Of a stretch of DNA of 64,000 nt, positions 1 to 64,000 are shown piece after piece. This stretch comes from Shouchella rhizosphaerae. Its GTDB lineage: Bacteria; Bacillota; Bacilli; Bacillales; Bacillaceae_D. Under the pieces are notes generated by a model. It did not search any database. It was not told the DNA's origin and saw only the letters and a list, made by a program, of their open reading frames with translations. The stretch covers positions 63,134-127,133 of the forward strand of contig NZ_FRBS01000005.1 in NCBI RefSeq assembly GCF_900142675.1, read 5' to 3'. Every line of letters starts with the position of its first letter. Position 1 is the first letter of the stretch. The translations under genes were made by a program, and so were the position numbers.

Positions 1-1
1 A

Positions 2-55
2 AAAAACCAGGTAATTACAAGTGATAAAGTCGAAAGTGTGCTGCGACAAAAATAA
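2..55 (+). CDS. possible 3' end of an upstream gene (partial)
   Basis: The second reading frame is open from the window edge to a TAA at 53-55. It gives 17 residues of charged, ordinary-looking C-terminal sequence ending LRQK. The start lies outside the window, so neither the product nor the reality of the gene can be judged here. The other two forward frames close sooner, which is the only reason for choosing this one. Confidence 0.3.
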   Translation, partial: KNQVITSDKVESVLRQK

Positions 56-362
56 GCCTCGGACTAAGACAGGCGAGGTCAATCGTAAACTTTAACAATG
101 ACGGTTTCTCTTTGATCAAACGTTCCCCCAAACGCCTTTGAGACCAACAGCTTTGGCCGTTTGAATAACAGTAGGCAAATCTTAACTTAAAGTAAATAAA
201 CGCCCAGACAAACTTACCCTTTTATTGGGAAATATACTATTAGTTACTAGGAATGACATTTACCTAACTGCCATTTTAAGGATTTTTCATGTTTTCATTC
301 TTCAAAAATGGAAAATTCCCAACTGCAATAAACGAATTTTCCCAATGTCAAACCCGCTATTG
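56..362. other. intergenic stretch upstream of the AimR-like gene
   Basis: About 300 bases without a convincing gene. A weak inverted repeat (GCCTCG / CGAGGT, near 55-85) could be a terminator for the upstream gene. A 62-codon open frame at 225-413 lacks a good ribosome site and has no recognisable content, so I regard it as chance. The stretch is AT-rich and probably holds the promoter of the downstream signalling pair. Confidence 0.4.
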
Positions 363-390
363 CTAGCACTTTTTTATGTTATAGTGCTAG
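363..390. promoter_or_regulatory. inverted repeat, candidate operator upstream of aimR-like gene
   Basis: Perfect 8-bp arms CTAGCACT (363-370) and AGTGCTAG (383-390) are separated by 12 bp. A TATAGT-like -10 hexamer (380-385) overlaps the right arm, and the gene start lies 28 bases downstream. The geometry fits a repressor or autoregulator site; a hairpin is the alternative. Characterised AimR sites are also inverted repeats, but with shorter arms and a longer spacer, so AimR binding here is only a guess. Confidence 0.4.
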
Positions 391-418
391 TACACCGGAT
401 ATCGTGGAGGTGACCAGC

Positions 419-1534
419 TTGGCTTGGATCAGTGAAGAAAACAAGGCGTTACTGGCAAAAGAAGGCATGAAACGTGGACAAACGCTTACATACGATTCGG
501 TTGTACAATTGACCAAAAAGTATCCTTCGCTAGAGTTTGAGGATATATTGACGATCGTGAAGTATGTGGATGAAGATCATTTCAAACCTCTCATGATTTC
601 ATATTGTAAAGACGCTAAGAAGCTCCAAGAGGTTTATTCTTCATTTGAATTTGCTTTTGTTTATAAAGATTTAGCACTTATTGATTATCTTATCAATCGT
701 CACCAAAACGATGTATTATTGACTCATTGCTGTAAAGTTTATAGTTTAGGAAAGCGTTTATTAGAGAATAACATATCGGCTGAGAATCTTTTAATTAGTA
801 CCCAATCTTTGTTGGCTACGAACGAACATGATGCTACTTATATAAAATTAAAGCTTTTAGAATTCACAGCCTTTTTAAGGATGAAACAATTACAAACTGC
901 ATTTTATTTACTACAAAAACTTGAAATTACGATTAGTCAATTGGACAATCGATACTTAAAAACTGTCTTCGCTGCTCGTTTTTCTTGTAACTTAGCTCTA
1001 GGCTACTTGAATACTCATGCTGACTTTGAGAAGGCAGAACTTTATGCTTTAAGCACTGTTGTTAATCCAACTTCAGAAAACATCCTCTTAGGAGCTGCTT
1101 ATAGGATTTTAGGACAAATTTATCTATATCAAAAAAACAAATTCGATCAATCCTATGAGCATTTTCAGTTAGCAATATCTATTTATGAGGAAATTAATGC
1201 CCACGACCAAATAGATAGTATTTTATATCAAGATATTGTATTTTTGCATAATCTTCATAATAAGTATATTGATTTAAATGAAAAAGTTGATTTAGAGGAA
1301 CAAGCACACCAACATATAGTAAGAGGCAATAGAAAAAGAGCATTAGAATTGTTAAATTTACAGGAAAGTAAGTACGGTGCTTCAAAATATAGCTTTTTTT
1401 ATCGTGCTAAAGCTACAAATAACATTTCTTTCTATATGAACGCTTTAAAGATTGCAGCAAAGGAAGGAGAGATTCCTGTCTGTTATTGGATGTTTGAAGA
1501 ATTCGACAAATTGATATTAACAACGCTCAACTAA
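419..1534 (+). CDS. AimR-like arbitrium-type receptor (RRNPP/TPR family transcription regulator)
   Basis: Probable peptide-controlled DNA-binding protein of 371 residues, close to the length of AimR from SPbeta-group phages. The TTG at 419 is preferred because GGAGGTGA ends five bases before it; the upstream GTG at 404 has no ribosome site. The first ~60 residues would be the HTH region. Residues ~60-365 are helical repeats with the TPR-like alternation of AimR. Two blocks resemble AimR as I remember it: the N-terminal FEDILTIVKYV...LMISYC stretch, and a C-terminal block beginning DLEEQAH (near residue 291) followed by NRKRALELL and a YRAKATNNISFYMNALK segment. A Rap or PlcR/NprR relative is the alternative, but Rap proteins usually start with a different three-helix bundle. 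The peptide gene begins 15 bases after the stop, as in aimR-aimP pairs. No phage genes are visible nearby. Confidence 0.68.
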   Translation: MAWISEENKALLAKEGMKRGQTLTYDSVVQLTKKYPSLEFEDILTIVKYVDEDHFKPLMISYCKDAKKLQEVYSSFEFAFVYKDLALIDYLINRHQNDVLLTHCCKVYSLGKRLLENNISAENLLISTQSLLATNEHDATYIKLKLLEFTAFLRMKQLQTAFYLLQKLEITISQLDNRYLKTVFAARFSCNLALGYLNTHADFEKAELYALSTVVNPTSENILLGAAYRILGQIYLYQKNKFDQSYEHFQLAISIYEEINAHDQIDSILYQDIVFLHNLHNKYIDLNEKVDLEEQAHQHIVRGNRKRALELLNLQESKYGASKYSFFYRAKATNNISFYMNALKIAAKEGEIPVCYWMFEEFDKLILTTLN

Positions 1535-1549
1535 AAGGAGGCTTAAAAA

Positions 1550-1672
1550 ATGATAAGACAACTATCAGTAGCCTTATTAGTAGCCTTTGTTTTAAGTTCT
1601 TCTCCCTTATATCCTACTACTATGGATAGTCACCAGCCCTTAGGAGGGGTTGGCGGGGCCGACAGCTTTTAA
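1550..1672 (+). CDS. short exported signalling-peptide precursor (AimP/Phr-like)
   Basis: A 40-codon gene with a strong AAAAGGAGG ribosome site, starting 15 bases after the receptor stop. The product starts MIRQ, followed by a hydrophobic stretch (residues ~5-18, VALLVAFVL) typical of Sec-exported pro-peptides, then a short polar C-terminus, HQPLGGVGGADSF. AimP and Phr precursors are usually 35-50 residues with this layout, and the mature peptide is cut from the C-terminus. The GVGGA segment recalls arbitrium hexapeptides, which often end in GA or GG, but here three more residues (DSF) follow, so the mature peptide is uncertain. The same gene pair could be a chromosomal quorum system rather than a lysis-lysogeny switch. 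Confidence 0.65.
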   Translation: MIRQLSVALLVAFVLSSSPLYPTTMDSHQPLGGVGGADSF

Positions 1673-1706
1673 ACGAGGTTGGGACTTAGCTAGCAAAAAT
1701 AATTAC

Positions 1707-1749
1707 AAAAAGGTTCTAATCATCCTTTTTAGATGATCGGAACCTTTTT
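1707..1749. terminator. strong hairpin terminator after the peptide gene
   Basis: AAAAAGGTTC plus ATCATC pairs with GATGAT plus GAACCTTTTT, giving a long stem with T-runs on both strands. It would end transcription of both the peptide gene and the convergent csbD. It sits inside a wider inverted repeat, TTGGGAC (1679-1685) and GTCCCAA (1767-1773). That frame around a variable terminator stem resembles dispersed GAGGTTGGGAC elements I remember from other Firmicutes. Confidence 0.8.
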
Positions 1750-1786
1750 GGTTTTCTATATCTCTTGTCCCAATACTAAGCCTATT

Positions 1787-1966
1787 TTACTCCTTCATCC
1801 TCTCTTTAGCTTCCCCCTCCATCTCTTGGGCTTTGCCTTTTAGTTTGTCTTTCTTGCCGTCTGCTTGCATTTTTTTATTGTCTGCCGCTTTTCCGGCAGC
1901 TTCTTTGGTTGCTCCTTTTGCTTTGTTTGCTGCGCTTTTCATTTTGTCGGTTGTTCCGTTTGCCAT
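1787..1966 (-). CDS. csbD: CsbD family stress protein
   Basis: A 59-residue, very hydrophilic, Lys/Ala/Glu-rich protein without aromatic residues. The pattern MANGTTDKMKSAANKAKG followed by a KDKLKGKAQEMEG segment is characteristic of the CsbD family (small, helical, general-stress proteins of unknown biochemical role). The start is fixed by AAAAGGAGG eight bases upstream. CsbD in B. subtilis belongs to the sigma-B regulon, and a sigma-B-like promoter is visible upstream here. The gene stands alone, convergent with the peptide gene. Confidence 0.85.
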   Translation of the reverse strand: MANGTTDKMKSAANKAKGATKEAAGKAADNKKMQADGKKDKLKGKAQEMEGEAKERMKE

Positions 1967-2001
1967 CGATAACGCCTCCTTTTAGATGTGTATTTATCTA
2001 A

Positions 2002-2027
2002 ATAGACGTTATCGGGCTATGTTAAAC
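2002..2027 (-). promoter_or_regulatory. putative sigma-B promoter for csbD
   Basis: On the minus strand, GTTTAA (2027-2022) is followed by a 14-bp spacer and GTCTAT (2007-2002), against the sigma-B consensus GTTTAA-N12-15-GGGTAT. The -35 is perfect and the -10 matches 4 of 6. The position, about 40 bases upstream of the start, and the known sigma-B control of csbD support it. Confidence 0.45.
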
Positions 2028-2041
2028 TTCTTTTTCTGCGG

Positions 2042-3007
2042 TTACTCAAATGGATACGTGATGCCCCATTGGCGGCGAACGGTATCCATTAGCTCCATTA
2101 CATCGCGGGAGAGCGCTATATGTGTGTCTCCTTGGCCGGCTATTGCTGCTTCCATCGCTTGGATTTCGTATTGGAGGGCATGTTCTGTCTGGCCTGCGGT
2201 GATTTCCTCGGTTGAGCCATCAGGATAAGTGAGCAGCGCTGATTGGGCCCGTGGGAAGTCATCGACGGTTATGTAGCCCCCTTCACAGGCGACAATGCCT
2301 CGCTTCGGCATTTTCGAGCGCATTGCTAGTGCAATTGTTGCCAACTGTTCTTGTTTGTTTTTAAGGACAATTCCCGACTGTTCATCAACGCCTGTTTCAA
2401 ACGGCTTGACCGTCGTCAACACTTCATGTGGCTGGCTTTCTAAAAAAAAGCGCGCAAACGATAACGCATAGGTGCCAATGTCTAAAATCGCCCCGCCGGC
2501 AAGTTCTTTATTAAAAAAACGATTTTGCGGGTTCGCTTCCTTTAAACTGCCAAATGTGACATTGATCATTTTGACAGGCCCTAGCGTATTTGAACGAATC
2601 ACCTGTTGTAACTTGGCATAGAGCGGCATGTGAAAAAGGGTCATTGCTTCCATCAGCACAAGTTGTTTTTCTTTTGCGAGGCTCATTAATTCTTCAAGCT
2701 GTTGGCCGTTTACCGTGATTGCCTTTTCGCATAAAACATGTTTTCCACTTTGCAAACTTTTTTTAATGTATTCATAGTGGTTGGAATGGGGCGTTGCAAT
2801 ATAAACGGCGTCAATGTTTTCATCGTGAAGCAAGGAGTCATAGCTTCCAAACGCATGCTTGACATCAAATTTGCTTGCAAACGCCTGCGCTTTTTCAATC
2901 GATCTTGAACCGACTGCATAAATCGTTCCGTTGATGTTGTTTAGTGCTTGGGCAAAATCGCTGGCGATGGCTCCTGGGCCAAGTATTGCCCAATTGATCG
3001 TTGTCAT
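2042..3007 (-). CDS. Gfo/Idh/MocA family oxidoreductase
   Basis: A 321-residue NAD(P)-dependent dehydrogenase of the glucose-fructose oxidoreductase / inositol dehydrogenase type. The N-terminal Rossmann domain (~1-120) starts INWAILGPGAIA, a variant of GxGxxA. The VYIATPHSNH motif and the catalytic CEKAI lysine (near residue 95) follow. The C-terminal half is the alpha/beta substrate domain with a GGGAILDIGTY-like motif (here GGAILDIGTY). This length and the dihydrodiol-dehydrogenase-like look are typical of the family, but the sugar or polyol substrate cannot be read from sequence. GGAGG precedes the ATG. It appears to be monocistronic, convergent in neither direction with its neighbours. 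Confidence 0.85.
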   Translation of the reverse strand: MTTINWAILGPGAIASDFAQALNNINGTIYAVGSRSIEKAQAFASKFDVKHAFGSYDSLLHDENIDAVYIATPHSNHYEYIKKSLQSGKHVLCEKAITVNGQQLEELMSLAKEKQLVLMEAMTLFHMPLYAKLQQVIRSNTLGPVKMINVTFGSLKEANPQNRFFNKELAGGAILDIGTYALSFARFFLESQPHEVLTTVKPFETGVDEQSGIVLKNKQEQLATIALAMRSKMPKRGIVACEGGYITVDDFPRAQSALLTYPDGSTEEITAGQTEHALQYEIQAMEAAIAGQGDTHIALSRDVMELMDTVRRQWGITYPFE

Positions 3008-3082
3008 ACTATCTCCTCCAAGGCGTTTTTCCTAATCGTACCTGATCTGTGCCATGATATGCCAGCATTCCGCTTGAAACGG

Positions 3083-3121
3083 ACAAAGCCCCGGTGCCAG
3101 CTGACTGCACCAGAGCTTTGT
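3083..3121 (-). terminator. terminator after tagO
   Basis: ACAAAGC and GGTGC arms pair across 3083-3121 (GGTGC / GCACC and CAAAGC / GCTTTG) immediately after the tagO stop. The T-run on the minus strand is short, so it is a moderate terminator at best. Confidence 0.5.
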
Positions 3122-4215
3122 TATTTGCTTCTTAATGGCGCCCCTGCGCCTGCCCATTTTCTAATCGTATTTAAAAGTGGTTTTCGTTTTTCGCCAATTA
3201 AGCCTATACACTCTGCACATAGTTGGATCAGCAAAGCGACAACGATCAACACGAGCAGTGAGAACCATAAGCTTGACATGGACAAAAGAATTGCACAAGC
3301 TGCGAACAAGAGGCTAACGCCATAAATCGTCAACACCGCCTGCCTGTGGCCGTATCCTCTGTTTAATAAGCAGTGGTGAAGATGGCCTTTATCCGGCGAA
3401 CCAATTTTTTGTCGGTTCAGTTTGCGGCGGATAATCGCAAACACGGTATCAAGAATGGGTACGCCGAGTATGAACAGAGGCACCACGACGCTGACAATCG
3501 TTACACTTTTGAAAAAGCCCATTGTTGATAAAATCCCGATCATGTATCCGAGAAACAGCGAGCCTGTATCGCCCATAAAGAACTTCGCTGGATGAAAGTT
3601 AAATATCAAAAACCCGCCAATACTACCAATTAAAGGGAATCCAAAGGCGAAGACAAGCCCATAAGCAGCTGGGTTTCCTGCCGCAATGACTAGCATTGTG
3701 CTTAGCGCAATGATGGCCACGCCTGCAGCAAGCCCGTCCAGGCCATCTATTAAATTAATGGCATTCATCATCGCAATCAGCCATATCACTGTTACAATAC
3801 TGCTTAACAGGCCTAAGTCAATCCGTTCTCCAAACGGGATTGAAATAAAGTCAATCGACACTCCGGAGCCGATGACGACAATCGAGGCGGAGAGAAGTTG
3901 GAACAACAACTTCGTTCTAGCTCGGAGCGCCAACTTATCATCAAGTAAGCCAATGGCTATGATTGGTAAAGCGCCTGCCAAAATTGCTACTGTCGTTTGC
4001 CAATCAGCCGCCAGCTGGTCTGCCACTGCCAACAATCCGATTCCTGTCCCAAAAATAAAGGTTAAACCGCCTATGCGAGGCATTGGTTTTTGATGTACTT
4101 TTCGCTTGTTTGGCTGATCGACAAAGCCAAAGCGATGTGCCCATTTGATCACAAGGGGTGTGACCGCGATGGCTGCCGCAAAGCTGCTAATGATTGCAAG
4201 TATGTAAGCTTCCAT
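3121..4215 (-). CDS. tagO: undecaprenyl-phosphate N-acetylglucosaminyl-1-phosphate transferase (TagO/WecA type)
   Basis: Polytopic membrane enzyme that transfers GlcNAc-1-phosphate from UDP-GlcNAc to undecaprenyl phosphate, the first step of teichoic or teichuronic acid linkage-unit synthesis. Of 364 residues, most lie in about ten hydrophobic segments. Visible family motifs are the RKVHQKPMPRIGG region (~39-52), GLLDDK (the DD pair), NAINLIDGLDGLAAG, and GDTGSLFLGYMIG, followed by the HLHH signature (SPDKGHLHH). The ATG at 4215 is preferred over an upstream in-frame start because GAGGGTGG precedes it and the family begins just before the first membrane segment. It lies downstream of a teichuronic-type cluster on the same strand. 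Confidence 0.92.
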   Translation of the reverse strand: MEAYILAIISSFAAAIAVTPLVIKWAHRFGFVDQPNKRKVHQKPMPRIGGLTFIFGTGIGLLAVADQLAADWQTTVAILAGALPIIAIGLLDDKLALRARTKLLFQLLSASIVVIGSGVSIDFISIPFGERIDLGLLSSIVTVIWLIAMMNAINLIDGLDGLAAGVAIIALSTMLVIAAGNPAAYGLVFAFGFPLIGSIGGFLIFNFHPAKFFMGDTGSLFLGYMIGILSTMGFFKSVTIVSVVVPLFILGVPILDTVFAIIRRKLNRQKIGSPDKGHLHHCLLNRGYGHRQAVLTIYGVSLLFAACAILLSMSSLWFSLLVLIVVALLIQLCAECIGLIGEKRKPLLNTIRKWAGAGAPLRSK

Positions 4216-4340
4216 GTTTGCCACCCTCGCTTTTGCTATTCTTTTTATCAAGTTGCTACTTAAGCAAGAATAGCAAAATCTATCGAATAAAAGGGACAAT
4301 TTACATGTTCTTCATGAACCCTTAAAACGCTTTAAATTCC

Positions 4341-5093
4341 TTACAATTTTTTCATCCCATTCCACGCGTAACCGACAAAAACACGGCACGCTTTCAGCCA
4401 GGGCAGTTCCTCATGTTTTCGGTAAATTTCCCAGTTTCGTTTCGCCGCTTGCCATTTGTTGCTTGATATTGAGTTGCCTACTTTGCGGTATACCGCCAGC
4501 TCCTCCTTTATTCCGTAAGCGGAGTAGCCATTCTTCAATATTGAAAGCCACAGCATGAAATCTTGTCTCGTCCTTATTGTAGGCATTTGCAGCGTTCCTA
4601 ATGCATCTTGATTTAACATGACAGTCAAACACCCAATAATCGTGTTGGAAAGCAACTGCTCGTACGTGACGACAGACGGCGCTTCAACCACTTTGCTGCG
4701 CTCTGTACCATCCTCTCTCATAATCCGGTAACTCGTAAACGAAAACAAATGGCCTGTCTCCTCCATAAAACCGACTTGCCTCTCTAATTTCTGAGGCCGC
4801 CACAGATCATCGCCATCCAAAAAAGCCACATACTTGCCTTCTGCCCTTTCCAGGCCTTTGTTACGCGCCACTGCTGCACCGCAGTTTTTTTCTAAATCAA
4901 TGAGCTTGATTCGGCTGTCCGCTTCTGCAAATTGAGCAGCAATGTACTTACTGCCATCGCTAGAAGCATCATTGATCAGCCATAGCTCCCAATTGGCATA
5001 TGTTTGCGCTAAAACGGATTCAATCGTCTCATGTAAAAAGGTCTCGCAATTATAAACAGGAGTAATTATTGATACAAGTGGTTGTTGTTCCAC
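4341..5093 (-). CDS. tuaG: family 2 glycosyltransferase, TuaG-like
   Basis: A 250-residue GT-A fold transferase. Key features are the N-terminal PLVSIITPVYNCE motif, NDASSDGS, GAAVARNKGLERAEGKYVAFLDGDDLW (DxD-type metal site near residue 95), and a C-terminal half with IIGCLTVML and RTRQDF, which match B. subtilis TuaG as I remember it. It should add a sugar to the growing teichuronic-type repeat on undecaprenyl phosphate at the cytoplasmic face. The start is GTG with GGAGGAG 11 bases upstream. Its first 28 bases overlap the end of the preceding small secreted-protein gene, implying translational coupling. Confidence 0.85.
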   Translation of the reverse strand: MEQQPLVSIITPVYNCETFLHETIESVLAQTYANWELWLINDASSDGSKYIAAQFAEADSRIKLIDLEKNCGAAVARNKGLERAEGKYVAFLDGDDLWRPQKLERQVGFMEETGHLFSFTSYRIMREDGTERSKVVEAPSVVTYEQLLSNTIIGCLTVMLNQDALGTLQMPTIRTRQDFMLWLSILKNGYSAYGIKEELAVYRKVGNSISSNKWQAAKRNWEIYRKHEELPWLKACRVFVGYAWNGMKKL

Positions 5094-5473
5094 TGCCTAT
5101 GCGCCTCCTCCACTTGCGCTATTTTCCAAACATTGTCCACTTTTTCATACGAGACGACCGTGCCATTATAAGAAAGGGCCACCTGTTCTTCCCCTTCTTC
5201 TGCAACTTCGGCCTCTTTTTCTAACGAAATAGCAAGAAAAGCAGCTTGTTCTTCTTCCGAAAGTGTTCTTGTAAAATGATGGCTGTACCATTGCTGCTCG
5301 TGATTCTCGAGTACATATTTTGCAGCTTCATGAGCAAGCTTTACTTCCATAAAAGTCTTCTGGTCAATGGTCGTGGTTTCTTCTTTATATGGATTGGCTT
5401 CTCCCTCATCTAAAAAAAAGAAACCACTTAAAAACAGCAAAATGCCACAGGCAATTAGGGAATTTTTTAGCAT
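5066..5473 (-). CDS. small membrane-anchored or secreted protein of unknown function
   Basis: 135 residues: one N-terminal hydrophobic segment (residues ~4-22, IACGILLFLSGFFFLDEG), then an acidic, soluble extracellular domain rich in Glu, with an NGTVVSYEKVDNVWKIAQVE stretch that looks like a small beta domain (SH3-like or NTF2-like at most). I do not recognise the family. It occupies the slot between the UDP-glucose dehydrogenase and TuaG-like genes, where B. subtilis has the larger TuaF, but it is much shorter and I see no convincing similarity. The ATG has AAAGGAGGAG upstream, and the end overlaps the next gene. Confidence 0.7.
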   Translation of the reverse strand: MLKNSLIACGILLFLSGFFFLDEGEANPYKEETTTIDQKTFMEVKLAHEAAKYVLENHEQQWYSHHFTRTLSEEEQAAFLAISLEKEAEVAEEGEEQVALSYNGTVVSYEKVDNVWKIAQVEEAHRQWNNNHLYQ

Positions 5474-5530
5474 GGTCTCCTCCTTTGCTTGTCCTACAAC
5501 AAAGAGTCGTGCTCCAGATAATAGACAATT

Positions 5531-5567
5531 TGAATGATGTTGCCGACAAAGTCAGCAACATCATTCA
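5531..5567. terminator. 13-bp perfect hairpin between tuaD and the small secreted-protein gene
   Basis: TGAATGATGTTGC (5531-5543) pairs perfectly with GCAACATCATTCA (5555-5567) across an 11-base loop. There is no clear T-run on the minus strand, so it may be an mRNA stability or partial-termination element that lowers expression of the genes behind tuaD rather than a full terminator. Confidence 0.5.
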
Positions 5568-5577
5568 GGTTCAACAT

Positions 5578-6948
5578 CTATCCATTGGCGAAGCGGTCAT
5601 AAACCCCCAGCACAAGATCTTCCCATTCACGGATGCGTTCAAGCCGCCCATCAACGACCGGCCTGCCGACTGAATCGTAATAAAAGCCGTGCATTTCCAT
5701 TTCTTTAGGGTCGAACATGTTGCGGCCGTCAATGACGATCGGTTGCTTCGTCAACTTTTTCAACTCTGGCAAGGAAATGTCCTTAAATGTCTCCCAATCC
5801 GTTAGGAGCAGAACAGCATCAGCATCTTTGACTGCTTGTTGCCATGTGTTTGCTAGTTGAATGCCAGGCAACGCTGCTTTTGCTTGCTCGGTGGCAATCG
5901 GATCAAAAGCAACCGTATTTGCCTGTTCACGTTCTAGCGCTGGATACACATCAAGGGCGGGAGCAGCCCGCATGTCGTCTGTATTTGGCTTAAACGCGAG
6001 ACCTAGCATCGCAATCTGTTTGCCTGCCAAATTATGACCGAGTGCTGTTTTCAGTTTATGGACAACCGTTAGGCGCTGGGCAGCATTGACTCGTTCTACT
6101 GCAGGCACAATTTGCAGGTCGTAGCCTGCTTGTTGGGCGACGCGGATAAACGCTTGCGTGTCTTTCGGGAAACAAGAACCCCCGTAACCGATGCCAGCTT
6201 TTAAAAAGTGGCGTCCAATCCGGTGATCCAAACCGATGGCTTCGGCAAGAGAAGTGACATCGGCGCCAACTTGTTCACAGACGTTGGCGACTTCATTAAT
6301 AAAGCTAATCTTTGTTGCTAAAAACGCATTGGCTGCGTACTTAGCCATTTCTGCCGTTTCGAGATTGCACGTGACAATGGTTGTCTGAAACGGTTTGTGC
6401 AAGTCGCGGAGGAGCCGTTCCGCGTTGACGCTTTCTACGCCAATGACCGCTCTCTCCATTTCAAGCGTGTCGGCTATGGCAGTGCCTTCTCGCAAAAACT
6501 CTGGGCAGGAGGCAACTTCGAAATCTTCGTGTCCGCAAGTTTCAGCAATCCAGTTCTTCACTTTGCGATTTGTTCCGACTGGAACGGTGCTTTTCGTAAT
6601 GACGACAAGCCCCGTTTTTATACATGAGCCAATCTCCTTGGCGACTGCTTCCACATAATCCAAATTTGCCGATCCATCTGCCCGAGCTGGCGTACCAACG
6701 GCTATAATCGCCGCATCTGCCCCGGCCAGCCCTTCAGACAAACGGGTCGTAAACGATAGCCGTCCTGCCGCCATGTTGCTTGCTAGCATATCTTCGAGTC
6801 CCGGTTCAAAAATCGGTACTTCTCCTTGGCTAAGACGCTTGATCTTTTCCTGATCTCGGTCGACACAAACAACTTCATGGCCAATGTGGCTATAGCACAC
6901 TCCCGACACAAGTCCGACATATCCCGTTCCGATCACACAAAGCTTCAT
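5578..6948 (-). CDS. tuaD: UDP-glucose 6-dehydrogenase
   Basis: A 456-residue NAD-dependent enzyme oxidising UDP-glucose to UDP-glucuronate, the acidic precursor of teichuronic acid. The N-terminal Rossmann motif is GTGYVGLVSG (residues ~8-17). The catalytic cysteine lies in GIGYGGSCFPKDT (near residue 260), and the C-terminal UDP-binding domain has GLAFKPNTDDMR. The length is right for TuaD/Ugd. The ATG at 6948 is chosen because it matches the family start and overlaps the upstream polymerase stop as ATGA. The long upstream extension in frame lies inside the polymerase gene and is not part of the protein. Confidence 0.93.
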   Translation of the reverse strand: MKLCVIGTGYVGLVSGVCYSHIGHEVVCVDRDQEKIKRLSQGEVPIFEPGLEDMLASNMAAGRLSFTTRLSEGLAGADAAIIAVGTPARADGSANLDYVEAVAKEIGSCIKTGLVVITKSTVPVGTNRKVKNWIAETCGHEDFEVASCPEFLREGTAIADTLEMERAVIGVESVNAERLLRDLHKPFQTTIVTCNLETAEMAKYAANAFLATKISFINEVANVCEQVGADVTSLAEAIGLDHRIGRHFLKAGIGYGGSCFPKDTQAFIRVAQQAGYDLQIVPAVERVNAAQRLTVVHKLKTALGHNLAGKQIAMLGLAFKPNTDDMRAAPALDVYPALEREQANTVAFDPIATEQAKAALPGIQLANTWQQAVKDADAVLLLTDWETFKDISLPELKKLTKQPIVIDGRNMFDPKEMEMHGFYYDSVGRPVVDGRLERIREWEDLVLGVYDRFANG

Positions 6949-8339
6949 AACGTTTCCACCTTCTTTTCTGATGTATGGTGATCCTGATGTGCTTGAAAAA
7001 ACAAGCCTCTCCTCGCCATCTCGGCTAAACCAGCAGTAATCGCAACTAGAATCCAAAATCGCGGTGAGACAAAATCAGAGCGGTACAAGGAGGTCACTCC
7101 TAAATGGAGCCACAACACCAAGGCAACCGAATAGTAAAAATGGCCATTTCGCTTTTTCCACAAATAGACAAACACAGCTAGAAAGACGATAGCAAAAGTC
7201 ATGCCGCCAATCATCCCATGTTCGAATAGCAAATCGACAAACACATTGTTTGATGTGCCGCTAACAGCGCCTTGGTGGCTTAAAAATTTTGTTCGTGCCA
7301 AAAAGTCATATCCTCCTGGCCCGTATCCAAACAAAGCGTTGACGAAAGAATAATCAAACAGCCACACAAATGGGAACACGAGCATATACAAACGGCTATG
7401 ATGCATCACATCAAACAGGCTGTCTAAACGGCCGATAATCGGCATAAATAAACCGATTACGACTTGCGGAAAAGCAAGCGTTGCTAAAACAGCGAATAGG
7501 AGCAACGCTAAGGCGGCGTAGAGGCCGACTCGTTTCGATATCCATCCCCGGGAAAACAGCAACACAACGGCGGCCGCCCCAACAAGCGCCAAGTTGGCAT
7601 AACCACTGACGGAAAAAGAAAGCAACAAGACCAGCACGGCCGAAATGCTATACAACGCGTAGCTTTTTCTCGTGAAAAGCAGCACGCCGATAATTAGGCC
7701 ATCAATTAAAAATGGAACGAGAAAACTTGGCTCATCAGTAAAGGAAGTTAGTCGAAAATTTATGAGCACATCTTGACTAACACTATGCACAAACGCCCGC
7801 GTTTCGAACCCCGGCATCGGATATCCAATCGAAAAATGGAGAAACTGCCAGATCCCTCCTATGACAAGGAGGCTTGCGCCTGTCAAATAGCCAATAAGCA
7901 GAGAACGGGTCATCCGCAAAGGCGCCTGTTTTAAAAACAGCAAGATCAGAATGGTTAAAGAAGCAAATAAACCGAGGTTCATCAGCCTGCGCGGCAACGC
8001 CTGCTGTATGTAGGCGGTATACTCGGTTGATTGGAAAACCGTTAAAGCATAGCCGGCAGCAATCGTCGCTAAAAGTGCTGGAATAACGACAGCGGCAAGC
8101 ATACTAATCGCGATTGGCTGTAATTGTCTTACATAGACTCCTTCACTACGCGAAAACCAGGCTAGTCCCAATAGAAAAATCGCTAACCCAGTCAATAGCA
8201 CTGAGCTGGGCACAAACAAAACATGTTGGAACACGTGGGAGACGGCTACTGGAGCCAGTGCTGCATAAACACCTGCCACTGCGAAAGCAAAAGCAGGCAC
8301 ATGCGCAGAAATGACATACGGAATTCGGTAAGATTGCAT
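6945..8339 (-). CDS. tuaE: O-antigen polymerase/ligase-like membrane protein, TuaE-like
   Basis: A 464-residue polytopic membrane protein with about eleven hydrophobic segments and one large central-to-late loop containing GYGPGGYDFLAR and the following LSHQGAVSGTSNNVFVDLLFEHG. The latter matches the H(x)xxxN...E-G pattern of Wzy/WaaL-type (Wzy_C) polymerases. It would polymerise lipid-linked repeat units on the outer face of the membrane. The ATG at 8339 has AAAGGATC upstream, and an earlier in-frame ATG at 8396 lacks one. The stop overlaps the tuaD start by four bases, so the two are translationally coupled. Confidence 0.85.
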   Translation of the reverse strand: MQSYRIPYVISAHVPAFAFAVAGVYAALAPVAVSHVFQHVLFVPSSVLLTGLAIFLLGLAWFSRSEGVYVRQLQPIAISMLAAVVIPALLATIAAGYALTVFQSTEYTAYIQQALPRRLMNLGLFASLTILILLFLKQAPLRMTRSLLIGYLTGASLLVIGGIWQFLHFSIGYPMPGFETRAFVHSVSQDVLINFRLTSFTDEPSFLVPFLIDGLIIGVLLFTRKSYALYSISAVLVLLLSFSVSGYANLALVGAAAVVLLFSRGWISKRVGLYAALALLLFAVLATLAFPQVVIGLFMPIIGRLDSLFDVMHHSRLYMLVFPFVWLFDYSFVNALFGYGPGGYDFLARTKFLSHQGAVSGTSNNVFVDLLFEHGMIGGMTFAIVFLAVFVYLWKKRNGHFYYSVALVLWLHLGVTSLYRSDFVSPRFWILVAITAGLAEMARRGLFFQAHQDHHTSEKKVETL

Positions 8340-8606
8340 ACATGAAGATCCTTTCAACGTGAACTGTCGCCATCGTATCACGCAAACAAAGAGCATTTAT
8401 AAAGGCGGTGTAAAGAATTGGTTAAAGTTTCTCGCCCTTTGTAAAAAATTTGCCAGCCTTAAAATCGGTAAACCCACTTCTGACGGAGGATAACTCTTGT
8501 TAGCATGTCCTTTTTTCGCCTTTACAATCCGTTTTCTGCCATCTACACTTCTGCGTCTAAGCGCGCTATACTTAGGGCACAATGGAGCAAGGAGCTGAAT
8601 GTCATC

Positions 8607-8954
8607 ATGAAAAAGCTGACTTTTGCAGTTATGTTGCTGCTATTCCTAGGAGGATGCGGGGAGAAAACGCTCGTCATCCGCAGCGCCCTTGAAGGAGACA
8701 GCTATTTGCGCAACAATGCGTCTGAACTATCCGAGCAGCAATTCCAATCGTTGCTCGCCCAACAAGCCGCCATCGAGGAAGACGCTTATACAAAACTGCA
8801 GACGCTGCTGTCTGAACATGAACACACACGCTACATGCTGGCCGAAAACCGGATTTACCGTTACGATACGGAAGGCGAGTTGCTTTACGTTGCTGATTGG
8901 ACAGAAACAGAAGATAGTGGCGTCTTTAAAATCGCCGCACTCACGTTTCCATAA
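8607..8954 (+). CDS. small lipoprotein of unknown function
   Basis: 115 residues with a lipoprotein signal peptide: MKKLTFAVMLLLFLGGC, lipobox LGGC with Cys17. The mature part is polar, includes a Gln/Glu-rich helix (EQQFQSLLAQQAAIEED), and ends with a short beta-rich segment (YRYDTEGELLYVADWTETE). It is not recognised beyond being membrane-anchored on the outside. The ATG at 8607 with AAGGAG upstream is preferred over the long in-frame extension from 8505. It is transcribed against the surrounding surface-polymer genes. Confidence 0.75.
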   Translation: MKKLTFAVMLLLFLGGCGEKTLVIRSALEGDSYLRNNASELSEQQFQSLLAQQAAIEEDAYTKLQTLLSEHEHTRYMLAENRIYRYDTEGELLYVADWTETEDSGVFKIAALTFP

Positions 8955-9000
8955 AAGATAAGAGGGGCCCCCATAAAGGAAGCCCCTCTTATCTTTTTAT
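8955..9000. terminator. bidirectional terminator between lipoprotein and glycosyltransferase genes
   Basis: A 14-bp stem, AAGATAAGAGGGGC (8955-8969) with GCCCCTCTTATCTT (8982-8995), followed by a T-run on the plus strand and preceded by A's. It serves the lipoprotein gene; the convergent glycosyltransferase ends 60 bases away and may share it. Confidence 0.85.
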
Positions 9001-9062
9001 TTGTAAATGGGAATGTTCGCCTATGGCTAGAAGGATAGCCGCAAAAAAGAGACTTTCCCCAC

Positions 9063-10154
9063 CTAACGAAATAATGTTTCATAGGCGGCAGCACAAGCTT
9101 CTACTGTAAATTCACGAGCACGGCTTATTAATTCCGCTTCGTCATGATGGCTAAGCAAAGCGTCTTTCATTGCCTGTGCCAACGCCACTGTGTCGCCCAC
9201 TGGAACCAATTGACCATATTTCCCGTCCGCTAAAATTTCCCTTGGCCCACTTGGACAGTCTGTCGCAACGACAGGAGTCCCAGTCGCAAGTGCTTCCACA
9301 ATCACATTTCCAAACCCTTCCCAAGCGGAAGAAAGGGCAAACACATGCGCTTTTTTCATATAGGCGTAAGGGTTCGGTTGGAAACCAGCAAAATCAACAA
9401 CAGAACTGACGCCTAACTCAAAAGCGAGTTTTTTCAACGGTTCGTTTTCTTCCCCATCGCCTATAAATAGCAGCCTTGCTTCGGGCAACTCGTTTTGTTG
9501 TAGATTCGCAAATGCCCGCAATAGGGTAGGATAGTCTTTTTGCACATGCAAGCGGCCAACTGTGACAATGACTTTGGCATTCCTTTCTTCAAAAAAACAG
9601 TGGTTAACAGGCTGTTCCATCTTTTCCTCTAACGTTTTCGTCACAACTGGGTTATAGATGACATGAACCTTTTCATCAGGCAATTGGGCAATTGTCTTGA
9701 TGTCTTCAGCTACGCCTTTGGAGACGCCAACGACGTCATCGGCAAAGCGATAACTGTAACGAACTGCTGTTTTAATGCGGCGAAACTGGCCAGGCTGTTT
9801 CCGTGCTTGCTCGCTCAAATGGACGCGGCATGAGACGATTAACTGTGCTTTCGAAAAGCTCAGCTTCTTAGCAGCAATTACAAGGACATTTAAGTAGTCT
9901 TTTGCGGAACAAACCACGTCTGGCTGCTCCCGGCGCAAATAAGAAATCATCCCTGGCAACGCTTCCTTTGCCGTACTTTTGCCAAACGCGAAAAGATTGA
10001 CGCCTTTTGGAACGGCTTGTTTGTATTCGCCTTCAGGATGGATAACAAGCAAATCGACTTGCTTGCCTTTTTGTAAAAACGCCTCTGCTAAATGAAGCGT
10101 CATCCGCTCAACCCCACCCGCTGCAAACGAATAGAGCACAAACGCGATTTTCAC
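9063..10154 (-). CDS. family 4 glycosyltransferase (TuaC-like position)
   Basis: A 363-residue GT-B fold transferase. The N-terminal acceptor domain starts MKIAFVLYSFAAGGVER, with the GG loop typical of GT4. The C-terminal nucleotide-sugar domain has VGRLHVQKDY, LLFIGDGEE, and the EGFGNVIVEALATGTPVVATD motif (E-x7-E) near residues 285-305. It likely adds one sugar of a surface polymer repeat in the cytoplasm. The start overlaps the stop of the next upstream glycosyltransferase by four bases (ATGA), so they form an operon with the flippase. The order resembles tuaB/tuaC of B. subtilis, but specificity cannot be read, so no symbol is given. Confidence 0.87.
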   Translation of the reverse strand: MKIAFVLYSFAAGGVERMTLHLAEAFLQKGKQVDLLVIHPEGEYKQAVPKGVNLFAFGKSTAKEALPGMISYLRREQPDVVCSAKDYLNVLVIAAKKLSFSKAQLIVSCRVHLSEQARKQPGQFRRIKTAVRYSYRFADDVVGVSKGVAEDIKTIAQLPDEKVHVIYNPVVTKTLEEKMEQPVNHCFFEERNAKVIVTVGRLHVQKDYPTLLRAFANLQQNELPEARLLFIGDGEENEPLKKLAFELGVSSVVDFAGFQPNPYAYMKKAHVFALSSAWEGFGNVIVEALATGTPVVATDCPSGPREILADGKYGQLVPVGDTVALAQAMKDALLSHHDEAELISRAREFTVEACAAAYETLFR

Positions 10155-10951
10155 GGCCTTGCCTCCTTCGGCTTATAGTCCAGCAATGCCCGTACCGCTT
10201 TCGCATAGCTCGCAGCTGGGTGCTTTAAATGCCTATATTTTTTAGCAAACAATGCGGTAAGCAAGACAAAGCCAAACGGCCCGTTGTACATTGTTTTAAA
10301 TAATGGGCCTTTGCTGACCAATTGCGCCTCCTGGAGCCGCGACGCTTGAGACGGTTTCTCATGGAATACAATTGTTTCAGGTATGTACATCAGTGTATGG
10401 CCTGCCACTAAAAATTGCCGCAAAAACAAGTTTTCTTCTCCGCTTGGATACGTTCCGCCAAGCCCGAATGCTTCATTAAAGCGCAGCGATTCAATTGCTG
10501 TCTGGCGGAAAAACAGCTCAATGGAGGACTTTTTCCAAACGCGTCGTCCTCGGACAATGCCAGGCGATGTGTCATAGTGTTTATACGGGCTTTGTTGGAT
10601 CGGGTCATAAATTTGAAAGCAGTAAGCATCAGCGCCTTCTTGCGCAAATGCGCTGTGTACCCGTTCGACTGCATTAGGGGGGTACCAGCAATCGTCATCG
10701 GAAAAAGAGACTATGTCGCCTTTCAGCGCTGGCCAAGCTGCATTTCTCGCTCTAGATAAGCCTTTCTCCCCTAGTTTAATATGGGTCGAGCGCAACTGGA
10801 AAGCGCTCAGCCATTGCTCTACTTGGTCGTAATTGCCTTGAGACACGACAATTAACTCAAACCGTTTATCCGTTTGCTTATCCAAACTGGCAAGCAATCG
10901 TTCAAATTCGTTGCATCGTTCACCAAGCGTTGGCACGACAAATGTAATCAT
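10151..10951 (-). CDS. family 2 glycosyltransferase
   Basis: A 266-residue GT-A transferase. Features are FVVPTLGER at the N-terminus, LSRARNAAWPALKGDIVSFSDDDCWYPP (DDD metal site near residue 85), and a GEENLFLRQFL catalytic-base region near residue 175. The final third is basic and hydrophobic, suggesting membrane association. It overlaps both neighbours by four bases (ATGA), so it is translationally coupled between the flippase and the GT4 gene. Surface polysaccharide or teichuronic-type repeat assembly is inferred from that context. Confidence 0.85.
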   Translation of the reverse strand: MITFVVPTLGERCNEFERLLASLDKQTDKRFELIVVSQGNYDQVEQWLSAFQLRSTHIKLGEKGLSRARNAAWPALKGDIVSFSDDDCWYPPNAVERVHSAFAQEGADAYCFQIYDPIQQSPYKHYDTSPGIVRGRRVWKKSSIELFFRQTAIESLRFNEAFGLGGTYPSGEENLFLRQFLVAGHTLMYIPETIVFHEKPSQASRLQEAQLVSKGPLFKTMYNGPFGFVLLTALFAKKYRHLKHPAASYAKAVRALLDYKPKEARP

Positions 10952-12405
10952 TGTCCGTCTCCCCTTTTTTCAATGACTGGTTGATTTTGTTTTCGATTTA
11001 CCTTTTTGTACATGCGCTGTACTTGTTTCCGAAAAAGCAGCAAACAGGCAACACCATAGCTTAGCCCTCCGATCCCCACTTGAAGGATAAGCATGCCCCA
11101 GTGAGCGCTGCCTAAAAACGGCCACATGCAAAGGAGCATGATCGCTGTTGCACACAAAACCTTTACAAAATCTTTACCCGGAAATGGCAGCCTCCCCATT
11201 TGCTTATTTATAAACAGCCACGCAAGAGCAATCGCCAACCCATAAGCAACCACCGTCGCGAAAGCGGCCCCTTCTAAGCCATAAGTAGGAAGAAGGGCAA
11301 TCGTTAGTATCACATTGGCGATGGCAGCTACTGCGACTGGCACCATTTGCAGCTTTGTTTGCTTATACAAGTGAAACATAATATCGACGCCATAGAGTTT
11401 AAAGCCTTTTAACAAGGCGCCCACGGCAATGTAAGGCATGAGCAGCACTGCCGTCTCCCGAAACGCTTCTCCTAAAAATAGCTCGGCAACCCCTTCACGA
11501 AGCACGACTAAACCGCAAAGCGCCGGAATACCTATAGCAAGCAATAGACTAGTATTGGCTTTTACTTGCTCCCGCGCTGCTTCTTCCCCCTTTTCCTCAA
11601 GCGCCTTAACAGCAAGTGGAAAAGCAGCAAGATTGATAATTAACATCAGGGTAAAGATCGTTTGTTCCGTTAAATCGTATGTCACTGCATACATACCCGT
11701 TGCTTCTATCCCAATCATTTCACTAATAATAATCCGGTCCGATTGATGAATCACCATCCCAAGCAACAACGTCAGCGTAAGCGGCAATCCGTACGCCGCA
11801 AATTGCCGTAAAAGCGTGTAGTCCATTGCTTTTTGATGGAAACGCCATCCCCACCGTTGCCAAAATAAAGGGAGGAGCGGCAGCACCAAACCGACCACAA
11901 TTCCAATGACCAAGCCTATTTCCCCGTACCCAGCCGCAATAAACAAGATCCCTAAAATTAGCCCGAGCAGTGAGCGGGCAAACGCAACCCTTCCATACCT
12001 CACAGGGGAAAGTTCTGCCCGCAAAAGCGATAAATTCAACTGGTACCATGCCTGGGCCCAACACAGCAACAGTGCTAAAAGCACAAGTGGCGGCGACAGC
12101 CACTCGGAAACGAGCAACGTTATGGCTGCGATCGCTAGCGTTCCGGCCATTAGCCCTATAAAAGCAACTTTTACCGTCATATAAAAAGCTTCGCTTTGGT
12201 TGCTGCTTTTGTAATGCCTAAGCACACTGACTTTCAGCCATTCAAACACAATGGCATTGACGAGTGCACTCACTGCAAGCACAAGAGCGTAGCGCCCGTA
12301 CTGTTCTGGTGAGAGCATCCGTGAATATACGGCAATGCCGAGAAACCCGACCAATGCTGGTACCCCGTGTGAGAGGAGATAAGCAAATGCATGTCTAGCA
12401 AGCAC
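10948..12405 (-). CDS. polysaccharide flippase (Wzx/MATE-like, TuaB-type)
   Basis: A 485-residue protein with twelve to fourteen hydrophobic segments and the N-terminal YSRMLSPEQYGRYALVL motif of the polysaccharide biosynthesis (Wzx/RfbX) family. It would flip undecaprenyl-linked repeat units across the membrane for the TuaE-like polymerase encoded nearby. The start is GTG at 12405; the upstream AGGTTGTGG is a weak ribosome site, and no better in-frame start exists before the conserved N-terminus. It is the first gene of a three-gene coupled operon. B. subtilis TuaB is the positional counterpart. Confidence 0.85.
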   Translation of the reverse strand: MLARHAFAYLLSHGVPALVGFLGIAVYSRMLSPEQYGRYALVLAVSALVNAIVFEWLKVSVLRHYKSSNQSEAFYMTVKVAFIGLMAGTLAIAAITLLVSEWLSPPLVLLALLLCWAQAWYQLNLSLLRAELSPVRYGRVAFARSLLGLILGILFIAAGYGEIGLVIGIVVGLVLPLLPLFWQRWGWRFHQKAMDYTLLRQFAAYGLPLTLTLLLGMVIHQSDRIIISEMIGIEATGMYAVTYDLTEQTIFTLMLIINLAAFPLAVKALEEKGEEAAREQVKANTSLLLAIGIPALCGLVVLREGVAELFLGEAFRETAVLLMPYIAVGALLKGFKLYGVDIMFHLYKQTKLQMVPVAVAAIANVILTIALLPTYGLEGAAFATVVAYGLAIALAWLFINKQMGRLPFPGKDFVKVLCATAIMLLCMWPFLGSAHWGMLILQVGIGGLSYGVACLLLFRKQVQRMYKKVNRKQNQPVIEKRGDGQ

Positions 12406-12492
12406 GTTTTACCACAACCTTTTTCCTTCCCGTCCATTTCCTTCTATCATCTAGTATGGACAGCATGATTGTAGCAAAGTCATGCCAAAAAG

Positions 12493-12521
12493 AAAAAAGC
12501 GCCCTTCTTTACAAAAGGCGC
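12493..12521 (-). terminator. terminator for the HTH regulator gene
   Basis: GCGCC (12499-12503) pairs with GGCGC (12517-12521), with extra AA/TT pairs, and is followed on the minus strand by a run of six T's. Confidence 0.75.
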
Positions 12522-12581
12522 GAACGTTTAACATCTTTTACACAATTTTAACTTGCTATCGCTTTATACGCATATCAGCGC

Positions 12582-13229
12582 TCAACGATGCTCCACTTGC
12601 CGTTTTTCTGAAAAGGCCATCACGAACCGACATTCAGTGTCGCCGTCTGATTGACATGCCACTCGTTTGACTGATTCCGTTTCAAGTACATTTTTAAACA
12701 AGGATGTTTCGCATTGGCAGGCAGCTTTAAATTGTTTGGCGACTGCAAATACAGGGCAGTTATGCTCGACAAGCTCAAATGTCCGGGCATCATGCTGAGT
12801 GACTTCGGCCATGTATCCTTTTTCGTTTTGGATATTCGCTAGCTCGGCCATTTTTTCTTCAGGCGATTTATGGACCATCCGCTTAAAATAACGATCCGTT
12901 AAACGCAGTTCCCGTTTTTTAAACAAATAATGGATGGATTCGTCGCCATGAAGGTCTCGAATGTCGTGCAAAAAGTCGACTGTCAACCCTTCATAATTTT
13001 TTGGGAAAAGGCGGTCTCCTTTTTCTGAAATTGAAAACATTTGCAGCGGCCGCCCTATTTCTTGTTTTATTTCACGAAACTGGATAAAGCCGTCTTTTAA
13101 AAGAACATTCAAGTGCTTGCGCACAGCCATATGGGTGATCCCGAGCGCATCCGTTAATTCGCCGACACTCATCTCTACTTGCTTTTTCAGCAACTCGAGG
13201 ATTTTCTCTTTCGTTGTTTGTTTTTCCAT
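12582..13229 (-). CDS. HTH transcriptional regulator with C-terminal Cys cluster (SufR/DeoR-like)
   Basis: A 215-residue regulator. The winged-helix N-terminus (~5-75) reads KEKILELLKKQVEMSVGELTDALGITHMAVRKHLNVL. The C-terminal third contains cysteines in NCPVFAVAKQF, CQCETSLF and a further VACQSDG, an arrangement like SufR-type repressors that bind an iron-sulfur cluster. The start at 13229 has AGGAGGAG upstream. It is divergent from superoxide dismutase and a ferredoxin operon, so redox or Fe-S sensing is plausible but inferred. Two similar palindromic motifs lie in the shared promoter region. Confidence 0.75.
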   Translation of the reverse strand: MEKQTTKEKILELLKKQVEMSVGELTDALGITHMAVRKHLNVLLKDGFIQFREIKQEIGRPLQMFSISEKGDRLFPKNYEGLTVDFLHDIRDLHGDESIHYLFKKRELRLTDRYFKRMVHKSPEEKMAELANIQNEKGYMAEVTQHDARTFELVEHNCPVFAVAKQFKAACQCETSLFKNVLETESVKRVACQSDGDTECRFVMAFSEKRQVEHR

Positions 13230-13265
13230 GTTTACACTCCTCCTGCTGCTCTTACACATTAGTTT

Positions 13266-13278
13266 ACTATATCGTATA
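13266..13278. promoter_or_regulatory. candidate operator 1 in the regulator/sodA intergenic region
   Basis: ACTATATCGTATA, 37 bases upstream of the regulator start. It shares the ACTATA-N2-GTATA pattern with the site at 13355-13367 near sodA, suggesting one regulator acts on both promoters. Confidence 0.35.
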
Positions 13279-13354
13279 AAAACAGAAAAGAAGCAATGCG
13301 TTCCCCCTTGATTTTTAAAAGGATTTCACGGTATTATAAAGACATTCTTTTTAT

Positions 13355-13367
13355 ACTATAAAGTATA
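13355..13367. promoter_or_regulatory. candidate operator 2 upstream of sodA
   Basis: ACTATAAAGTATA lies inside the perfect inverted repeat TATACT-ATAA-AGTATA (13352-13367), 31 bases before the sodA start, close to where the start of transcription should be. Confidence 0.4.
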
Positions 13368-13398
13368 CAAAGTACATAAACAAGTTGGAGGGGATTCT

Positions 13399-14019
13399 AT
13401 GGCTACCCATTCATTACCAGAACTAGGCTTCGCTTTTGACGCGCTAGAGCCAACGATTGACAGAAAAACAATGGAAATCCATCACGGCAAGCATCATCAA
13501 ACATACGTTACCAATTTGAATGCGGCATTGGAAAACGAGCCATCGTTGCAAAGCCAATCGCTTGAACAATTGCTCGCCAACATCGAGTCACTTCCGGCAT
13601 CGATTCAAACCCCAGTCCGCAATAATGGCGGCGGCCACCTTAACCATTCATTGTTCTGGCAAGTAATTGCCCCGCCAAAAGGCGCAAATGAAATGAGCGC
13701 TGCTTTAAAAGAAGCCATCGATCAAGCATTCGGCAGTTTTGAAGGCTTTAAAGAAACATTTACTAAAGCAGCAACGACACGTTTTGGCTCAGGCTGGGCT
13801 TGGCTTGTCGTCAATGAAAGCAAAGAGTTAGAAGTTTACAGTACAGCCAACCAAGACAATCCGATTATGGACGGAAAACAAGCCATCCTCGGTCTTGATG
13901 TTTGGGAGCATGCCTACTATTTGAACTACCAAAACAAGCGGCCAGAGTACATTGCGAACTTTTTCTCCATTATTAATTGGGAGGCCGTATCGGAAGCATA
14001 CGAAAAGGCGATCGGTTAA
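13399..14019 (+). CDS. sodA: superoxide dismutase (Mn/Fe family)
   Basis: A 206-residue cytoplasmic Mn/Fe superoxide dismutase. The N-terminal helical hairpin has [14 protein letters not shown] (metal His near residue 27), then [13 protein letters not shown] (metal His near 81). In the C-terminal domain come [10 protein letters not shown] and [13 protein letters not shown], supplying the metal Asp and His near 165-169. The GGG before HLNHS is typical of Mn-preferring members. The ATG has GGAGGGG upstream. It is the first gene of a run with the DUF1450 and ferredoxin genes, and divergent from the Cys-containing regulator. Confidence 0.95.
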
Positions 14020-14026
14020 AGATAAG

Positions 14027-14067
14027 AAGGGAGGAAAGCAGTTCAAGCTTTCCGCCTTTCTTTTTTG
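14027..14067 (+). terminator. hairpin with T-run after sodA
   Basis: AGG-GAGGAAAGC pairs with GCTTTCC-GCCTT around 14027-14058, followed by TTTCTTTTTT. It probably terminates most sodA transcripts, leaving limited read-through into the next gene. Confidence 0.65.
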
Positions 14068-14102
14068 CTTGGCAAGCACAGGCCGCGAAAGGAGGGAAAA
14101 CG

Positions 14103-14351
14103 ATGGGAATTATTGTGGTAGAAATATGCGATTCAAACCTCATCCATACTGTAGATGTGGAGGGGCTGTTAGAAAGTGAATACCCAGAAGTAGCTGTCAT
14201 TACAAACAGCTGCCTCTCTTTTTGCGGCATGTGCGCCTTGCGTCCTTACGCGATTGTGAACGGCAAAAAGATTTTTGGGCAAACTGCAGAAGAATGCCTT
14301 TCAAAAATAAAAGACCGCATTGAATTAGAACTTGCCTTGTACAAACTTTAG
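14103..14351 (+). CDS. DUF1450 (YuzB-like) protein
   Basis: An 82-residue protein with the MGIIVVEICDSNL start and a Cys-containing centre, NSCLSFCGMCALRPYAIVNGKKIFG, typical of the small Bacillus DUF1450/YuzB family. The C-X-CGMC-type cysteines suggest metal or Fe-S binding, or thiol chemistry, but the function is unknown. The start at 14103 has GAAAGGAGG upstream; in-frame upstream extension lies in the sodA terminator and is not coding. The ferredoxin gene follows after 18 bases, so the two are likely co-transcribed. Confidence 0.82.
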   Translation: MGIIVVEICDSNLIHTVDVEGLLESEYPEVAVITNSCLSFCGMCALRPYAIVNGKKIFGQTAEECLSKIKDRIELELALYKL

Positions 14352-14369
14352 ATTGGAGGTGTGACAAGA

Positions 14370-14609
14370 ATGTCATTTGTCATTTTAAGTCCTTGCATTG
14401 GCGAAAAGGCAGGAGAATGTGCTGAGGTTTGCCCGGTTGATTGCATCGAAGAAGGCGATGACCAGTACTTTATCAATCCCGATATTTGCATCGACTGCGG
14501 CGCCTGCCAAGGCGTCTGTCCTGTGGATGCGATCGTGGAGGAATATGAAATGAGCAAAGAGGACGAGCCTTTCTTGAAAAAGGCGGAGGCGTTTTTTGGA
14601 GTAGAATAA
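14370..14609 (+). CDS. ferredoxin, 7Fe/8Fe bacterial type
   Basis: A 79-residue electron carrier. The first half holds CIGEKAGECAEVCPVDC, with the spacing of a [3Fe-4S]-type or mixed cluster site in Bacillus 7Fe ferredoxins. The second holds CIDCGACQGVCPVDAI, a classical [4Fe-4S] CxxCxxCxxxCP motif. The acidic C-terminus is typical. The ATG is preceded by TTGGAGG. It follows the DUF1450 gene closely and ends in a strong terminator. The partner enzyme is not visible. Confidence 0.92.
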   Translation: MSFVILSPCIGEKAGECAEVCPVDCIEEGDDQYFINPDICIDCGACQGVCPVDAIVEEYEMSKEDEPFLKKAEAFFGVE

Positions 14610-14611
14610 CG

Positions 14612-14640
14612 AAAAGCGGAGCCAAGCAGGCTCCGCTTTA
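14612..14640 (+). terminator. terminator after ferredoxin gene
   Basis: AAAGCGGAGCC (14613-14623) and GGCTCCGCTTT (14629-14639) form an 11-bp stem with a five-base loop, starting a few bases after the stop. Confidence 0.8.
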
Positions 14641-14721
14641 AACATAGATACCTCATTCAGACACTTGCCTCATTTAGTATGCTTATGAGCACGTTTTATT
14701 CCCCATAATTATCCATATGGG

Positions 14722-15990
14722 TTATTGTAAGTGCAAGGTTAAACGCCATAAACTATCAACTGCAATTTCCAACACCCGTTCATCGTAATCAAAAAATGGG
14801 TGGTGGTGCTTTTCCGCTAGAGTGCTGCCGTAAAGCAAGTAAGTAGCAAGCCCGCCATGTTGTTGGACACGTTCCATCATGAATGTCGCATCTTCGGAAC
14901 CTCCAATTGCTTCATAGCGGTCACTAACTTCTTCAACTAGATTGCTTGCCGCAAGCGCTCGCTTCACCATTTCTAGCCACTGGGGATCAGATTTGGCCGA
15001 AATCCCTTCTCCGACTCGATCGAGCGCATAATCAACACCCCATGCCTCTGCTGTATGGCGGATGATTCGTTTGGCGTTTTCAGCCATATACGCATTCAGT
15101 TCCGTCGTCTCGCCCCTTGTTTCCAGTTCAAGCTCTGCCCGGTCAGCAATAATATTTCTACCACTGCCAGCGTGAAACGTGCCAACATTTAAACGTGTTG
15201 CCCCTTGTGAGTGTGGAGGGATGCTGTGAAGTTGAACAGTAGCCTGTGCTGCGGCTAACAATGCATTCCTGCCTTCTTCTGGGTTGCCTCCTGCATGGGC
15301 TGATTTTCCGGTAAACGTAACATTTAGCTTCGTTGTCGCCAATGCAGAAGCTACGCCAGGTACGACCGTGCCAAGGGGTTGACCCATAATATGGCCAGCG
15401 AGGAAATAGTCAGCATGATCAAGCCAGCCTTTTTCAACAATCGCTTTCGCCCCTCTTACTCCTTCTTCTGCTGGTTGGAAAATCAGTGTAAATACGCCAT
15501 TTAACTCGTTTCGATGTTCATGGATGAGCTGAGCCAGCCCAAGCCCAATAGCTGTATGGCCATCGTGGCCGCAGGCATGCATATGCCCATCATAGATAGA
15601 GCGAAATCCTTCTTTTGCCGGCAAATGGGAGGCATCGTTTGACTCAAAAATGGGCAGCGCGTCAATGTCAAAGCGATAAGCCATATGTTTACCTGCTTTG
15701 CCTGTGTCAAAAGTCGCCACAAGCCCGGTTTGATTGCCAGCCATTTTCTCGAGCAACTTTGCATCTATGCCTGCCTCCTCTGCCCGCTTGAAATGGAGGC
15801 GATCCACTTCAGAGGAAGGGACACCCATTTTCTCTTTGCTACTTACTTCATTGCCAAGATGAAGGGTGAAGCATAAAGGCTTTAAAACATGATAAATGTA
15901 AGCCGTTGTTTGGTACTCACACCAGCCTAATTCAGGACGCTTATGCAAATCACGGCGCCATGTTTTTAGTTGATTCTGTAATTTTTCCAT
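14722..15990 (-). CDS. M20 family amidohydrolase, AbgA-like
   Basis: A 422-residue metallopeptidase of the M20D type. Motifs include LHKRPELGWCEYQT at the N-terminus, YRFDIDALPI (metal Asp), HACGHDGHTA (metal His and the CGHDGH signature), FQPAEEGVRGAK (catalytic and metal Glu), and LAGHIMG (late His). It sits directly behind an AbgT transporter, so cleavage of p-aminobenzoyl-glutamate or a similar N-acyl amino acid is likely, as for E. coli AbgA (436 residues). The start at 15990 is chosen because conserved sequence begins there; the ribosome site GGACGG is moderate. A longer in-frame N-terminus would overlap the transporter gene. Confidence 0.85.
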   Translation of the reverse strand: MEKLQNQLKTWRRDLHKRPELGWCEYQTTAYIYHVLKPLCFTLHLGNEVSSKEKMGVPSSEVDRLHFKRAEEAGIDAKLLEKMAGNQTGLVATFDTGKAGKHMAYRFDIDALPIFESNDASHLPAKEGFRSIYDGHMHACGHDGHTAIGLGLAQLIHEHRNELNGVFTLIFQPAEEGVRGAKAIVEKGWLDHADYFLAGHIMGQPLGTVVPGVASALATTKLNVTFTGKSAHAGGNPEEGRNALLAAAQATVQLHSIPPHSQGATRLNVGTFHAGSGRNIIADRAELELETRGETTELNAYMAENAKRIIRHTAEAWGVDYALDRVGEGISAKSDPQWLEMVKRALAASNLVEEVSDRYEAIGGSEDATFMMERVQQHGGLATYLLYGSTLAEKHHHPFFDYDERVLEIAVDSLWRLTLHLQ

Positions 15991-16019
15991 TCTATACACC
16001 GTCCATTCATTCCTTTTGG

Positions 16020-17561
16020 TTACTTCGTTAACAACATGCCACTGCCTGGACCGATCGGCAAACCAACTACGTTCCAAATGATAAAGAGGACAATCCAAGC
16101 GCCAAGGAAGATCAAACTGTATGGGAGCATCGTCGACATTAACGTGCCAAAACCGGCCCTGCTGTCATAACGTTTCATAAAACCAAGCACCATCACGACA
16201 TATGGATTCATCGGCGTAATGACATTGGTCGCCGAATCCCCGATCCGGTATGCAAGTTGAGTAAATGCTGGATTGTAGTCAAGCAACATGAACAGCGGCA
16301 CAAACACAGGGGCCATGAGCGCCCATTGCGCGGAACCACTCGTTATAAACAAGTTTAGCACGGTTACGAGCAAAATAAAGACAACGAACAATCCTAGCCC
16401 TGTAAATTCGACTTGCTGTAAAAAATCAGCAATGCCTACAGCAATCAACGTCGCAATATTCGTCCAATTAAAGTAAGCAATAAACTGGGCGGCGGCAAAC
16501 ACAAGCACTATATAACCGGCCATGTCTTTCATCGCGTCTCCCATTAAGATCGGCACGTCTGCTGTGGACTTTATTGTCCCTGCTGTGATCCCATAGGCAA
16601 CCGCTACAACGACAAACATGACAAGCAAAATCGGAATGATATTGTCGATAAAGGGCGACGGGATAATGGTCCCTTCTTCGCCTCGCAAAATTCCATTTGT
16701 TGGAACAACAAGCATAGCTACAGCGCCAATATAAAGCAGAAGGGCAATCCCAGCATTGCGCAATGCTTTTATTTCTTGCTTTGTTGGATAATCGAGGCTT
16801 TGGTCGTTGATGCCTTCGTCTGCATAGGCTGGATCATAAGCGCCAAGCCGTTTTTCAATAATTTTTTCTGTGATCCATACACCGAGGAAAACGAGCATGA
16901 CAACCGAAGCCGACATAAAAAACCAGTTGTCGATAGGGGTTACAACGAAATCAGGGTCAATTGTCCGAGCTGCTTCCGTTGAAATGCCTGCTAATAATGC
17001 ATCTGTTCCGGCAATCATAAAATTGGCTGTAAAGCCTGCTCCAACACTTGCAAACCCAGCGGCTAACCCAGCAAGGGGATGCCGTCCTATAGCGTGGAAA
17101 ACCATGGCCGCAACCGGCGGTATAATAATCATCGCCGCGTCAGAAGCAATGTTGCCAAGTATCCCTGCAAAAACAACCGCGTATGTAACAAGTGATTTTG
17201 GCGCTTTTAAAATCGTTGTCTTCATGAATGTTTCAAATAGCCCCGCTTTTTGGGCCAAGCCGATACCAAGCATCATCGTAATAACAAGTCCAAAAGGGGC
17301 GAATCCTGTAAAATTGCTAAGCATCGACGAGAGAATGTAGAGAAACCCTTCTTGAGATAGCAAACTCCTTACAGCTACTGTTTCGTTGGTGCCTGGATCT
17401 ACCACCGTTAAGTCGAACGCATGTAAAACGGCTGAAACGACCATTAAAAACACAGCCAAGTAAATAAACAACATGAACGGATGGGGGAGTTTGTTTCCGA
17501 TACGTTCAATTCCATCCAGTACTTTTGAAAAAAATGAACGTTTTTCAGTTTGTTCTGTCAT
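16020..17561 (-). CDS. AbgT family transporter
   Basis: A 513-residue inner-membrane protein with about nine to thirteen membrane segments. Recognisable parts are IGNKLPHPFMLFIYLA near the N-terminus, GLVITMMLGIGLAQKAGLFE, GFTANFMIAGTDALLAGIS, and the late FITSGSAQWALMAPVFVPLF and GDSATNVITPMNPY helices typical of AbgT/MtrF/YdaH. The family imports p-aminobenzoyl-glutamate in E. coli, and members are also reported as sulfonamide or PABA exporters. Two M20 hydrolase genes flank it on the same strand, favouring import and cleavage. GGAGG lies upstream of the ATG. Confidence 0.92.
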   Translation of the reverse strand: MTEQTEKRSFFSKVLDGIERIGNKLPHPFMLFIYLAVFLMVVSAVLHAFDLTVVDPGTNETVAVRSLLSQEGFLYILSSMLSNFTGFAPFGLVITMMLGIGLAQKAGLFETFMKTTILKAPKSLVTYAVVFAGILGNIASDAAMIIIPPVAAMVFHAIGRHPLAGLAAGFASVGAGFTANFMIAGTDALLAGISTEAARTIDPDFVVTPIDNWFFMSASVVMLVFLGVWITEKIIEKRLGAYDPAYADEGINDQSLDYPTKQEIKALRNAGIALLLYIGAVAMLVVPTNGILRGEEGTIIPSPFIDNIIPILLVMFVVVAVAYGITAGTIKSTADVPILMGDAMKDMAGYIVLVFAAAQFIAYFNWTNIATLIAVGIADFLQQVEFTGLGLFVVFILLVTVLNLFITSGSAQWALMAPVFVPLFMLLDYNPAFTQLAYRIGDSATNVITPMNPYVVMVLGFMKRYDSRAGFGTLMSTMLPYSLIFLGAWIVLFIIWNVVGLPIGPGSGMLLTK

Positions 17562-17663
17562 CGCTGTTCCTCCAGTGTCTCAAATATGTCTTTAATTCGC
17601 TAACAGTCTATCACGTTTCGAACGTGCAAATGCCTTTTCTGGCAGATAACCTGTCACGAACAA

Positions 17664-19109
17664 TTAGCGCTGCATAGGAGCTGGCTTTACGCCATTTGGA
17701 ATAGGGGAAACGTATTGCAGGTTGGCAAACCGTTCCTCCCATTCCTCTTTCGCTTGACGCACCAAGTCTGGATCATGCAATAAGCGCACGGCTGTCGCAG
17801 CCATTATGAGGGCCGCGTGGCTCATTCCCTTATAGGCAGTCGTTGTTGCCCCTTGGGAAACCATTTGCCATGTATGGAATGCTGTCCCTGATGCAAAGCA
17901 TGTCACATAGCATTGAACAGTTGGCGCAATCCAGCTTACATCACCAACATCAGTCGAGCCAGCCAGGAGCGTTCGCTTTTTTGAGACAGGTACCATTTCA
18001 TCAATTAATGCTTTGTGACGCAATTGTCCAAGCCATTCTTGGCCCGGATTCTCGACGAGATTTGCCAACTCCACCATCGTTTGTTCCCGGTCTTCTTCCG
18101 AAAATGTCTGGCGAATCGTTTCAGCGAAACGATGCTCTTCTTCCGTGTAAGAAAGGGGGCCAACTGCAATCAATTCCTCATTCATTACATCCTCAAGCAC
18201 GTAGTTGCGCACAAAATTAGAGCACGCTTTTTCAAAACGAATCTCTAACGTTGTGTCTGTCATCAGTGCTGCGCCCTTTGCTATATTTTTGACACGTTCA
18301 TAAATAGCTTTTGTTTGCTCAAGCGTTGGAGCCCGCATTAAATACAGGACTTCTGCTTTTGGCTGGACGACGTTTGGCGAAAGGCCGCCTGCGTTTGTAA
18401 TGGCATAATGTACCCTTGCCTCATCAATGAGATGTTCCCGCAAATAATTGCTCCCGATATTCATTAACTCGACTGCATCAAGTCCACTCCTCCCTAAATG
18501 GGGAGCGGCAGCAGCATGGGAAGCTCTTCCTATAAAAGCAAACGAAGCTTGGATATTCGCCAATGTTTCGGCCGTCCATACGCTCGTATAAGTGCCAGGA
18601 TGCCAACTAATGGCAGTGTCCGTACCAGCAAATGCGCCTTCTTTTGCCATAAACGTTTTGCCGGAGCCCCCTTCTTCCCCTGGGCAGCCATAATAACGGA
18701 TCGTGCCAACGACTCCGTGCTGCTCCATGTAGGCTTTCGTCGCGAGTGCTGCCGCCAATGACGCCGTCCCGAGCAAATGGTGGCCGCAGCCATGCCCTGC
18801 CCCTCCAGCAACAATCGATTGTTGCTCGGCTGTACCGCCTGCTTGACTCAGTTCAGACAACGCATCAAATTCGCCTAAAAATGAAAGGACAGGTTTTCCT
18901 GTTCCATACGTTGCAACGAAGGCTGTCTTCATTTCGCCAATCCCCCGTTCAACTGCAAAACCTTCTTCCTCAAGGATGCCACTAATGAGTTTTGAAGATT
19001 CCCACTCTTCAAACCGTAACTCAGCGTAATTCCAAATGGCCAACGCTACCCGCTGAAATAAGTTTTGATGTTCGTCAATATAGCGCTTTAAAAAAAGCCG
19101 TTGATCCAT
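17664..19109 (-). CDS. M20 family amidohydrolase, AbgB-like
   Basis: A 481-residue metallopeptidase, the same length as E. coli AbgB. Motifs are LSFLGEFDALSELSQ (metal Asp), GHGCGHHLLGTASL (CGHH signature), GCPGEEGGSGK (Glu pair), ISWHPG and a C-terminal GSTDVGDVSW. AbgB works with AbgA to hydrolyse p-aminobenzoyl-glutamate. The ATG at 19109 follows TAGGAGGGG, and the longer in-frame start at 19148 lacks a site. It is the first gene of the unit, followed by AbgT and the AbgA-like gene, and is divergent from a likely regulator. Confidence 0.88.
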   Translation of the reverse strand: MDQRLFLKRYIDEHQNLFQRVALAIWNYAELRFEEWESSKLISGILEEEGFAVERGIGEMKTAFVATYGTGKPVLSFLGEFDALSELSQAGGTAEQQSIVAGGAGHGCGHHLLGTASLAAALATKAYMEQHGVVGTIRYYGCPGEEGGSGKTFMAKEGAFAGTDTAISWHPGTYTSVWTAETLANIQASFAFIGRASHAAAAPHLGRSGLDAVELMNIGSNYLREHLIDEARVHYAITNAGGLSPNVVQPKAEVLYLMRAPTLEQTKAIYERVKNIAKGAALMTDTTLEIRFEKACSNFVRNYVLEDVMNEELIAVGPLSYTEEEHRFAETIRQTFSEEDREQTMVELANLVENPGQEWLGQLRHKALIDEMVPVSKKRTLLAGSTDVGDVSWIAPTVQCYVTCFASGTAFHTWQMVSQGATTTAYKGMSHAALIMAATAVRLLHDPDLVRQAKEEWEERFANLQYVSPIPNGVKPAPMQR

Positions 19110-19192
19110 AATCCCCCTCCTATAAATTAAAAGACAGTTTTCAGACATATGTATTTTCCTTACTTTATTATAAAATCGCCTTAATCGCCAAT

Positions 19193-19209
19193 ACTTTTTT
19201 TAAAAAAGT
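19193..19209. promoter_or_regulatory. AT-rich palindrome in the abg/regulator divergent promoter
   Basis: ACTTTTTT-T-AAAAAAGT is a perfect 17-base palindrome around one central base, located 41 bases before the regulator start and 84 before the AbgB-like gene. It is a plausible operator for the divergent regulator, though such A/T-run palindromes also arise by chance. Confidence 0.3.
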
Positions 19210-19249
19210 CTGGTAAACTAAAAAAAATAAGACATTTGGAGGATGACCA

Positions 19250-20527
19250 ATGGCAACGATCGGCATTATGGCCGCCTTCCATACCACTCCCCATATAAAG
19301 AAAGCATTAATGAGTTTGCAAACAAATGCTAGCTTTATTTATTTTTCATATAAAAACTTAAGCGAAATTAAAACGATTTATCAGCAGTACCGTCATGACA
19401 TTGATGGCTGGGTTTTTGGCGGCATTATTCCAAAACTCTATTTTGAACAAAATATTGGCCCTTTGCCTAAGCCATCTGTGTTTGTCGATTTAAGCGAAAA
19501 AGACTTTTATAAAACGTTGCTCACTTGCACATTTGAACGATCCTTTGAAATGAAGCGAACGGTCATTGATTTTCTCAACAAAGAGAATGACTATATGAAC
19601 TTAAAGTCGTTTGTGCCTTCAGACGATTTCCCCCTTTACTATAGCGATTCGCTTTTTCAAGACGTCAACGACCAAATGTACGAGAAACTGATTGCCTTTC
19701 ATCGACACGCACATATGGATGGCGCGCAATTATCAATTACGAGGTTCAGCAATATTTTGCCGGTCTTGCAAAAGGACGGCATCCCGACACTTTTTTTAGC
19801 GCCATCAACTAGTTCCATCCATAAACAAGTAGAAACATTGCTGCTACAGTTAGAAACACAAGAATTAGCAGACAAACAAATCGCGATTGGCTATTTGACT
19901 TTTAAGGCAAAAACAGAAATAGAAAAAATCAAGCTCCACCATGCATTGCTTTCTTACTCAGAAATGGAAGGAGAGCCACTTTTAGTTCATGCGAATGAAA
20001 CAAGCTTTGAGTTAGTAACGTCGTTTGGCGATTTAGAGCGCCTCACCAACAGCTTCCAACAATGTGCTTTATCTGCCTATTTAAAAGGCAAACACCCCAA
20101 AATTATGTTTCAATTAGGCTGGGGCGCAGGAAAAACACTCCATGAAGCACGGACAAACGCAAAAACAGCCAACAAGCAACAAAAGAGAATCGGCTGCCCT
20201 TATATCTTGACTGAAAGCACGTTGCTCGGCCCTCTTGGCGATGGGAAACGACTTGAACTACAACTGGATCCGCTTCAATTGCAAAAATGGAGCAAACAAA
20301 CTGGCGTATCTGTGTTGCAACTGCAAAAAATTTTGGCAATACCTGCAAAAACAAAGCGCCATGATGTCTGTGCAAATGATCTTGCGCTTCATTTAGGCAT
20401 CACGACGCGAAGCGCCAATCGAATTTTAAAGAAATTAGAACAAGGACAAGCCGCAGAGGAAACAACAGTAAGGCAGGAAAAACTTCGTGGCCGGCCACGT
20501 AAAAGGTACCGTCTCCTGTTTCATTAG
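19250..20527 (+). CDS. putative transcriptional regulator with C-terminal HTH, divergent from abg-like operon
   Basis: A 425-residue protein I cannot place in a named family. Residues ~1-350 form a soluble mixed alpha/beta region that begins IGIMAAFHTT, like a sensor or effector domain. Residues ~360-420 look like a winged helix: ANDLALHLGITTRSANRILKKLE is an HTH, followed by a basic KLRGRPRKRY tail that could contact DNA. The ATG follows TTTGGAGGATG. It starts 140 bases from the divergent AbgB-like gene, so local control of that operon is the natural inference. Confidence 0.65.
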   Translation: MATIGIMAAFHTTPHIKKALMSLQTNASFIYFSYKNLSEIKTIYQQYRHDIDGWVFGGIIPKLYFEQNIGPLPKPSVFVDLSEKDFYKTLLTCTFERSFEMKRTVIDFLNKENDYMNLKSFVPSDDFPLYYSDSLFQDVNDQMYEKLIAFHRHAHMDGAQLSITRFSNILPVLQKDGIPTLFLAPSTSSIHKQVETLLLQLETQELADKQIAIGYLTFKAKTEIEKIKLHHALLSYSEMEGEPLLVHANETSFELVTSFGDLERLTNSFQQCALSAYLKGKHPKIMFQLGWGAGKTLHEARTNAKTANKQQKRIGCPYILTESTLLGPLGDGKRLELQLDPLQLQKWSKQTGVSVLQLQKILAIPAKTKRHDVCANDLALHLGITTRSANRILKKLEQGQAAEETTVRQEKLRGRPRKRYRLLFH

Positions 20528-20673
20528 AGTGAATGCGTCGGAATAATCAACGCATGTAAGACGAGGAATGAAGATGCGAGTAAATAGAAGATCATAGCAA
20601 CCGAAGACGCCAACAAGCGTTTGCCACTCAGACTGAAAGAAAACACAGGCGGTGCGAGCGTTTGGTTAAGCTG

Positions 20674-20702
20674 AAGCGCCCACTAGGTAGTGGGCGCTTT
20701 CT
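20674..20702. terminator. terminator between regulator and carbonic anhydrase genes
   Basis: AGCGCCCACTA pairs with TAGTGGGCGCT (20675-20698), followed by TTCTC on the plus strand. It lies between convergent genes and can serve either. The 145 bases before it hold nothing I recognise. Confidence 0.75.
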
Positions 20703-20704
20703 CA

Positions 20705-21496
20705 TTAATGATAATGAAAACCGATTTCTCTGTCGCCTAGCTCTTGGACAGGACGGTAGTTTTGTGGATAGATGTCCCTAAATGCATCAAGTTGCGTTTC
20801 TGAAATCGAAATGGTGTCGTTAAGCACTGTCCATTTTACGCCTTCGCTACAAGGAGGGGTTGTCAATGAACCGTCGTATTGGTAAGCAGTCACACTTTCC
20901 GGCAGGAATAGGTTCGGGTCTAGAGAAATGGAATACGCAGCAGTCCCTTCTTCTTCGGGCATGACTTCCCAAACGGCTTCAATGCCTTCATGATCATTGC
21001 CCATTTCCATCAAAACGCCGAGCACCGCTAAATCCCCTGCATGATTTGCATGAACTAGATGAAGCTCCATCGGAAAGGATGTTTCTTCAATCGTATGTTC
21101 ACTCGGAGTATGGAAATGGAATTGTATCAGCTGATAAGCTTCGCCATTAATTTCTAAACCACCGGCATCCTCATTTTCCACATTAGCTTGAATCGTATGC
21201 CCATTATTTTCAACAGAAAAAGCAGCTTCGCTATATGAAAAGGCCCAATTCCACTTTGATGTTTGCTCACGATCATAAAACAAATTGATTGGTGATTGCT
21301 CTTTTCCATTCGAACACGCAGCAAACGCTTCGTCTAAGTCTCCCCAAAATTCAGGTCCCGTCTCCCCCTCATACGACCATGATGCTTTCAAAGCTTGTAA
21401 CGGTGACAGGAAACTAGCAGCAGAAGCTGCCGGAGCAGTTGCCAACGTAACAACGGATGCTAATGTAATACTAGTAAATAAGTGACTTCGTTTCAT
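20705..21496 (-). CDS. secreted alpha-type carbonic anhydrase
   Basis: A 263-residue protein that interconverts CO2 and bicarbonate outside the membrane. The signal peptide covers residues ~1-26 with an AASA-type cleavage region. The mature domain has WSYEGETGPEFWGDL, EQSPINL, IQFHFHTPSEH (two zinc His) and MELHLVH (third zinc His), then SLTTPPCSEGVKWTVL near the C-terminus, all diagnostic of alpha-CA. Cys residues in ACSNGKEQ and PPCSEG match the conserved disulfide. GAGGAGGCG precedes the ATG. It is monocistronic. Extracellular CA would suit an alkaliphile, which is inference. Confidence 0.94.
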   Translation of the reverse strand: MKRSHLFTSITLASVVTLATAPAASAASFLSPLQALKASWSYEGETGPEFWGDLDEAFAACSNGKEQSPINLFYDREQTSKWNWAFSYSEAAFSVENNGHTIQANVENEDAGGLEINGEAYQLIQFHFHTPSEHTIEETSFPMELHLVHANHAGDLAVLGVLMEMGNDHEGIEAVWEVMPEEEGTAAYSISLDPNLFLPESVTAYQYDGSLTTPPCSEGVKWTVLNDTISISETQLDAFRDIYPQNYRPVQELGDREIGFHYH

Positions 21497-21653
21497 TGAT
21501 CACGCCTCCTCATAATGGGTATAATGGATTCAAATCTAGTATCTATTAACATTGTTTATAAAACTAGTAGTTTTTTGATTTTCCCAATAAAAAAGTTAAC
21601 ATTTCTCTCAAACTGGCATTTTCTATGAATGTTACAAAAGGAGCGATCTATTG

Positions 21654-22781
21654 ATGAAGCAATCGTACGTTTGCCGCAGTTGCCATACCACTTACCCTGT
21701 TTCGCGTGATCTTTGGAAGTGCCTTTGTGGCGGTCTGCTCGACCTTGACAAACAAATGCCATTGCTCGAACCTACGGCTTGGGAATCTGGTCCTCCTACA
21801 CTATGGCGCTTTTTGGACGCATTGCCGTTTGAAAAAGACGCGAAAAGTTGGCAAAACGTGACTTTAGGCGAAGGCAATACGCCGCTTCTACCTGTTTCTG
21901 CTGATAAGCCGAATGTCTATGTAAAAGTCGACTATTTAATGCCGACGCTCTCTTTTAAAGACCGTGGCGCTGCTGTCCTAATCGCAAAAGCGCTAGAACT
22001 TGGTGCCACATCTGTCATTGCCGATAGCAGCGGCAATGCAGGGACTGCCGTTTCGGCCTATGCAGCAAGAGCTGGCATTGCTTGCGAAGTGTTTTGCAGC
22101 AATACGGTTTCCCCGAAAAAACAAGCACAAATGGCAGCATACAATGCCAAGGTCCACACCATTGCCGGTACACGTGAAGATGTCGCACGTGCCGCACAGC
22201 AAAAAGCCGCCAACTTAGAAGAAGGCGGTTTTTATGCAAGCCATGTGTATAATCCCTACTTTTATGAAGGCACGAAAACGTATGCGTACGAAATTTATGA
22301 ACAGCTTGGCGACGCACCAGACACAGTGATTATCCCTGTTGGCAATGGCACCCTTTTACTCGGTGCTTATTACGGCTTTTCTGAGCTTTTAGCGAACCGT
22401 CTCATTGGCAAATGCCCGAAAATCGTGGCCGTGCAAGCTCAACAATGCGCCCCTCTTGCTCATGCGTTTGCCACAGGAGAACCATCTATTACGCCTATAG
22501 TAGGCCAAACGACGATTGCTGAAGGGATTGCGATCGCTGCACCACCTCGTGCAACGCAAATATTAGAGGCAGTCCGCAATACGGGCGGCACCTTCATAAC
22601 TGTTAGCGAAGCACAAATAGCGAAAGCACGCTCGGCACTTGCCAAGCAAGGTTTTGATGTGGAACCTACTAGCGCCGCTACCTACGCCGCCCTTCACGTT
22701 TACCGACACTGTGAAACAGAAACGATCGTCATCCCTTTATGTGGTTCTGGGACAAAGGCAAGTGACCACATAGCAAAATAA
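21654..22781 (+). CDS. threonine synthase-like PLP enzyme
   Basis: A 375-residue fold-type II PLP enzyme. The N-terminus carries a zinc-ribbon-like CRSCHTTYPV...CLCGG motif (~7-30), as in the threonine synthases with an N-terminal ribbon. The PLP lysine lies in PTLSFKDRGAAV (near residue 103), followed by SSGNAGTAVSAYAARAGI and the phosphate loop PVGNGTLLLGAYYG. It could convert phosphohomoserine to threonine, but it stands alone, away from hom or thrB, so another substrate is possible. The ATG at 21654 is used; a TTG directly before it, at 21651, is an equally plausible start given AAAGGAG. Confidence 0.82.
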   Translation: MKQSYVCRSCHTTYPVSRDLWKCLCGGLLDLDKQMPLLEPTAWESGPPTLWRFLDALPFEKDAKSWQNVTLGEGNTPLLPVSADKPNVYVKVDYLMPTLSFKDRGAAVLIAKALELGATSVIADSSGNAGTAVSAYAARAGIACEVFCSNTVSPKKQAQMAAYNAKVHTIAGTREDVARAAQQKAANLEEGGFYASHVYNPYFYEGTKTYAYEIYEQLGDAPDTVIIPVGNGTLLLGAYYGFSELLANRLIGKCPKIVAVQAQQCAPLAHAFATGEPSITPIVGQTTIAEGIAIAAPPRATQILEAVRNTGGTFITVSEAQIAKARSALAKQGFDVEPTSAATYAALHVYRHCETETIVIPLCGSGTKASDHIAK

Positions 22782-23007
22782 TACCGCCCTTCCAAAGCAA
22801 ACGTTTGAAATGCGTTTTTGTTTTCCACCTCCTTTATGCACATCTGTTTGGATCTGCCAAATTGCGCACCTAGTAAAGCCTTAAGAAAAGTAAGAAATAA
22901 CCGCACTTTTTACCAAATGAGGGCGACAATGACTATTCTGTCACTGGCATGCTCTTTGAAAAATTTTTTCATTCCCCATTGATTTTCTCTTTTTCTTCGA
23001 TTATATT

Positions 23008-23029
23008 TGAAAGTAAGTACTTACATTCA
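23008..23029. promoter_or_regulatory. palindromic TetR-type operator before the ABC efflux operon
   Basis: The 22-base sequence from 23008 to 23029 (TGAAAGTAAG / TACTTACATTCA) matches its reverse complement at 20 of 22 positions. It ends 16 bases before the first start codon of an operon whose last gene is a TetR repressor, so autoregulation through this site is the simplest reading. Confidence 0.65.
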
Positions 23030-23045
23030 ATAACGAGGTGCTGTT

Positions 23046-23795
23046 ATGTCTTTTGCAAAACCAGCAATCTTCTCCTTATCTTTGTGTTTGCTAGTTGGCT
23101 GTTCGCAAACCGAAGAAGCAGCTTACACTGGTTCGATTGAAGCGAAAAAACAAACGATTTACAGCCCTTTACAAGGGGAAATCCAAAACATTCATGTTGC
23201 TGAAAGGGAAGCCGTTGCAAAAGATGAGCTGCTCGTGTCTTTAGACGAGCGTTTATTGGAGCTACAAACGGCAGAAGCGGAAGCATCGGTACGATTAGCC
23301 GACGCTGAAATTGAGCAGGCAGAAAATGAGGCCGCTTCTAATGTGCAATTAGACGCTCTTAACAGCCAACGCGATCAAGCACAAGCCCGTCTAGAGCAGG
23401 CCCAATACCACCAATCAAAAGCAAGCATTCATTCACCAAAAGACGGCGCCATTTTGGAATGGCTAATCGATGAGGGCGATTTTGTTCAAACTGGTACACC
23501 ACTTGTAACGATTTTGACAGACGCTCCTTTGGAAACGACGATTTATGTGCCGCAAAGCCAACTTTCCGAGTTTTCTGAGGGGATGGCCGTTCAAATAAGC
23601 GCTGTCGCTTTGCCTGGAGAAACATTCGAAGGAACTGTCAGCTTTATTGAAAAGGAAGCGATATACAGTTCGCAAACGATCGAGACAAACGAAGACAAAG
23701 CCAGTCAAGTTTTCCCTGTGCACATTACAATTGAAAGCAACGACGAGCAATTAAGAGCCGGGATGGATGTCGAGATTTGGATTGATTCATTATAA
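23046..23795 (+). CDS. HlyD/YhbJ-type efflux adaptor lipoprotein
   Basis: A 249-residue membrane-fusion-type adaptor. It has a lipoprotein signal MSFAKPAIFSLSLCLLVGC (Cys19). A biotinyl-lipoyl half motif follows (IYSPLQGEIQNIHVAEREAV), then a coiled coil (~75-125, QTAEAEASVRLADAEIEQAENEA onward), the second half motif (IHSPKDGAILEWLIDEGDFV), and a beta-barrel domain. In Gram-positives such adaptors accompany ABC-2 exporters, as here. It is the first gene of a four-gene operon (adaptor, ATPase, permease, TetR) behind a palindromic operator. GAGGTG precedes the ATG. Confidence 0.87.
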   Translation: MSFAKPAIFSLSLCLLVGCSQTEEAAYTGSIEAKKQTIYSPLQGEIQNIHVAEREAVAKDELLVSLDERLLELQTAEAEASVRLADAEIEQAENEAASNVQLDALNSQRDQAQARLEQAQYHQSKASIHSPKDGAILEWLIDEGDFVQTGTPLVTILTDAPLETTIYVPQSQLSEFSEGMAVQISAVALPGETFEGTVSFIEKEAIYSSQTIETNEDKASQVFPVHITIESNDEQLRAGMDVEIWIDSL

Positions 23796-23819
23796 GGCGG
23801 TCAGGAGCGATTTGAACAC

Positions 23820-24593
23820 ATGACAGAGGATGCTATTCGTTGTAACGCGTTGTCAAAAAAGTTCGGTTCTAAGATGGCTGTCAAGCCCCTTGACCTTTCC
23901 GTGAAAAAAAACACGATTTACGGCTTTCTTGGTTCCAATGGAGCCGGAAAATCGACTGTCATTCGCATGTTGTGTGGCGTTCTCCCGCCCTCATCTGGGA
24001 GCGGAACTGTGCTTGGTTATAGCCTTGCAGAACAGCCAGAGCAAATTAAGCAGCGAATCGGCTATATGTCGCAAAAATTCAGCTTGTACTTGGAGTTAAC
24101 GGTACTTGAAAATTTGCAGTTTTATGGAGCGATTTATGGACTAAAGAAGAAAGAGCTCGCTGCGCGTATCCAAACGCTTTTGCGATTAACAAAGTTAGAG
24201 GACCGCATTTCCCAACGGGCCGGAGCGTTGTCAGGTGGCTGGAAACAGCGGCTTGCATTATGCTGTGCCATGCTTCATGAACCGGAGTTGCTCATACTTG
24301 ATGAGCCAACTGCAGGCGTAGACCCTGTCTCGCGCAAAATATTTTGGGAGATCATCCATCAATTGAAAAAAGATGACGTCACCGTCCTCGTCACGACCCA
24401 TTACATGGACGAAGCCTTAACTTGTGACAACATCGGGTTTATGTATGCCGGAAACTTGCTTGTTAACGGCGGGCCAAAAGAGATTATGGACGAATACAGT
24501 GTCAAAAACTTAGATGATTTGTTTGTTAAGCTAGTAGAACAACAAGAGCAAGAACATGCTTCCCATCTAAAAAAGGGTGATTCATTTGAATAA
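23820..24593 (+). CDS. ABC-2 type exporter ATP-binding protein
   Basis: A 257-residue ATPase with Walker A GSNGAGKST (~38-46), the Q-loop in GYMSQKFSLY, signature ALSGGWKQRLAL (LSGGW instead of LSGGQ), Walker B LLILDEPTAGVDP and the switch TTHYMDEA. The Trp after LSGG is common in YhcH/YbhF-type drug exporters. It pairs with the permease whose gene overlaps its end. The operon setting with an adaptor and TetR repressor suggests drug or lipid efflux. Confidence 0.93.
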   Translation: MTEDAIRCNALSKKFGSKMAVKPLDLSVKKNTIYGFLGSNGAGKSTVIRMLCGVLPPSSGSGTVLGYSLAEQPEQIKQRIGYMSQKFSLYLELTVLENLQFYGAIYGLKKKELAARIQTLLRLTKLEDRISQRAGALSGGWKQRLALCCAMLHEPELLILDEPTAGVDPVSRKIFWEIIHQLKKDDVTVLVTTHYMDEALTCDNIGFMYAGNLLVNGGPKEIMDEYSVKNLDDLFVKLVEQQEQEHASHLKKGDSFE

Positions 24594-25734
24594 CCGAGAA
24601 AAGCGTTTTCGTTTCGTACGACTACAAGCAATCGTTCGCAAGGAATTTATTCAAATAAAAAAAGATCCTGCCAGCCTTGCCATTGCTCTTGTTCTCCCTG
24701 TTCTGCTGCTCGTCTTGCTTGGCTATGCGATGAATGACGATGTCGAATCAGTTCACTTGTCTATTCTAGACCAGTCACAAACGGCAGAAAGCAGAGAACT
24801 AATTAACCGTTTAACAAGCCAAGGCGACTTTACCATTATGAGTTATGAACACAACGTCAGTGTGCTGGAACACCTCCTGGATAAGGGCGACATTCATGCA
24901 GGTCTTATTATTCCAGCGAATTATTCAAAAGAACTTACAACAAATACAGCGAATGTACAATTTTTAATTGACGGGTCCGATCCGACTTATGCGCAAGAGG
25001 CATTGTTTCGAAGTGAGTCGCTTTTGCTAAACTATGCCCATACGGTTCAGGCGGAACAATTGATCCGAAGTGGGACAGAAGTCCCCAATAGCCCGTTAAA
25101 GCATGAAACACAGGTGTTTTATAACCCTTCCATGGACAGCATGGAGTTTAATATTCCGGCTTTAATTGGCCTCATCATGCAAGAAGTTACATTAATTTTG
25201 ACTGCATTTGCTCTTGTCCGCGAAAAGGAACAAGGCACGATTGAACAGTTGATCGTTACGCCAATCCGTCCAGCAGAGTTAATTATTGGCAAACTAGTGC
25301 CTTATACGATCATTGGGACATTGTCTTTTGCTTTTGTTCTTTTAGCAGGCGTGTTTTGGTTTGATGTAGCGATTGCCGGCGACCCTTTCTTACTGGTATT
25401 ATTAAGTTTGCTATTTCTTGTTGCGACTTTAGCGATGGGTATTTTCATTTCCACCATCGCCAAAAACCAACTCCAAGCCATGTATATGTCCTTTGCCGTT
25501 ATTCTTCCAAGCGTTATTCTCTCCGGTTTTGTTTTTCCGAGAGAATCGATGCCAATGCTGATTCAACTATTAGGAGGCTTGATCCCTTTAACGTATTTTT
25601 TGGAGATTTTAAGGGGCATTTTCTTAAAAGCAAACTCCCTACAGCTTCTATGGCCGCAAAGTTTTGTATTGCTCGGATTTACCGTTCTGCTTTCCATCGC
25701 AACAATTGCAAAATTTAAAAAGCATCTCCAGTAA
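24586..25734 (+). CDS. ABC-2 type exporter permease (YhbR/YhhJ-like)
   Basis: About 382 residues with one N-terminal membrane segment (near 33-50, LVLPVLLLVLLGYAM), a large extracytoplasmic domain (~55-190), and five more membrane segments in the C-terminal half, the usual ABC2_membrane_3 layout. GTIEQLIVTPIRPAELIIGK and PLTYFLEILRGIFLK are family-typical. TTG at 24586 is preferred because AAAAGGGTG sits six bases before it; GTG at 24577 is an alternative. The overlap with the ATPase gene implies coupled translation. Confidence 0.88.
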   Translation: MNNREKRFRFVRLQAIVRKEFIQIKKDPASLAIALVLPVLLLVLLGYAMNDDVESVHLSILDQSQTAESRELINRLTSQGDFTIMSYEHNVSVLEHLLDKGDIHAGLIIPANYSKELTTNTANVQFLIDGSDPTYAQEALFRSESLLLNYAHTVQAEQLIRSGTEVPNSPLKHETQVFYNPSMDSMEFNIPALIGLIMQEVTLILTAFALVREKEQGTIEQLIVTPIRPAELIIGKLVPYTIIGTLSFAFVLLAGVFWFDVAIAGDPFLLVLLSLLFLVATLAMGIFISTIAKNQLQAMYMSFAVILPSVILSGFVFPRESMPMLIQLLGGLIPLTYFLEILRGIFLKANSLQLLWPQSFVLLGFTVLLSIATIAKFKKHLQ

Positions 25735-25747
25735 ATAGGTGATCAAA

Positions 25748-26428
25748 ATGAACAACGACGACAATAGTCCATCATTAACAGAAGCATTTCAGCTTTTCTT
25801 AGATTCGCTAAATGAATCGAAGAAAAAAACAGCAAAACAAGAACAAATTATCCAAGCAGCTGCCAAGCTATTCGCAGAAAAAGGGTATGAGGCTAGTTCA
25901 ACTGCCGATATCGCTAAACAGGCTGGCGTTGCCGAAGTAACATTGTTCCGTAACTTCAAGTCAAAGTCAAATCTGTTGTACCATATTTTAGCACCTGTTT
26001 TTATTGAACTTGGTTCAAAAAAATATGTGGAAACGATTCAAGAGATTTTCCGTGCACCTGAGCCAAATAATGCGAAAGAAACGTTGACAATGGCTTTTCA
26101 AGACAGGCTGGAACAGCTTGCTCAAAACCAATCGATTATAAAAGTCCTCTTTCGAGAAGCTTATTCACAGGACGAAATTAAGAAAGCAATTGTAACGAAC
26201 ATCACTAGTCCTGCGATGGAATCGACAAAATCATTTATTAAGCAAAAACAAGAACAAGGTGAGTTTAAGGACATGGATGAGTCTGTTATTGCCAATTTAT
26301 TTTTTTATATCATCTTCGGCTATATCTTTTACCACCAAGTTCTTGGCGAAGGGCTTCAACCTGATCACGGGGATGAACCTGAAAAAATGATCGACATTAT
26401 TTTGGAAGGAATTTCCACTAAGAAATAA
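25748..26428 (+). CDS. TetR family repressor
   Basis: A 226-residue regulator. The TetR_N domain lies at ~30-80: QEQIIQAAAKLFAEKGYEASSTADIAKQAGVAEVTLFRNFKSKSNLL has the conserved HTH and the FxxFxSK region. A 30-residue polar N-terminal tail precedes it. The C-terminal ligand domain is helical. The ATG at 25748 has TAGGTGAT upstream; a GTG nine bases earlier is less likely. As the last gene of the efflux operon it probably represses the operon through the palindrome at 23008-23029. Confidence 0.9.
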   Translation: MNNDDNSPSLTEAFQLFLDSLNESKKKTAKQEQIIQAAAKLFAEKGYEASSTADIAKQAGVAEVTLFRNFKSKSNLLYHILAPVFIELGSKKYVETIQEIFRAPEPNNAKETLTMAFQDRLEQLAQNQSIIKVLFREAYSQDEIKKAIVTNITSPAMESTKSFIKQKQEQGEFKDMDESVIANLFFYIIFGYIFYHQVLGEGLQPDHGDEPEKMIDIILEGISTKK

Positions 26429-26578
26429 TTCCGTACGATTGTTTTTAGCATGGCTAGGAAGCGACATTCTGTTCGTTTCCTGGCCATTCGAAAAGATGAA
26501 GTCTATTTATAGCAAAATCTAGCAAATCTGTTTTCATCAAAGTCGTATACTTTAGAAGGGCCCTTGTTGTCTGTTTCA

Positions 26579-27133
26579 CTATTGTACAAAATTTTGATGA
26601 AAGGTTTTGTTCCAAAAATCGGCTTTTTCCAAAGCCAACTGGTCTTGTTTAATAGCACCTGGTCGATTTCCCTTGCCAATGATATAATCACTAAACTCCA
26701 TCCCGGTATATTCAAAAATAGCATGAAACTGTTGGATTAATGGCAAAGCAGCTATGCGCGGATGAGGATTTTCGCCCACAACAATTACATACGCTTTCTT
26801 TCCCCTTATCCGCTCATGGAAGCCCAATCTCTGGTCTTGCATATACTGACTCCAACGGTCAAAAAACCCTTTCATTTGTCCTGACATGCCGAACCAATAT
26901 AAAGGCGTCACAAACAGAACAATGTCTTGATTAAGAAAGTCATCAAGAACTTCTTTATAGCCATCGTTCACAGCAGTAAATCCATTTGGTGCATGGCGTT
27001 CATCAATAATAGGATCAAAACCGCATTTCAGCAAATGAATTCTCCGGTGATTGATTCCCCTTAATGCGATATCGGCAAGTTGTTCTGTATTCCCTTCTAT
27101 ACGGGCACTTCCAAACAAGGCCATTACTTTCAT
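26579..27133 (-). CDS. NAD(P)H-dependent FMN reductase / flavodoxin-fold protein
   Basis: A 184-residue flavodoxin-fold enzyme of the NADPH-dependent FMN reductase type. Motifs include the N-terminal MALFGSARIEGNTEQLAD phosphate-binding loop and VLFVTPLYWFGMSGQMKGFFDRW, the P-x-Y-x-G-x-(S/P)-x-x-(L/M)K-x-x-(L/I)-D flavin-binding signature. It should reduce quinones or flavin using NAD(P)H in the cytoplasm. The ATG at 27133 lies nine bases after AGAGGAG. It is divergent from a LysR gene, its likely regulator. Confidence 0.85.
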   Translation of the reverse strand: MKVMALFGSARIEGNTEQLADIALRGINHRRIHLLKCGFDPIIDERHAPNGFTAVNDGYKEVLDDFLNQDIVLFVTPLYWFGMSGQMKGFFDRWSQYMQDQRLGFHERIRGKKAYVIVVGENPHPRIAALPLIQQFHAIFEYTGMEFSDYIIGKGNRPGAIKQDQLALEKADFWNKTFHQNFVQ

Positions 27134-27174
27134 GCTCTCCAACTCCTCTTTGCTAATGTGTACTGAAAAGTTTA

Positions 27175-27198
27175 TAATACAGTCGTGATTCTGTAAAA
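27175..27198. promoter_or_regulatory. LysR-type box between flavin reductase and lysR genes
   Basis: ACAG (27179-27182) and CTGT (27191-27194) form an inverted repeat with an 8-bp gap, consistent with the T-N11-A LysR rule, midway in the divergent intergenic region. Confidence 0.4.
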
Positions 27199-27247
27199 TT
27201 AAACTTTCGAATTAAAACGATCATTAATATTGATAGGAGTCTACTAC

Positions 27248-28120
27248 ATGGAGCTGCGTCACTTGAACACGTTTAAAACAATTGTAGATACCGGTGGATT
27301 TAAAAAAGCCGCCGATTCCCTTGGTTATGCCCAATCATCTGTTACGAACCACATTAAGGAATTAGAGAATGAACTTGGGTACTTGCTTTTCGACCGTTTA
27401 GGCAAACAAGTGGTGTTGACACAAGCAGGTAAACGTTTTTTGCCATATGCCCTTGAAATTATTGATCTTTATGCCAAGTCTAAAGAAGCCGTCCTTAACA
27501 CAGTTGATCTAGCAGGAGAATTGACCATTGGCGTAAGTGAATCATTGCTGTTATATTGGCTTCCGACCTTTATTACGAACTTTACAAAAACCTACCCTAA
27601 AGTTGAATTAACGCTTAAATTGATTGATTACCAACATCTCACAACTCAACTAAAAAAAGGCGAAATCGAAGCAGCTATTCTTGTCGAATCAAATCAGTGG
27701 CAACCTAAAGCACTTTCTTTCGAGAAAATTAGTAGTGACACATTAATACTTGTCGAAACAGCTGACCATGCGTTCCGTAACATCCCTGAAACCATGCTCG
27801 TTACGGAATATGCTTGCAGTTGGCGCCCGATCATTGAGCAGTATTTATCTGAGGAAGCGCAATTTGGCATGAAAAAGATCGAATTTCCAAGCATCGAGGC
27901 AATCAAAAAATGTGTCGAATGCGGATTAGGCCAATCTTTTTTGCCTCAATTCGCCGTTCGCGATGCCCTAGCAGAAGGCACTTTAAAAGAAGTGCCGACA
28001 AAGGCGCCCATAGAACCCATCGGCATTTACGCTGCTTATCACAAAAATAAATGGGTTTCGCGGAAGTTAGAGACATTTATTAGCGCATTGCGGGAGCAAA
28101 AAGATTGGTTTCATAGTTAA
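27248..28120 (+). CDS. LysR family transcriptional regulator
   Basis: A 290-residue LysR-type regulator. The N-terminal HTH (~1-60) reads MELRHLNTFKTIVDTGGFKK, with AADSLGYAQSSVTNHIKELE as the recognition region. The C-terminal substrate-binding domain begins with GELTIGVSESLLLYWLP. The ATG at 27248 follows GATAGGAG; an earlier in-frame start lacks a site. It is divergent from the flavodoxin-fold reductase, the usual arrangement for a LysR target. The inducer is unknown. Confidence 0.92.
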   Translation: MELRHLNTFKTIVDTGGFKKAADSLGYAQSSVTNHIKELENELGYLLFDRLGKQVVLTQAGKRFLPYALEIIDLYAKSKEAVLNTVDLAGELTIGVSESLLLYWLPTFITNFTKTYPKVELTLKLIDYQHLTTQLKKGEIEAAILVESNQWQPKALSFEKISSDTLILVETADHAFRNIPETMLVTEYACSWRPIIEQYLSEEAQFGMKKIEFPSIEAIKKCVECGLGQSFLPQFAVRDALAEGTLKEVPTKAPIEPIGIYAAYHKNKWVSRKLETFISALREQKDWFHS

Positions 28121-28161
28121 CAATCAGCTCTGATTTAATTGTTTGACTGCTACTAACACAA

Positions 28162-28191
28162 AACTGGCACCGGGAATTCCCGATGCCAGTT
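28162..28191. terminator. palindromic terminator between lysR and tlp
   Basis: AACTGGCA-C-CGGGAATTCCCG-A-TGCCAGTT is an almost perfect 30-base palindrome between two convergent genes. T-runs are weak on both sides, but position and strength support a shared terminator. Confidence 0.65.
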
Positions 28192-28200
28192 AGCGATTGT

Positions 28201-28431
28201 TTAGCTGTTGTTCTTTTGGTCATTGACTTCGTCTTTTAATTCTTCGCGTAAGCCGTCGATGCTTTGCTCACGGCGTTCATTTTTTTGTTCAATCTCCTGT
28301 TTTTCTTCCTCACTTAGCTCCTCTGAATGAGCTTTGGCATAATCTCTAGCCTCATCCATGTTTTGTAGCGTGTTGCCAATTATATTTTCAATTCTTTCTG
28401 GATTATTGGAGCGGTCATCTCTTTTGGCCAT
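28201..28431 (-). CDS. tlp: Tlp, thioredoxin-like small acid-soluble spore protein
   Basis: A 76-residue, highly charged protein with DDRSNNPERIENIIGNTLQN and EKNERREQSI-like (here QKNERREQSIDG) segments that match Tlp of B. subtilis as I remember it. Tlp proteins are made in the forespore and deposited in the spore core; their exact role is unclear. GGAGGGA precedes the ATG. Being monocistronic, and with its stop ten bases past the palindromic terminator, fits a forespore-specific unit. I did not find a convincing sigma-G promoter. Confidence 0.88.
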   Translation of the reverse strand: MAKRDDRSNNPERIENIIGNTLQNMDEARDYAKAHSEELSEEEKQEIEQKNERREQSIDGLREELKDEVNDQKNNS

Positions 28432-28837
28432 TCCATTCCCTCCTTGCCTGTTTTGCCGTTAGTTTCCATCGTTATTAAAAAATTATGCAGCATTCCGGGT
28501 TTTTCGTGAAAATCAACAGCTTCTGATTCATAAGCTCTTTTTTTATAAAAATAATTGACTTTTTAGGAGGAATGATGAACCTTATGTAGAATATTGGCTA
28601 TACAAGGAAAACCATCGACGAACATCAATCACCTACACTCGCTACAATGGTGCCTCCATTGTTGGACTACTTCGAACGACGCAGCTAGCTATCCTCATTA
28701 AAGTAATACCAACCTAATGTAGATGAAACACCTTATCGTTTTTTGTAAAGCACATTATGCTTATTTATGATGCCATTAAAAGGAGGTGGTTTATGCCAGG
28801 AACATGCGCTATAATACTCAAAATGGAGGCGAATGAA
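28432..28837. other. gap between tlp and the repeat protein gene
   Basis: About 400 bases. It contains an open frame without a start codon on the plus strand (about 28556-28713), whose translation has protein-like composition (VEYWLYKENHRR, YTRYNGAS) and may be a decayed gene fragment. An AGGAGG at 28565 leads only to a five-codon frame. A second AGGAGGTGG precedes an in-frame ATG at 28793, which is an alternative start for the next gene. A TATAAT occurs at 28811-28816 without a clear -35. Confidence 0.35.
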
Positions 28838-29398
28838 GTGACTGAACAAATCCTCAAGATACTGACAAAGCTAGATAACCAACAAGAAAAGCTGCTTGAT
28901 GAATTTGATAATTTTAAGCAAAATCAACTCGCTTTTAATGGCGAAATGCGCGATTTTCGAAAGGAGCAGCTTGCTTTCAATGACGAAATGCGCCATTTCC
29001 AAAAGGAGCAGCTTGCTTTCAATGATGAAATGCGCCATTTCCAAAAGGAGCAGCTTGCTTTCAATGATGAAATGCGCCATTTCCAAAAGGAACAACTTGC
29101 TTTCAATAATGAAATGCGTCATTTCCAAAAGGAGCAGCTTGCTTTCAACGAGAATCAGCGCAAGTTTAACAACCAACAAACCAAATTCAACCAAACATTC
29201 GAGGCTTTTCAACAGAACACAGAGAACAGGCTTGAACGAATGGAGAAAAGATTGAATGGGGTCGGCTATCTACTTGAACATAGCACTGCCGAACGGTTAG
29301 AAGACAAAAAGCGGGCAGATACCGTTCATGATTTTCTTATGTCAAAAATGGTCTCACTAGAGCAAGAAGTGTTCTCCTTAAAGAAAAATTATCTTTAA
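28838..29398 (+). CDS. coiled-coil protein with tandem 14-residue repeats
   Basis: About 186 residues, not recognised as a named family. The N-terminus (VTEQILKILTKLDNQQEKL) is helical. Six tandem copies of a 14-residue unit of the type KEQLAFNDEMRHFQ follow (residues ~28-111), then a Gln/Asn-rich helix and a C-terminal coiled coil. Unit length 14 equals two heptads, so the whole protein should form a long coiled coil. GTG at 28838 has GGAGG eight bases upstream and is preferred; ATG at 28793 with AGGAGGTGG is an alternative that adds 15 residues. Similar short proteins in Bacillaceae lack known roles. Confidence 0.75.
   Translation: MTEQILKILTKLDNQQEKLLDEFDNFKQNQLAFNGEMRDFRKEQLAFNDEMRHFQKEQLAFNDEMRHFQKEQLAFNDEMRHFQKEQLAFNNEMRHFQKEQLAFNENQRKFNNQQTKFNQTFEAFQQNTENRLERMEKRLNGVGYLLEHSTAERLEDKKRADTVHDFLMSKMVSLEQEVFSLKKNYL
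28919..29170 (+). repeat. six 42-bp tandem repeats inside the coiled-coil gene
   Basis: Six in-frame units of 42 bp. Units 2-4 are almost identical at the DNA level, differing by single bases such as GACGAA/GATGAA, while units 1, 5 and 6 have diverged. Near-identity of the central units points to recent expansion by slippage or unequal recombination. Confidence 0.9.
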
Positions 29399-29404
29399 TT
29401 CCGG

Positions 29405-29554
29405 CTAGCTGTCTCTCATCTTCACTTTTTTTCGCTTTTCCAATTGTTTTCGGACTTTTCCCGTTTCATCTCTGCATCTTGGATTGCTGCTTTGATCCAA
29501 CGACTCCTCTTTTTTGCGAATGCTCCTACTATAAGCCCCATCATCCTTTAACAT
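29405..29554 (-). CDS. possible 49-residue basic protein
   Basis: On the minus strand, GGGAGG lies eight bases before an ATG at 29554 that opens a 49-codon frame to a TAG at 29405. The product is very polar and basic (KVRKQLEKRKKVKMRDS at the end). A second frame starting about ten bases downstream (MMGLIVGAFAKKRSRW) is equally long and has its own weak ribosome site, so the coding frame is uncertain. Without it the gap 29399-29725 would be empty. Confidence 0.35.
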   Translation of the reverse strand: MLKDDGAYSRSIRKKEESLDQSSNPRCRDETGKVRKQLEKRKKVKMRDS

Positions 29555-29725
29555 CTATTTTTCCTCCCTTTTCACAATAACTAAAGCAGCAATCCAAACA
29601 GATGCAGCCCATTTCACCCTCTTTCTGTTCCCTAATCCGGAATCCCTTCCCTTTTAAGCTAAACGTGTATTTCAATGAAAAATAGGGTATCTTTATAGGT
29701 AGAGCTTTGAAAGGGGATTGTTTCG

Positions 29726-30223
29726 ATGATACATAAAATCACAATTGAATTAGCGTTGGAAGCATTGGAAGATCGAGGGGTTACGATTGAAGAAATTATG
29801 GATCTTGTTTATGAATTGCAAAGCACATATGTTCCAGACTTGACGAAGGAAATGTGCCGGCCTCATGTAATGAAAGTGCTGGCTAAGCGAGAAGTGCAAA
29901 ATGCGTTATTAACAGGAATCGAGCTTGACCGCCTCGCCGAACAAGGCAAGCTTAGCTCCCCTCTTCAAGAAATAGTGCAATCAGATGAAGGCCTTTATGG
30001 CATTGATGAAATTGTTGCCCTTTCGATCGTTAACATTTATGGCTCAATTGGGCTGACGAATTTTGGCTATGTCGATAAAATCAAACCTGGCATTCTCGGT
30101 AAGTTAAACAAACATAAAGGCGGAAAATGCCATACATTCCTTGATGATATTGTCGGCGCGATCGCTGCTGCTGCTTCCAGCCGGCTCGCCCATTCCCGAG
30201 AAGGGGCAGGCGTAAGAGATTGA
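29726..30223 (+). CDS. yutG: phosphatidylglycerophosphatase A-like protein, YutG
   Basis: A 165-residue protein. Residues ~50-160 match the PgpA/YutG domain: KREVQNALLTGIELDRLAEQGKLS, SDEGLYGIDEIVALSIVNIYGSIGLTNFGYVDKIKPGILGKLN, and HTFLDDIVGAIAAAASSRLAH. This resembles B. subtilis YutG closely. PgpA family members dephosphorylate phosphatidylglycerol phosphate; YutG-type proteins are soluble. GGGG before the ATG is a weak but well-spaced ribosome site. The first 45 residues form an extra helical segment. Confidence 0.88.
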   Translation: MIHKITIELALEALEDRGVTIEEIMDLVYELQSTYVPDLTKEMCRPHVMKVLAKREVQNALLTGIELDRLAEQGKLSSPLQEIVQSDEGLYGIDEIVALSIVNIYGSIGLTNFGYVDKIKPGILGKLNKHKGGKCHTFLDDIVGAIAAAASSRLAHSREGAGVRD

Positions 30224-30261
30224 TTCGCAACAACTAAAAGCGCGACTGCCTACTACCAAAA

Positions 30262-30300
30262 GAAAGAGTGTGTCGCCAAGCTTCGACACACTCTCTCTTT
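30262..30300. terminator. terminator between yutG and the coat-like gene
   Basis: AGAGTGTGTCG (30265-30275) pairs with CGACACACTCT (30284-30294), followed by CTCTTTT, between convergent genes. Confidence 0.8.
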
Positions 30301-30311
30301 TACTAATTGCA

Positions 30312-30902
30312 TCAATAGAAGAAAAACGGCGGAAAGAAATATGGAAAAAAGCCAAGACCGGTAAATCCACCGAAAGGAAAAAAGCGTGGGCGATAGCGGC
30401 GATACCGCCAACCAAATTGGCGGGATTCTTCTTGATGGACATCTTCACCAACTAAAACAGTAATGCCGTCTTCTCTCACTTCAGTTAAAATTCCGTCTAC
30501 CGATTGGCCGTTTGCCATCTTTACCTCGACATGATGGTCTTTCATTTGGCGGCACTTCTCTTTCATCGCCCCCTGCTGTGAAAACTGATTGGCTTCTGCC
30601 TGTGCGAATGGCTGTGTGTTATTGCCATATTCCTGTGATGCAAATGGTTGTGTGTTACTGCCATATTCTTGTGATGCAAATGGCTGTGTGTTACTGCCAT
30701 ATTCAAGAGTATGTTGCATGTTTTGGTTCATCGCGAATTGTTGAACAGGCTGATGCCAGTTCATTTGTTGAGCCATATTTCCCATCTGATTTGCCGCCCC
30801 GTAACTATTTCTGTAGACCGTATCCGCCTCGAGTGGTTGGCTCGGTTGGGCATTTTGGTCTATCCCGTATGGGTGTTGAATGTCTTCATTTGTAGGCTTC
30901 AT
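30312..30902 (-). CDS. repeat-containing protein with aromatic C-terminus, possibly spore-coat associated
   Basis: A 196-residue protein not matching a named family. Its first ~100 residues are Gln/Asn/Pro-rich and include three 12-residue repeats of the type EYGSNTQPFASQ. Residues ~110-150 (MKDHHVEVKMANGQSVDGILTEVREDGITVLVGED) look like a small beta domain, similar to SH3-like or YuzF-type coat-linked proteins. The tail is RYRRYRPRFF followed by a run of Phe, Gly and Pro. The composition is typical of spore coat or surface proteins, and that is an inference. The ATG at 30902 lies eight bases after AAAGGAG. Confidence 0.7.
   Translation of the reverse strand: MKPTNEDIQHPYGIDQNAQPSQPLEADTVYRNSYGAANQMGNMAQQMNWHQPVQQFAMNQNMQHTLEYGSNTQPFASQEYGSNTQPFASQEYGNNTQPFAQAEANQFSQQGAMKEKCRQMKDHHVEVKMANGQSVDGILTEVREDGITVLVGEDVHQEESRQFGWRYRRYRPRFFPFGGFTGLGFFPYFFPPFFFY
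30597..30704 (-). repeat. three 36-bp tandem repeats in the coat-like gene
   Basis: Three in-frame 36-bp units encode EYGSNTQPFASQ, EYGSNTQPFASQ and EYGNNTQPFAQA. The first two differ at only two bases, so they are a young duplication. Confidence 0.85.
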
Positions 30903-30978
30903 TGCCTTCACTCCTTTCATTCAAAACCAGTGTATGCGCCTAGTGCTTGGCACGTACGGATTCATTTTCTTTCTTTGC

Positions 30979-31010
30979 AAAAAAATCCCTCCTTACATAA
31001 TAAGGAGGGA
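30979..31010 (-). terminator. terminator after the class II aldolase gene
   Basis: TCCCTCCTTA (30986-30995) pairs with TAAGGAGGGA (31001-31010), and the minus strand continues with seven T's. It ends the PTS operon. Confidence 0.85.
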
Positions 31011-31020
31011 GGAATCGCTT

Positions 31021-31890
31021 TTAAGCAAACGCTGGGACAACAGTATTTTCGCTTCCTACCAATCTGATTTTAGCTTTTGCCATTTCGATAGCTGCCTCTT
31101 TCGCTTTTTGCAAATAGGCGCGTGGGTCAAGGCTATTTGGATGGGAGGCGAAATGTTCACGGATCGCCGCAGAGTAAGCATTTTTTAATTCGGTGGATAC
31201 GTTGACTTTCGCCATTCCTAATGAAACACAGCGGCGAATATCTTCATCAGGGACAGCGGAACCGCCGTGGAGCACAAGCGGGACGTCAACTAGTTCAGCA
31301 ATACGGGCAATCCGTTTAAAATCAATATTTGGTTTGCCTTTGTAGATGCCGTGGGCGGTTCCGATTGCAGGTGCAAGCGTTGGTACGCCTGTCAACTCAA
31401 CAAACCGTTTGCATTCCTCGGGTACCGCCTTTTTGGCATCCTCTTCAGCAACGACAATATCCTCTTCCACACCGCCCACTTTGCCGAGTTCTGCTTCCAC
31501 ATTTACCTCTAACGATTGGGCAAGAGCCATGACTTCATTTGTACGGGCCACATTCTCTTCAAACGGGTACATAGAAGCATCAATCATCACCGAGGAATAG
31601 CCTGCCCGGATTGCTTCTTTAATCACTTGGTAATCGGTACAATGGTCTAAATGTAGGCCTGTTGGCACTTGAAAATGCTCAGATGCGACTCGGGCAACTT
31701 CCACAATGTTTTTAGCGCCAAGCGCTTTTACAGTGCCGACCGTTGTTTGCAAAATAACCGGTGATCTCAAATCTGCCGCAGCTTCCAGCACCCAAAAAAT
31801 GCTGTCGAAAGAGTGGACGTTAAATGCCACCACCCCATGTTTATTTGCTTTTGCTCTTTTTAGCATTGGTGTAGTCGATACAATTCCCAA
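31021..31890 (-). CDS. class II fructose/tagatose-bisphosphate aldolase (GatY/FbaA type)
   Basis: A 289-residue zinc-dependent aldolase. Motifs are GLHLDHCTDY (metal His and Asp), VMIDASMYPFEENV, VEAELGKVGG, GTAHGIYKG (metal His), and VLHGGSAVP with KVNVSTE for phosphate binding. The start is probably TTG at 31890: AAGGAG in the end of the EIIA gene is nine bases upstream, the preceding stop leaves one base, and the resulting N-terminus has the family length. The last gene of an operon with a PTS and a ketohexose-phosphate kinase. Whether the substrate is fructose- or tagatose-1,6-bisphosphate cannot be read; context allows both. Confidence 0.85.
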   Translation of the reverse strand: MGIVSTTPMLKRAKANKHGVVAFNVHSFDSIFWVLEAAADLRSPVILQTTVGTVKALGAKNIVEVARVASEHFQVPTGLHLDHCTDYQVIKEAIRAGYSSVMIDASMYPFEENVARTNEVMALAQSLEVNVEAELGKVGGVEEDIVVAEEDAKKAVPEECKRFVELTGVPTLAPAIGTAHGIYKGKPNIDFKRIARIAELVDVPLVLHGGSAVPDEDIRRCVSLGMAKVNVSTELKNAYSAAIREHFASHPNSLDPRAYLQKAKEAAIEMAKAKIRLVGSENTVVPAFA

Positions 31891-31891
31891 A

Positions 31892-32344
31892 TTACTCATC
31901 TCCTTGGATGGCATTTTTAATTAAATGTGCAAGTTGCTCACTGGATTGCGCAGTAAGGAACGCTTGGCGCGACTCATCATCCATTAAGGCCCGAGACAGA
32001 GCCGCTAACGCCTGCAAATGCGTTGTTCCTGCTTCTTCATGTGGCACGAGCAATGAAATAAAAAAGAATGCTGGCTTCCCATCAAATGATTCCCACTCAA
32101 TTCCTGTTTCCGTGCGGACGATTATAATTGCTGGTCTTGTGATCGAGTCAGACTGTGTATGTGGAATCGCAAAACCATCTTGGAAGCCCGTTGTACTTAA
32201 GGACTCCCGCTCTTTTAATCCAGCAACAACACTAGCGTTGTCTACAGCAATGCCATTTTCCACAGCCAAATCTGCAATCGCCTGAAAAACGCCTTCCTGT
32301 GTTGATGCGCTTGAGTGCAATTGAATTTGCTTTTCTGTAATCAT
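31892..32344 (-). CDS. PTS fructose-type EIIA component
   Basis: A 150-residue PTS_EIIA_2 domain. The phosphorylated histidine lies in GFAIPHTQSDS (near residue 62), and HLQALAALSRAL is the typical late helix. It accepts phosphate from HPr and passes it to the EIIB domain of the next protein upstream in the operon. AAAGGAGAG precedes the ATG, and the stop almost abuts the aldolase start, so the two are translationally coupled. Confidence 0.92.
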   Translation of the reverse strand: MITEKQIQLHSSASTQEGVFQAIADLAVENGIAVDNASVVAGLKERESLSTTGFQDGFAIPHTQSDSITRPAIIIVRTETGIEWESFDGKPAFFFISLLVPHEEAGTTHLQALAALSRALMDDESRQAFLTAQSSEQLAHLIKNAIQGDE

Positions 32345-32358
32345 GTCTGTCTCTCCTT

Positions 32359-33777
32359 TTACCCTTCGATTGGTTTGCCATTCGCTATTTTTTTACGGTA
32401 GAGCCCGAACAAGACCCCGCCAATAACCGATCCTGTTAAAATTGCTATCACCCACTTCACCGCTCCAGTCACAACCGGCAGTACAAGAAAGCCTCCATGG
32501 GGTGCTGGCACTTGCACGCCAAACATATACGTCATGATTGCTGCAATCGCTGAACCAATCATCAATATCGGCAAGACGACAATCGGGTTTTTGGCAGCAA
32601 ACGGAATTGCCCCTTCTGTAATATGGGTGGATCCTAAAATAAAGTTCACCATTCCTGAGTTTCGCTCTTCTTTATTGAAGTACTTTCCGAAGAACAAGAC
32701 CGCAAATGCGGTGATAAGCGGTGGCGCTATACACGCTGCGGACACGCCAGCCATGAAGTACAAATTTCCTTCAGATAGCAACAATGTCCCTGTTACGTAT
32801 GCGGCTTTGTTAACAGGCCCGCCCATGTCAAATGCGCACATGGCGCCTACAATTAAGCCGAGCAGCAGCGGACTTGATGATTGAACGGAAGCTAAAAACG
32901 CCATCATTGCTTCGTTTAGAGCGGCGACTGGCGACATCAATGGATACATGACCGCGCCAATTAGAAAGATGCCAAGTACCGGAAAAAGGAAGATTGTTTT
33001 AAGCCCGTCTAATGACCGAGGTAATTTTTTGAATAGGTATTGCAACAGCACAATTAAATAGCCAGCCGCAAAACCAGCAATGATGCCGCCAAGAAAACCA
33101 GCCCCCGATTCAACCGCGAGCAAACCGCCGATAAAACCGGCAACCATGCCAGAACGTTTGCCGATCGCTTCGGCAATAAATGCCGCTAAAATGGGTACCA
33201 TCACACTAAAACTCAAGCCGCCAACCTTATTTAGAAATGCGGCAAAGGCATTGTACGATTCATGGTTCGGATCAGCAGAATAAATGCCAAACAAAAAGGA
33301 AATTGCGATCAACACGCCGCCGCCTACTACAAATGGCAGCATGTGGGAAACACCATTCATCAGTGACTTATACAGTGAACGACCAATGTTCTTTTTGCCA
33401 GTTGGCTGATTGTCTTCGCCAGTCGCTTCTTCTGGCAGCACTCCGCCTTTGGCTCGATAGACCGGCGCGCTTTTATCGATAATTTGTTGGATTAGTTCTT
33501 CGGCGCCTCGCAATGCCTTCGCTACTGGGACATCCACGAGCCGCTTGCCATGAAAGCGTTCCGTATTGACATCTTTGTCGGCAGCGACAATGACACCGTC
33601 TGCCGCTTCAATTTCTTCTTTTGTTAACGCATTTTCGATTCCCGCTTGGCCATGCGTTTCAACTTTGATCTCTACATCCATGTGTTTCGCTGCTTTTTTC
33701 AGCGCTTCCGCTGCCATAAAAGTATGAGCAATGCCTGTAGGACAGCCCGTTGCAGCGACAATCTTTACTTTTGCCAT
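32359..33777 (-). CDS. PTS fructose-family EIIBC permease
   Basis: A 472-residue fusion. The N-terminal EIIB domain (~1-100) has KIVAATGCPTGIAHTFMAAEAL, with the phosphorylated Cys in the GCPTGIAHT loop near residue 12. The EIIC domain (~125-465) has eight to ten membrane segments and family motifs GFLGGIIAGFAAGY and FDMGGPVNKAAY. It imports and phosphorylates a ketohexose, normally fructose to fructose 1-phosphate. No EIIA is fused, since it is encoded separately next door. GGAGGGG precedes the ATG. Confidence 0.93.
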   Translation of the reverse strand: MAKVKIVAATGCPTGIAHTFMAAEALKKAAKHMDVEIKVETHGQAGIENALTKEEIEAADGVIVAADKDVNTERFHGKRLVDVPVAKALRGAEELIQQIIDKSAPVYRAKGGVLPEEATGEDNQPTGKKNIGRSLYKSLMNGVSHMLPFVVGGGVLIAISFLFGIYSADPNHESYNAFAAFLNKVGGLSFSVMVPILAAFIAEAIGKRSGMVAGFIGGLLAVESGAGFLGGIIAGFAAGYLIVLLQYLFKKLPRSLDGLKTIFLFPVLGIFLIGAVMYPLMSPVAALNEAMMAFLASVQSSSPLLLGLIVGAMCAFDMGGPVNKAAYVTGTLLLSEGNLYFMAGVSAACIAPPLITAFAVLFFGKYFNKEERNSGMVNFILGSTHITEGAIPFAAKNPIVVLPILMIGSAIAAIMTYMFGVQVPAPHGGFLVLPVVTGAVKWVIAILTGSVIGGVLFGLYRKKIANGKPIEG

Positions 33778-34697
33778 GTGAATCCCCTCCGTGTAATTTG
33801 TACTTGATCGAGAAGCATTGGAACATCTTTTAAATCGCTTAACCCCTTAGAAAAGGCAGTAGAAGCCCCTGTTGCTGTTGCTTTCGCTAGTGCGTCTTCC
33901 ACAGGTGTGCCTTGCTGGATATGGCCAATGAACGTGGCCAACAAAGCATCGCCAGCACAAGCCGTGTTCAGTACTTTGCCTTTAGGAGACGTCGCAAACA
34001 AGCAAGTGTCCTTATTCAAATAAATGCTGCCGTCTTTTCCGCGAGAAATGAGTACTTGTTGCGCTCCACGTTTGATCAGTTCATACCCATAGTAGACAAG
34101 CTCCTTCTCACTCAATCGATGTTTCACTTGAAAGAAACCTGCTAACTCTTCTTCATTCGGCTTCAATAAATAAGGTTGAGAGGCCAACACGCCATCTAAA
34201 GAAGAAATGCTCGTATCAAGGACATAATGGACGCCATTCATTTTACAAATGGCGCCAATCTCGGCGAGAATGGCTTCTGACACGCCTACAGGCAAACTTC
34301 CTGAAACAATTAACGTACTGCCTGCTTCCAATTGGCCAATTTTTTCTATTAGCAAGCGTTGCTTTTCTTTACTAATGGACGGCCCTTGATTGACGATTTT
34401 GTATTCCTTGTCTGCATTCATAAACACGTTAATCCGTGTAATGCCATCGACGTGCACAAAGTCAGTCTTAATGTTTAGCTTCTGTAAAGAGTCCTGAATA
34501 AATTCCCCTGTAAAACCAGCTATAAAGCCTGTGGCGACGCTTTCAATCCCATAGCGTTTTAGCATAATCGACACATTGACGCCTTTGCCGTTTGGCTGGT
34601 AGTCTTCATCCATCGTGCGGTTGACTTTGTCGGGCATAAGCTTTTCCAACTGTACATATAAGTCGATTGCTGTGTTCATCGTGCATGTATAAATCAT
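33765..34697 (-). CDS. 1-phosphofructokinase / tagatose-phosphate kinase (PfkB family)
   Basis: A 310-residue PfkB sugar kinase of the FruK/LacC group. Motifs include MIYTCTMNTAIDLYV at the start, PNGKGVNVSIMLKRYG (GKG substrate motif), SGSLPVGV, and the C-terminal NTACAGDALLATFIG (catalytic GD; the usual GAGD is here CAGD). The ATG at 34697 is supported by GGTGAGGG and by the family start; a longer in-frame frame to 34799 is not needed. Its end overlaps the start of the PTS gene by 13 bases. Ketohexose 1-phosphate made by the PTS is its natural substrate. Confidence 0.88.
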   Translation of the reverse strand: MIYTCTMNTAIDLYVQLEKLMPDKVNRTMDEDYQPNGKGVNVSIMLKRYGIESVATGFIAGFTGEFIQDSLQKLNIKTDFVHVDGITRINVFMNADKEYKIVNQGPSISKEKQRLLIEKIGQLEAGSTLIVSGSLPVGVSEAILAEIGAICKMNGVHYVLDTSISSLDGVLASQPYLLKPNEEELAGFFQVKHRLSEKELVYYGYELIKRGAQQVLISRGKDGSIYLNKDTCLFATSPKGKVLNTACAGDALLATFIGHIQQGTPVEDALAKATATGASTAFSKGLSDLKDVPMLLDQVQITRRGFTWQK

Positions 34698-34770
34698 TTT
34701 GCCCTCACCAACTTCGTTTAATGTCTCAGAAATGCGATCCTTGATGTCTTTATTATCCCATTGGCGTACA

Positions 34771-34784
34771 TGAAAATGTTTTCG
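34771..34784. promoter_or_regulatory. cre-like site upstream of the PTS operon
   Basis: TGAAAATGTTTTCG resembles the catabolite responsive element TGNAANCGNTNNCA with two mismatches. It lies 74 bases upstream of the kinase start, a plausible place for CcpA control of a sugar operon. Confidence 0.3.
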
Positions 34785-34835
34785 CATCTTGAAAAACAAT
34801 ATTTGGTAAAAGCGCCTTCAGCGTTGATTTCATAA

Positions 34836-34872
34836 GAAAAAAACCGCCCTCTAGTTCAATGGGGCGGCTTTA
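34836..34872 (-). terminator. terminator overlapping the rpiR stop
   Basis: CCGCCC (34844-34849) pairs with GGGCGG (34862-34867), followed by a T-run on the minus strand. The stop codon of the regulator gene lies in the loop. Confidence 0.7.
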
Positions 34873-35656
34873 CAGATTCTTTTGTACGGATGACATAGGC
34901 GTCTAGGAGCACTCTCGCGATCACATTTAAGGAAAGGCGTGAGCGAACTTCATAATCTGGGATTAACGAGTGTTCACTTTTGTATCCGATCAACGTCATA
35001 TCAGACAACTTATTCAGTGTCGAGTTCACTTTGGTCGTTAACGTAATGGTCGTCACTTGGCGGATGCTCAAGTTTTGGCAAGCTTCCACAAGTTCTTTCG
35101 TCTCTCCATTTAATGAAACAAAAATCGCCAAGTCCGTATCGTGATGCATTTTTTGCGATTTGATGCGGATAATATTCGGATCATCATGCATCTCACACGT
35201 CTTGTCAAGAACTTGCAACTTAACGGCCATCTCTTTGGCAATCATTTGCGAAAAGCCACGGGCAAAGATGTAAATTTTGTTGGCGTCATGCATTTTTTGC
35301 ACCGCGTCCTCAATTTGGCCAATGCTTTGCAGTTGAATGGTACGGCGCACTTCCTCTTCGTTTTTTTGCAGCGCTTGCTTTATTTCGTTGCCAATATCGC
35401 TCAAACTTCCTTCTTTGTCTATCATTTGCTTATCCTGTTCAAGCTTGTATTTAAACGACGTATAGCCTTTAAAACCAATTTTTTTCATCAGCCGGACAAC
35501 AGTGGCAGTAGAGACTGCCGCCCGTTCGCTTAATGTAACAATCGACATCGTTGCAATTTCATCCAGATGGTCATGAATGTAAGTTAACAAATAACGCTCT
35601 GTGTCACTAAGTCGTTCAAATGTATTATAAGGAATGTTAAATAACGGTTTGCTCAT
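34856..35656 (-). CDS. RpiR/MurR family transcriptional regulator
   Basis: A 266-residue regulator. The N-terminal HTH_6 domain (~1-77) includes SIVTLSERAAVSTATVVRLMKKIGFKGYTSFKYKL, the hallmark of RpiR proteins. A C-terminal SIS domain (~105-240) includes KIYIFARGFSQMIAKEMAVKLQ and LAIFVSLNGETKELVEACQ, which would bind a phosphosugar. The ATG at 35656 has AGAGTGGTG upstream; the earlier in-frame start is unsupported. It lies directly upstream of the kinase-PTS-aldolase operon on the same strand, so it probably senses a ketohexose phosphate. Confidence 0.9.
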   Translation of the reverse strand: MSKPLFNIPYNTFERLSDTERYLLTYIHDHLDEIATMSIVTLSERAAVSTATVVRLMKKIGFKGYTSFKYKLEQDKQMIDKEGSLSDIGNEIKQALQKNEEEVRRTIQLQSIGQIEDAVQKMHDANKIYIFARGFSQMIAKEMAVKLQVLDKTCEMHDDPNIIRIKSQKMHHDTDLAIFVSLNGETKELVEACQNLSIRQVTTITLTTKVNSTLNKLSDMTLIGYKSEHSLIPDYEVRSRLSLNVIARVLLDAYVIRTKESVKPPH

Positions 35657-35854
35657 ATGCACCACTCTTATCCATATTATTCGCGCTAGGCTTACCAAGC
35701 TTTGTGTTTATCGTCCTCTTTTTTTATGTCACTCTTTATTATTTCCAAGTGTACGCGTAGTAGCCGCGTTTCGCTAAATAGCTGAGGCGAGTCCAATACT
35801 GTAAGGCAAATGCTTGTCCCCTTTGGCTGTACCTTTCTCTCACTCCACTAATAG

Positions 35855-35879
35855 AAGCCGTCCTCTTTGAAGACGGCTC
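35855..35879. terminator. hairpin after the Usp gene
   Basis: AGCCGTC (35856-35862) and GACGGCT (35872-35878) form a 7-bp stem just past the usp stop. The T-run is weak. The 190 bases between usp and rpiR contain no gene I can support. Confidence 0.5.
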
Positions 35880-35887
35880 CTTGCAGC

Positions 35888-36778
35888 CTAACGGCTGTTG
35901 TCCCGCTTCACCATTAGCACATCGCATGGCGCATGGCGCATCGCTGCCTCTGCCACACTACCAATCATAAGGCGGGTGACTGTATTTGTTCCAGTTGCGC
36001 CGCAAACGAGCAAATCCGCTTGAAGCGATTCCGGTAGATCAGTGGAAAGTTTGGCACGGGGATTCCCATGCACGTATTCCGTTTTTACAGTTGAAACTCC
36101 AGACTCCTTTGCCTGTTGTTTATATGATGTCAACATGCGCTCAGCTTCTAGTCGATGGTTATCTTCATAGGATAACGGAGCGGCAGCCATCGCTCCCCCT
36201 GTATAAATGCCAATCGGCTCGACATGAACAATCGTCAGTGCTGCCTCATATTGTTTGGCCAACCATGCCGCTTCCGACAAAGCATCTTCCGCTTGGTCGG
36301 AGCCATCCACGCCGACAAGAATCGTCTTATAGTACGGAGAAGCTGTTTCATAGTCTTTGACCATCAAGTAGTCACATGGCGCATGACGAATGGACGCTTC
36401 AGCGACACTGCCGGTAAAAAACCGTTCCATTCGGTTCCGCCCTGTCGCTGACGTAATGAGTAGATCCGCTCCATGCTCCTTTGTCAATGTTTTTGCGACT
36501 TGAATGCGCGGATTCCCTGAGGCAAACGCGATTTCCGTTTTGATGCCTGCTGCCTCTGCTTGTTCTTTATAACGAGCAAGCATGGCGTCGGCCTTGCCTT
36601 TCCACTCATCCCACAACTCTCCTGCATAAAGCATATGCTCATTGGGAAAATTGCGAATGTCCAAAACATGGCCAATGATAAGTGTTGCCCTACATTCTCC
36701 GGCGATGGAAAGCGCTTTCGAAAAGGCGTGGTCAGACTGGTTCGATCCATCGACACCAACAAGAATTCGTTTATACAT
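35888..36778 (-). CDS. tandem-domain universal stress protein (UspA family)
   Basis: A 296-residue protein made of two Usp domains of about 145 residues. Domain 1 starts MYKRILVGVDGSNQSDHAFS and ends with SATGRNRMERFFTGSVAEASIRHAPCDYLMVKD. Domain 2 starts YYKTILVGVDGSDQAEDALS and ends with GATGTNTVTRLMIGSVAEAAMRHAPCDVLMVK. Both carry the ATP-binding G-2x-G-9x-G(S/T) pattern. It is a stress-responsive cytoplasmic protein of undefined activity. The ATG at 36778 follows CAGGAGGGA; the longer in-frame upstream part is unsupported. Confidence 0.92.
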   Translation of the reverse strand: MYKRILVGVDGSNQSDHAFSKALSIAGECRATLIIGHVLDIRNFPNEHMLYAGELWDEWKGKADAMLARYKEQAEAAGIKTEIAFASGNPRIQVAKTLTKEHGADLLITSATGRNRMERFFTGSVAEASIRHAPCDYLMVKDYETASPYYKTILVGVDGSDQAEDALSEAAWLAKQYEAALTIVHVEPIGIYTGGAMAAAPLSYEDNHRLEAERMLTSYKQQAKESGVSTVKTEYVHGNPRAKLSTDLPESLQADLLVCGATGTNTVTRLMIGSVAEAAMRHAPCDVLMVKRDNSR

Positions 36779-36906
36779 GCTTCCAACTCCCTCCTGATTA
36801 GAGACTTTAAAAGCATCCTTCTCTTTTATTATAACAGCTATGGCAACGCCTACCGCCTTCATGTTATGAACATTCTTAGAAAAACTCTAAGCAGCCACAT
36901 TTGCTG

Positions 36907-37386
36907 CTACGTCACTACTATGCACTTTGCCGCCTCTTCCTTATGTTTTTTCGAATAGGCGTTTGCCGCGATTTCCTCCTGAAGATTTTTATAAGCAGCC
37001 GCTACCGCTTCGTAAAATTTTGCTTTTTCACAGCTGTCTTCAATAAAGGTAAGCACATGTTCGGCCTTTAAATAATTTCGCAAAGCTCCATTCGAATCCG
37101 CTTTGCTCTGTTTGATCCTTCCACTGATGAAATGGCTTAAAAAATAGGTAATGTTAGCAAGCTTAATGAATTCAGACGTGTTCCCATTGCCTTTTAACTG
37201 TTCAGAATGGAGGTGTGAATTGAGCAAGTAAAGAGAGATGACTGCGTCATCGACATTCCTTTCAGCGGCCAAAAGCCTCCTTGCTCTTGATTGCAAATTC
37301 GTCATTTGAGCAGGATTTCCTGTTCGAATGCAACCTAGCCATTCAAGGCACAGATCGACAAACGGTTCCTCTTTTTCTCCAACCAT
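36907..37386 (-). CDS. truncated Rap-like protein (N-terminal part only)
   Basis: A 159-residue protein. It resembles the N-terminal third of Rap response-regulator aspartate phosphatases: a three-helix bundle, then AISLYLLNSHLHSEQL, then YFLSHFISGRIKQSKADSNGALRNYLKAEHVLTFIEDSCEKAKFYEAVAAAYKNL-type sequence matching the Rap linker and first TPR. Complete Rap proteins are about 370 residues; the frame stops after the first repeat and only 128 bases remain before the next gene, so the TPR peptide-binding domain is missing. It could still bind a response regulator such as Spo0F, or be decaying. ATG at 37386 has AGGAAGTGA upstream. Confidence 0.55.
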   Translation of the reverse strand: MVGEKEEPFVDLCLEWLGCIRTGNPAQMTNLQSRARRLLAAERNVDDAVISLYLLNSHLHSEQLKGNGNTSEFIKLANITYFLSHFISGRIKQSKADSNGALRNYLKAEHVLTFIEDSCEKAKFYEAVAAAYKNLQEEIAANAYSKKHKEEAAKCIVVT

Positions 37387-37469
37387 ACAACTCACTTCCT
37401 TCATCATAGATTAAAACAATTGTACCAATTTTGACAAAACTACTGAATTTGTATTTTAAATACGACTAT

Positions 37470-37506
37470 AAAAAAGCATCTGAGCGCTCTAAAAGGCTCA
37501 GATGCT
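37470..37506 (-). terminator. terminator after the DUF2087 gene
   Basis: AGCATCTGAGC (37475-37485) pairs perfectly with GCTCAGATGCT (37496-37506), with a T-run on the minus strand. The 120 bases between it and the DUF2087 stop show nothing else. Confidence 0.8.
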
Positions 37507-37624
37507 ACTAGTCATACCGACCTAAAATCACGACTTTGTTTGCTGCTGCCACGTCATCGTCTCATTTAGGATTACGCTGCCTGTTGCCATGAAAAAAGAT
37601 CAAAAGAACGAATTAGACATCCAT

Positions 37625-37930
37625 CTAATTAGTTTCATTAAAAAAAGCTGGCCGCTTCGCTGGCGACACAAGTGTATAACGTCCCTCTTTTCTTTCCATA
37701 AACCCCGTCTCTACCCATGCTCTGCGGATCGTGGCAAAGTCATCATGAAAAGACTGAATATGAGCGTTAATCTCCCGTTCTTCATAAACGATATTCTCCT
37801 CTAATCCTGTTAACATATGTTCTAAAAGAATGAGCTTTTTCTTGAATTTAGCCGGTATGGTCTTTAAGCGGCCATCCTTCCCTATAAAATGACGTATGAT
37901 GTTTTCCTTCTCTAGTTGGCCGATTTTCAT
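37625..37930 (-). CDS. DUF2087 domain protein
   Basis: A 101-residue basic protein. ENIIRHFIGKDGRLKTIPAKFKKKLILLEHM and the following VYEEREINAHIQSFHDDFATIRRAWVETGFMERKEGRYTLV match DUF2087, a small winged-helix-like domain often found in putative regulators. ATG at 37930 is preferred with AAAGGAG nine bases upstream; a GTG two codons earlier sits too close to the site. Function unknown; DNA binding is plausible. Confidence 0.8.
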   Translation of the reverse strand: MKIGQLEKENIIRHFIGKDGRLKTIPAKFKKKLILLEHMLTGLEENIVYEEREINAHIQSFHDDFATIRRAWVETGFMERKEGRYTLVSPAKRPAFFNETN

Positions 37931-38159
37931 GTTCACATTCTCCTTTCTAATTTTATTATAATCTAATTAGATAAAAATCTAAATAGAAAATAAGAGTATC
38001 TCGTTTTTTATTATCAATGTTCGTCGTTTGCTTGTTTTTGACATCCTTTTTCGACTTCAAGAAAATTACACTCAATTAAATCCGAACATTTTATTGCATA
38101 TCAATAGCAATTTATGTACAATAGTTTACATCATTTGTTTTTCGTTTAAAGGTGATGGG

Positions 38160-38501
38160 ATGATAGGCGATACAAACGAAAATAAAAAAATATTGGCTCA
38201 TCTATATAATGATGTTTCAAAAGAAATGTTCGGCGTTGGCACAACTTTATTAAAGGTTTCCATCTCCGGGGCACTTGTAACAATTCAAGCGAAGCATAAA
38301 CGGGCAGCCCGTTCAACTGCGCTTGAAGGAGAAGTGCCTTCTTTAAAAATGGAAGTTGATTTTCATCTTTCCCTTCTCTATAAACGGAAACTTGCAGAAC
38401 AATTAGCGACGCACTTCCACGACCCGATCGAGGTTGTGCTGCGTGATTATGATGCAAAAACGCAATGGGCTTTTACAAACATTCTTTTTTCCACTTCGTA
38501 A
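38160..38501 (+). CDS. MpsC/DUF2294 family protein
   Basis: A 113-residue protein of the DUF2294 family, renamed MpsC after a component linked to a Na+-translocating membrane-potential system in staphylococci. Seen motifs are ILAHLYNDVSKEMFGVGTTLLKVSISGALVTIQAKHKR and a DPIEVVLRDYDAKTQWAF C-terminus. No MpsA or MpsB gene is adjacent, so the functional link is weak. The ATG at 38160 has AAAGGTGATGGG upstream; an earlier in-frame start in the AT-rich leader is unlikely. Confidence 0.8.
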   Translation: MIGDTNENKKILAHLYNDVSKEMFGVGTTLLKVSISGALVTIQAKHKRAARSTALEGEVPSLKMEVDFHLSLLYKRKLAEQLATHFHDPIEVVLRDYDAKTQWAFTNILFSTS

Positions 38502-38576
38502 ATGCAGACTGGACATGTCTGGTTGAGGATTTGCGATTCTTTTCAATACGGTTGCTTTTGCTTATGTTTACATAAG

Positions 38577-38629
38577 GAAGATGCACCTGTAGATGGCAAA
38601 TGCTGCTACAGGTGTGTCTTCTTTTTTTC
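38577..38629 (+). terminator. terminator between the MpsC gene and the PotABCD-like operon
   Basis: GAAGAT-CACCTGTAG pairs with CTACAGGTG-GTCTTC (38577-38621), followed by eight T's. It lies 35 bases before the next start codon. No purine riboswitch pattern was found in the short upstream region, so a simple terminator is the best reading, though leader attenuation cannot be excluded. Confidence 0.8.
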
Positions 38630-38663
38630 TTTATTAAAAATGTGTACTAGGAGGACTTTCTAA

Positions 38664-39710
38664 ATGAAAAAACATCTTTCTTGCTTATTTGTAATCACGT
38701 CAAGCTTGGTCGCTGTTAGCGCATGCTCCGCTTCAGGGGACGGCAATGAAAAACCAACAGACCTTGTCATTTCCACTTGGGGATTTGCAGAGGATTTTTT
38801 TAAGGAAGAAGTTTACAAGCCATTTGAAGAAGAATACAACGTTAATATTGTTGTCGATATCGGCAACAACGCAGAACGTCTTAACAAAATTCGCCAAGGA
38901 ACTGCTAATGTAGATGTCGTTTATTTATCTGATTATTACGCCCAGCAAGGCATCGAGGAAGGTTTATTTGCTGAAATCGATCGCAGCAACATCGAAAATA
39001 TTGACAACCTTTATGATATAGCGAAAGCCCCTCTTGGCGAAGAATACGGACCAGCCTACACGATTGGCCAATTCGGGATTGCTTACAATCCTGAGCAAAC
39101 GAAAGGCCCAATCGAAAGCTGGAGCGACTTATGGGATGACTCTCTTGCAGGCAATTTAACGATTCCTTCTATTACATCGACAACAGGGCCAATGTTTTTA
39201 GATGCAGCTTCCATCGTAGCAGGACAGGAAGAATTTAATGCCGATGCAGCATTTGCAGCCATTGCCGACCTGAAAGGAAATATTGTTAAAGAGTATGATA
39301 AATCATCCGACTTCGTCAACATGTTTACCCAAGGCGAGATTGCTGCTGGGCCATTTATGGAAATGTATTTTCATGATTTGCAAGCCGCTGTCCCTGAAGC
39401 TGAGTTCGTTACCCCGACAGAAGGTGGCTACGCAGTCATGAATACAGTCAATGTCGTTAAAGACAGTGACAACAAAGAATTAGCGGAAGCTTTTATCAAT
39501 TGGCATTTGAGCAAAGAAGTCCAGGAAGCGTCAGCTAAAGCGAAAGTCGACTCCCCTGTGAACATCGATGTTGAGTTGTCTGAACAGGAAGCGGAAGGCG
39601 TCACTTATGGGGAAGAAACAATTGAGGCGCTAAACCTGCTTGACATGGAATACGTAAACAGCGAATCAGCCGAATGGATTGACCGCTGGAATAAAGAAAT
39701 TGCCAACTAA
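38664..39710 (+). CDS. ABC transporter substrate-binding lipoprotein (PotD-like)
   Basis: A 348-residue extracellular binding protein with a lipoprotein signal (lipobox VSAC, Cys21). The body fits the PotD/AfuA-type SBP_bac family: LVISTWGFAEDFFKEEVYKPFEEEYN at the start of the mature domain, and GGYAVMNTVNVVKDSDNKELAEAFINWHLSKEVQ near the C-terminus. PotD relatives bind polyamines, but the operon continues with a nucleoside hydrolase and adenine deaminase, so a nucleoside or purine ligand is a reasonable alternative. AGGAGG precedes the ATG by nine bases. Confidence 0.86.
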   Translation: MKKHLSCLFVITSSLVAVSACSASGDGNEKPTDLVISTWGFAEDFFKEEVYKPFEEEYNVNIVVDIGNNAERLNKIRQGTANVDVVYLSDYYAQQGIEEGLFAEIDRSNIENIDNLYDIAKAPLGEEYGPAYTIGQFGIAYNPEQTKGPIESWSDLWDDSLAGNLTIPSITSTTGPMFLDAASIVAGQEEFNADAAFAAIADLKGNIVKEYDKSSDFVNMFTQGEIAAGPFMEMYFHDLQAAVPEAEFVTPTEGGYAVMNTVNVVKDSDNKELAEAFINWHLSKEVQEASAKAKVDSPVNIDVELSEQEAEGVTYGEETIEALNLLDMEYVNSESAEWIDRWNKEIAN

Positions 39711-39722
39711 GGAGGCATTGAA

Positions 39723-40655
39723 GTGGCCAGAAAAATCTTACTTGACGTTGATACAGGCGTAGATGATGCCCTCGCCATTATCCTTGCCTCCAAAAGCACG
39801 GACGCACAACTGCTTGCAATTACGACAGTGAACGGAAATGTTTCTTTAGAAAAAGCGACTGTTAACACGTTAAAAGTGTTGACACTTCTTCATAAAGAGG
39901 GCGACATTCCCGTTATCCAAGGGGCTCATGCGCCACTTCGGCGCCCGTGCTTTTTTGAACATAGCGTCCACGGCAATGACGGCCTTGGCGGTGCTTTGCC
40001 TCATTTTGAGCCAACGGCACAGCCTGCCGACGGTTATGCTCCTGATTATATAATCGAACAGGCAAACCGTTATCCAGGCGAACTCACGCTTGTCATGACA
40101 GGGCCGCTGACGAACTTGGCGTTAGCGCTTGAAAAATGCCCTGATTTGCCAAAACTCGTGGCGGGCGTCGTCTATATGGGTGGTGCCGCCTTTACACATG
40201 GCAATGTCACCCCTGTGGCTGAGTACAACATGTATGTCGATCCTGAAGCAGCGCGCAAGGTGATCCATGCCGGCTTCGCCCCCCTTGTGCAAGTCGGATT
40301 AGATGTTACCCGCAAAGCACTTCTCACTAGGGAAAACATTGGATCGCTCGTTGACTCGCCTATCAAGCAGTTTATCAAAACGTGCACCGCAGACTATATA
40401 AAACGGTATGAAGCGCGCAACACCGTGGCAGCTTGTGCCCTCCACGATCCTCTTGCCGTTGCTTATGCCTTAAAACCCGAATTGCTCCATTTGGAAGAGA
40501 TGTTTGTGGAAGTAGAAACAAACAGCCAATTTTGCGATGGGCAGACGGTATGCGACAGGCAACAGCGCTTAGGAAAACCGGCAAACGTTAACGTTGCCAC
40601 TGAGATCGACAGCGATGCATTTTTATCGTACTTTTTGCATTCAATTCAAAACTGA
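39723..40655 (+). CDS. nucleoside hydrolase (IunH/RihA type)
   Basis: A 310-residue N-ribosylhydrolase that splits nucleosides into base and ribose. The N-terminal DVDTGVDDALAI is the calcium-binding aspartate cluster of this family; GNVSLEKATVNT, HGNDGLGG and VAEYNMYVDPEAA (Asp/Asn active-site residues) and a late ALHDPLAVA Asp complete the signature. GTG start with AAGGAGG 12 bases upstream; only 12 bases separate it from the binding protein, so it is part of the transporter operon. Substrate range (purine or pyrimidine) cannot be read. Confidence 0.93.
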   Translation: MARKILLDVDTGVDDALAIILASKSTDAQLLAITTVNGNVSLEKATVNTLKVLTLLHKEGDIPVIQGAHAPLRRPCFFEHSVHGNDGLGGALPHFEPTAQPADGYAPDYIIEQANRYPGELTLVMTGPLTNLALALEKCPDLPKLVAGVVYMGGAAFTHGNVTPVAEYNMYVDPEAARKVIHAGFAPLVQVGLDVTRKALLTRENIGSLVDSPIKQFIKTCTADYIKRYEARNTVAACALHDPLAVAYALKPELLHLEEMFVEVETNSQFCDGQTVCDRQQRLGKPANVNVATEIDSDAFLSYFLHSIQN

Positions 40656-40711
40656 ACATGGCCTTAGGCGTCTCGATGCCGGGCCATTCTTTTCTGTGAG
40701 GTGATTTGTTC

Positions 40712-41533
40712 GTGAACCGTTCAATGCGCATGCTTTTGCTCATTCCAGGGCTGCTGTTTTTAACTGTTTTTATGCTTATTCCACTCGTGCTCACGATCAG
40801 CTCGACATTCGTCGAAAACGGCAGCTTTTCCTTAGACGGTTATTTTCGTTTTTTAGGTGATGCCTACTTTTTAGAAATTTTATGGACAACTCTTTTCGTC
40901 GCTCTATTAACGACTTTTTGCTGCGTCATTCTTGCTTTTCCCGCCGCTTATTACATTTCTAAGTTAAAAGGCGGCAAAAAAGCAATCATGCTCATGCTCG
41001 CCATTTTCCCATTACTCGTCAGCCCAGTCGTTCGGTCTTTTAGCTGGATGATTATTCTCGGCCGCAATGGTTTGCTTAACGAGTTTCTTATGGCGACTGG
41101 TCTGATAAACGAGCCATTATCAATTTTATATACACCAGCCGCTGTCGCAATCGGCCTCATCCATTTATTTTTGCCACTCATGATCGTTACATTAGTTGGC
41201 GTAATGGAGAACATTGATGCTGATTTGTTTTTAGCTGCCGAAAGCCTTGGTGCCTCAAAAGCAAAAGCATTCTTAAAAGTGATGGTGCCACTCTGTGTAC
41301 CTGGCCTTGTAATTGGCAGCACGCTCGTATTTGTTGGCAGTTTTACCGCCTACACGACGCCAGCGCTTCTAGGCGGCCAACAACGGGTTATTTCGACATT
41401 TTTATATCAAAATGCGATTACGTTAAATGATTGGCATGCTGCTGCGATGATTGCAACCATTATGATTGTCATCACATTTGTAGTGACTGGTCTTTTCCAA
41501 AAAATCGCAGCGATTTTAAATCCAAGGGGGTAA
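40712..41533 (+). CDS. ABC transporter permease (PotB-like)
   Basis: A 273-residue permease with six membrane segments and the BPD_transp_1 EAA-type loop in AAESLGASKAKAFLKVMVPLCVPGL. The N-terminus (LLIPGLLFLTVFMLIPLVLTISSTF) is typical of PotB/PotH members. GTG at 40712 is preferred because GAGGTGAT lies at good distance; TTG at 40706 is an alternative. It follows the hydrolase gene by 56 bases. Confidence 0.88.
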   Translation: MNRSMRMLLLIPGLLFLTVFMLIPLVLTISSTFVENGSFSLDGYFRFLGDAYFLEILWTTLFVALLTTFCCVILAFPAAYYISKLKGGKKAIMLMLAIFPLLVSPVVRSFSWMIILGRNGLLNEFLMATGLINEPLSILYTPAAVAIGLIHLFLPLMIVTLVGVMENIDADLFLAAESLGASKAKAFLKVMVPLCVPGLVIGSTLVFVGSFTAYTTPALLGGQQRVISTFLYQNAITLNDWHAAAMIATIMIVITFVVTGLFQKIAAILNPRG

Positions 41534-41537
41534 ACAG

Positions 41538-42329
41538 ATGAACCAATCAAAACATATCGGCCTTGGGTTTGTTTCCTTTCTCATTTTTTTGTTTTTGCTC
41601 GGGCCGCTCGTTATTATTTCGGTCGCTTCTTTTGAGCCTAGTACAGTGCTGCAGTTTCCGCCAAGTGGCTTTTCTGTTGAATGGTACGCAAATATTTTTG
41701 CTGTGTCTGCGTTCATGGACACGTTCAAGCTTTCGATGCTTGTTAGCTTGTTAGGCAATCTGTGTGCATTGTTGCTTGGAATCCCAGCTGCCTATGCAGT
41801 AAGCCGCTACGAGTTTCCAGGAAAAACGCTGTTGAATGTGTTGTTTGTATCGCCGATACTCATTCCTGGCACCGTGCTCGGTTTTACATTTTTACGCTAT
41901 TTGATTGTCGCTTATCAGCTTCCACTTGAAGTCGCGCTATTTGTAGGGCATACGATTTTGATGCTGCCCTTTATTATCCGTGTAATTGCTTCTAGTATGG
42001 CCACGTTTGACTTCTCGATTGAAGAAGCAGCAATGAGCCTCGGAGCAAGCCGCCTCGGCGCGTTTTTCAAAGTCATTTTGCCTAATATTAAATCTGGCAT
42101 TATCGCTGCAGTGCTCATCGCGTTTTTAGAGTCATTCAATAACGTTGATATTTCCGTCTTTCTAACCGGACCAGGGCTTTCGACGCTGCCTATCCAAATG
42201 CTGACGTACGTTGAACATTATTTTGACCCAACGGTTGCGGCTATTTCGGTGATGTTAATGGCGTTGACAGCTATATTGATGTTTGCAATTGAAAGGTTAG
42301 TCGGCTTGTCGTATTTTACGAAACGATAA
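41538..42329 (+). CDS. ABC transporter permease (PotC-like)
   Basis: A 263-residue permease with six membrane segments. FLLGPLVIISVASFEPSTVLQFPPSGFSVEWY near the N-terminus and the EAA loop EEAAMSLGASRLGAFFKVILPNIKSGI are typical of PotC. It starts five bases after the PotB-like stop, with AAGGGGG upstream of the ATG. Confidence 0.9.
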   Translation: MNQSKHIGLGFVSFLIFLFLLGPLVIISVASFEPSTVLQFPPSGFSVEWYANIFAVSAFMDTFKLSMLVSLLGNLCALLLGIPAAYAVSRYEFPGKTLLNVLFVSPILIPGTVLGFTFLRYLIVAYQLPLEVALFVGHTILMLPFIIRVIASSMATFDFSIEEAAMSLGASRLGAFFKVILPNIKSGIIAAVLIAFLESFNNVDISVFLTGPGLSTLPIQMLTYVEHYFDPTVAAISVMLMALTAILMFAIERLVGLSYFTKR

Positions 42330-42392
42330 CGAAACGGATTCCCGTTTCCCCTATGCTTGATAGCAACTTTTGTAAAAGAATGGAGGTCTCTC

Positions 42393-43448
42393 ATGGCTTT
42401 ACTAACATTAGACCAAGTGACGGTCGCTTACCAAAAACAAGACATTTTAAAACAGTTTGATTTAAAGATCGAGAAAGGCGAGCTCCTTTCCTTACTAGGA
42501 CCAAGTGGCTGTGGAAAGACGACGACATTGCGCCTCATTGCTGGTTTTCTCGAATCGAAATCTGGCCGCTTTTTATTTAACGACAAAGATTACACACGTG
42601 TCCCCGTTTCGAAACGGAACTTTGGCTTTGTTTTCCAAAACTATGCGCTTTTTCCCCATTTGTCTGTGTATAACAACATTGCCTTTGGCTTAAAAATGCG
42701 CAAACAAACGCAAAGCGAAATAAAAAAACGGATTGCCCATGTCCTCGATGTCGTTAATTTAACAGGGTTTGAAAATCGTTTTCCAAAAGAACTGTCTGGC
42801 GGGCAACGGCAGCGTGTCGCTATCGCCCGGGCATTAGTAATTGAACCTGACCTGTTGTTGTTTGATGAACCGTTAAGCAACTTGGACGCAAACTTGCGTG
42901 AAACAATGCGCGTGGAGATTCGCCGCATTCAACAAGAGCTCGGCATCACAGCTGTATACGTCTCTCATGACCAGGAGGAATGCTTTTCCATTTCCGACAA
43001 TGTCGCGATTATGAATAAAGGGGTCATTGAACAGCTTGATGCCCCATCCCATATTTACAGCTATCCAAAAACGCGCTTTGTCGCTGAATTTATCGGCTTT
43101 AAAAACTTCTTGCCATTCTCAGACAGGGAAGACAAAGGGGCTTATTGGGCATTTGCCTCCGGAGCACAACGCTTTTCAGTCGCTAAACATGCCGGTTCCG
43201 ACTTAGGGATGACAGGAGCAATCCGCCCTGACGACATTGAGCTTGTTCTCGATTTAAACCAAGGGGACGCTGCCAACCACATAGCTGGAAAAGTGCTTGT
43301 CTGCACCTTTCTCGGCCGAAGTTACCAATGTATCGTAGAAACGGCAGCCGGCACGTTTACCGTCCATACGGACATGGCGACGCCTCTTGACATTGGCACG
43401 CCTGTCGTCCTCCATTTTCCAAGCAATAAAATCATTATTACCCAATAA
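42393..43448 (+). CDS. ABC transporter ATP-binding protein (PotA-like)
   Basis: A 351-residue importer ATPase: Walker A GPSGCGKTT, signature ELSGGQRQRVAIARAL, Walker B LLLFDEPLSNLD, switch VYVSHDQEE, followed by a C-terminal TOBE-type regulatory domain (~260-350) as in PotA. ATG at 42393 with ATGGAGG upstream. It energises the two permeases encoded just upstream. Confidence 0.92.
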   Translation: MALLTLDQVTVAYQKQDILKQFDLKIEKGELLSLLGPSGCGKTTTLRLIAGFLESKSGRFLFNDKDYTRVPVSKRNFGFVFQNYALFPHLSVYNNIAFGLKMRKQTQSEIKKRIAHVLDVVNLTGFENRFPKELSGGQRQRVAIARALVIEPDLLLFDEPLSNLDANLRETMRVEIRRIQQELGITAVYVSHDQEECFSISDNVAIMNKGVIEQLDAPSHIYSYPKTRFVAEFIGFKNFLPFSDREDKGAYWAFASGAQRFSVAKHAGSDLGMTGAIRPDDIELVLDLNQGDAANHIAGKVLVCTFLGRSYQCIVETAAGTFTVHTDMATPLDIGTPVVLHFPSNKIIITQ

Positions 43449-43520
43449 TGCTTCCTGCGTTAGGCCCTATACGAAAGTGAAATACAACCATTGTCCATTG
43501 CGGAAGTTGGAGGACTTATT

Positions 43521-45242
43521 ATGCATGTAGATACTTTAGTGAAAAACGTACGCGTCTATAACGCCTATATACAGCAATTTATCGCCAGTGACGTCGCGAT
43601 TAACGAAGGCCGATTTGTGGCGATCGGTCACAGCGACGAACTTGAATCGATTCAAGCCAAGGCAACTATTGATGGCCAAGGCCGGCAAATGATTCCTGGC
43701 TTAATCGATATCCATTTGCATATCGAGAGCTCGATGGTCACACCAGAAACTTTTTCGTGGGCACTATTGCGAAATGGCGTGACAACGATCGTTGCAGAGC
43801 CTCATGAAATGGCCAATGTGTTTGGAATCGAAGGCATTAAAGCCATGATTGAGGCAAGCGCGTCCTGTACGGTTGATATGAAATATGCGATCCCTAGTTC
43901 TGTTCCCGCTACTAGCTTGGAAACGACTGGCGGCGCCATCGGAATCGCAGAAATGGATGAATTAATGGACACAGAGGACATCCAATGCTTAGGAGAAATC
44001 ATGAACTATGTCGATGTCATTTCAAAGCCTGATTCAAAAACAAACCAAATCCTCAAGCATTTCCGGCGTTCCTATCCTGCTCTTCCTATCGAAGGGCATG
44101 TGCCTAAGCTGACAGGGCTCGACCTTCATCAAATTGTTGCTGCCGGAATTGGGTCTGACCATACACACCAAACAAGAGAAGGAATGGAAGCACGCATTAA
44201 AGCTGGCATGTTTTTAGAAATCCAAGAAAAATCGATGACCGACGACGTGCTTTCCTATTTGATTGAAAACGACACCCGAGAACATTTTTGCTTTGTTACT
44301 GATGATGTCATGGCTGATTCCCTTTATAAACGTGGCCACTTAAATGTTCTTGCAAACAAAGCGCTCGCAGCAGGAATGAAGTTTGAGGACGTCATTTATG
44401 CTTGTACAATGGCACCTGCCAAGCGGATGAAACTTGATGACCGGGGCGCGATTGCTCCTGGAAAAATCGCTGACTTCAGTCTTCTTGCAGAAGACGGCCA
44501 ATTTGTTTTTTCCGCTGTTTATAAAGATGGAATGCTCGCCTTTGATGCAGCAAGCCCGTACAAACAAACGCCAAAGCCAAGGCAGTTTCCACCACATTTT
44601 TACGAAAGCGTCAAGCTTGCTCCTCTACAGGATGAGGATTTTCACGTGGTTGCCGACCGCCAAGACGGCATCCATGTTTGCCGGGTGATGAATGTCGCAG
44701 ATGGCTCAACCTTTACAAAGGAAACTCAGGAAAAGGTGCCTGTTGCAAACGGCCTCCTTCAATGGCAAGACAGCGACTTTCGTCTTATTGCCACATTTGA
44801 ACGCTACGGTAAAACGGGCGGGCGTGCCCACGGCCTGATCGCCGGAGACATTATACAGCGTGGAGCAGTGGCCACAACGTATTCTCACGACAACCATAAC
44901 TTGCTCGTTATCGGCGCAAACGTCAGAGACATGGTTTGTGCAGCAAACGCAGTCATCCAAGCACAAGGAGGCTGTGCGGCAGTAGAGAACGGGGAAGTGA
45001 AAGCGATGCTTGAATTGCCAGTTGGCGGTATTCTTTCTGAAGCGCCCCTAACCGAGCTTGCGCCAAAAGTCGAATCGTTCGTTAAAGCGCTAACGGCATT
45101 AGGTTATAAGCATTACAATCCGATTATGTCACTGTCGACGTTATCTTTGCCAGTTAGCCCTGCCCTGAAAATTACTGATTTCGGGTTAATTGATGTTAAT
45201 AACGGCAAAGTCGTTCCATTGTTTGTAAACGAGAAAAGCTAG
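43521..45242 (+). CDS. ade: adenine deaminase
   Basis: A 573-residue amidohydrolase that converts adenine to hypoxanthine and ammonia. Motifs are MIPGLIDIHLHIESSMVTPETF (metal HxH), NGVTTIVAEPHEMANVFG, GEIMNYVDVI (metal Glu), EGHVPKLTG and DHTHQTREG (metal His), and FVTDDVMADSLYKRGHLN. The C-terminal third, LIATFERYGKTGGRAHGLI and YSHDNHNLLVIG, is specific to Ade enzymes. ATG at 43521 follows TTGGAGG. As last gene of the operon it would process adenine released by the nucleoside hydrolase or imported directly. Confidence 0.94.
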   Translation: MHVDTLVKNVRVYNAYIQQFIASDVAINEGRFVAIGHSDELESIQAKATIDGQGRQMIPGLIDIHLHIESSMVTPETFSWALLRNGVTTIVAEPHEMANVFGIEGIKAMIEASASCTVDMKYAIPSSVPATSLETTGGAIGIAEMDELMDTEDIQCLGEIMNYVDVISKPDSKTNQILKHFRRSYPALPIEGHVPKLTGLDLHQIVAAGIGSDHTHQTREGMEARIKAGMFLEIQEKSMTDDVLSYLIENDTREHFCFVTDDVMADSLYKRGHLNVLANKALAAGMKFEDVIYACTMAPAKRMKLDDRGAIAPGKIADFSLLAEDGQFVFSAVYKDGMLAFDAASPYKQTPKPRQFPPHFYESVKLAPLQDEDFHVVADRQDGIHVCRVMNVADGSTFTKETQEKVPVANGLLQWQDSDFRLIATFERYGKTGGRAHGLIAGDIIQRGAVATTYSHDNHNLLVIGANVRDMVCAANAVIQAQGGCAAVENGEVKAMLELPVGGILSEAPLTELAPKVESFVKALTALGYKHYNPIMSLSTLSLPVSPALKITDFGLIDVNNGKVVPLFVNEKS

Positions 45243-45261
45243 GGGAAAAATCCCCTAGCTT
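45236..45261. terminator. shared terminator between ade and the secreted protein gene
   Basis: AAGCTAGGGGA (45236-45246) pairs with TCCCCTAGCTT (45251-45261). The stem overlaps the ends of both convergent genes. Confidence 0.75.
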
Positions 45262-46877
45262 CCTGCTAGTGCCACTGGTACGCTTTTTCGTTTTAAGCTC
45301 TTTTGAATCGTCGGGAGTTTCGTCACCTTTTCGCTGGCAGCAGTAAGAGCAACTGTTTGCGTCACAACATTTTGGCGGTCATTGCGCAAGCGAATCATCG
45401 CCGAATCGGCCTCTACAGACGGGTCCAGACGCATCGTGACCGTTTTCGTTGCTGTCCCTGTAGCGTCTGCAGTCAACGTACCGATTTGGTGGTAGCCGTA
45501 AGAGCTAGGCCAACTGCCATCCTCCCCTTGAATTTGCGAGATCGAACGTCCCCCTGGTAAGTATACTTGCATGTCAAGGCTGTTGACCGTTTGGTTCGGC
45601 GCCAAATGACGGAGCTCTACGGTCACAGAAAACGTCTGCCCTCCTAGTGGGAGCGCCTCTGGCGTTTCCAAATCATATTCCACTTCTAGCGGTGCTTCCT
45701 GTCCACTGCCAAACGATCCGGCTGCAAAAGTAGAACGGTCATACCATCGATAATCCCCTTGCGGCTGTCGCCATGGCTCAGCCTGTGGTTCTGTTGTTTT
45801 TTCAGGCTGTTCCATTTCCAGAAGTGGAGACGGTTCGTCTAAAGGAATTCCTGCTTCAGCAAAGTTGGTATAGGATTCTTGTTTAGCAAGCCAGTCGACT
45901 ACCTGTACGAGGAAAGCACCATTGTCTTGATCAATAAATCCATCATACGTCCGCTTCATCCCGCCATGTTCTTCGTTGCGGTATTTTGGGGTCGCATCCT
46001 CGACTGGTGACGAATCACCAATAAAGGCTGCTTTGCCTAATCCCTTTTTTCCGATAGCCGCATAAGGACCTTCCTCCATTCCGCCGCCATGATAAACACC
46101 TTGGTCAACTGCGTTGTTCCACTTATTCGCTTCCGGCGTCAGGCCATCTGGCAAATAAGCAACGCCTTTAGCAACGTTTGGATCAATAATCGCAAGCGTT
46201 GATCCAGCATGGATGGAGAGCGCGCTAATGTTTTCTGTAATCCCGAACGCCTCTTCAGGGCTGACAATCGAATCGGCTACTGTATGGTCAATGGCATTGT
46301 AACGAAACCGAACGCCGAATTCTTCAGCAAGCCAGTCTGAACTTACAACCCCTTCAAATGCTTCTTTTTCCTCGTTGCTCATCCCTTTTGTTATGTCATC
46401 ATAAGCCCCTCGGCGCCATCCGTTCATAATTTCATTTGAATCAAGCCGGTTAAAATTGCGGTCGGCATTGTAATGGTCAGCAATAAAAAACACGCCGCCC
46501 CCTTCTTCTGCAAACGAGGCAATCGCCTCTTGCTCAATCGCCTTAAATGGGATTTGCGCTTCAGGAATAATAAACACATCGTACCCGTCTAAATCGGCGT
46601 TAGTTAGCGGTTCTGCACTACGGTGTTCCTTGACATAGTACCCGTTTTCCACTAGTGCATCCGCAAAGTCCGAAAAAGCTCCGTCTATGACCCAATCGGA
46701 TTGACCAGCTGTTTGCCCATGGCTGTTATCAAACAATACACGTTTTCCATTCGGGTCACTTGGTTCCAATACAGGTGGAGGATCGCTAATGCTTTCTGCC
46801 AATGCCGGAACGCCTACTGTAAAACTAGCAAAAATGATAACCGACTGAATCGTCCTTTTTTGAGTCACTCTTTTCAT
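45255..46877 (-). CDS. secreted protein with GATase-like N-terminal domain
   Basis: A 540-residue protein with a Sec signal peptide (residues ~1-28, cleavage after PALA). Residues ~40-350 look like a ThuA/DUF4350-type class I glutamine-amidotransferase-like fold: RVLFDNSHGQTAGQSDWVIDGAF, YDVFIIPEAQIPF, AIASFAEEGGGVFFIADHYNADRNFN and GLGKAAFIGDSSPVED. A linker rich in Glu and Pro follows, then a C-terminal beta domain (~400-500, FSVTVELRHLAPNQ, TATKTVTMRLDP). The enzymatic role is unknown; polysaccharide or DNA-related functions have been suggested for look-alikes but are not supported here. AGGAGGG precedes the ATG. Confidence 0.72.
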   Translation of the reverse strand: MKRVTQKRTIQSVIIFASFTVGVPALAESISDPPPVLEPSDPNGKRVLFDNSHGQTAGQSDWVIDGAFSDFADALVENGYYVKEHRSAEPLTNADLDGYDVFIIPEAQIPFKAIEQEAIASFAEEGGGVFFIADHYNADRNFNRLDSNEIMNGWRRGAYDDITKGMSNEEKEAFEGVVSSDWLAEEFGVRFRYNAIDHTVADSIVSPEEAFGITENISALSIHAGSTLAIIDPNVAKGVAYLPDGLTPEANKWNNAVDQGVYHGGGMEEGPYAAIGKKGLGKAAFIGDSSPVEDATPKYRNEEHGGMKRTYDGFIDQDNGAFLVQVVDWLAKQESYTNFAEAGIPLDEPSPLLEMEQPEKTTEPQAEPWRQPQGDYRWYDRSTFAAGSFGSGQEAPLEVEYDLETPEALPLGGQTFSVTVELRHLAPNQTVNSLDMQVYLPGGRSISQIQGEDGSWPSSYGYHQIGTLTADATGTATKTVTMRLDPSVEADSAMIRLRNDRQNVVTQTVALTAASEKVTKLPTIQKSLKRKSVPVALAGS

Positions 46878-47067
46878 ACTGTCCCTCCTAATAAGAAATG
46901 AACTGCTTTACGATTAGTATAGCAAATGGCAAACATACACCGGCCAAAAAAGAGCGAACTTTACGAAATTTTCGAAACACATAGTCGTTTCTTTACAATT
47001 CTTAACAAGCTTCCTATTCGCTGATCCACGTTTTAGCCATTTTCCCGTAAATGGGAAAGCCAACCAG

Positions 47068-47095
47068 TACGAGCATTCAGCTTTTTCCATACGTT
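47068..47095 (+). promoter_or_regulatory. putative sigma-K promoter for cotD-like gene
   Basis: CATACGTTA (47087-47095) matches the sigma-K -10 consensus CATANNNTA exactly, with an AC dinucleotide (47068-47069) about 17 bases upstream as the -35. It lies 48 bases before a coat-protein start, and late mother-cell expression is expected for CotD. Confidence 0.45.
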
Positions 47096-47142
47096 ATCGT
47101 ATAAAGCTTTGCGCTTTAAATAATTCTTCATGGAGGTAAGAA

Positions 47143-47466
47143 ATGAGCTGCGACCATAAGAAATGCTCATGCGATTGTAAAAAGACTGAGCGTCCTTGCT
47201 ACGAAACACTTCCGACAAAGGTGAAAAGATGTGATCCGATCATTCACCCTACAAAGCACCGCGTTGTAGAACAAACGGAAGTCGTCATTATCCCAGAAGT
47301 GTATCCGACCCATACGACTTATGTCAATAACCAAGTCGTACGCCGTGAGTACAGTTTTCCGCAAACCGAATCAGTCGAAGAGCGGACAGAATACGAATCG
47401 GTTGTCGAGAATGGGAATAACGGCGGAGGCTATGGAGGCCGGCGCCGCGGCTGGAGTTGGATTTAA
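47143..47466 (+). CDS. cotD: spore coat protein, CotD-like
   Basis: A 107-residue protein with a Cys/Lys-rich start (MSCDHKKCSCDCKKTERPC), then CDPIIHPTKHRVVEQTEVVIIPEVYPTHTTYVNNQVVRREYSFPQTES, which has the IxHPTxH...YPxHTTxVN pattern of CotD proteins, and a Gly/Arg-rich tail (GGGYGGRRRGWSW). CotD belongs to the inner coat. GGAGG precedes the ATG and a sigma-K-like promoter lies upstream. Distinct from B. subtilis CotD by its extra Cys N-terminus. Confidence 0.82.
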   Translation: MSCDHKKCSCDCKKTERPCYETLPTKVKRCDPIIHPTKHRVVEQTEVVIIPEVYPTHTTYVNNQVVRREYSFPQTESVEERTEYESVVENGNNGGGYGGRRRGWSWI

Positions 47467-47473
47467 AGTGTCA

Positions 47474-47510
47474 AGAAACGCTTTGGGCTGTTGCCCAAGG
47501 CGTTCTTTTC
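47474..47510 (+). terminator. terminator after cotD
   Basis: AAACGCTTTGGGC pairs with GCCCAAGGCGTT (47476-47505), followed by CTTTTC. Confidence 0.75.
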
Positions 47511-47524
47511 ATGTTTAACATCTA

Positions 47525-47869
47525 TCAACGTAAAATTTCTTCTACTATCGATGTCCCTTCGCTTCTGCTATCATCATTCCACTTCCATTTTTCATGCAAA
47601 CGGATTCGTCCATCTGCCAATTGTTCTGGTATAGAGTAGCATTCCCCACCGCGTATTTCATAATCGACGTTTACATGGTTATAGCGAAATCGCAAATGGC
47701 CTTGATCATCAACTAAACCTATTAAAGTGCCTGTAAGGATCTCGCCTCCGCTATACGTTCCAGTCAAAATCCGGCCTTCCTGTTTGTATTGAAAGACTGT
47801 AGCTGAAGAAACTTCGCCATTTTCACTGTTTTCCTTTGCCACAAATTGCTTACCGTCATAGTGAACCAT
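47525..47869 (-). CDS. conserved small protein, often annotated n-acetylglutamate synthase-like
   Basis: A 114-residue beta-rich protein: [64 protein letters not shown], then [13 protein letters not shown]. This is a widespread small family in Bacillus and Bacteroidetes that many genomes label n-acetylglutamate synthase, a label I doubt because there is no GNAT motif. Probably a small beta-barrel. Monocistronic; ribosome site GAGAGTGG is moderate. Function unknown. Confidence 0.8.
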
Positions 47870-48044
47870 TGTTGAACCACTCTCTTCCCCTATCTTTTCC
47901 TTTCATAACACGCTTTTGCTATTGTCATGTCTTTATTTCACCAGAATAAAAACGGTTCGTCAATTGGTTCTGCGATGATTTTATTACACGTAAACAAATG
48001 GAAAACAGCCAAAAGTGATTAAGAAAAGGAAGGAAATAGACCGT

Positions 48045-48917
48045 TTACCCTTTCACAGCGCCAATTGCCACACTGCCCATAATCCGTTTAGAAAATAGCG
48101 AAAACACGATAATAATTGGTAAAACGGACAAGGCCACGCCTAAGTACATTAAGCCGTAATCTGTATTATAGTAACCTTGTATCAATGCCACCATGACGGG
48201 CAATGGGTATTTCTCTTCGGAAAATAATAAGACTAGTGGGCCAATGAAATTGTTCCAAGCTCCTATAAAGGTAAAGATGCCAATTGCAGCAAGAGCAGGG
48301 ACGATCATCGGCAAAATAATCCGGTGAAAAATCTTCAACTCTCCCGCCCCGTCAATTCGAGCGGATTCCAGCACATCATCAGGAATGCTGCCGTCTAAAA
48401 ACTGTTTAATAAAAAAGACGGCAAATGTGTTGGCCGCAGCTGGAAGAATAATAGCTGCATGGGAATCAAGCAAGCCAATCATACCAAGCCAACGATAGCT
48501 GCCAATTAATGCAAGCTGGGCGGGAATCATCATTGTCGCCAGCATAAGCAAAAACAAGATCGTATTAAAACGAAACTTAAATTTCGAAAACCCGTAAGCC
48601 GTCATGCCGCCGAAATAAAGCGTTAATAGAGTTGAACCGCCGGCAATGATGAAACTATTCATAAACCCACGTAAAATATCGACGTTTTCCACCATGCGTG
48701 TGAAATTGTTAACCAATTCCCCGCCCGGGAAAAACAAAAACGTTGAGGCAATATCCGCGTTTGCATGAGTCGAATACATGATCATTAAGTAAAACGGAAA
48801 TAAACAGAGAATGGCAAGACCAATCAATCCTGTATAAAGAGAGAGATGAGCCCGCTTTCTTCTGCGTCCTTCCATAGACAGTTTTCCATCGTTTACAGGC
48901 AATGCCCCTTTGCTCAC
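48045..48917 (-). CDS. sugar ABC transporter permease (MalG-like)
   Basis: A 290-residue permease with six membrane segments and the EAA loop ESARIDGAGELKIFHRIILPMIVPALAAIG. A basic N-terminus (GRRRKRAHLSLYTGLI) precedes the first segment, as in MalG/AraQ members. GTG start with AGGGGGAG upstream. It is the last gene of a three-gene importer operon that lacks an ATPase; in Bacillus such importers share MsmX. Confidence 0.9.
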   Translation of the reverse strand: MSKGALPVNDGKLSMEGRRRKRAHLSLYTGLIGLAILCLFPFYLMIMYSTHANADIASTFLFFPGGELVNNFTRMVENVDILRGFMNSFIIAGGSTLLTLYFGGMTAYGFSKFKFRFNTILFLLMLATMMIPAQLALIGSYRWLGMIGLLDSHAAIILPAAANTFAVFFIKQFLDGSIPDDVLESARIDGAGELKIFHRIILPMIVPALAAIGIFTFIGAWNNFIGPLVLLFSEEKYPLPVMVALIQGYYNTDYGLMYLGVALSVLPIIIVFSLFSKRIMGSVAIGAVKG

Positions 48918-48931
48918 GCTAACTCCCCCTT

Positions 48932-49825
48932 TTAAGCGATTTTGCTTCTATTTCTTGAAACCAAATAGGAAATGACAGATAAGCTGACAATGACAACAAA
49001 TAAACAAAACGCAATGGTTGCACCATATCCAAACCGGCCTTGTTCAAAAGCAGTCCGATACAAATACATGACACTCGTCAACGTCGCATGGTTAGGCGAA
49101 CCCGATCCTTCCGTTAACATGTATGGCTGGTCAAAGATTTGCACTCCGCCAATTAATGAAGTGATCACTTGGAAAATAATAATCGGTTTTAATAGCGGAA
49201 CGGTTATTTTAAAGAAAATCTGGGTTTTCGACGCTCCATCTACTTTGGCAGCTTCGGCATACTCTGGCGAAATTCCTTGCAAGCCCGCGATATAGATAAG
49301 CATGGAGTAGCCAAAGTACTGGAAAAACAGAATGGCGGACACAAGCATTTGCATAAACAAGGGGTTGTTTTTCCAATCAATGGCCTGGTCCAAGAAACCA
49401 ATCGACATAAGCAACTGATTGACACTGCCCGTTTGCCAGTCAAACATGAGACTGACGAGCAAGCCGAGGGAAGCAGCCGTTACAATGTTTGGAAAGAAAT
49501 ACACCGCTCTAAAAAAATCTTTGCCTTTTAAGAATTTGTTCGTCAAAATGACTGCAAGCACTAGACTGACAGTAAGTTGAGGTATCACTGATACAATCCA
49601 AATAAAGAATGTATTAAACAGTGATTGAAGAAACAACGGATCGATTATCGCCCGGGTGTAGTTCGCAAAGCCGATGAATTCTGGATCGTTGAGCCCATCC
49701 CAATTGGTTAAGCTTAAATAAAAAGAATAGAGAATTGGATATAGACCAAACAATAAGAATACGATAAAAAACGGGGCAATAAAAAAGTATCCGCAATTTC
49801 CCTTATTAATGCGGTTAATGAACAT
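48932..49825 (-). CDS. sugar ABC transporter permease (MalF-like)
   Basis: A 297-residue permease with six membrane segments. FFIAPFFIVFLLFGLYPILYSFYLSLTNWDGL and the EAA loop AEAAKVDGASKTQIFFKITVPLLKPII are typical of UgpA/AmyD/MalF types. ATG with GAGGAGGG upstream; 14 bases before the next permease. Together they form the membrane pore. Confidence 0.9.
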   Translation of the reverse strand: MFINRINKGNCGYFFIAPFFIVFLLFGLYPILYSFYLSLTNWDGLNDPEFIGFANYTRAIIDPLFLQSLFNTFFIWIVSVIPQLTVSLVLAVILTNKFLKGKDFFRAVYFFPNIVTAASLGLLVSLMFDWQTGSVNQLLMSIGFLDQAIDWKNNPLFMQMLVSAILFFQYFGYSMLIYIAGLQGISPEYAEAAKVDGASKTQIFFKITVPLLKPIIIFQVITSLIGGVQIFDQPYMLTEGSGSPNHATLTSVMYLYRTAFEQGRFGYGATIAFCLFVVIVSLSVISYLVSRNRSKIA

Positions 49826-49865
49826 GTTAACCCTCCTCGGATTATAGCTTTAGGAGCCAGTAAGG

Positions 49866-51119
49866 TTATTCAATCGTAAGTTCTGGAAAATACGTTTGCA
49901 CATCACGTTTAAACCGTTGCCAAAACTCTTCTTGCGAACGAAAATTTCCCTTGGCGTATGAACCCATAAGTTCATTGAAAATGTCATTAATGTCGCCATC
50001 AAATGATGAACGGACAACTGCCTGCACATTTTCTGACTCCTCATTAAAAAATTCAAAATAATTTTGGCCCGCTAGGAAATCGCTCGTAATCTCATCCGCT
50101 ACGCCTTCATTTGCTCCGCGATGACTTGTATAATACTGTTCATCTACAGCTAAGTTCTGTAAGAAGTCAACATCAAATCCATACATTTTCACAAATTCCC
50201 AAGCCAAGTCTTTGTTATCACTGCCAGAATAAACGGAATAAAACGTCCCGCCTCCACTAAAAGCAGCAGGACCACTCGCCAGTCCCCATAACCCACTTGT
50301 TTCAGGAGCATTTGATTGCAAGACATGTTGCAAATACCAAGATGGCCCTGGATAAAACAAGACGGAGCCTTGTTGCATAGAAGCAGTCCATCCAGGAGAC
50401 CAATCATCCAACATTGCCAATGCGTCCGCTTCAATCGCTTGATCCACTAAATCCAGCACGTCCCTCTTTGCTTGATCGATGATTAATTTATCATCAACAA
50501 CCCATGCTTGGTTAACGAGTGCGTCCTGCACTTGCCCAATTGAATTCCAATTTGGCAACCCATGGACTGTCCCACCGCTTTCTTCATAAACGCGCTTGCT
50601 AATCGAAAACACATCATCCCATGTTTCGATCATTTCACTAACCTCTTTTGGATCATCTGTTCCTAAATATTCTTTCGCCAAATCTCTGCGAAAATAAACA
50701 CCACCTGTCGTGCCTTGATAACCAACTGCGCGAACATCGCCATTTGAATCCCTTTCCATGCCTTGAATATACTCGTAATGGCTGTCAATCAACGCCTCAG
50801 CGTCATACGGAGCTTCAGATAACGATTCTAGTGATGGATGGTCAATGAACTTTCGCACATATTGGGCTTCTAGTGCAAATACATCAGGTGCCCGTATTCC
50901 TGTTGACAAAGCAGAGCGGAGCTTTGTTTCATATTGACTTGAAGGAATAAACTGAAAATTAACTTTTACGTCTGGGTGTTCTTCCACAAATGCTTCAACG
51001 GCGTACTCACCTTCATCCGTAAAGCTCCAAATCGTAATCTCTTTTTCTTCTTCTTCCGCGCTGCATCCTATTAAACAGAAACTCAAAGCTACAGCCAAAA
51101 TCATTACTCTTTTTCCCAT
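49866..51119 (-). CDS. sugar ABC transporter substrate-binding lipoprotein
   Basis: A 417-residue family 1 binding protein. The lipoprotein signal MGKRVMILAVALSFCLIGC gives a lipidated Cys19. Mature motifs are EITIWSFTDEGEYAVEAFVEEHPDVKVNF and GPSWYLQHVLQ. The family binds oligosaccharides; no hydrolase is adjacent to hint at the sugar. ATG at 51119 follows TTGGAGGAGG; a longer frame to 51149 is unsupported. First gene of the operon, behind a strong promoter and a cre. Confidence 0.9.
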   Translation of the reverse strand: MGKRVMILAVALSFCLIGCSAEEEEKEITIWSFTDEGEYAVEAFVEEHPDVKVNFQFIPSSQYETKLRSALSTGIRAPDVFALEAQYVRKFIDHPSLESLSEAPYDAEALIDSHYEYIQGMERDSNGDVRAVGYQGTTGGVYFRRDLAKEYLGTDDPKEVSEMIETWDDVFSISKRVYEESGGTVHGLPNWNSIGQVQDALVNQAWVVDDKLIIDQAKRDVLDLVDQAIEADALAMLDDWSPGWTASMQQGSVLFYPGPSWYLQHVLQSNAPETSGLWGLASGPAAFSGGGTFYSVYSGSDNKDLAWEFVKMYGFDVDFLQNLAVDEQYYTSHRGANEGVADEITSDFLAGQNYFEFFNEESENVQAVVRSSFDGDINDIFNELMGSYAKGNFRSQEEFWQRFKRDVQTYFPELTIE

Positions 51120-51217
51120 ACATACCCCTCCTCCAATTATGTGATCCACTTTGTTTGTTTATGAAATAAACTAAGTTAGCAAGAATGTCCCTTTTTTAAA
51201 GAATAACTCCCCTCCAA

Positions 51218-51231
51218 AGAAAGCGCTTCCA
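51218..51231. promoter_or_regulatory. cre / LacI-type operator before the sugar importer
   Basis: AGAAAGCGCTTCCA matches the cre consensus TGNAANCGNTNNCA at all but one defined position. It lies just downstream of the -10 hexamer, near the expected transcription start, which fits CcpA repression. A local LacI-type regulator binding GAAAGCGCTTCC is an alternative, though none is encoded nearby. Confidence 0.6.
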
Positions 51232-51236
51232 AATTT

Positions 51237-51265
51237 ATTATTCCAACGATCTTTTTTCTTGTCAA
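51237..51265 (-). promoter_or_regulatory. sigma-A promoter of the sugar importer operon
   Basis: On the minus strand, TTGACA (51265-51260), a 17-bp spacer and AATAAT (51242-51237). Perfect -35 and 5 of 6 at -10. Confidence 0.65.
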
Positions 51266-51327
51266 GTGAAAAATAACTCAGTTTTGTCCTATTCTAATTT
51301 TTAGATCTCTTCTAAAACTTTATTTAT

Positions 51328-51358
51328 AAAAAACGAGCCTGCCTAAAGACAGACTCCC
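51328..51358 (-). terminator. terminator after guaC
   Basis: GAGCCTGCC (51335-51343) and GACAGACTC (51348-51356) form a 9-position stem with two mismatches, followed by six T's on the minus strand. Confidence 0.7.
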
Positions 51359-51406
51359 ATTCTTTCTATCCTCTTTATGAACATCCCCAAGACGGTTGTT
51401 TTTTTA

Positions 51407-52390
51407 TCAATAAATTTTGTCGCCATTAAAAATAGAATTCTTCACGACGACATAATCGACATTGCGGATTGCGTCTAGCCTTTTGCCTCCTGCATAGGAA
51501 ATTGAAGACTGGAGATCTTGTTCCATTTCTAATAGTGTTTCCGCTAACGAACCTTTATGCTCGACGTACATTTTCTTGCCTTCGACATTTTTCCGCTCGC
51601 CTTTTTGGTATTCTGATGCAGAACCAAAATACTCTTTATACAGCTTGCCGTCTTTTTCGATCGTGTCACCAGGAGATTCTTCATGGCCTGCAAACAAGGA
51701 ACCAATCATCACCATTGTGGCGCCAAAACGGACCGACTTGGCAATATCGCCGTGGGTGCGAATGCCGCCGTCAGCAATTATTGGTTTACTTGCAGCTTTT
51801 GCGCACCAGCGCAGCGCCGCAAGTTGCCAGCCTCCAGTGCCGAAGCCTGTTTTGATTTTAGTAATGCACACCTTTCCAGGCCCAATGCCGACTTTTGTCG
51901 CGTCTGCACCGGCATGTTCAAGTTCGCGCACAGCTTCTGGCGTGCCAACATTGCCAGCAATAACGAAACTATCCGGCAAGTGTGTTTTAATATGGCGGAT
52001 CATGTTGATAACCGCTTCAGAATGGCCATGGGCTATATCAATCGTCACATATTCGGGCACTACATGTTGGTCAGCCAATTGTTGCACAAAGGTGTATTCT
52101 TCTTCTTTTACGCCAACACTAATGGATGCGTACAATCCCCGTTCATGCATGTCTTTGACAAACGCAAGACGTGTTTCTGGCTGGAACCGATGCATAATAT
52201 AAAAATAATCATTTTCGGCAAGGTAACGAGCAATGTTTTCATCGATAATCGTTTGCATATTTGCTGGAACAACTGGAAGCTTGAACGTACGGCCTCCAAG
52301 TTCTACACTTGTATCGCATTCAGCCCGACTTCCTACAATGCATTTTGCTGGAATGAGTTGAATATCTTCATAGTCAAAAACGTTTTCCAT
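51407..52390 (-). CDS. guaC: GMP reductase
   Basis: A 327-residue enzyme of the IMPDH/GMPR family that reduces GMP to IMP with NADPH. It begins [27 protein letters not shown], as in B. subtilis GuaC. The catalytic Cys lies in [19 protein letters not shown] (near residue 178), and [36 protein letters not shown] binds the nucleotide. No CBS domains, which distinguishes it from IMP dehydrogenase. The second of two adjacent ATGs is preferred from that similarity and spacing from GGGGTG. Monocistronic. It returns guanine nucleotides to the IMP pool. Confidence 0.95.
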
Positions 52391-52404
52391 CATTTACACC
52401 CCTA

Positions 52405-52416
52405 AAAACGAATGTT
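52405..52416. promoter_or_regulatory. possible PurR box upstream of guaC
   Basis: AAAACGAATGTT matches the PurBox consensus AWWWCGAACWWT at 10 of 12 positions, 15 bases before the gene. A convincing second inverted box was not found, so the call is weak. guaC belongs to the PurR regulon in B. subtilis, as I remember. Confidence 0.3.
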
Positions 52417-52602
52417 ATAGAATAAAAGAACAAAAATCATTCGCCCATAGGGTAATATACATGATCGCGGAACCGTTGTCAAAGTTTATTTAGACAGAAA
52501 ACGCTCATTTTACTGTTTATCGTTGTTGTTCTAAAAAAGAGCAGGTATGTCGACAAAGTCGAAACCGCCCTCAGACTGGTAGAAAACGCTTGTCAAACGA
52601 TG

Positions 52603-52630
52603 AAAAGAACCAGCTTCCGCTGGTTCTTTT
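52603..52630 (-). terminator. terminator overlapping the ltaS-like stop
   Basis: AAAAGAACCAGC (52603-52614) pairs perfectly with GCTGGTTCTTTT (52619-52630), a 12-bp stem with a four-base loop. Confidence 0.85.
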
Positions 52631-54572
52631 ATTGATCTTCGTTTGCCGGTTCTTTATTTGGATTGCCATAATGATAATCAGTCGGTTCAATTGGCTCAAA
52701 GCCATCGATCGCATGGAAACGAAGCAAATCTTCGTAAAGCACGCGGTCTGAGTAATCTAATTGCTGGTCGACTTTTTCCTGAATTTCAGTTGTTTTTTCT
52801 GTCGGTTCTAGAATTTCGCCTGTCTCTGTATCGTAAAGAACGCCATTGACGGACGTATATGCTGGCGTTATATAGTCGCCACTGCGAAACGAAACGATAT
52901 CATCATGCTCTTCAGAAAACAAGTCTGTCCCAAATTGCACATATGGTTTGGCGTTAATGCCTTGTAAATGGAGGAGTGTCGCCATCACATCAATTTCCCC
53001 GCCATATGTGTGGTTCACACCGCCTTCCATGCCAGGAACACGAATCAATAACGGCACTCGTTGGTTTTGAGCATTTTGGTGAGGCGTGATTTCTGTGCCT
53101 AGAATTTCAGTCATCGCCCGGTTATGGTTTTCGGAAATGCCGTTATGATCTCCGTAAATCATGATGACTGAGTCCTCATACAAGCCTGACGCTTTTAAGT
53201 CAGCAAAAAATTGCTCAAGGGCTTCATCCAAATAACGGGCCGTCTGAAAATAGTTATCGACTGTATTGTCTCCGGTAGTGGCCCGTTCAATTGTTGCGTC
53301 TTCTGGACCCAAGTTAAACGGATAGTGATTCGTGAGCGAAATCAAATGAGCGTAAAACGGCGTTTCCAATGACTGAAGCATTGGAATCGATTCTTCGAAA
53401 AATGGCTTGTCTTTTAAGCCTAAGTTCACAGTATTTTCTTCGCTCATATCATAATAGCTTGCATCAAAAAATTGATCGATACCAAGCTGTTTATACATCG
53501 TATCGCGATTCCAAAACGATTTGTAGTCACCGTGTAAAACCGCACTCTCGTGGCCGCACTCCTGGTTTAAAATGGCAGGAAGCGACTGGTACGTATTTTG
53601 CGCTTTCGTTACAAAGGCAGAACCTTGCGGCAAACCAAATAAACCAGTATCTAGCATCAACTCCGCGTCCGCTGTCTTCCCTTGTCCTGTTTGATGGAAA
53701 AAGTTATCAAAATACGTCATATCCTCAGCCCCGGCGGCTAATGAATTCAAAAATGGCGTAACTTCCTCGCCGTTCAGCTCATAATCAATTAGAAACGACT
53801 GAAAGCTCTCTAAGTGGATTTTAATAATATTTTTGCCCTCAGCGATGCCAAAGTAGTCCTCATTCGGCTTGGCGAAACGGGAAACCGTGTAATTTTCAAT
53901 TTCCGTTAAATCATCGCTGCTTGCATATGCACGTTGCGATTCCGCTTGCACGGTTTGTATTCCATCATAAATGGTGTAATTATACAAACCTAAATACTTC
54001 ACAATATAGTTGCGGTCAAACGTCCGTGCAAGCAACTGTGGACGATCGATTTCTGCCATAGCCAAATTGGCGACGAATAGGGCAATTGCTGTCACAATCG
54101 CAGTTGTGGCCACGCTTTTGCGAAAGCGTATCTCAGGAACTTCCCTTTTCCATAAATAGAGGGCAATTAAAACCGCTACATCGAAAAAGAACCATAGATC
54201 ATACCAACGCATGGCAGCAAACACATTTCCAGACATCGTGCTTAAATTGGATGCCTGCATCACGTTAGGCAGCGTAATAAAGTCATCGAAAAAGCGGTAG
54301 AACAACACATTTGCATAAAGAATGGCGCCAAGCAAGGAAGCAAAAATAATGATCCATACGTTGGAACGTCGTCCTTTTGCAAACAAGGCCAACCCAAACA
54401 ATAAAACACCCATGCTTAATGGGTTCAAGGCGAGCAACAATTCCTGGTATGGCCCTTTGACCCCTAAATTAAATTCTGTTTTATACGTCACATATGTTTT
54501 GAGCCAATATAAAAATAGAGCAAGCCAAAAAAACATCAGCTTCTTGGAAGCCAATCTTTTTAAATTTGACAT
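52629..54572 (-). CDS. ltaS: LtaS-type lipoteichoic acid synthase family sulfatase
   Basis: A 647-residue membrane enzyme. Five N-terminal membrane segments (~1-175) are followed by an extracellular sulfatase-fold domain (~215-610). Key motifs are IIKIHLESFQSF (metal Glu), FFHQTGQGKTADAELML with the catalytic Thr of LtaS enzymes, HGDYKSFWNRD, FYAHLISLTNHYPF, and VIMIYGDHNGISENHN (metal Asp-His). It polymerises or primes glycerol phosphate from phosphatidylglycerol. Which B. subtilis paralogue (LtaS, YfnI, YqgS, YvgJ) it equals is not settled. AGAAGAGAT is a modest ribosome site. Acidic, Glu/Pro-rich C-terminal tail. Confidence 0.88.
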   Translation of the reverse strand: MSNLKRLASKKLMFFWLALFLYWLKTYVTYKTEFNLGVKGPYQELLLALNPLSMGVLLFGLALFAKGRRSNVWIIIFASLLGAILYANVLFYRFFDDFITLPNVMQASNLSTMSGNVFAAMRWYDLWFFFDVAVLIALYLWKREVPEIRFRKSVATTAIVTAIALFVANLAMAEIDRPQLLARTFDRNYIVKYLGLYNYTIYDGIQTVQAESQRAYASSDDLTEIENYTVSRFAKPNEDYFGIAEGKNIIKIHLESFQSFLIDYELNGEEVTPFLNSLAAGAEDMTYFDNFFHQTGQGKTADAELMLDTGLFGLPQGSAFVTKAQNTYQSLPAILNQECGHESAVLHGDYKSFWNRDTMYKQLGIDQFFDASYYDMSEENTVNLGLKDKPFFEESIPMLQSLETPFYAHLISLTNHYPFNLGPEDATIERATTGDNTVDNYFQTARYLDEALEQFFADLKASGLYEDSVIMIYGDHNGISENHNRAMTEILGTEITPHQNAQNQRVPLLIRVPGMEGGVNHTYGGEIDVMATLLHLQGINAKPYVQFGTDLFSEEHDDIVSFRSGDYITPAYTSVNGVLYDTETGEILEPTEKTTEIQEKVDQQLDYSDRVLYEDLLRFHAIDGFEPIEPTDYHYGNPNKEPANEDQ

Positions 54573-54798
54573 TGGGCATCTCTTCTTTCCAATAGAATTT
54601 CCTTATTTCGATCGCATAAAACACTCATAACTAGTCAACTATTATATTCGGAAAATCGTTTTCTAGCAACGGAAATTGGAAATAAATTGGATTATAATAA
54701 CAGCACCTTTTGTCTTTAAAGCAGCTAACAAAGGGGGTTAGCCACTTTTTAAAGCATTGTGTAAGATTGCCAAAATCCTTGTCCCTATCCTTTTTTGC

Positions 54799-55557
54799 TT
54801 ACTCTCGCATTTGAGCTGTAAACACTTGTGTGTGATTTTTCAGCTGGTTCAACGTGTTTTTATCAAGCATGCTATCGGTAATAACCGCCGTCGTCTCTTG
54901 CAGATGGCAAAATGTATAAAACGCGCTTACTCCAAATTTGCTATGGTCTGCTGTAATATATAACTGTTCAGTCCGATGGCAAATGATCCGATGGCCTTCC
55001 CCCTCTTCTTCATTAGCCGCCGTTACTTCACTTCCATGAATGCCATTCGTGCCAATAAATGCTTTATTGAACCGCAGTGCCCCTAACAACTGCCTTGCTA
55101 GAGCGCCAATGAATGAGCCAGTCCGTTCACGGTATTCTCCTCCCGCCAACAATAGCTCAAATCGAGGATCGCCTTTAAATTTCATAAAAATCGGCAACGA
55201 AGTCGTCACAATTTTTACGTCCCTAGCCTGAATATATCCATGCATCGATTCATTTGTTGTACCAGGCCCGAGAAAGACTGTGTCATGGTCATGAATGAGT
55301 GAAGCTGCTTGTTTCGCAATCGCCTTTTTTTCTTTTTGGTTTAAACTCTGCTTTTCTGTATTAGATCGCTCTTTGTAGCCTGCTTTTGTCGCTCCCCCAT
55401 GTAAACGTACAAGCAATCCTGCTTCTTCAAGCGCCTGCAAATCACGACGCACTGTCATATCTGCCACTTGCAGCTCTTTCATTATATCTGCCACTTTAAT
55501 CATGTCACTCTGTTCAAGCATTTTTACTATCCGTTGCAGTCTTTCTTCTTTTAACAT
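54799..55557 (-). CDS. DeoR family repressor (LacR/GalR-type), divergent from galKT
   Basis: A 252-residue regulator. The N-terminal HTH_DeoR domain has MLKEERLQRIVKMLEQSDMIKVADIMKELQVADMTVRRDLQALEEAGLLVRLHGGA. The C-terminal DeoR sensor has FLGPGTTNESM and a late YITADHSKFG, the usual phosphosugar pocket. ATG at 55557 follows AGAGGTG; a GTG nine bases earlier is less likely. Divergent from galactokinase with 130 bases between, so control of galactose use, perhaps sensing a galactose or tagatose phosphate, is inferred. Confidence 0.9.
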   Translation of the reverse strand: MLKEERLQRIVKMLEQSDMIKVADIMKELQVADMTVRRDLQALEEAGLLVRLHGGATKAGYKERSNTEKQSLNQKEKKAIAKQAASLIHDHDTVFLGPGTTNESMHGYIQARDVKIVTTSLPIFMKFKGDPRFELLLAGGEYRERTGSFIGALARQLLGALRFNKAFIGTNGIHGSEVTAANEEEGEGHRIICHRTEQLYITADHSKFGVSAFYTFCHLQETTAVITDSMLDKNTLNQLKNHTQVFTAQMRE

Positions 55558-55587
55558 TGCTTGCACCTCTATTATGTTAAAAAGTGT

Positions 55588-55616
55588 TTGTTATTGTTCG
55601 TTTTTGTTGATATAAT
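55588..55616 (+). promoter_or_regulatory. galK promoter with overlapping DeoR-like repeats
   Basis: TTGTTA (55588-55593), 17 bp, TATAAT (55611-55616). Three TGTT-containing direct repeats cover the -35 and spacer, like the T-rich direct repeats bound by DeoR/LacR-type repressors. Confidence 0.5.
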
Positions 55617-55688
55617 CATAGAAAGTTTTGCAACCGCTGTCAAATCACACTTGCTTATCTGTCTTTTTACGTTAAAAGGAGTGACTCT

Positions 55689-56867
55689 ATGAATACGAAT
55701 GAGCTTGCCGCTGAATTTGAAACGATTTTTGGCACTTTGCCAGACCAGCTTTTTTTCGCGCCAGGACGTGTGAACTTGATTGGCGAACATACCGATTACA
55801 ATGGTGGTTTTGTCTTTCCCGCCGCTTTAACAATGGGAACTTACTTAGCAGTCCGCCGCACAAACACCAATGAATTTCGTTTAGCGAGCCAAAATTTCAG
55901 CCAACGGGTTGCTTTCCCAAACAAAGAACTTTCGTACAATAAAGAAGATGATTGGGGCAATTATCCTAAAGGCGTGATCGCTTATTTTCAACATCATGGT
56001 TTTGATTTAGGCGGCGCCGATCTTTATTTTTTTGGAAACATCCCCAATGGGGCAGGATTGTCTTCTTCAGCCTCGATCGAGATGGTGACAGCCTATATGA
56101 TCTCTTCCCTTACAGGCGCCAATTGGGATCGCCTCGACCTTGTAAAAGCATGCCAGCATGTTGAAAACAACTTTATCGGTGTGAACAGCGGCATTATGGA
56201 CCAATTTGCTGTGGGCATGGGCAAAGCTGACCATGCGCTTTTTTTGCAAACGGACTCGTTGCAGTACGAACTTGTGCCATTAACATTGGGCAATTACGAT
56301 ATCGTGATTACCAATTCAAATATACGCAGAGGGCTAGCTGACTCCAAATACAATGAACGACGGGCCGAGTGTGAACAAGCGCTCGCTGACCTTCAAGCAG
56401 CTGGTCTTGACATTCGTACATTAAGTGATGTCACACCAGCGTTGCTCGCAAAACACCACCACGCTTTCTCGACGGCGACAGTTGCCAAACGAGCTAGCCA
56501 TGTTGTCAGCGAAAACCAACGTGTGCTTGAAGCCGTAACGGCGCTAAAAGCAGGAAACCTCCGTGACTTCGGGCAACTGATGAATGAATCTCATCAATCG
56601 CTGGCAAACGATTACGAAGTGACTGGCTTAGAGCTTGATGCGTTATATCAGTTGCAACACAGAGCCCCTGGCTGCATCGGCACACGAATGACTGGAGCAG
56701 GATTTGGCGGCTGTACTGTCAGCCTTGTACAAACAGACAAAATGGAAGCGTTTCAAGCACACGTTAAAAAAGGCTACGAAAGCGAATTTGGCTTTCAACC
56801 AAGCTTCTATATTAGCCGCGCCGGTGATGGCGTAACCGAACTGCCTTTGGCCACTGCGGCAGATTGA
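55689..56867 (+). CDS. galK: galactokinase
   Basis: A 392-residue GHMP kinase phosphorylating galactose at C1. Signature FFAPGRVNLIGEHTDYNGGFVFP (galactokinase motif 1, ~25-45), PNGAGLSSSASIEM (ATP-binding GHMP motif), and the late GTRMTGAGFGGCTVSLV (motif 3). AAAAGGAGTG precedes the ATG. Followed after 11 bases by galT. No galE or galM is visible in the window. Confidence 0.95.
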   Translation: MNTNELAAEFETIFGTLPDQLFFAPGRVNLIGEHTDYNGGFVFPAALTMGTYLAVRRTNTNEFRLASQNFSQRVAFPNKELSYNKEDDWGNYPKGVIAYFQHHGFDLGGADLYFFGNIPNGAGLSSSASIEMVTAYMISSLTGANWDRLDLVKACQHVENNFIGVNSGIMDQFAVGMGKADHALFLQTDSLQYELVPLTLGNYDIVITNSNIRRGLADSKYNERRAECEQALADLQAAGLDIRTLSDVTPALLAKHHHAFSTATVAKRASHVVSENQRVLEAVTALKAGNLRDFGQLMNESHQSLANDYEVTGLELDALYQLQHRAPGCIGTRMTGAGFGGCTVSLVQTDKMEAFQAHVKKGYESEFGFQPSFYISRAGDGVTELPLATAAD

Positions 56868-56878
56868 GGTTCAACCAG

Positions 56879-58405
56879 ATGAAAAAACAGATTTACACAC
56901 AAATTGAAAAATTGCTTGCTTACGGCGTTCAAAAAAAACTGCTCCCTCTTGCTGATGTGGACTATAGCCGAAACCAGCTACTAGACCGCCTTGGCCTCGA
57001 TGCGCCAATGATCGGGGAAACGCTCCCTGAGACCAATGAGCCCATTTACGACATCCTTGCCCCGATTCTTGATTGGGCGGCAGACAATGGTCTCCTTGAA
57101 GCAAATACGGTCACATACCGGGACTTATTTGACACAAAATTGATCGATGCGCTTTTGCCGCGTCCCAGTACGGTCATTGATCATTTTTTTCGTATGTGCG
57201 AACAACAAGGCCCACAAGCGGCTACTGCCGCGTTTTATCAGTTTTGCAAAGATGCCCATTACATTCGCACAGACAGGATCGCCTTAAATGAAAGTTGGCT
57301 TGCACCTACCCCTTATGGCGACCTTGAAATCACGATCAATCTATCCAAGCCGGAAAAAGACCCTGTTGCCATTGCCGCTGCCAAAAAGGTAGCTCCGTCC
57401 GACTATCCCAAAGGGCTTCTTGCCAAAGAAAATGTTGGCTTTGCCGGTCGGGCTACCCATCCGGCCCGGCAAAACTTGCGCTTAATTCCGGTAACACTTG
57501 GCAACGAACAGTGGTATATGCAGTTTTCTCCTTACGTCTATTATGAAGAACACGCCATTGTGCTTTTCGAAAAACAGCGGCCTATGCAGATTACCGCCGA
57601 CACGTTTACAAGGCTGCTCGAATTTGTCCAACAATACACTCATTATTTTATTGGCTCCAATGCCGATTTGCCAATAGTTGGCGGTTCAATTTTAAGCCAC
57701 GACCATTACCAAGGCGGAAAACATACATTTCCAATGGCGAAAGCGCCGTTGAAAAAGGCTTTTACTTTAAAAGGATATCCAACCATAAAAGCTGGCATTG
57801 TCAAATGGCCTATGTCTGTCATTCGTCTCGCTAGCGCAGACCCAGCATCATTGAAAGCAGCGGCTACTGCTATCCTTTCGGCTTGGAAAACGTACAGCGA
57901 CCCATCGCTCGACATTTATGCAAATAGTGACGGAACTCCTCATAATACGATTACGCCAATTGCCCGCAACAAGAGCGGCATGTTTGAACTGGATCTCGTC
58001 CTTCGCAATAACCGGACGACAAAAGCCCATCCGCTTGGGTTATTTCATCCACATGCAGATGTGCACGCTATCAAAAAAGAAAATATTGGCTTGATTGAAG
58101 TAATGGGCTTAGCCGTATTGCCTGGGCGCTTAAAACAAGAACTAGCTGAGCTAGCGACTGTCCTACCGAGTGCTAACGCGGCAGAACAAATTGCGCAAAA
58201 TGAAGCCATTGCAAAACACAAAGAGTGGGCGCTTTCGCTAAAAGAGCAAAAGCCGAACCTTACAACAGCGAATGTGGAAGCGCTCCTTAAGCAAGAAGTG
58301 GGTCGGTTGTTTACAACTGTCCTCTCCCATGCTGGCGTCTTTAAAGATACCGACTCAGGAGAGGCTGGTTTCATCCGTTTTCTCAAAAAATCAGATTTGA
58401 TATAA
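56879..58405 (+). CDS. galT: galactose-1-phosphate uridylyltransferase (Firmicutes type)
   Basis: A 508-residue enzyme that swaps galactose-1-phosphate and UDP-glucose. It belongs to the long GalT type of Firmicutes: GFAGRATHPARQNLR, WYMQFSPYVYYEEH, and the active-site region GGSILSHDHYQGGKH. PHNTITPIARNK follows. ATG at 56879 with GAGGTT upstream; a TTG at 56864 overlapping the galK stop is less likely. Last gene of the galKT unit before a terminator. Confidence 0.93.
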   Translation: MKKQIYTQIEKLLAYGVQKKLLPLADVDYSRNQLLDRLGLDAPMIGETLPETNEPIYDILAPILDWAADNGLLEANTVTYRDLFDTKLIDALLPRPSTVIDHFFRMCEQQGPQAATAAFYQFCKDAHYIRTDRIALNESWLAPTPYGDLEITINLSKPEKDPVAIAAAKKVAPSDYPKGLLAKENVGFAGRATHPARQNLRLIPVTLGNEQWYMQFSPYVYYEEHAIVLFEKQRPMQITADTFTRLLEFVQQYTHYFIGSNADLPIVGGSILSHDHYQGGKHTFPMAKAPLKKAFTLKGYPTIKAGIVKWPMSVIRLASADPASLKAAATAILSAWKTYSDPSLDIYANSDGTPHNTITPIARNKSGMFELDLVLRNNRTTKAHPLGLFHPHADVHAIKKENIGLIEVMGLAVLPGRLKQELAELATVLPSANAAEQIAQNEAIAKHKEWALSLKEQKPNLTTANVEALLKQEVGRLFTTVLSHAGVFKDTDSGEAGFIRFLKKSDLI

Positions 58406-58434
58406 AAAACCCATGGCAATCGCCATGGGTTTTC
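58405..58434. terminator. terminator after galT
   Basis: AAACCCATGGC and GCCATGGGTTT form an 11-bp stem with a four-base loop just after the galT stop. T-run on plus strand, A-run before, so it may work both ways. Confidence 0.85.
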
Positions 58435-58466
58435 TCTCATTCGCTACTTTTATAAGCCATTCACTT

Positions 58467-59381
58467 TTATTTTTTAACGGCATGAACATAATGAATCGTT
58501 TCAAATGCCGACAAATGATCTTGCCTGTTGGAAAAGTACCGTTCGTTGATTTTCTCAGGCGTCAGCGTCTCATAGATAAGCAAACCGCATTGTTCCAATA
58601 GCCTTTCCATTTCACTATAGGAATAACAGGACTTCATCGGCTCTCCACTAGCAGCAGCCATTTTCACCATGTTTTCGACGCGATTTGAAACCCCTTTTGC
58701 TTCAAAAAGCGTCTCATCTGCATAATCAAACACAATCGAACTCCCCGTTGGCACAAGGGCAAACAAATGTGCTAGCAAGCTTGAAAGCTCGTCCTTCGTC
58801 AAATAGTAGGAAACGCCTAAAAGGCTAAAAAACGTCTTCTTGCCAGTAAATCCCGCCTCGATTAATGGTTGCCCAGAAAATGCCTTGCTGAAGTCCATAG
58901 GAACGAAATGAAGGTGGCTCGGAATCTCAAAACCAGCTTGCTCTAGCTTTTTCTTCTTAAATTCCTGCGTCATAGGAGAATCAACTTCAAAAATGTCTAA
59001 CGTATCCTGCAGCTCAGGATGCCTAAAACAAAATGTGTCCAAGCCAGCACCAAGGATGACGTACTGTTTGGCCCCTAGCCGCACTTCATTCAGGAGCACA
59101 CCTTCACAATAGGCGGCACGCGCTAAAGGCGTCGGAGATAGTTGTACTTGGGTAATCCATTTTAATATCTGTTCCGAATGCCCTTTCCATTTTTGGGCTA
59201 ATTCTTCGTTAAAAAAACCAATCCCCTGAATCATGTTGGCCTTGATCTCCTCATATTCGTCTTCGGAGATCAAACGTTCCGCTAAATAATCATCAAAAAT
59301 CTTCGGTTGATCAAAGCGACTATGATAGGCCCTTCCAAATGCTGAAATAATAGAAGTTAAACTAGGACTCCCCTTTTGCAA
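58467..59381 (-). CDS. SAM-dependent methyltransferase, LCM/PPM (TIGR00027-type) family
   Basis: About 304 residues. The SAM-binding region has QYVILGAGLDTFCFRHPEL (GxGxDT motif near residue 105), DIFEVDSP, and FFSLLGVSYYLTKDELSSLL, the standard motifs of leucine-carboxyl-methyltransferase-like bacterial enzymes. An N-terminal ALARAAYCEG-like stretch (here PLARAAYCEG) is also typical. TTG at 59381 is chosen since AAGGAG lies ten bases upstream; GTG at 59390 sits one base from that site. Substrate unknown; relatives act on small metabolites. Preceded by an unusual promoter-terminator leader. Confidence 0.83.
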   Translation of the reverse strand: MQKGSPSLTSIISAFGRAYHSRFDQPKIFDDYLAERLISEDEYEEIKANMIQGIGFFNEELAQKWKGHSEQILKWITQVQLSPTPLARAAYCEGVLLNEVRLGAKQYVILGAGLDTFCFRHPELQDTLDIFEVDSPMTQEFKKKKLEQAGFEIPSHLHFVPMDFSKAFSGQPLIEAGFTGKKTFFSLLGVSYYLTKDELSSLLAHLFALVPTGSSIVFDYADETLFEAKGVSNRVENMVKMAAASGEPMKSCYSYSEMERLLEQCGLLIYETLTPEKINERYFSNRQDHLSAFETIHYVHAVKK

Positions 59382-59402
59382 GCCATACACGCTCCTTCGT
59401 TT

Positions 59403-59438
59403 TCAAAAAAAATAGGATTCCCCTGGCCAGGAGAATCC
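59403..59438 (-). terminator. intrinsic terminator in the leader of the methyltransferase gene
   Basis: GGATTC-C-CCTGGCCAGG-A-GAATCC (59415-59438) forms a self-complementary stem, followed on the minus strand by TATTTTTTTT. It lies between the promoters and the ribosome site, so it would stop transcription before the gene unless bypassed. Confidence 0.65.
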
Positions 59439-59439
59439 C

Positions 59440-59467
59440 ATTATACAACAAAAACAATAATAATCAA
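59440..59467 (-). promoter_or_regulatory. possible second promoter (P2) of the methyltransferase
   Basis: TTGATT (59467-59462), 16-bp spacer, TATAAT (59445-59440) on the minus strand. Transcripts from it would start inside the hairpin and lack its 5' arm. Confidence 0.4.
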
Positions 59468-59495
59468 TTATAGCATGAACAAATTTTTTTGTCAA
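59467..59495 (-). promoter_or_regulatory. consensus sigma-A promoter (P1) of the methyltransferase
   Basis: TTGACA (59495-59490), a 17-bp spacer and TATAAT (59472-59467): both hexamers perfect, ideal spacing. Expected start near 59460, so its RNA would contain the whole terminator hairpin. Confidence 0.75.
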
Positions 59496-59609
59496 GTTAT
59501 AACTTTTGGATTTGCCGAGGTGCCGGCAGCTAACAATGACTTCCCTAATAAATAGACAAGAAGACAACACCATACATTCGTGCAGTCTCCTTGCTTCATT
59601 CTCCTTATG

Positions 59610-61130
59610 CTATGTTTCCGACGAGGACGGGTTCCGTTTCATGCTTTTGCTTGTCTCCACCTTGTCATTGCCCATAAAGAAGGCCGCTACTAGTGCAATC
59701 GCGATCGGGATGAGAGCAAGGGAAAAGATAAACGTAATCGAATCGGACATCGCTTCTGTAATCGTACTAAGCACGTCAGGCGGTATTTGCGCTCTGCCTT
59801 CTGGGGTAAACAATTCTTGTAAGTTTTGATTTTCCACTTGAATTGGCGCTTCCTTAAATGCTCCGTTTAATCGGTTGGTAAAGGAAAGCGTTTGAACCGT
59901 ACCGAAAACGGCGAGACCGACCGTCATACCAAATGAGCGCAAAAACGAATTGGTTGAGTTGGCTGAACCTCTGAACCGTGGCGATAATTGATTAATGGAA
60001 GCAGCAGGCAATAGCGAAAACGAAAAGCCAACGCCTAGCCCGGCTAAAGCGATATAAAACGCCAATGCAATTCTTGTGACATCCGTCCCCATTGTCGCTA
60101 GCAGTGCCATACCTGTAAAAAAGCAGACGCCTGAAAATACCATCATGGCCCGAAACGAAATTTTCGTCTGCAGCGCTCCACCAATCATGCTTCCAACCAC
60201 AGAGCCAAGCATCATCGGCATTAACGTTGTCCCAGCATCAGATGCAGTACCGCCGAATACGGCCTGGACAAAGATCGGAATAAACACAGCCAAAAGCACA
60301 AATGTGCCGCCGTAAGCAAAGGCAATTAGCTGAGACGTGGCAAACAGACGTTTTTTAAACATCCAAAACGAAATAATCGGTTCCTCTGCTTTCCGTTCTG
60401 CGAACGTAAACAAGGTAAACAGAACCGCTGCAGCCGCAAACAGCAAAAGAATTGTTGGAGAACCCCAGCTGTACGTACCGCCCCCAAGTTCTAAGGCAAA
60501 CATTAAGCAACTCACTGCAAGAACAAGGGATCCCGCACCAAGCCAGTCTATTTTTTGTTTCGACGCTTCCATCGTTTCTTTGTAATACCGGGCAATTAAA
60601 AAAAGCGCAACGGCCCCGATCGGCACATTAATATAAAAAATCCAATGCCAGCTTAACGCTTCCGTTATAAACGCACCTAATAGAGGCCCTAGGACACTGG
60701 AAAGGCCAAACACCGCGCCAATAAGCCCAGTCATCTTTCCCCGTTTTTCTGGCGGAAAGAGGTCGAAAATAATCGTAAAGGCAATAGGCATTAGAGCTCC
60801 GCCGCCAATCCCTTGAATAATGCGAAAGGCAATTAATTGATTCATTGTTTGCGACAGGCCACATAAAACAGAGCCAAGCAAAAACATCAACAAGCCAAAT
60901 ACGAAAAAACGTTTTCGACCATACATGTCAGATAATTTCCCGTATATCGGCATACCAGCCATCATTGCGACCATATAGCCAGCCGTTACCCATACAAATT
61001 GTTCGTAATTGCCAAGGTCACCAACAATCGTACCCATTGCTGTTGCTACAATCGTGTTGTCGATCGCGGCCATAAAAATGCCTAGTAGCAAACCCGCTGT
61101 TACAAAGGAAGTCGAATTTGTTTTCTTCAT
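59610..61130 (-). CDS. MFS multidrug exporter, DHA2 (EmrB/QacA) family
   Basis: A 506-residue protein with fourteen membrane segments, the DHA2 count. Motifs are FMAAIDNTIVATAMGTIVGDL (motif D1), GKLSDMYGRKRFF (motif A), RIIQGIGGGALMPIA (motif B) and GLSSVLGPLLGAFITEALSWHWIFYINVPIG (motif C of antiporters). It exports toxic compounds in exchange for protons. The ATG has GAGGAG upstream. Separated by about 220 bases from the methyltransferase, which has its own promoter. Confidence 0.92.
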   Translation of the reverse strand: MKKTNSTSFVTAGLLLGIFMAAIDNTIVATAMGTIVGDLGNYEQFVWVTAGYMVAMMAGMPIYGKLSDMYGRKRFFVFGLLMFLLGSVLCGLSQTMNQLIAFRIIQGIGGGALMPIAFTIIFDLFPPEKRGKMTGLIGAVFGLSSVLGPLLGAFITEALSWHWIFYINVPIGAVALFLIARYYKETMEASKQKIDWLGAGSLVLAVSCLMFALELGGGTYSWGSPTILLLFAAAAVLFTLFTFAERKAEEPIISFWMFKKRLFATSQLIAFAYGGTFVLLAVFIPIFVQAVFGGTASDAGTTLMPMMLGSVVGSMIGGALQTKISFRAMMVFSGVCFFTGMALLATMGTDVTRIALAFYIALAGLGVGFSFSLLPAASINQLSPRFRGSANSTNSFLRSFGMTVGLAVFGTVQTLSFTNRLNGAFKEAPIQVENQNLQELFTPEGRAQIPPDVLSTITEAMSDSITFIFSLALIPIAIALVAAFFMGNDKVETSKSMKRNPSSSET

Positions 61131-61225
61131 ATGTATAATCTCCTCAATAAAACCAGTACACTACGCCTAGCTTATCACAATTTACGACAAATAGCCGGGT
61201 TCTTCTACTTCCTTCCTACAGCCTG

Positions 61226-61253
61226 TAAAAGGCGCCTGAATAAGTGGCGCCCT
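61226..61253 (-). terminator. terminator after the RocB-like gene
   Basis: GGCGCC (61232-61237) pairs with GGCGCC (61247-61252), followed by TTTT on the minus strand. Confidence 0.65.
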
Positions 61254-61292
61254 CTCGTGTCCCTCTTTAACAGAGGACATCGCTCTTTTTTG

Positions 61293-62954
61293 CTATTCTG
61301 TTTGCTCCGCTAGCCGCTTCACAGCGTGAAGGAGCAACGCTGGGGCGACTTCCGTTGAGTATGTCAATTCTAACCGTTCAGTCCGCTTATGGGCGTCTTT
61401 GCCAAAAGGCCCTAAGTTTATTGTTGGAATATCAAGCCCAGCGATTTCCCTTAAAGGAATGTGATAACTTCGTTCGTATAATGGCATATGTTCTTTCAAG
61501 CCTGTATCTGGAGCAGCTGCCTCTTTCGTTACCCGGCAATAACTTACATCAGAGAGGCCTGGGAAAAAAGTTTTTTGCACAAGGCGCTCGCCAAACTGAT
61601 CGGCGCAAATTTGCTTAAGCTCATCTACAAGTGCCAACAAACGTTGATCTTGTTTCTGGTCTAGGCGCACATGTGGATAATAAGGCGGAGCAAGCAACAA
61701 AAGATAAAAAGGCGCCCTGTCTAAAAAATGGGCTGACATTCGCCGTGCAAAGGCAAGTGTTTGTGTCGTATAATCAGCCTTTTCCGCTACACTTTCTGAT
61801 AACGCTTCTTCGTAAACGTCCTTAAATGCATCTTTTCCATACTTTTGGACTCCGAGCTGATAAAGATCAGTTAACGTATAGACTTGCGGCTGTTTCACTA
61901 GTGCTGTCAGTGATTCATCGCCAAATGCTTGGCGATGGCGGAGAAGACGTTCATAAATGAGCGTGCTAGCCAGGTTGCAAGCCTCTTTTACGCGCTCCAT
62001 AACTTCCTGGGGCCCTGAGTCTAGCGTCAACACATTGTAAAATAAATAAGATTCGTTTGGCGTTTGCACATCGTACGTTTCCTTTAGGTCTCGAATGCGC
62101 AAACATGTTGGCGACGGAGAAACTTCCCCATCGACTTGATTCGAAAAACGCTCTGACCATTCCATTTCAACGGCGAGTTGGGCAGCCATGACAGCAGCGT
62201 TAATGCCTTCCAACGGTTGGCCAACATGCGTTTCCTTGCCGATACAGTAAATGAAGGGGAGCAGCTTTCCTGTTGATCCCGTATAAATGTATTTGTTCCA
62301 ATCATTCGGATAAGCAGAAAAATTCGGCTCCGAACAAATGCATGCGTGGAAGTTCCAGCCGTCTTCCTGCATCGCTCTCAATTCATGGATAGCGGCAAAC
62401 ATGCCCATCGACAGCTTTTCTTCATCGGGCACGGCGACAAGGCACACATTGGCTTTAGCGTCTTTATCATCAGCGATATCTTGCAAAACGGACAGCTGCA
62501 TCGCAAGTCCTGCCTTCATGTCCATACTGCCGCGCCCAAACAAGTAATGGCCAGATTCCAAATCATGGCGGGCGTCCTTGTCAAGATAGCCCTCTTGCTC
62601 GGCCAAAAGCTTTTCTCTTAACAAATCAGGGGTAAACGCATCCTCTTTATACATCCCAAAATCATCGACGCCAACAACGTCAAAATGGCTTAACAACATC
62701 GTCGCTTTTTTTGTCGTAGGCGCTTTCGCCAATAGCGCGACAACCGCCTCCCGGCCAAGAGAGTCGCCTCTTAAAGGAACGCGTTTAATGTGCTGCGGGT
62801 AGGCTTGAAAATAAGGAATCCGCTCTAGCACCGCAACAATGCGGTCAGCCATTTCCCGTTCTTGTGTCGTTCCAGAAATGCTAGGCTGCTTCATTAGCTC
62901 CAGCGTCAATTGATAGACACGCTTTGCATGTGGGTACCGTTCTGACATCGCCAT
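61293..62954 (-). CDS. M20 family metallopeptidase, RocB-like
   Basis: A 553-residue protein similar in length to RocB of B. subtilis. MKQPSISGTTQEREMADRI at the N-terminus, LLSHFDVVGVDDFG (metal His/Asp), GRGSMDMKAGLAMQ (metal Asp and GxxDMK motif), VPDEEKLSMGM (Glu pair) and a late FPGLSDVSYC and LGPFGKDAHKRTE (metal His) support M20 chemistry. RocB is tied to arginine degradation, but no arginine genes are near, so peptide or amide substrates remain open. ATG at 62954 follows AGAGGAAG; a longer frame upstream runs into the ROK gene and is rejected. Confidence 0.87.
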   Translation of the reverse strand: MAMSERYPHAKRVYQLTLELMKQPSISGTTQEREMADRIVAVLERIPYFQAYPQHIKRVPLRGDSLGREAVVALLAKAPTTKKATMLLSHFDVVGVDDFGMYKEDAFTPDLLREKLLAEQEGYLDKDARHDLESGHYLFGRGSMDMKAGLAMQLSVLQDIADDKDAKANVCLVAVPDEEKLSMGMFAAIHELRAMQEDGWNFHACICSEPNFSAYPNDWNKYIYTGSTGKLLPFIYCIGKETHVGQPLEGINAAVMAAQLAVEMEWSERFSNQVDGEVSPSPTCLRIRDLKETYDVQTPNESYLFYNVLTLDSGPQEVMERVKEACNLASTLIYERLLRHRQAFGDESLTALVKQPQVYTLTDLYQLGVQKYGKDAFKDVYEEALSESVAEKADYTTQTLAFARRMSAHFLDRAPFYLLLLAPPYYPHVRLDQKQDQRLLALVDELKQICADQFGERLVQKTFFPGLSDVSYCRVTKEAAAPDTGLKEHMPLYERSYHIPLREIAGLDIPTINLGPFGKDAHKRTERLELTYSTEVAPALLLHAVKRLAEQTE

Positions 62955-62981
62955 CCCCGCTTCCTCTATTTTAGTTTGTAG

Positions 62982-63017
62982 AAAAAACGCAAAGCGGTCT
63001 TCCGCTAAGCGTTTTTC
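62982..63017 (-). terminator. terminator after the ROK kinase gene
   Basis: AAAACGC-AAAGCGG pairs with CCGCT-AAGCGTTTT, followed by a T-run on the minus strand, within 25 bases of the ROK stop. Confidence 0.8.
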
Positions 63018-63039
63018 TCTGTCGATTTGCCTTGCTTGG

Positions 63040-63933
63040 CTATAGGTTTGTCGACTTAAGCCCCTTTTGTACCAATGCTTGCTTAGCAAGTAAAACAGCT
63101 CCTGTAAGGCCCGCGTCATCGCCGAGTCCTGGAGGCACCACATATTCCTCAAGATCGCCTATTTTTACATAGCCATTGATTTGCGTAGCCAACGCTTGGC
63201 GAATTAGCGGATACAAGTGGCGTTGTTTCATGACGCCTCCTCCTAAAATAACTCGCTTTGGCGACAGTACGTATGTGTAGGTAGCGATTGCTTGGGCTAA
63301 ATAGTATGCTTCCATTTCCCATACTTCGCTCACTTCGGCAAGCTCTACACCGGCTTTGCCCCATCGTCCTTGAATAGCGGGACCCGCAGCAAGCCCCTCA
63401 AGACAATCACCGTGGTACGGGCAATTGCCTTCATAGCGGTCATCTTTATGGCGCACAACAGGGATATGCCCCATTTCTGGATGGCTAAGCCCTTCCAAAA
63501 TCGTCCCATTTACGACTGCGCCAGCGCCAATACCAGTACCGACTGTAATATAGACGCAACTGTCGAGCCCTTTGGCAGCACCGACTGCCGCTTCAGCAAG
63601 CGCAGCTCCATTTACATCAGTTGTAATTGAGATAGGGATGTTCAAATGAGCAAAAGCACCAAGAAGCGAATAACCTGGCCATCCTTTTTTAGGCGTACTT
63701 GCCAATGAGCCGTATGTAGAAGATCCTTTTACAAGATCAAGTGGCCCAAAACTGCCAATCCCTAAACTATCAATTTGTTGTTCTTCAAAAAACGCGATAA
63801 TCTCCGGCATTGTTTCTTGTGGATGTTTGGTAGGAATCGTCAGCTTCGCCAACCACTCGCCTTTTTCGTTGGCGACGCCACACACCATTTTTGTTCCCCC
63901 TGCTTCTAAACCACCATATCGTACTTGTTCCAC
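63040..63933 (-). CDS. ROK family fructokinase/sugar kinase (YdhR/GmuE-like)
   Basis: A 297-residue kinase. The ATP motif is GGLEAGGTKMVCGV, with the active-site Asp in TTDVNGAALAEAAVGAAKG and a second ATP loop in YITVGTGIGAGAVVNG. The zinc site is GHIPVVRHKDDRYEGNCPYHGDCLEGLAAGPA, characteristic of ROK fructokinases. GTG start with GGGGGAA upstream. It phosphorylates fructose or mannose in the cytoplasm; no sugar genes adjoin it, so specificity is open. Confidence 0.9.
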   Translation of the reverse strand: MEQVRYGGLEAGGTKMVCGVANEKGEWLAKLTIPTKHPQETMPEIIAFFEEQQIDSLGIGSFGPLDLVKGSSTYGSLASTPKKGWPGYSLLGAFAHLNIPISITTDVNGAALAEAAVGAAKGLDSCVYITVGTGIGAGAVVNGTILEGLSHPEMGHIPVVRHKDDRYEGNCPYHGDCLEGLAAGPAIQGRWGKAGVELAEVSEVWEMEAYYLAQAIATYTYVLSPKRVILGGGVMKQRHLYPLIRQALATQINGYVKIGDLEEYVVPPGLGDDAGLTGAVLLAKQALVQKGLKSTNL

Positions 63934-64000
63934 TTTCGTTCCCCCTGCACTAGAGCTTTTTCTGTTAGTATACCATTCCCTTGCCAGACTCGCAGTGAAA

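Follow-up and report, generated by a model that had tools for sequence, protein, structure and literature searches.

The window, i.e., the whole 64,000-nucleotide stretch that was analyzed, corresponds to bases 63134–127133 of contig 7 in the 4.24-Mb genome of Shouchella rhizosphaerae (hereafter G000). Close to its left end, the window encodes a 371-aa peptide receptor of the AimR branch, predicted to lack a helix-turn-helix (HTH) domain (positions 419..1534, forward strand), with a TTG start codon located 7 bases past GGAGGT in the ribosome-binding site gtggaggtg (404..412, forward strand). A 40-codon open reading frame (1550..1672, forward strand) begins 15 bases beyond the receptor stop codon, with the ribosome-binding site AAAGGAGG (aaaggagg, 1534..1541, forward strand), and is followed by a hairpin terminator with a T run (1706..1750, forward strand; z −4.57, none of 200 shuffles being equally stable); this hairpin is missing from the listing of a pattern-based terminator scanner. 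The small frame, its strong ribosome site and the terminator had all been proposed in the initial annotation and are confirmed here: the receptor gene and the gene for the predicted exported 40-codon peptide are real. Next comes csbD (1787–1966, reverse strand; Pfam CsbD, 1.4e-14).

The product of the small gene is a putative propeptide with a secretion-like N-terminal signal, as judged by eye and by a simple rule, and its C-terminal end, QPLGGVGGADSF, is likely the pheromone region, judging from the sequence. When a single rule was applied (a secretion-like frame with a ribosome-binding-site score of at least 5 that starts between −25 and +80 relative to the receptor stop codon), candidate propeptides were found behind 35 of 50 Shouchella AimR-like genes, orthologues included, compared to 7 of 501 other open reading frames, which is more than chance would give. 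The annotated arbitrium precursor of phi3T is recovered by a similar scan for ribosome-binding sites. At the same locus, the peptide ends in QPHGGSGIVISD in the genome G001 and in QSHPNHGL in S. shacheensis (G007). The earlier interpretation of the peptide end as an arbitrium-like GVGGA core with three extra residues falls away, because the other peptides have no such core in common and the notion of extra residues is thus baseless. Behind one receptor of another genome (G008:C6, L047, downstream of 9436, reverse strand), there are two candidate propeptide frames whose ends (ETFGNPPVNVGS and VPFGGPPVHVGT) are related; the ribosome-binding site of the second is weaker.

Chromosomal setting

The initial annotation placed the locus outside any visible prophage and allowed for a prophage edge to the left of the window. 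The first statement holds and the second does not: the 20 kb to the left of the window contain ordinary chromosomal genes and an LXG toxin operon (by eye; of eight proteins compared with Pfam, four were assigned to a family), and no prophage was seen in this nearest 20 kb. To the right of the receptor, csbD is followed by an oxidoreductase gene and then by wall-polysaccharide genes, the latter identified by eye. The flanking blocks can be aligned with other genomes, at ~96% identity in G001 and 91–96% in G010 and G011. In S. shacheensis, the surroundings align in part, and the receptor sits at the same place, between homologs of the left-side HAD hydrolase gene and the right-side oxidoreductase. 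Searched against phages, plasmids and viral contigs, the window protein had no match, and a search of viral contigs with the phage-type relative of L079 had none either. The locus is chromosomal.

The alignment with the G001 flank is broken by a transposase-like insertion and an altered LXG region; two genes in the LXG immunity region of the G001 counterpart (L042), 5.5–7.8 kb upstream of the receptor, resemble an IS21-type transposase pair. A gene for a DNA glycosylase-like protein lies outside the window on its left (L007:13483–14425); it is split over three frames, corresponds to a single 303-codon frame in G011, and is likely a pseudogene in the genome of the window.

The AimR-like family in Shouchella

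The receptor is a member of the AimR branch by both profile and fold. The NCBIfam AimR profile NF038310 matches it with 104.3 bits (cut-off 70, E 7e-30), and the structural model (pLDDT 89.9), which has the AimR solenoid fold, fits AimR structures best among the families listed in the fold search. Rap structures rank under all AimR structures and align only from residue 65 of the model on, the first 64 residues being extra. The closeness to AimR that had been read from the sequence alone is thereby borne out, with two exceptions: no HTH is predicted, and the Pfam AimR family PF22871 matches neither the window protein, even at E 1, nor L042, its G001 counterpart, at E 0.1; the same family does match the relatives L043 and L009. 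The N-terminal block, which had been cited as a mark of AimR likeness, is in fact the part that differs. A sequence search of solved structures with the window protein retrieved two entries, both taken as chance matches: a nucleotidyltransferase (0.0013, spanning 41 residues) and a superoxide dismutase (0.81).

AimR-like genes are present in all 13 Shouchella genomes, at 52 places, including four in the genome of the window and 15 in G004 (16 in a profile search). Two remnants, in G010 and G011, are left out of the receptor counts, which reduces 52 to 50. The counts of 23, 30, 40, 50 and 93 used throughout include orthologs and therefore do not represent independent events. G025, which has internal stop codons, was excluded, G022 was omitted from the second tree, and L092 duplicates the G007 row.

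Among the 50 full-length genes, 12 encode a Cro/C1-like HTH and 38 do not. Some of the HTH-type receptors (L088, L090, L091) are identical or nearly identical to receptors in predicted viral contigs. The 38 HTH-less genes form one clade with support 100/99 (93/95 without the N-terminal columns); one member, in G004 (r22), has phage-like neighbors. A second group of HTH-less receptors, of 325–331 aa, occurs in a different genus of the same family (G024, G026, G029, G033) and branches beside phi3T AimR and G022, so that the tree needs two changes. The receptors of this other genus (L126, L127, L128, L129) are independent of the Shouchella clade, and their propeptides end in units like NPEGSDRVKS; the L126 propeptide has this unit twice. 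The tree being unrooted, a domesticated, phage-derived origin and a bacterial origin followed by transfer to phages are indistinguishable.

G004 has a distinct repertoire, with no Rap match (E 1e-15) and 15 AimR-like genes in 2.6 Mb. In three of its receptors (L058:8460–9872, L063:3911–5287, L072:9170–10618), a GerE/LuxR-type HTH is added at the C-terminus (1.5e-14 to 1.4e-8), no propeptide being found behind these three genes, and a fourth, shorter frame also carries both the AimR-like and the GerE part. These fusions tentatively suggest that the family relies on a separate partner for DNA binding. We name no such partner, because the GerE domain of L072, the one that was searched, matches other genes in G000 and G007 at 2.9e-8 or weaker. 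A search for the origin of the GerE domain produced no clear donor.

Predicted loss of the helix-turn-helix domain

The labels HTH-type and HTH-less were assigned by reading the N-terminal sequences. In the model of the window protein, three helices (6–14, 25–34, then 40–50) precede residue 51, and the VIA alignment pairs the model, starting at residue 4, with AimR, starting at residue 22. These observations are consistent with an alternative that we regard as unlikely, namely, that the receptor still binds DNA, through a degenerate or unusual N-terminal domain, and acts on its own promoter or on another gene. However, the model of the phage control L088 has helices at 2–14, 19–26, 30–37 and then 44–54, such that, in the models, HTH helices 2 and 3 are replaced by a single helix in the window protein. 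In alignment A1, the N-terminal segment is shorter by 4–9 residues (30–32 residues in 11 HTH-less rows vs. 36–39 in six HTH-type rows), and there is no Pfam HTH match in the window protein, L042, L043 or L009. A profile of the HTH region gives at least 18.6 bits for 12 of the 15 HTH-type sequences, each left out in turn, and at most 4.2 bits for all 42 HTH-less sequences, which is inside the range of shuffled sequences (top 5.2 of 840); given that three HTH-type receptors escape this profile as well (phi3T, 3.7 bits; G022, 4.7; phi18-2, −0.2), failure of the profile alone is weak evidence. The first 45 residues carry a net negative charge in 33 of the 42 HTH-less sequences, compared to 2 of the 15 of HTH type.

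The promoter target that such a DNA-binding receptor might recognize would be a perfect 8-bp dyad, CTAGCACT / AGTGCTAG (363..390), which overlaps the promoter around a possible −10 region and has the same letters in G001, but is missing from the repeat listing of the S. shacheensis ortholog. A different dyad, likewise of CTAG type (TACTAG / CTAGTA), is similarly placed before r1 and r7 (L009, L045), near the likely −10 element, as judged by eye. On the strength of the models and profiles, the window receptor appears to have lost the HTH of phage AimR.

A promoter box shared with Rap genes

Upstream of the receptor gene, there are two copies of a sequence box, one in reverse orientation (ATTGGGAAAAT, 336..346, reverse strand) and the other in forward orientation (TTGGGAAAT, 225..233, forward strand). 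This box is common to other AimR-like genes and to Rap genes. In its general form, TTGGGAAA[AT], sought within 300 bp upstream, it precedes 17 of the 23 HTH-less receptors outside G004 (orthologs included), all 17 at −76 to −105, and 6 of the 12 HTH-type receptors, although just 69 upstream bases were available for one phage-type gene (L066); by comparison, 12 of the 607 other open reading frames in the same stretches have a box within 300 bases. Block-shuffled upstream regions contain it in a mean of 0.22 of 23 cases. The form ATTGGGAAAWT occurs at 16 sites in the genome of the window (5 for the reversed control); three of the four receptors own one of these sites, and a further one precedes a gene whose product has Rap proteins as its nine best solved-structure matches (RapJ, 1.4e-23).

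Rap-like matches number 93, orthologs included, in 11 of the 13 genomes, with 0–11 per genome and none at E 1e-15 in G004 or G007. Promoters were read for 30 of these 93 (L145–L174), and 25 of the 30 carry the box, 21 at −77 to −94 and four at −176 or −177 in reverse orientation. The 21 boxes share their orientation with 13 of the 17 receptor boxes; the box is reversed in the window, G001, S. shacheensis and one G009 copy. Counting against the link between box and receptor, 6 of the 23 HTH-less receptors outside G004 and all 15 in G004 are without it. Furthermore, the box alone does not imply a Rap-like output because it is also found in front of half of the HTH-type receptors of phage type. 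A literature search for the letters of the box returned unrelated word matches only.

Exchange of the sensor part and propeptide as a cassette

Comparison of the window with G001 shows that G000 and G001 are ~96% identical up to base 581 and again from base 1785 on, such that the promoter and the first 54 residues of the receptor are kept, and the first 120 nucleotides of the receptor gene are even 100% identical. The intervening segment (582..1784), which includes receptor residues ~55–371, the propeptide gene and the terminator, is divergent, with mostly 41–60% identity per 60 bases inside the receptor. Thus, the sensor part and the propeptide gene have been replaced as a cassette between two 96%-identical genomes.

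A second locus shows the same arrangement in four genomes, each of which represents another species, with two receptor types (G000 and G011 vs. G001 and G010) that agree in near-identical N-termini, in ~150 upstream bases and in the downstream flank. Further upstream, the sequences are alike only in G001 and G010, so that the left flank of this locus is variable. G010 and G011 are 98–100% identical in the downstream flank, yet have different types, which means that the types cross species lines. At a third locus (r2 vs. r14 and r15), no swap was observed. The first locus is reduced in G010 and G011 to a short C-terminal remnant, whose DNA is 77.6% identical to the G001 type along 437 bases, and neither the G001 nor the G000 propeptide is present there.

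The neighboring LXG operon

The LXG (type VII secretion) operon is divergent from the receptor gene and begins 494 bases from its start; the operon proteins next to the receptor are YwqH-like (the first gene), DUF5344 and LXG, according to Pfam. Because of this proximity, the operon was initially favored as the regulated target, in which case the pair would control the toxin and the toxin type and signal type would constitute one kin-recognition locus. We now consider this explanation quite improbable. The toxin tip, like the receptor, differs between G000 and G001, and in G010 and G011 the operon is absent from this place along with most of the receptor; S. shacheensis, however, retains the receptor but has no LXG match in its genome. 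G010 carries the same operon start elsewhere in the chromosome (L196, G010:C7:81000–83100; 99.3% identity over 763 bases) with only 69 bp of upstream DNA in common with the window operon, which indicates that LXG modules move.

Regarding regulation, PMC12935306 reports that, in B. subtilis, expression of the ywq operon, which encodes the LXG toxin YwqJ that matters in competition, is lower in a rapP comA double mutant, a parallel to the YwqH-like first gene here. Against such regulation, the box is absent from the 300 bp upstream of all 14 other LXG operons with a YwqH-like first gene (20 LXG stretches were compiled including that of the window, and five of the 19 others show no such gene). 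Among these stretches, L200 has a box site inside the first gene, and L191 has two far upstream.

An LXG gene occurs within 12 kb of 9 of the 40 HTH-less places (the two remnants included), compared to 1.55 expected, and of 0 of the 12 HTH-type places; since orthologs are counted, the chance values are too small, and about five independent HTH-less places remain when orthologs are counted once. Rap genes are near LXG beyond expectation as well (6 of 93 within 12 kb, orthologs included, 1.93 expected), so that LXG proximity may reflect common variable regions. Four of the 93 Rap-like matches are within ~1 kb of an LXG gene. The LXG toxin operon is probably a mobile neighbor.

Another alternative, that the locus is a decaying, now functionless leftover of an earlier prophage arbitrium system, would account for the broken gene in G010 and G011 but is very improbable, given that G000, G001 and S. 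shacheensis all retain open frames, ribosome-binding sites, the box and the pheromone gene, that the genome of the window has four AimR-like genes, and that the start of the receptor gene is unchanged between G000 and G001 despite the divergent sensor part.

Proposed function and relation to known systems

We regard it as reasonably probable that the locus is a chromosomal peptide-signaling pair of Shouchella, in which an HTH-less receptor of the AimR branch acts through Rap-like protein contact, is regulated via the box together with Rap genes, and has its cassettes exchanged. Under this hypothesis, the propeptide would be exported, trimmed to a short C-terminal pheromone and re-imported, whereupon the pheromone would bind the concave TPR solenoid of the receptor. 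Being without an HTH, by prediction, the receptor itself would not act by DNA binding; most likely, it binds a protein partner, which it inhibits or releases in the fashion of Rap, and the conserved N-terminal ~54 residues could be part of the output surface. A host regulator might switch the receptor gene together with the Rap genes via the box, and exchange of the sensor part with the pheromone would yield private signal types at one locus. The pattern in G004, with no Rap, 15 AimR-like genes and three GerE fusions, would fit the need for a separate DNA-binding part.

More tentatively, a broader scenario is possible rather than probable: a branch of arbitrium receptors lost the DNA-binding domain inside bacteria and, under the host Rap promoter element, converged on the Rap mode of action by protein contact; cassettes are exchanged between species, such that neighboring strains use different peptides; and in G004, where Rap is gone, the receptors reached 15 copies, some of which regained DNA binding through fusion with a LuxR-type HTH.

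The locus is not an arbitrium module, nor the protein an arbitrium receptor, in the defining sense: of the features of AimR in SPbeta/phi3T-type phages (NF038310, PF22871) that were tested, the HTH (by prediction), the phage and an aimX-like gene are all absent. As the initial annotation correctly stated, nothing resembling aimX follows the receptor; there is the terminator and then the convergent csbD, and the same strand has only a 36-codon frame starting within the terminator and short frames antisense to csbD. The window receptor further differs from phage AimR in the peptide end, in the promoter box common to host Rap genes and in the absence of a PF22871 match. Like Rap-Phr of Bacillus, it combines a TPR solenoid without an HTH with its own peptide gene, and the same promoter box precedes both in Shouchella.

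The Alkalihalobacilli presumably include bacteria now named Shouchella. Chromosomal systems of Alkalihalobacilli have been described as subfamily 21, which branches within AimR in the sequence tree (PMC12700828, Extended Data Fig. 10 legend), and this is likely the published home of the Shouchella AimR-like family; the available part of that paper contains no mention of HTH loss in this subfamily, the promoter box, cassette exchange or GerE fusions, although it does report HTH loss in subfamily 17 of Anoxybacter fermentans. The AloR-AloP systems, reported from Paenibacillaceae, are similar in having many paralogs per genome and a downstream propeptide and in being bacterial rather than phage systems, but, according to PMC7425212, all Alo receptors have an N-terminal HTH, which is not predicted for the window receptor. 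In the literature covered, with most subscription papers and supplements outside its scope, nothing on HTH-less AimR, the box or cassette exchange was recognized. Part of the picture, the existence of AimR-like systems on chromosomes, is thus already published; no report of the box, of the cassettes or of such systems having lost the HTH was found in this literature.

The HTH loss, the box in common with Rap and the pherotype cassettes are specific and testable and would surprise specialists. If true, one more HTH loss, this time within the AimR branch, would imply that receptors have repeatedly changed from binding DNA to contacting proteins, and it would connect receptors of the arbitrium type with host quorum sensing. 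The common box and the cassette exchange offer direct handles on this biology, namely, on what regulates the box, on the partner that the conserved N-terminus may contact and on whether cassette swaps set strains socially apart.
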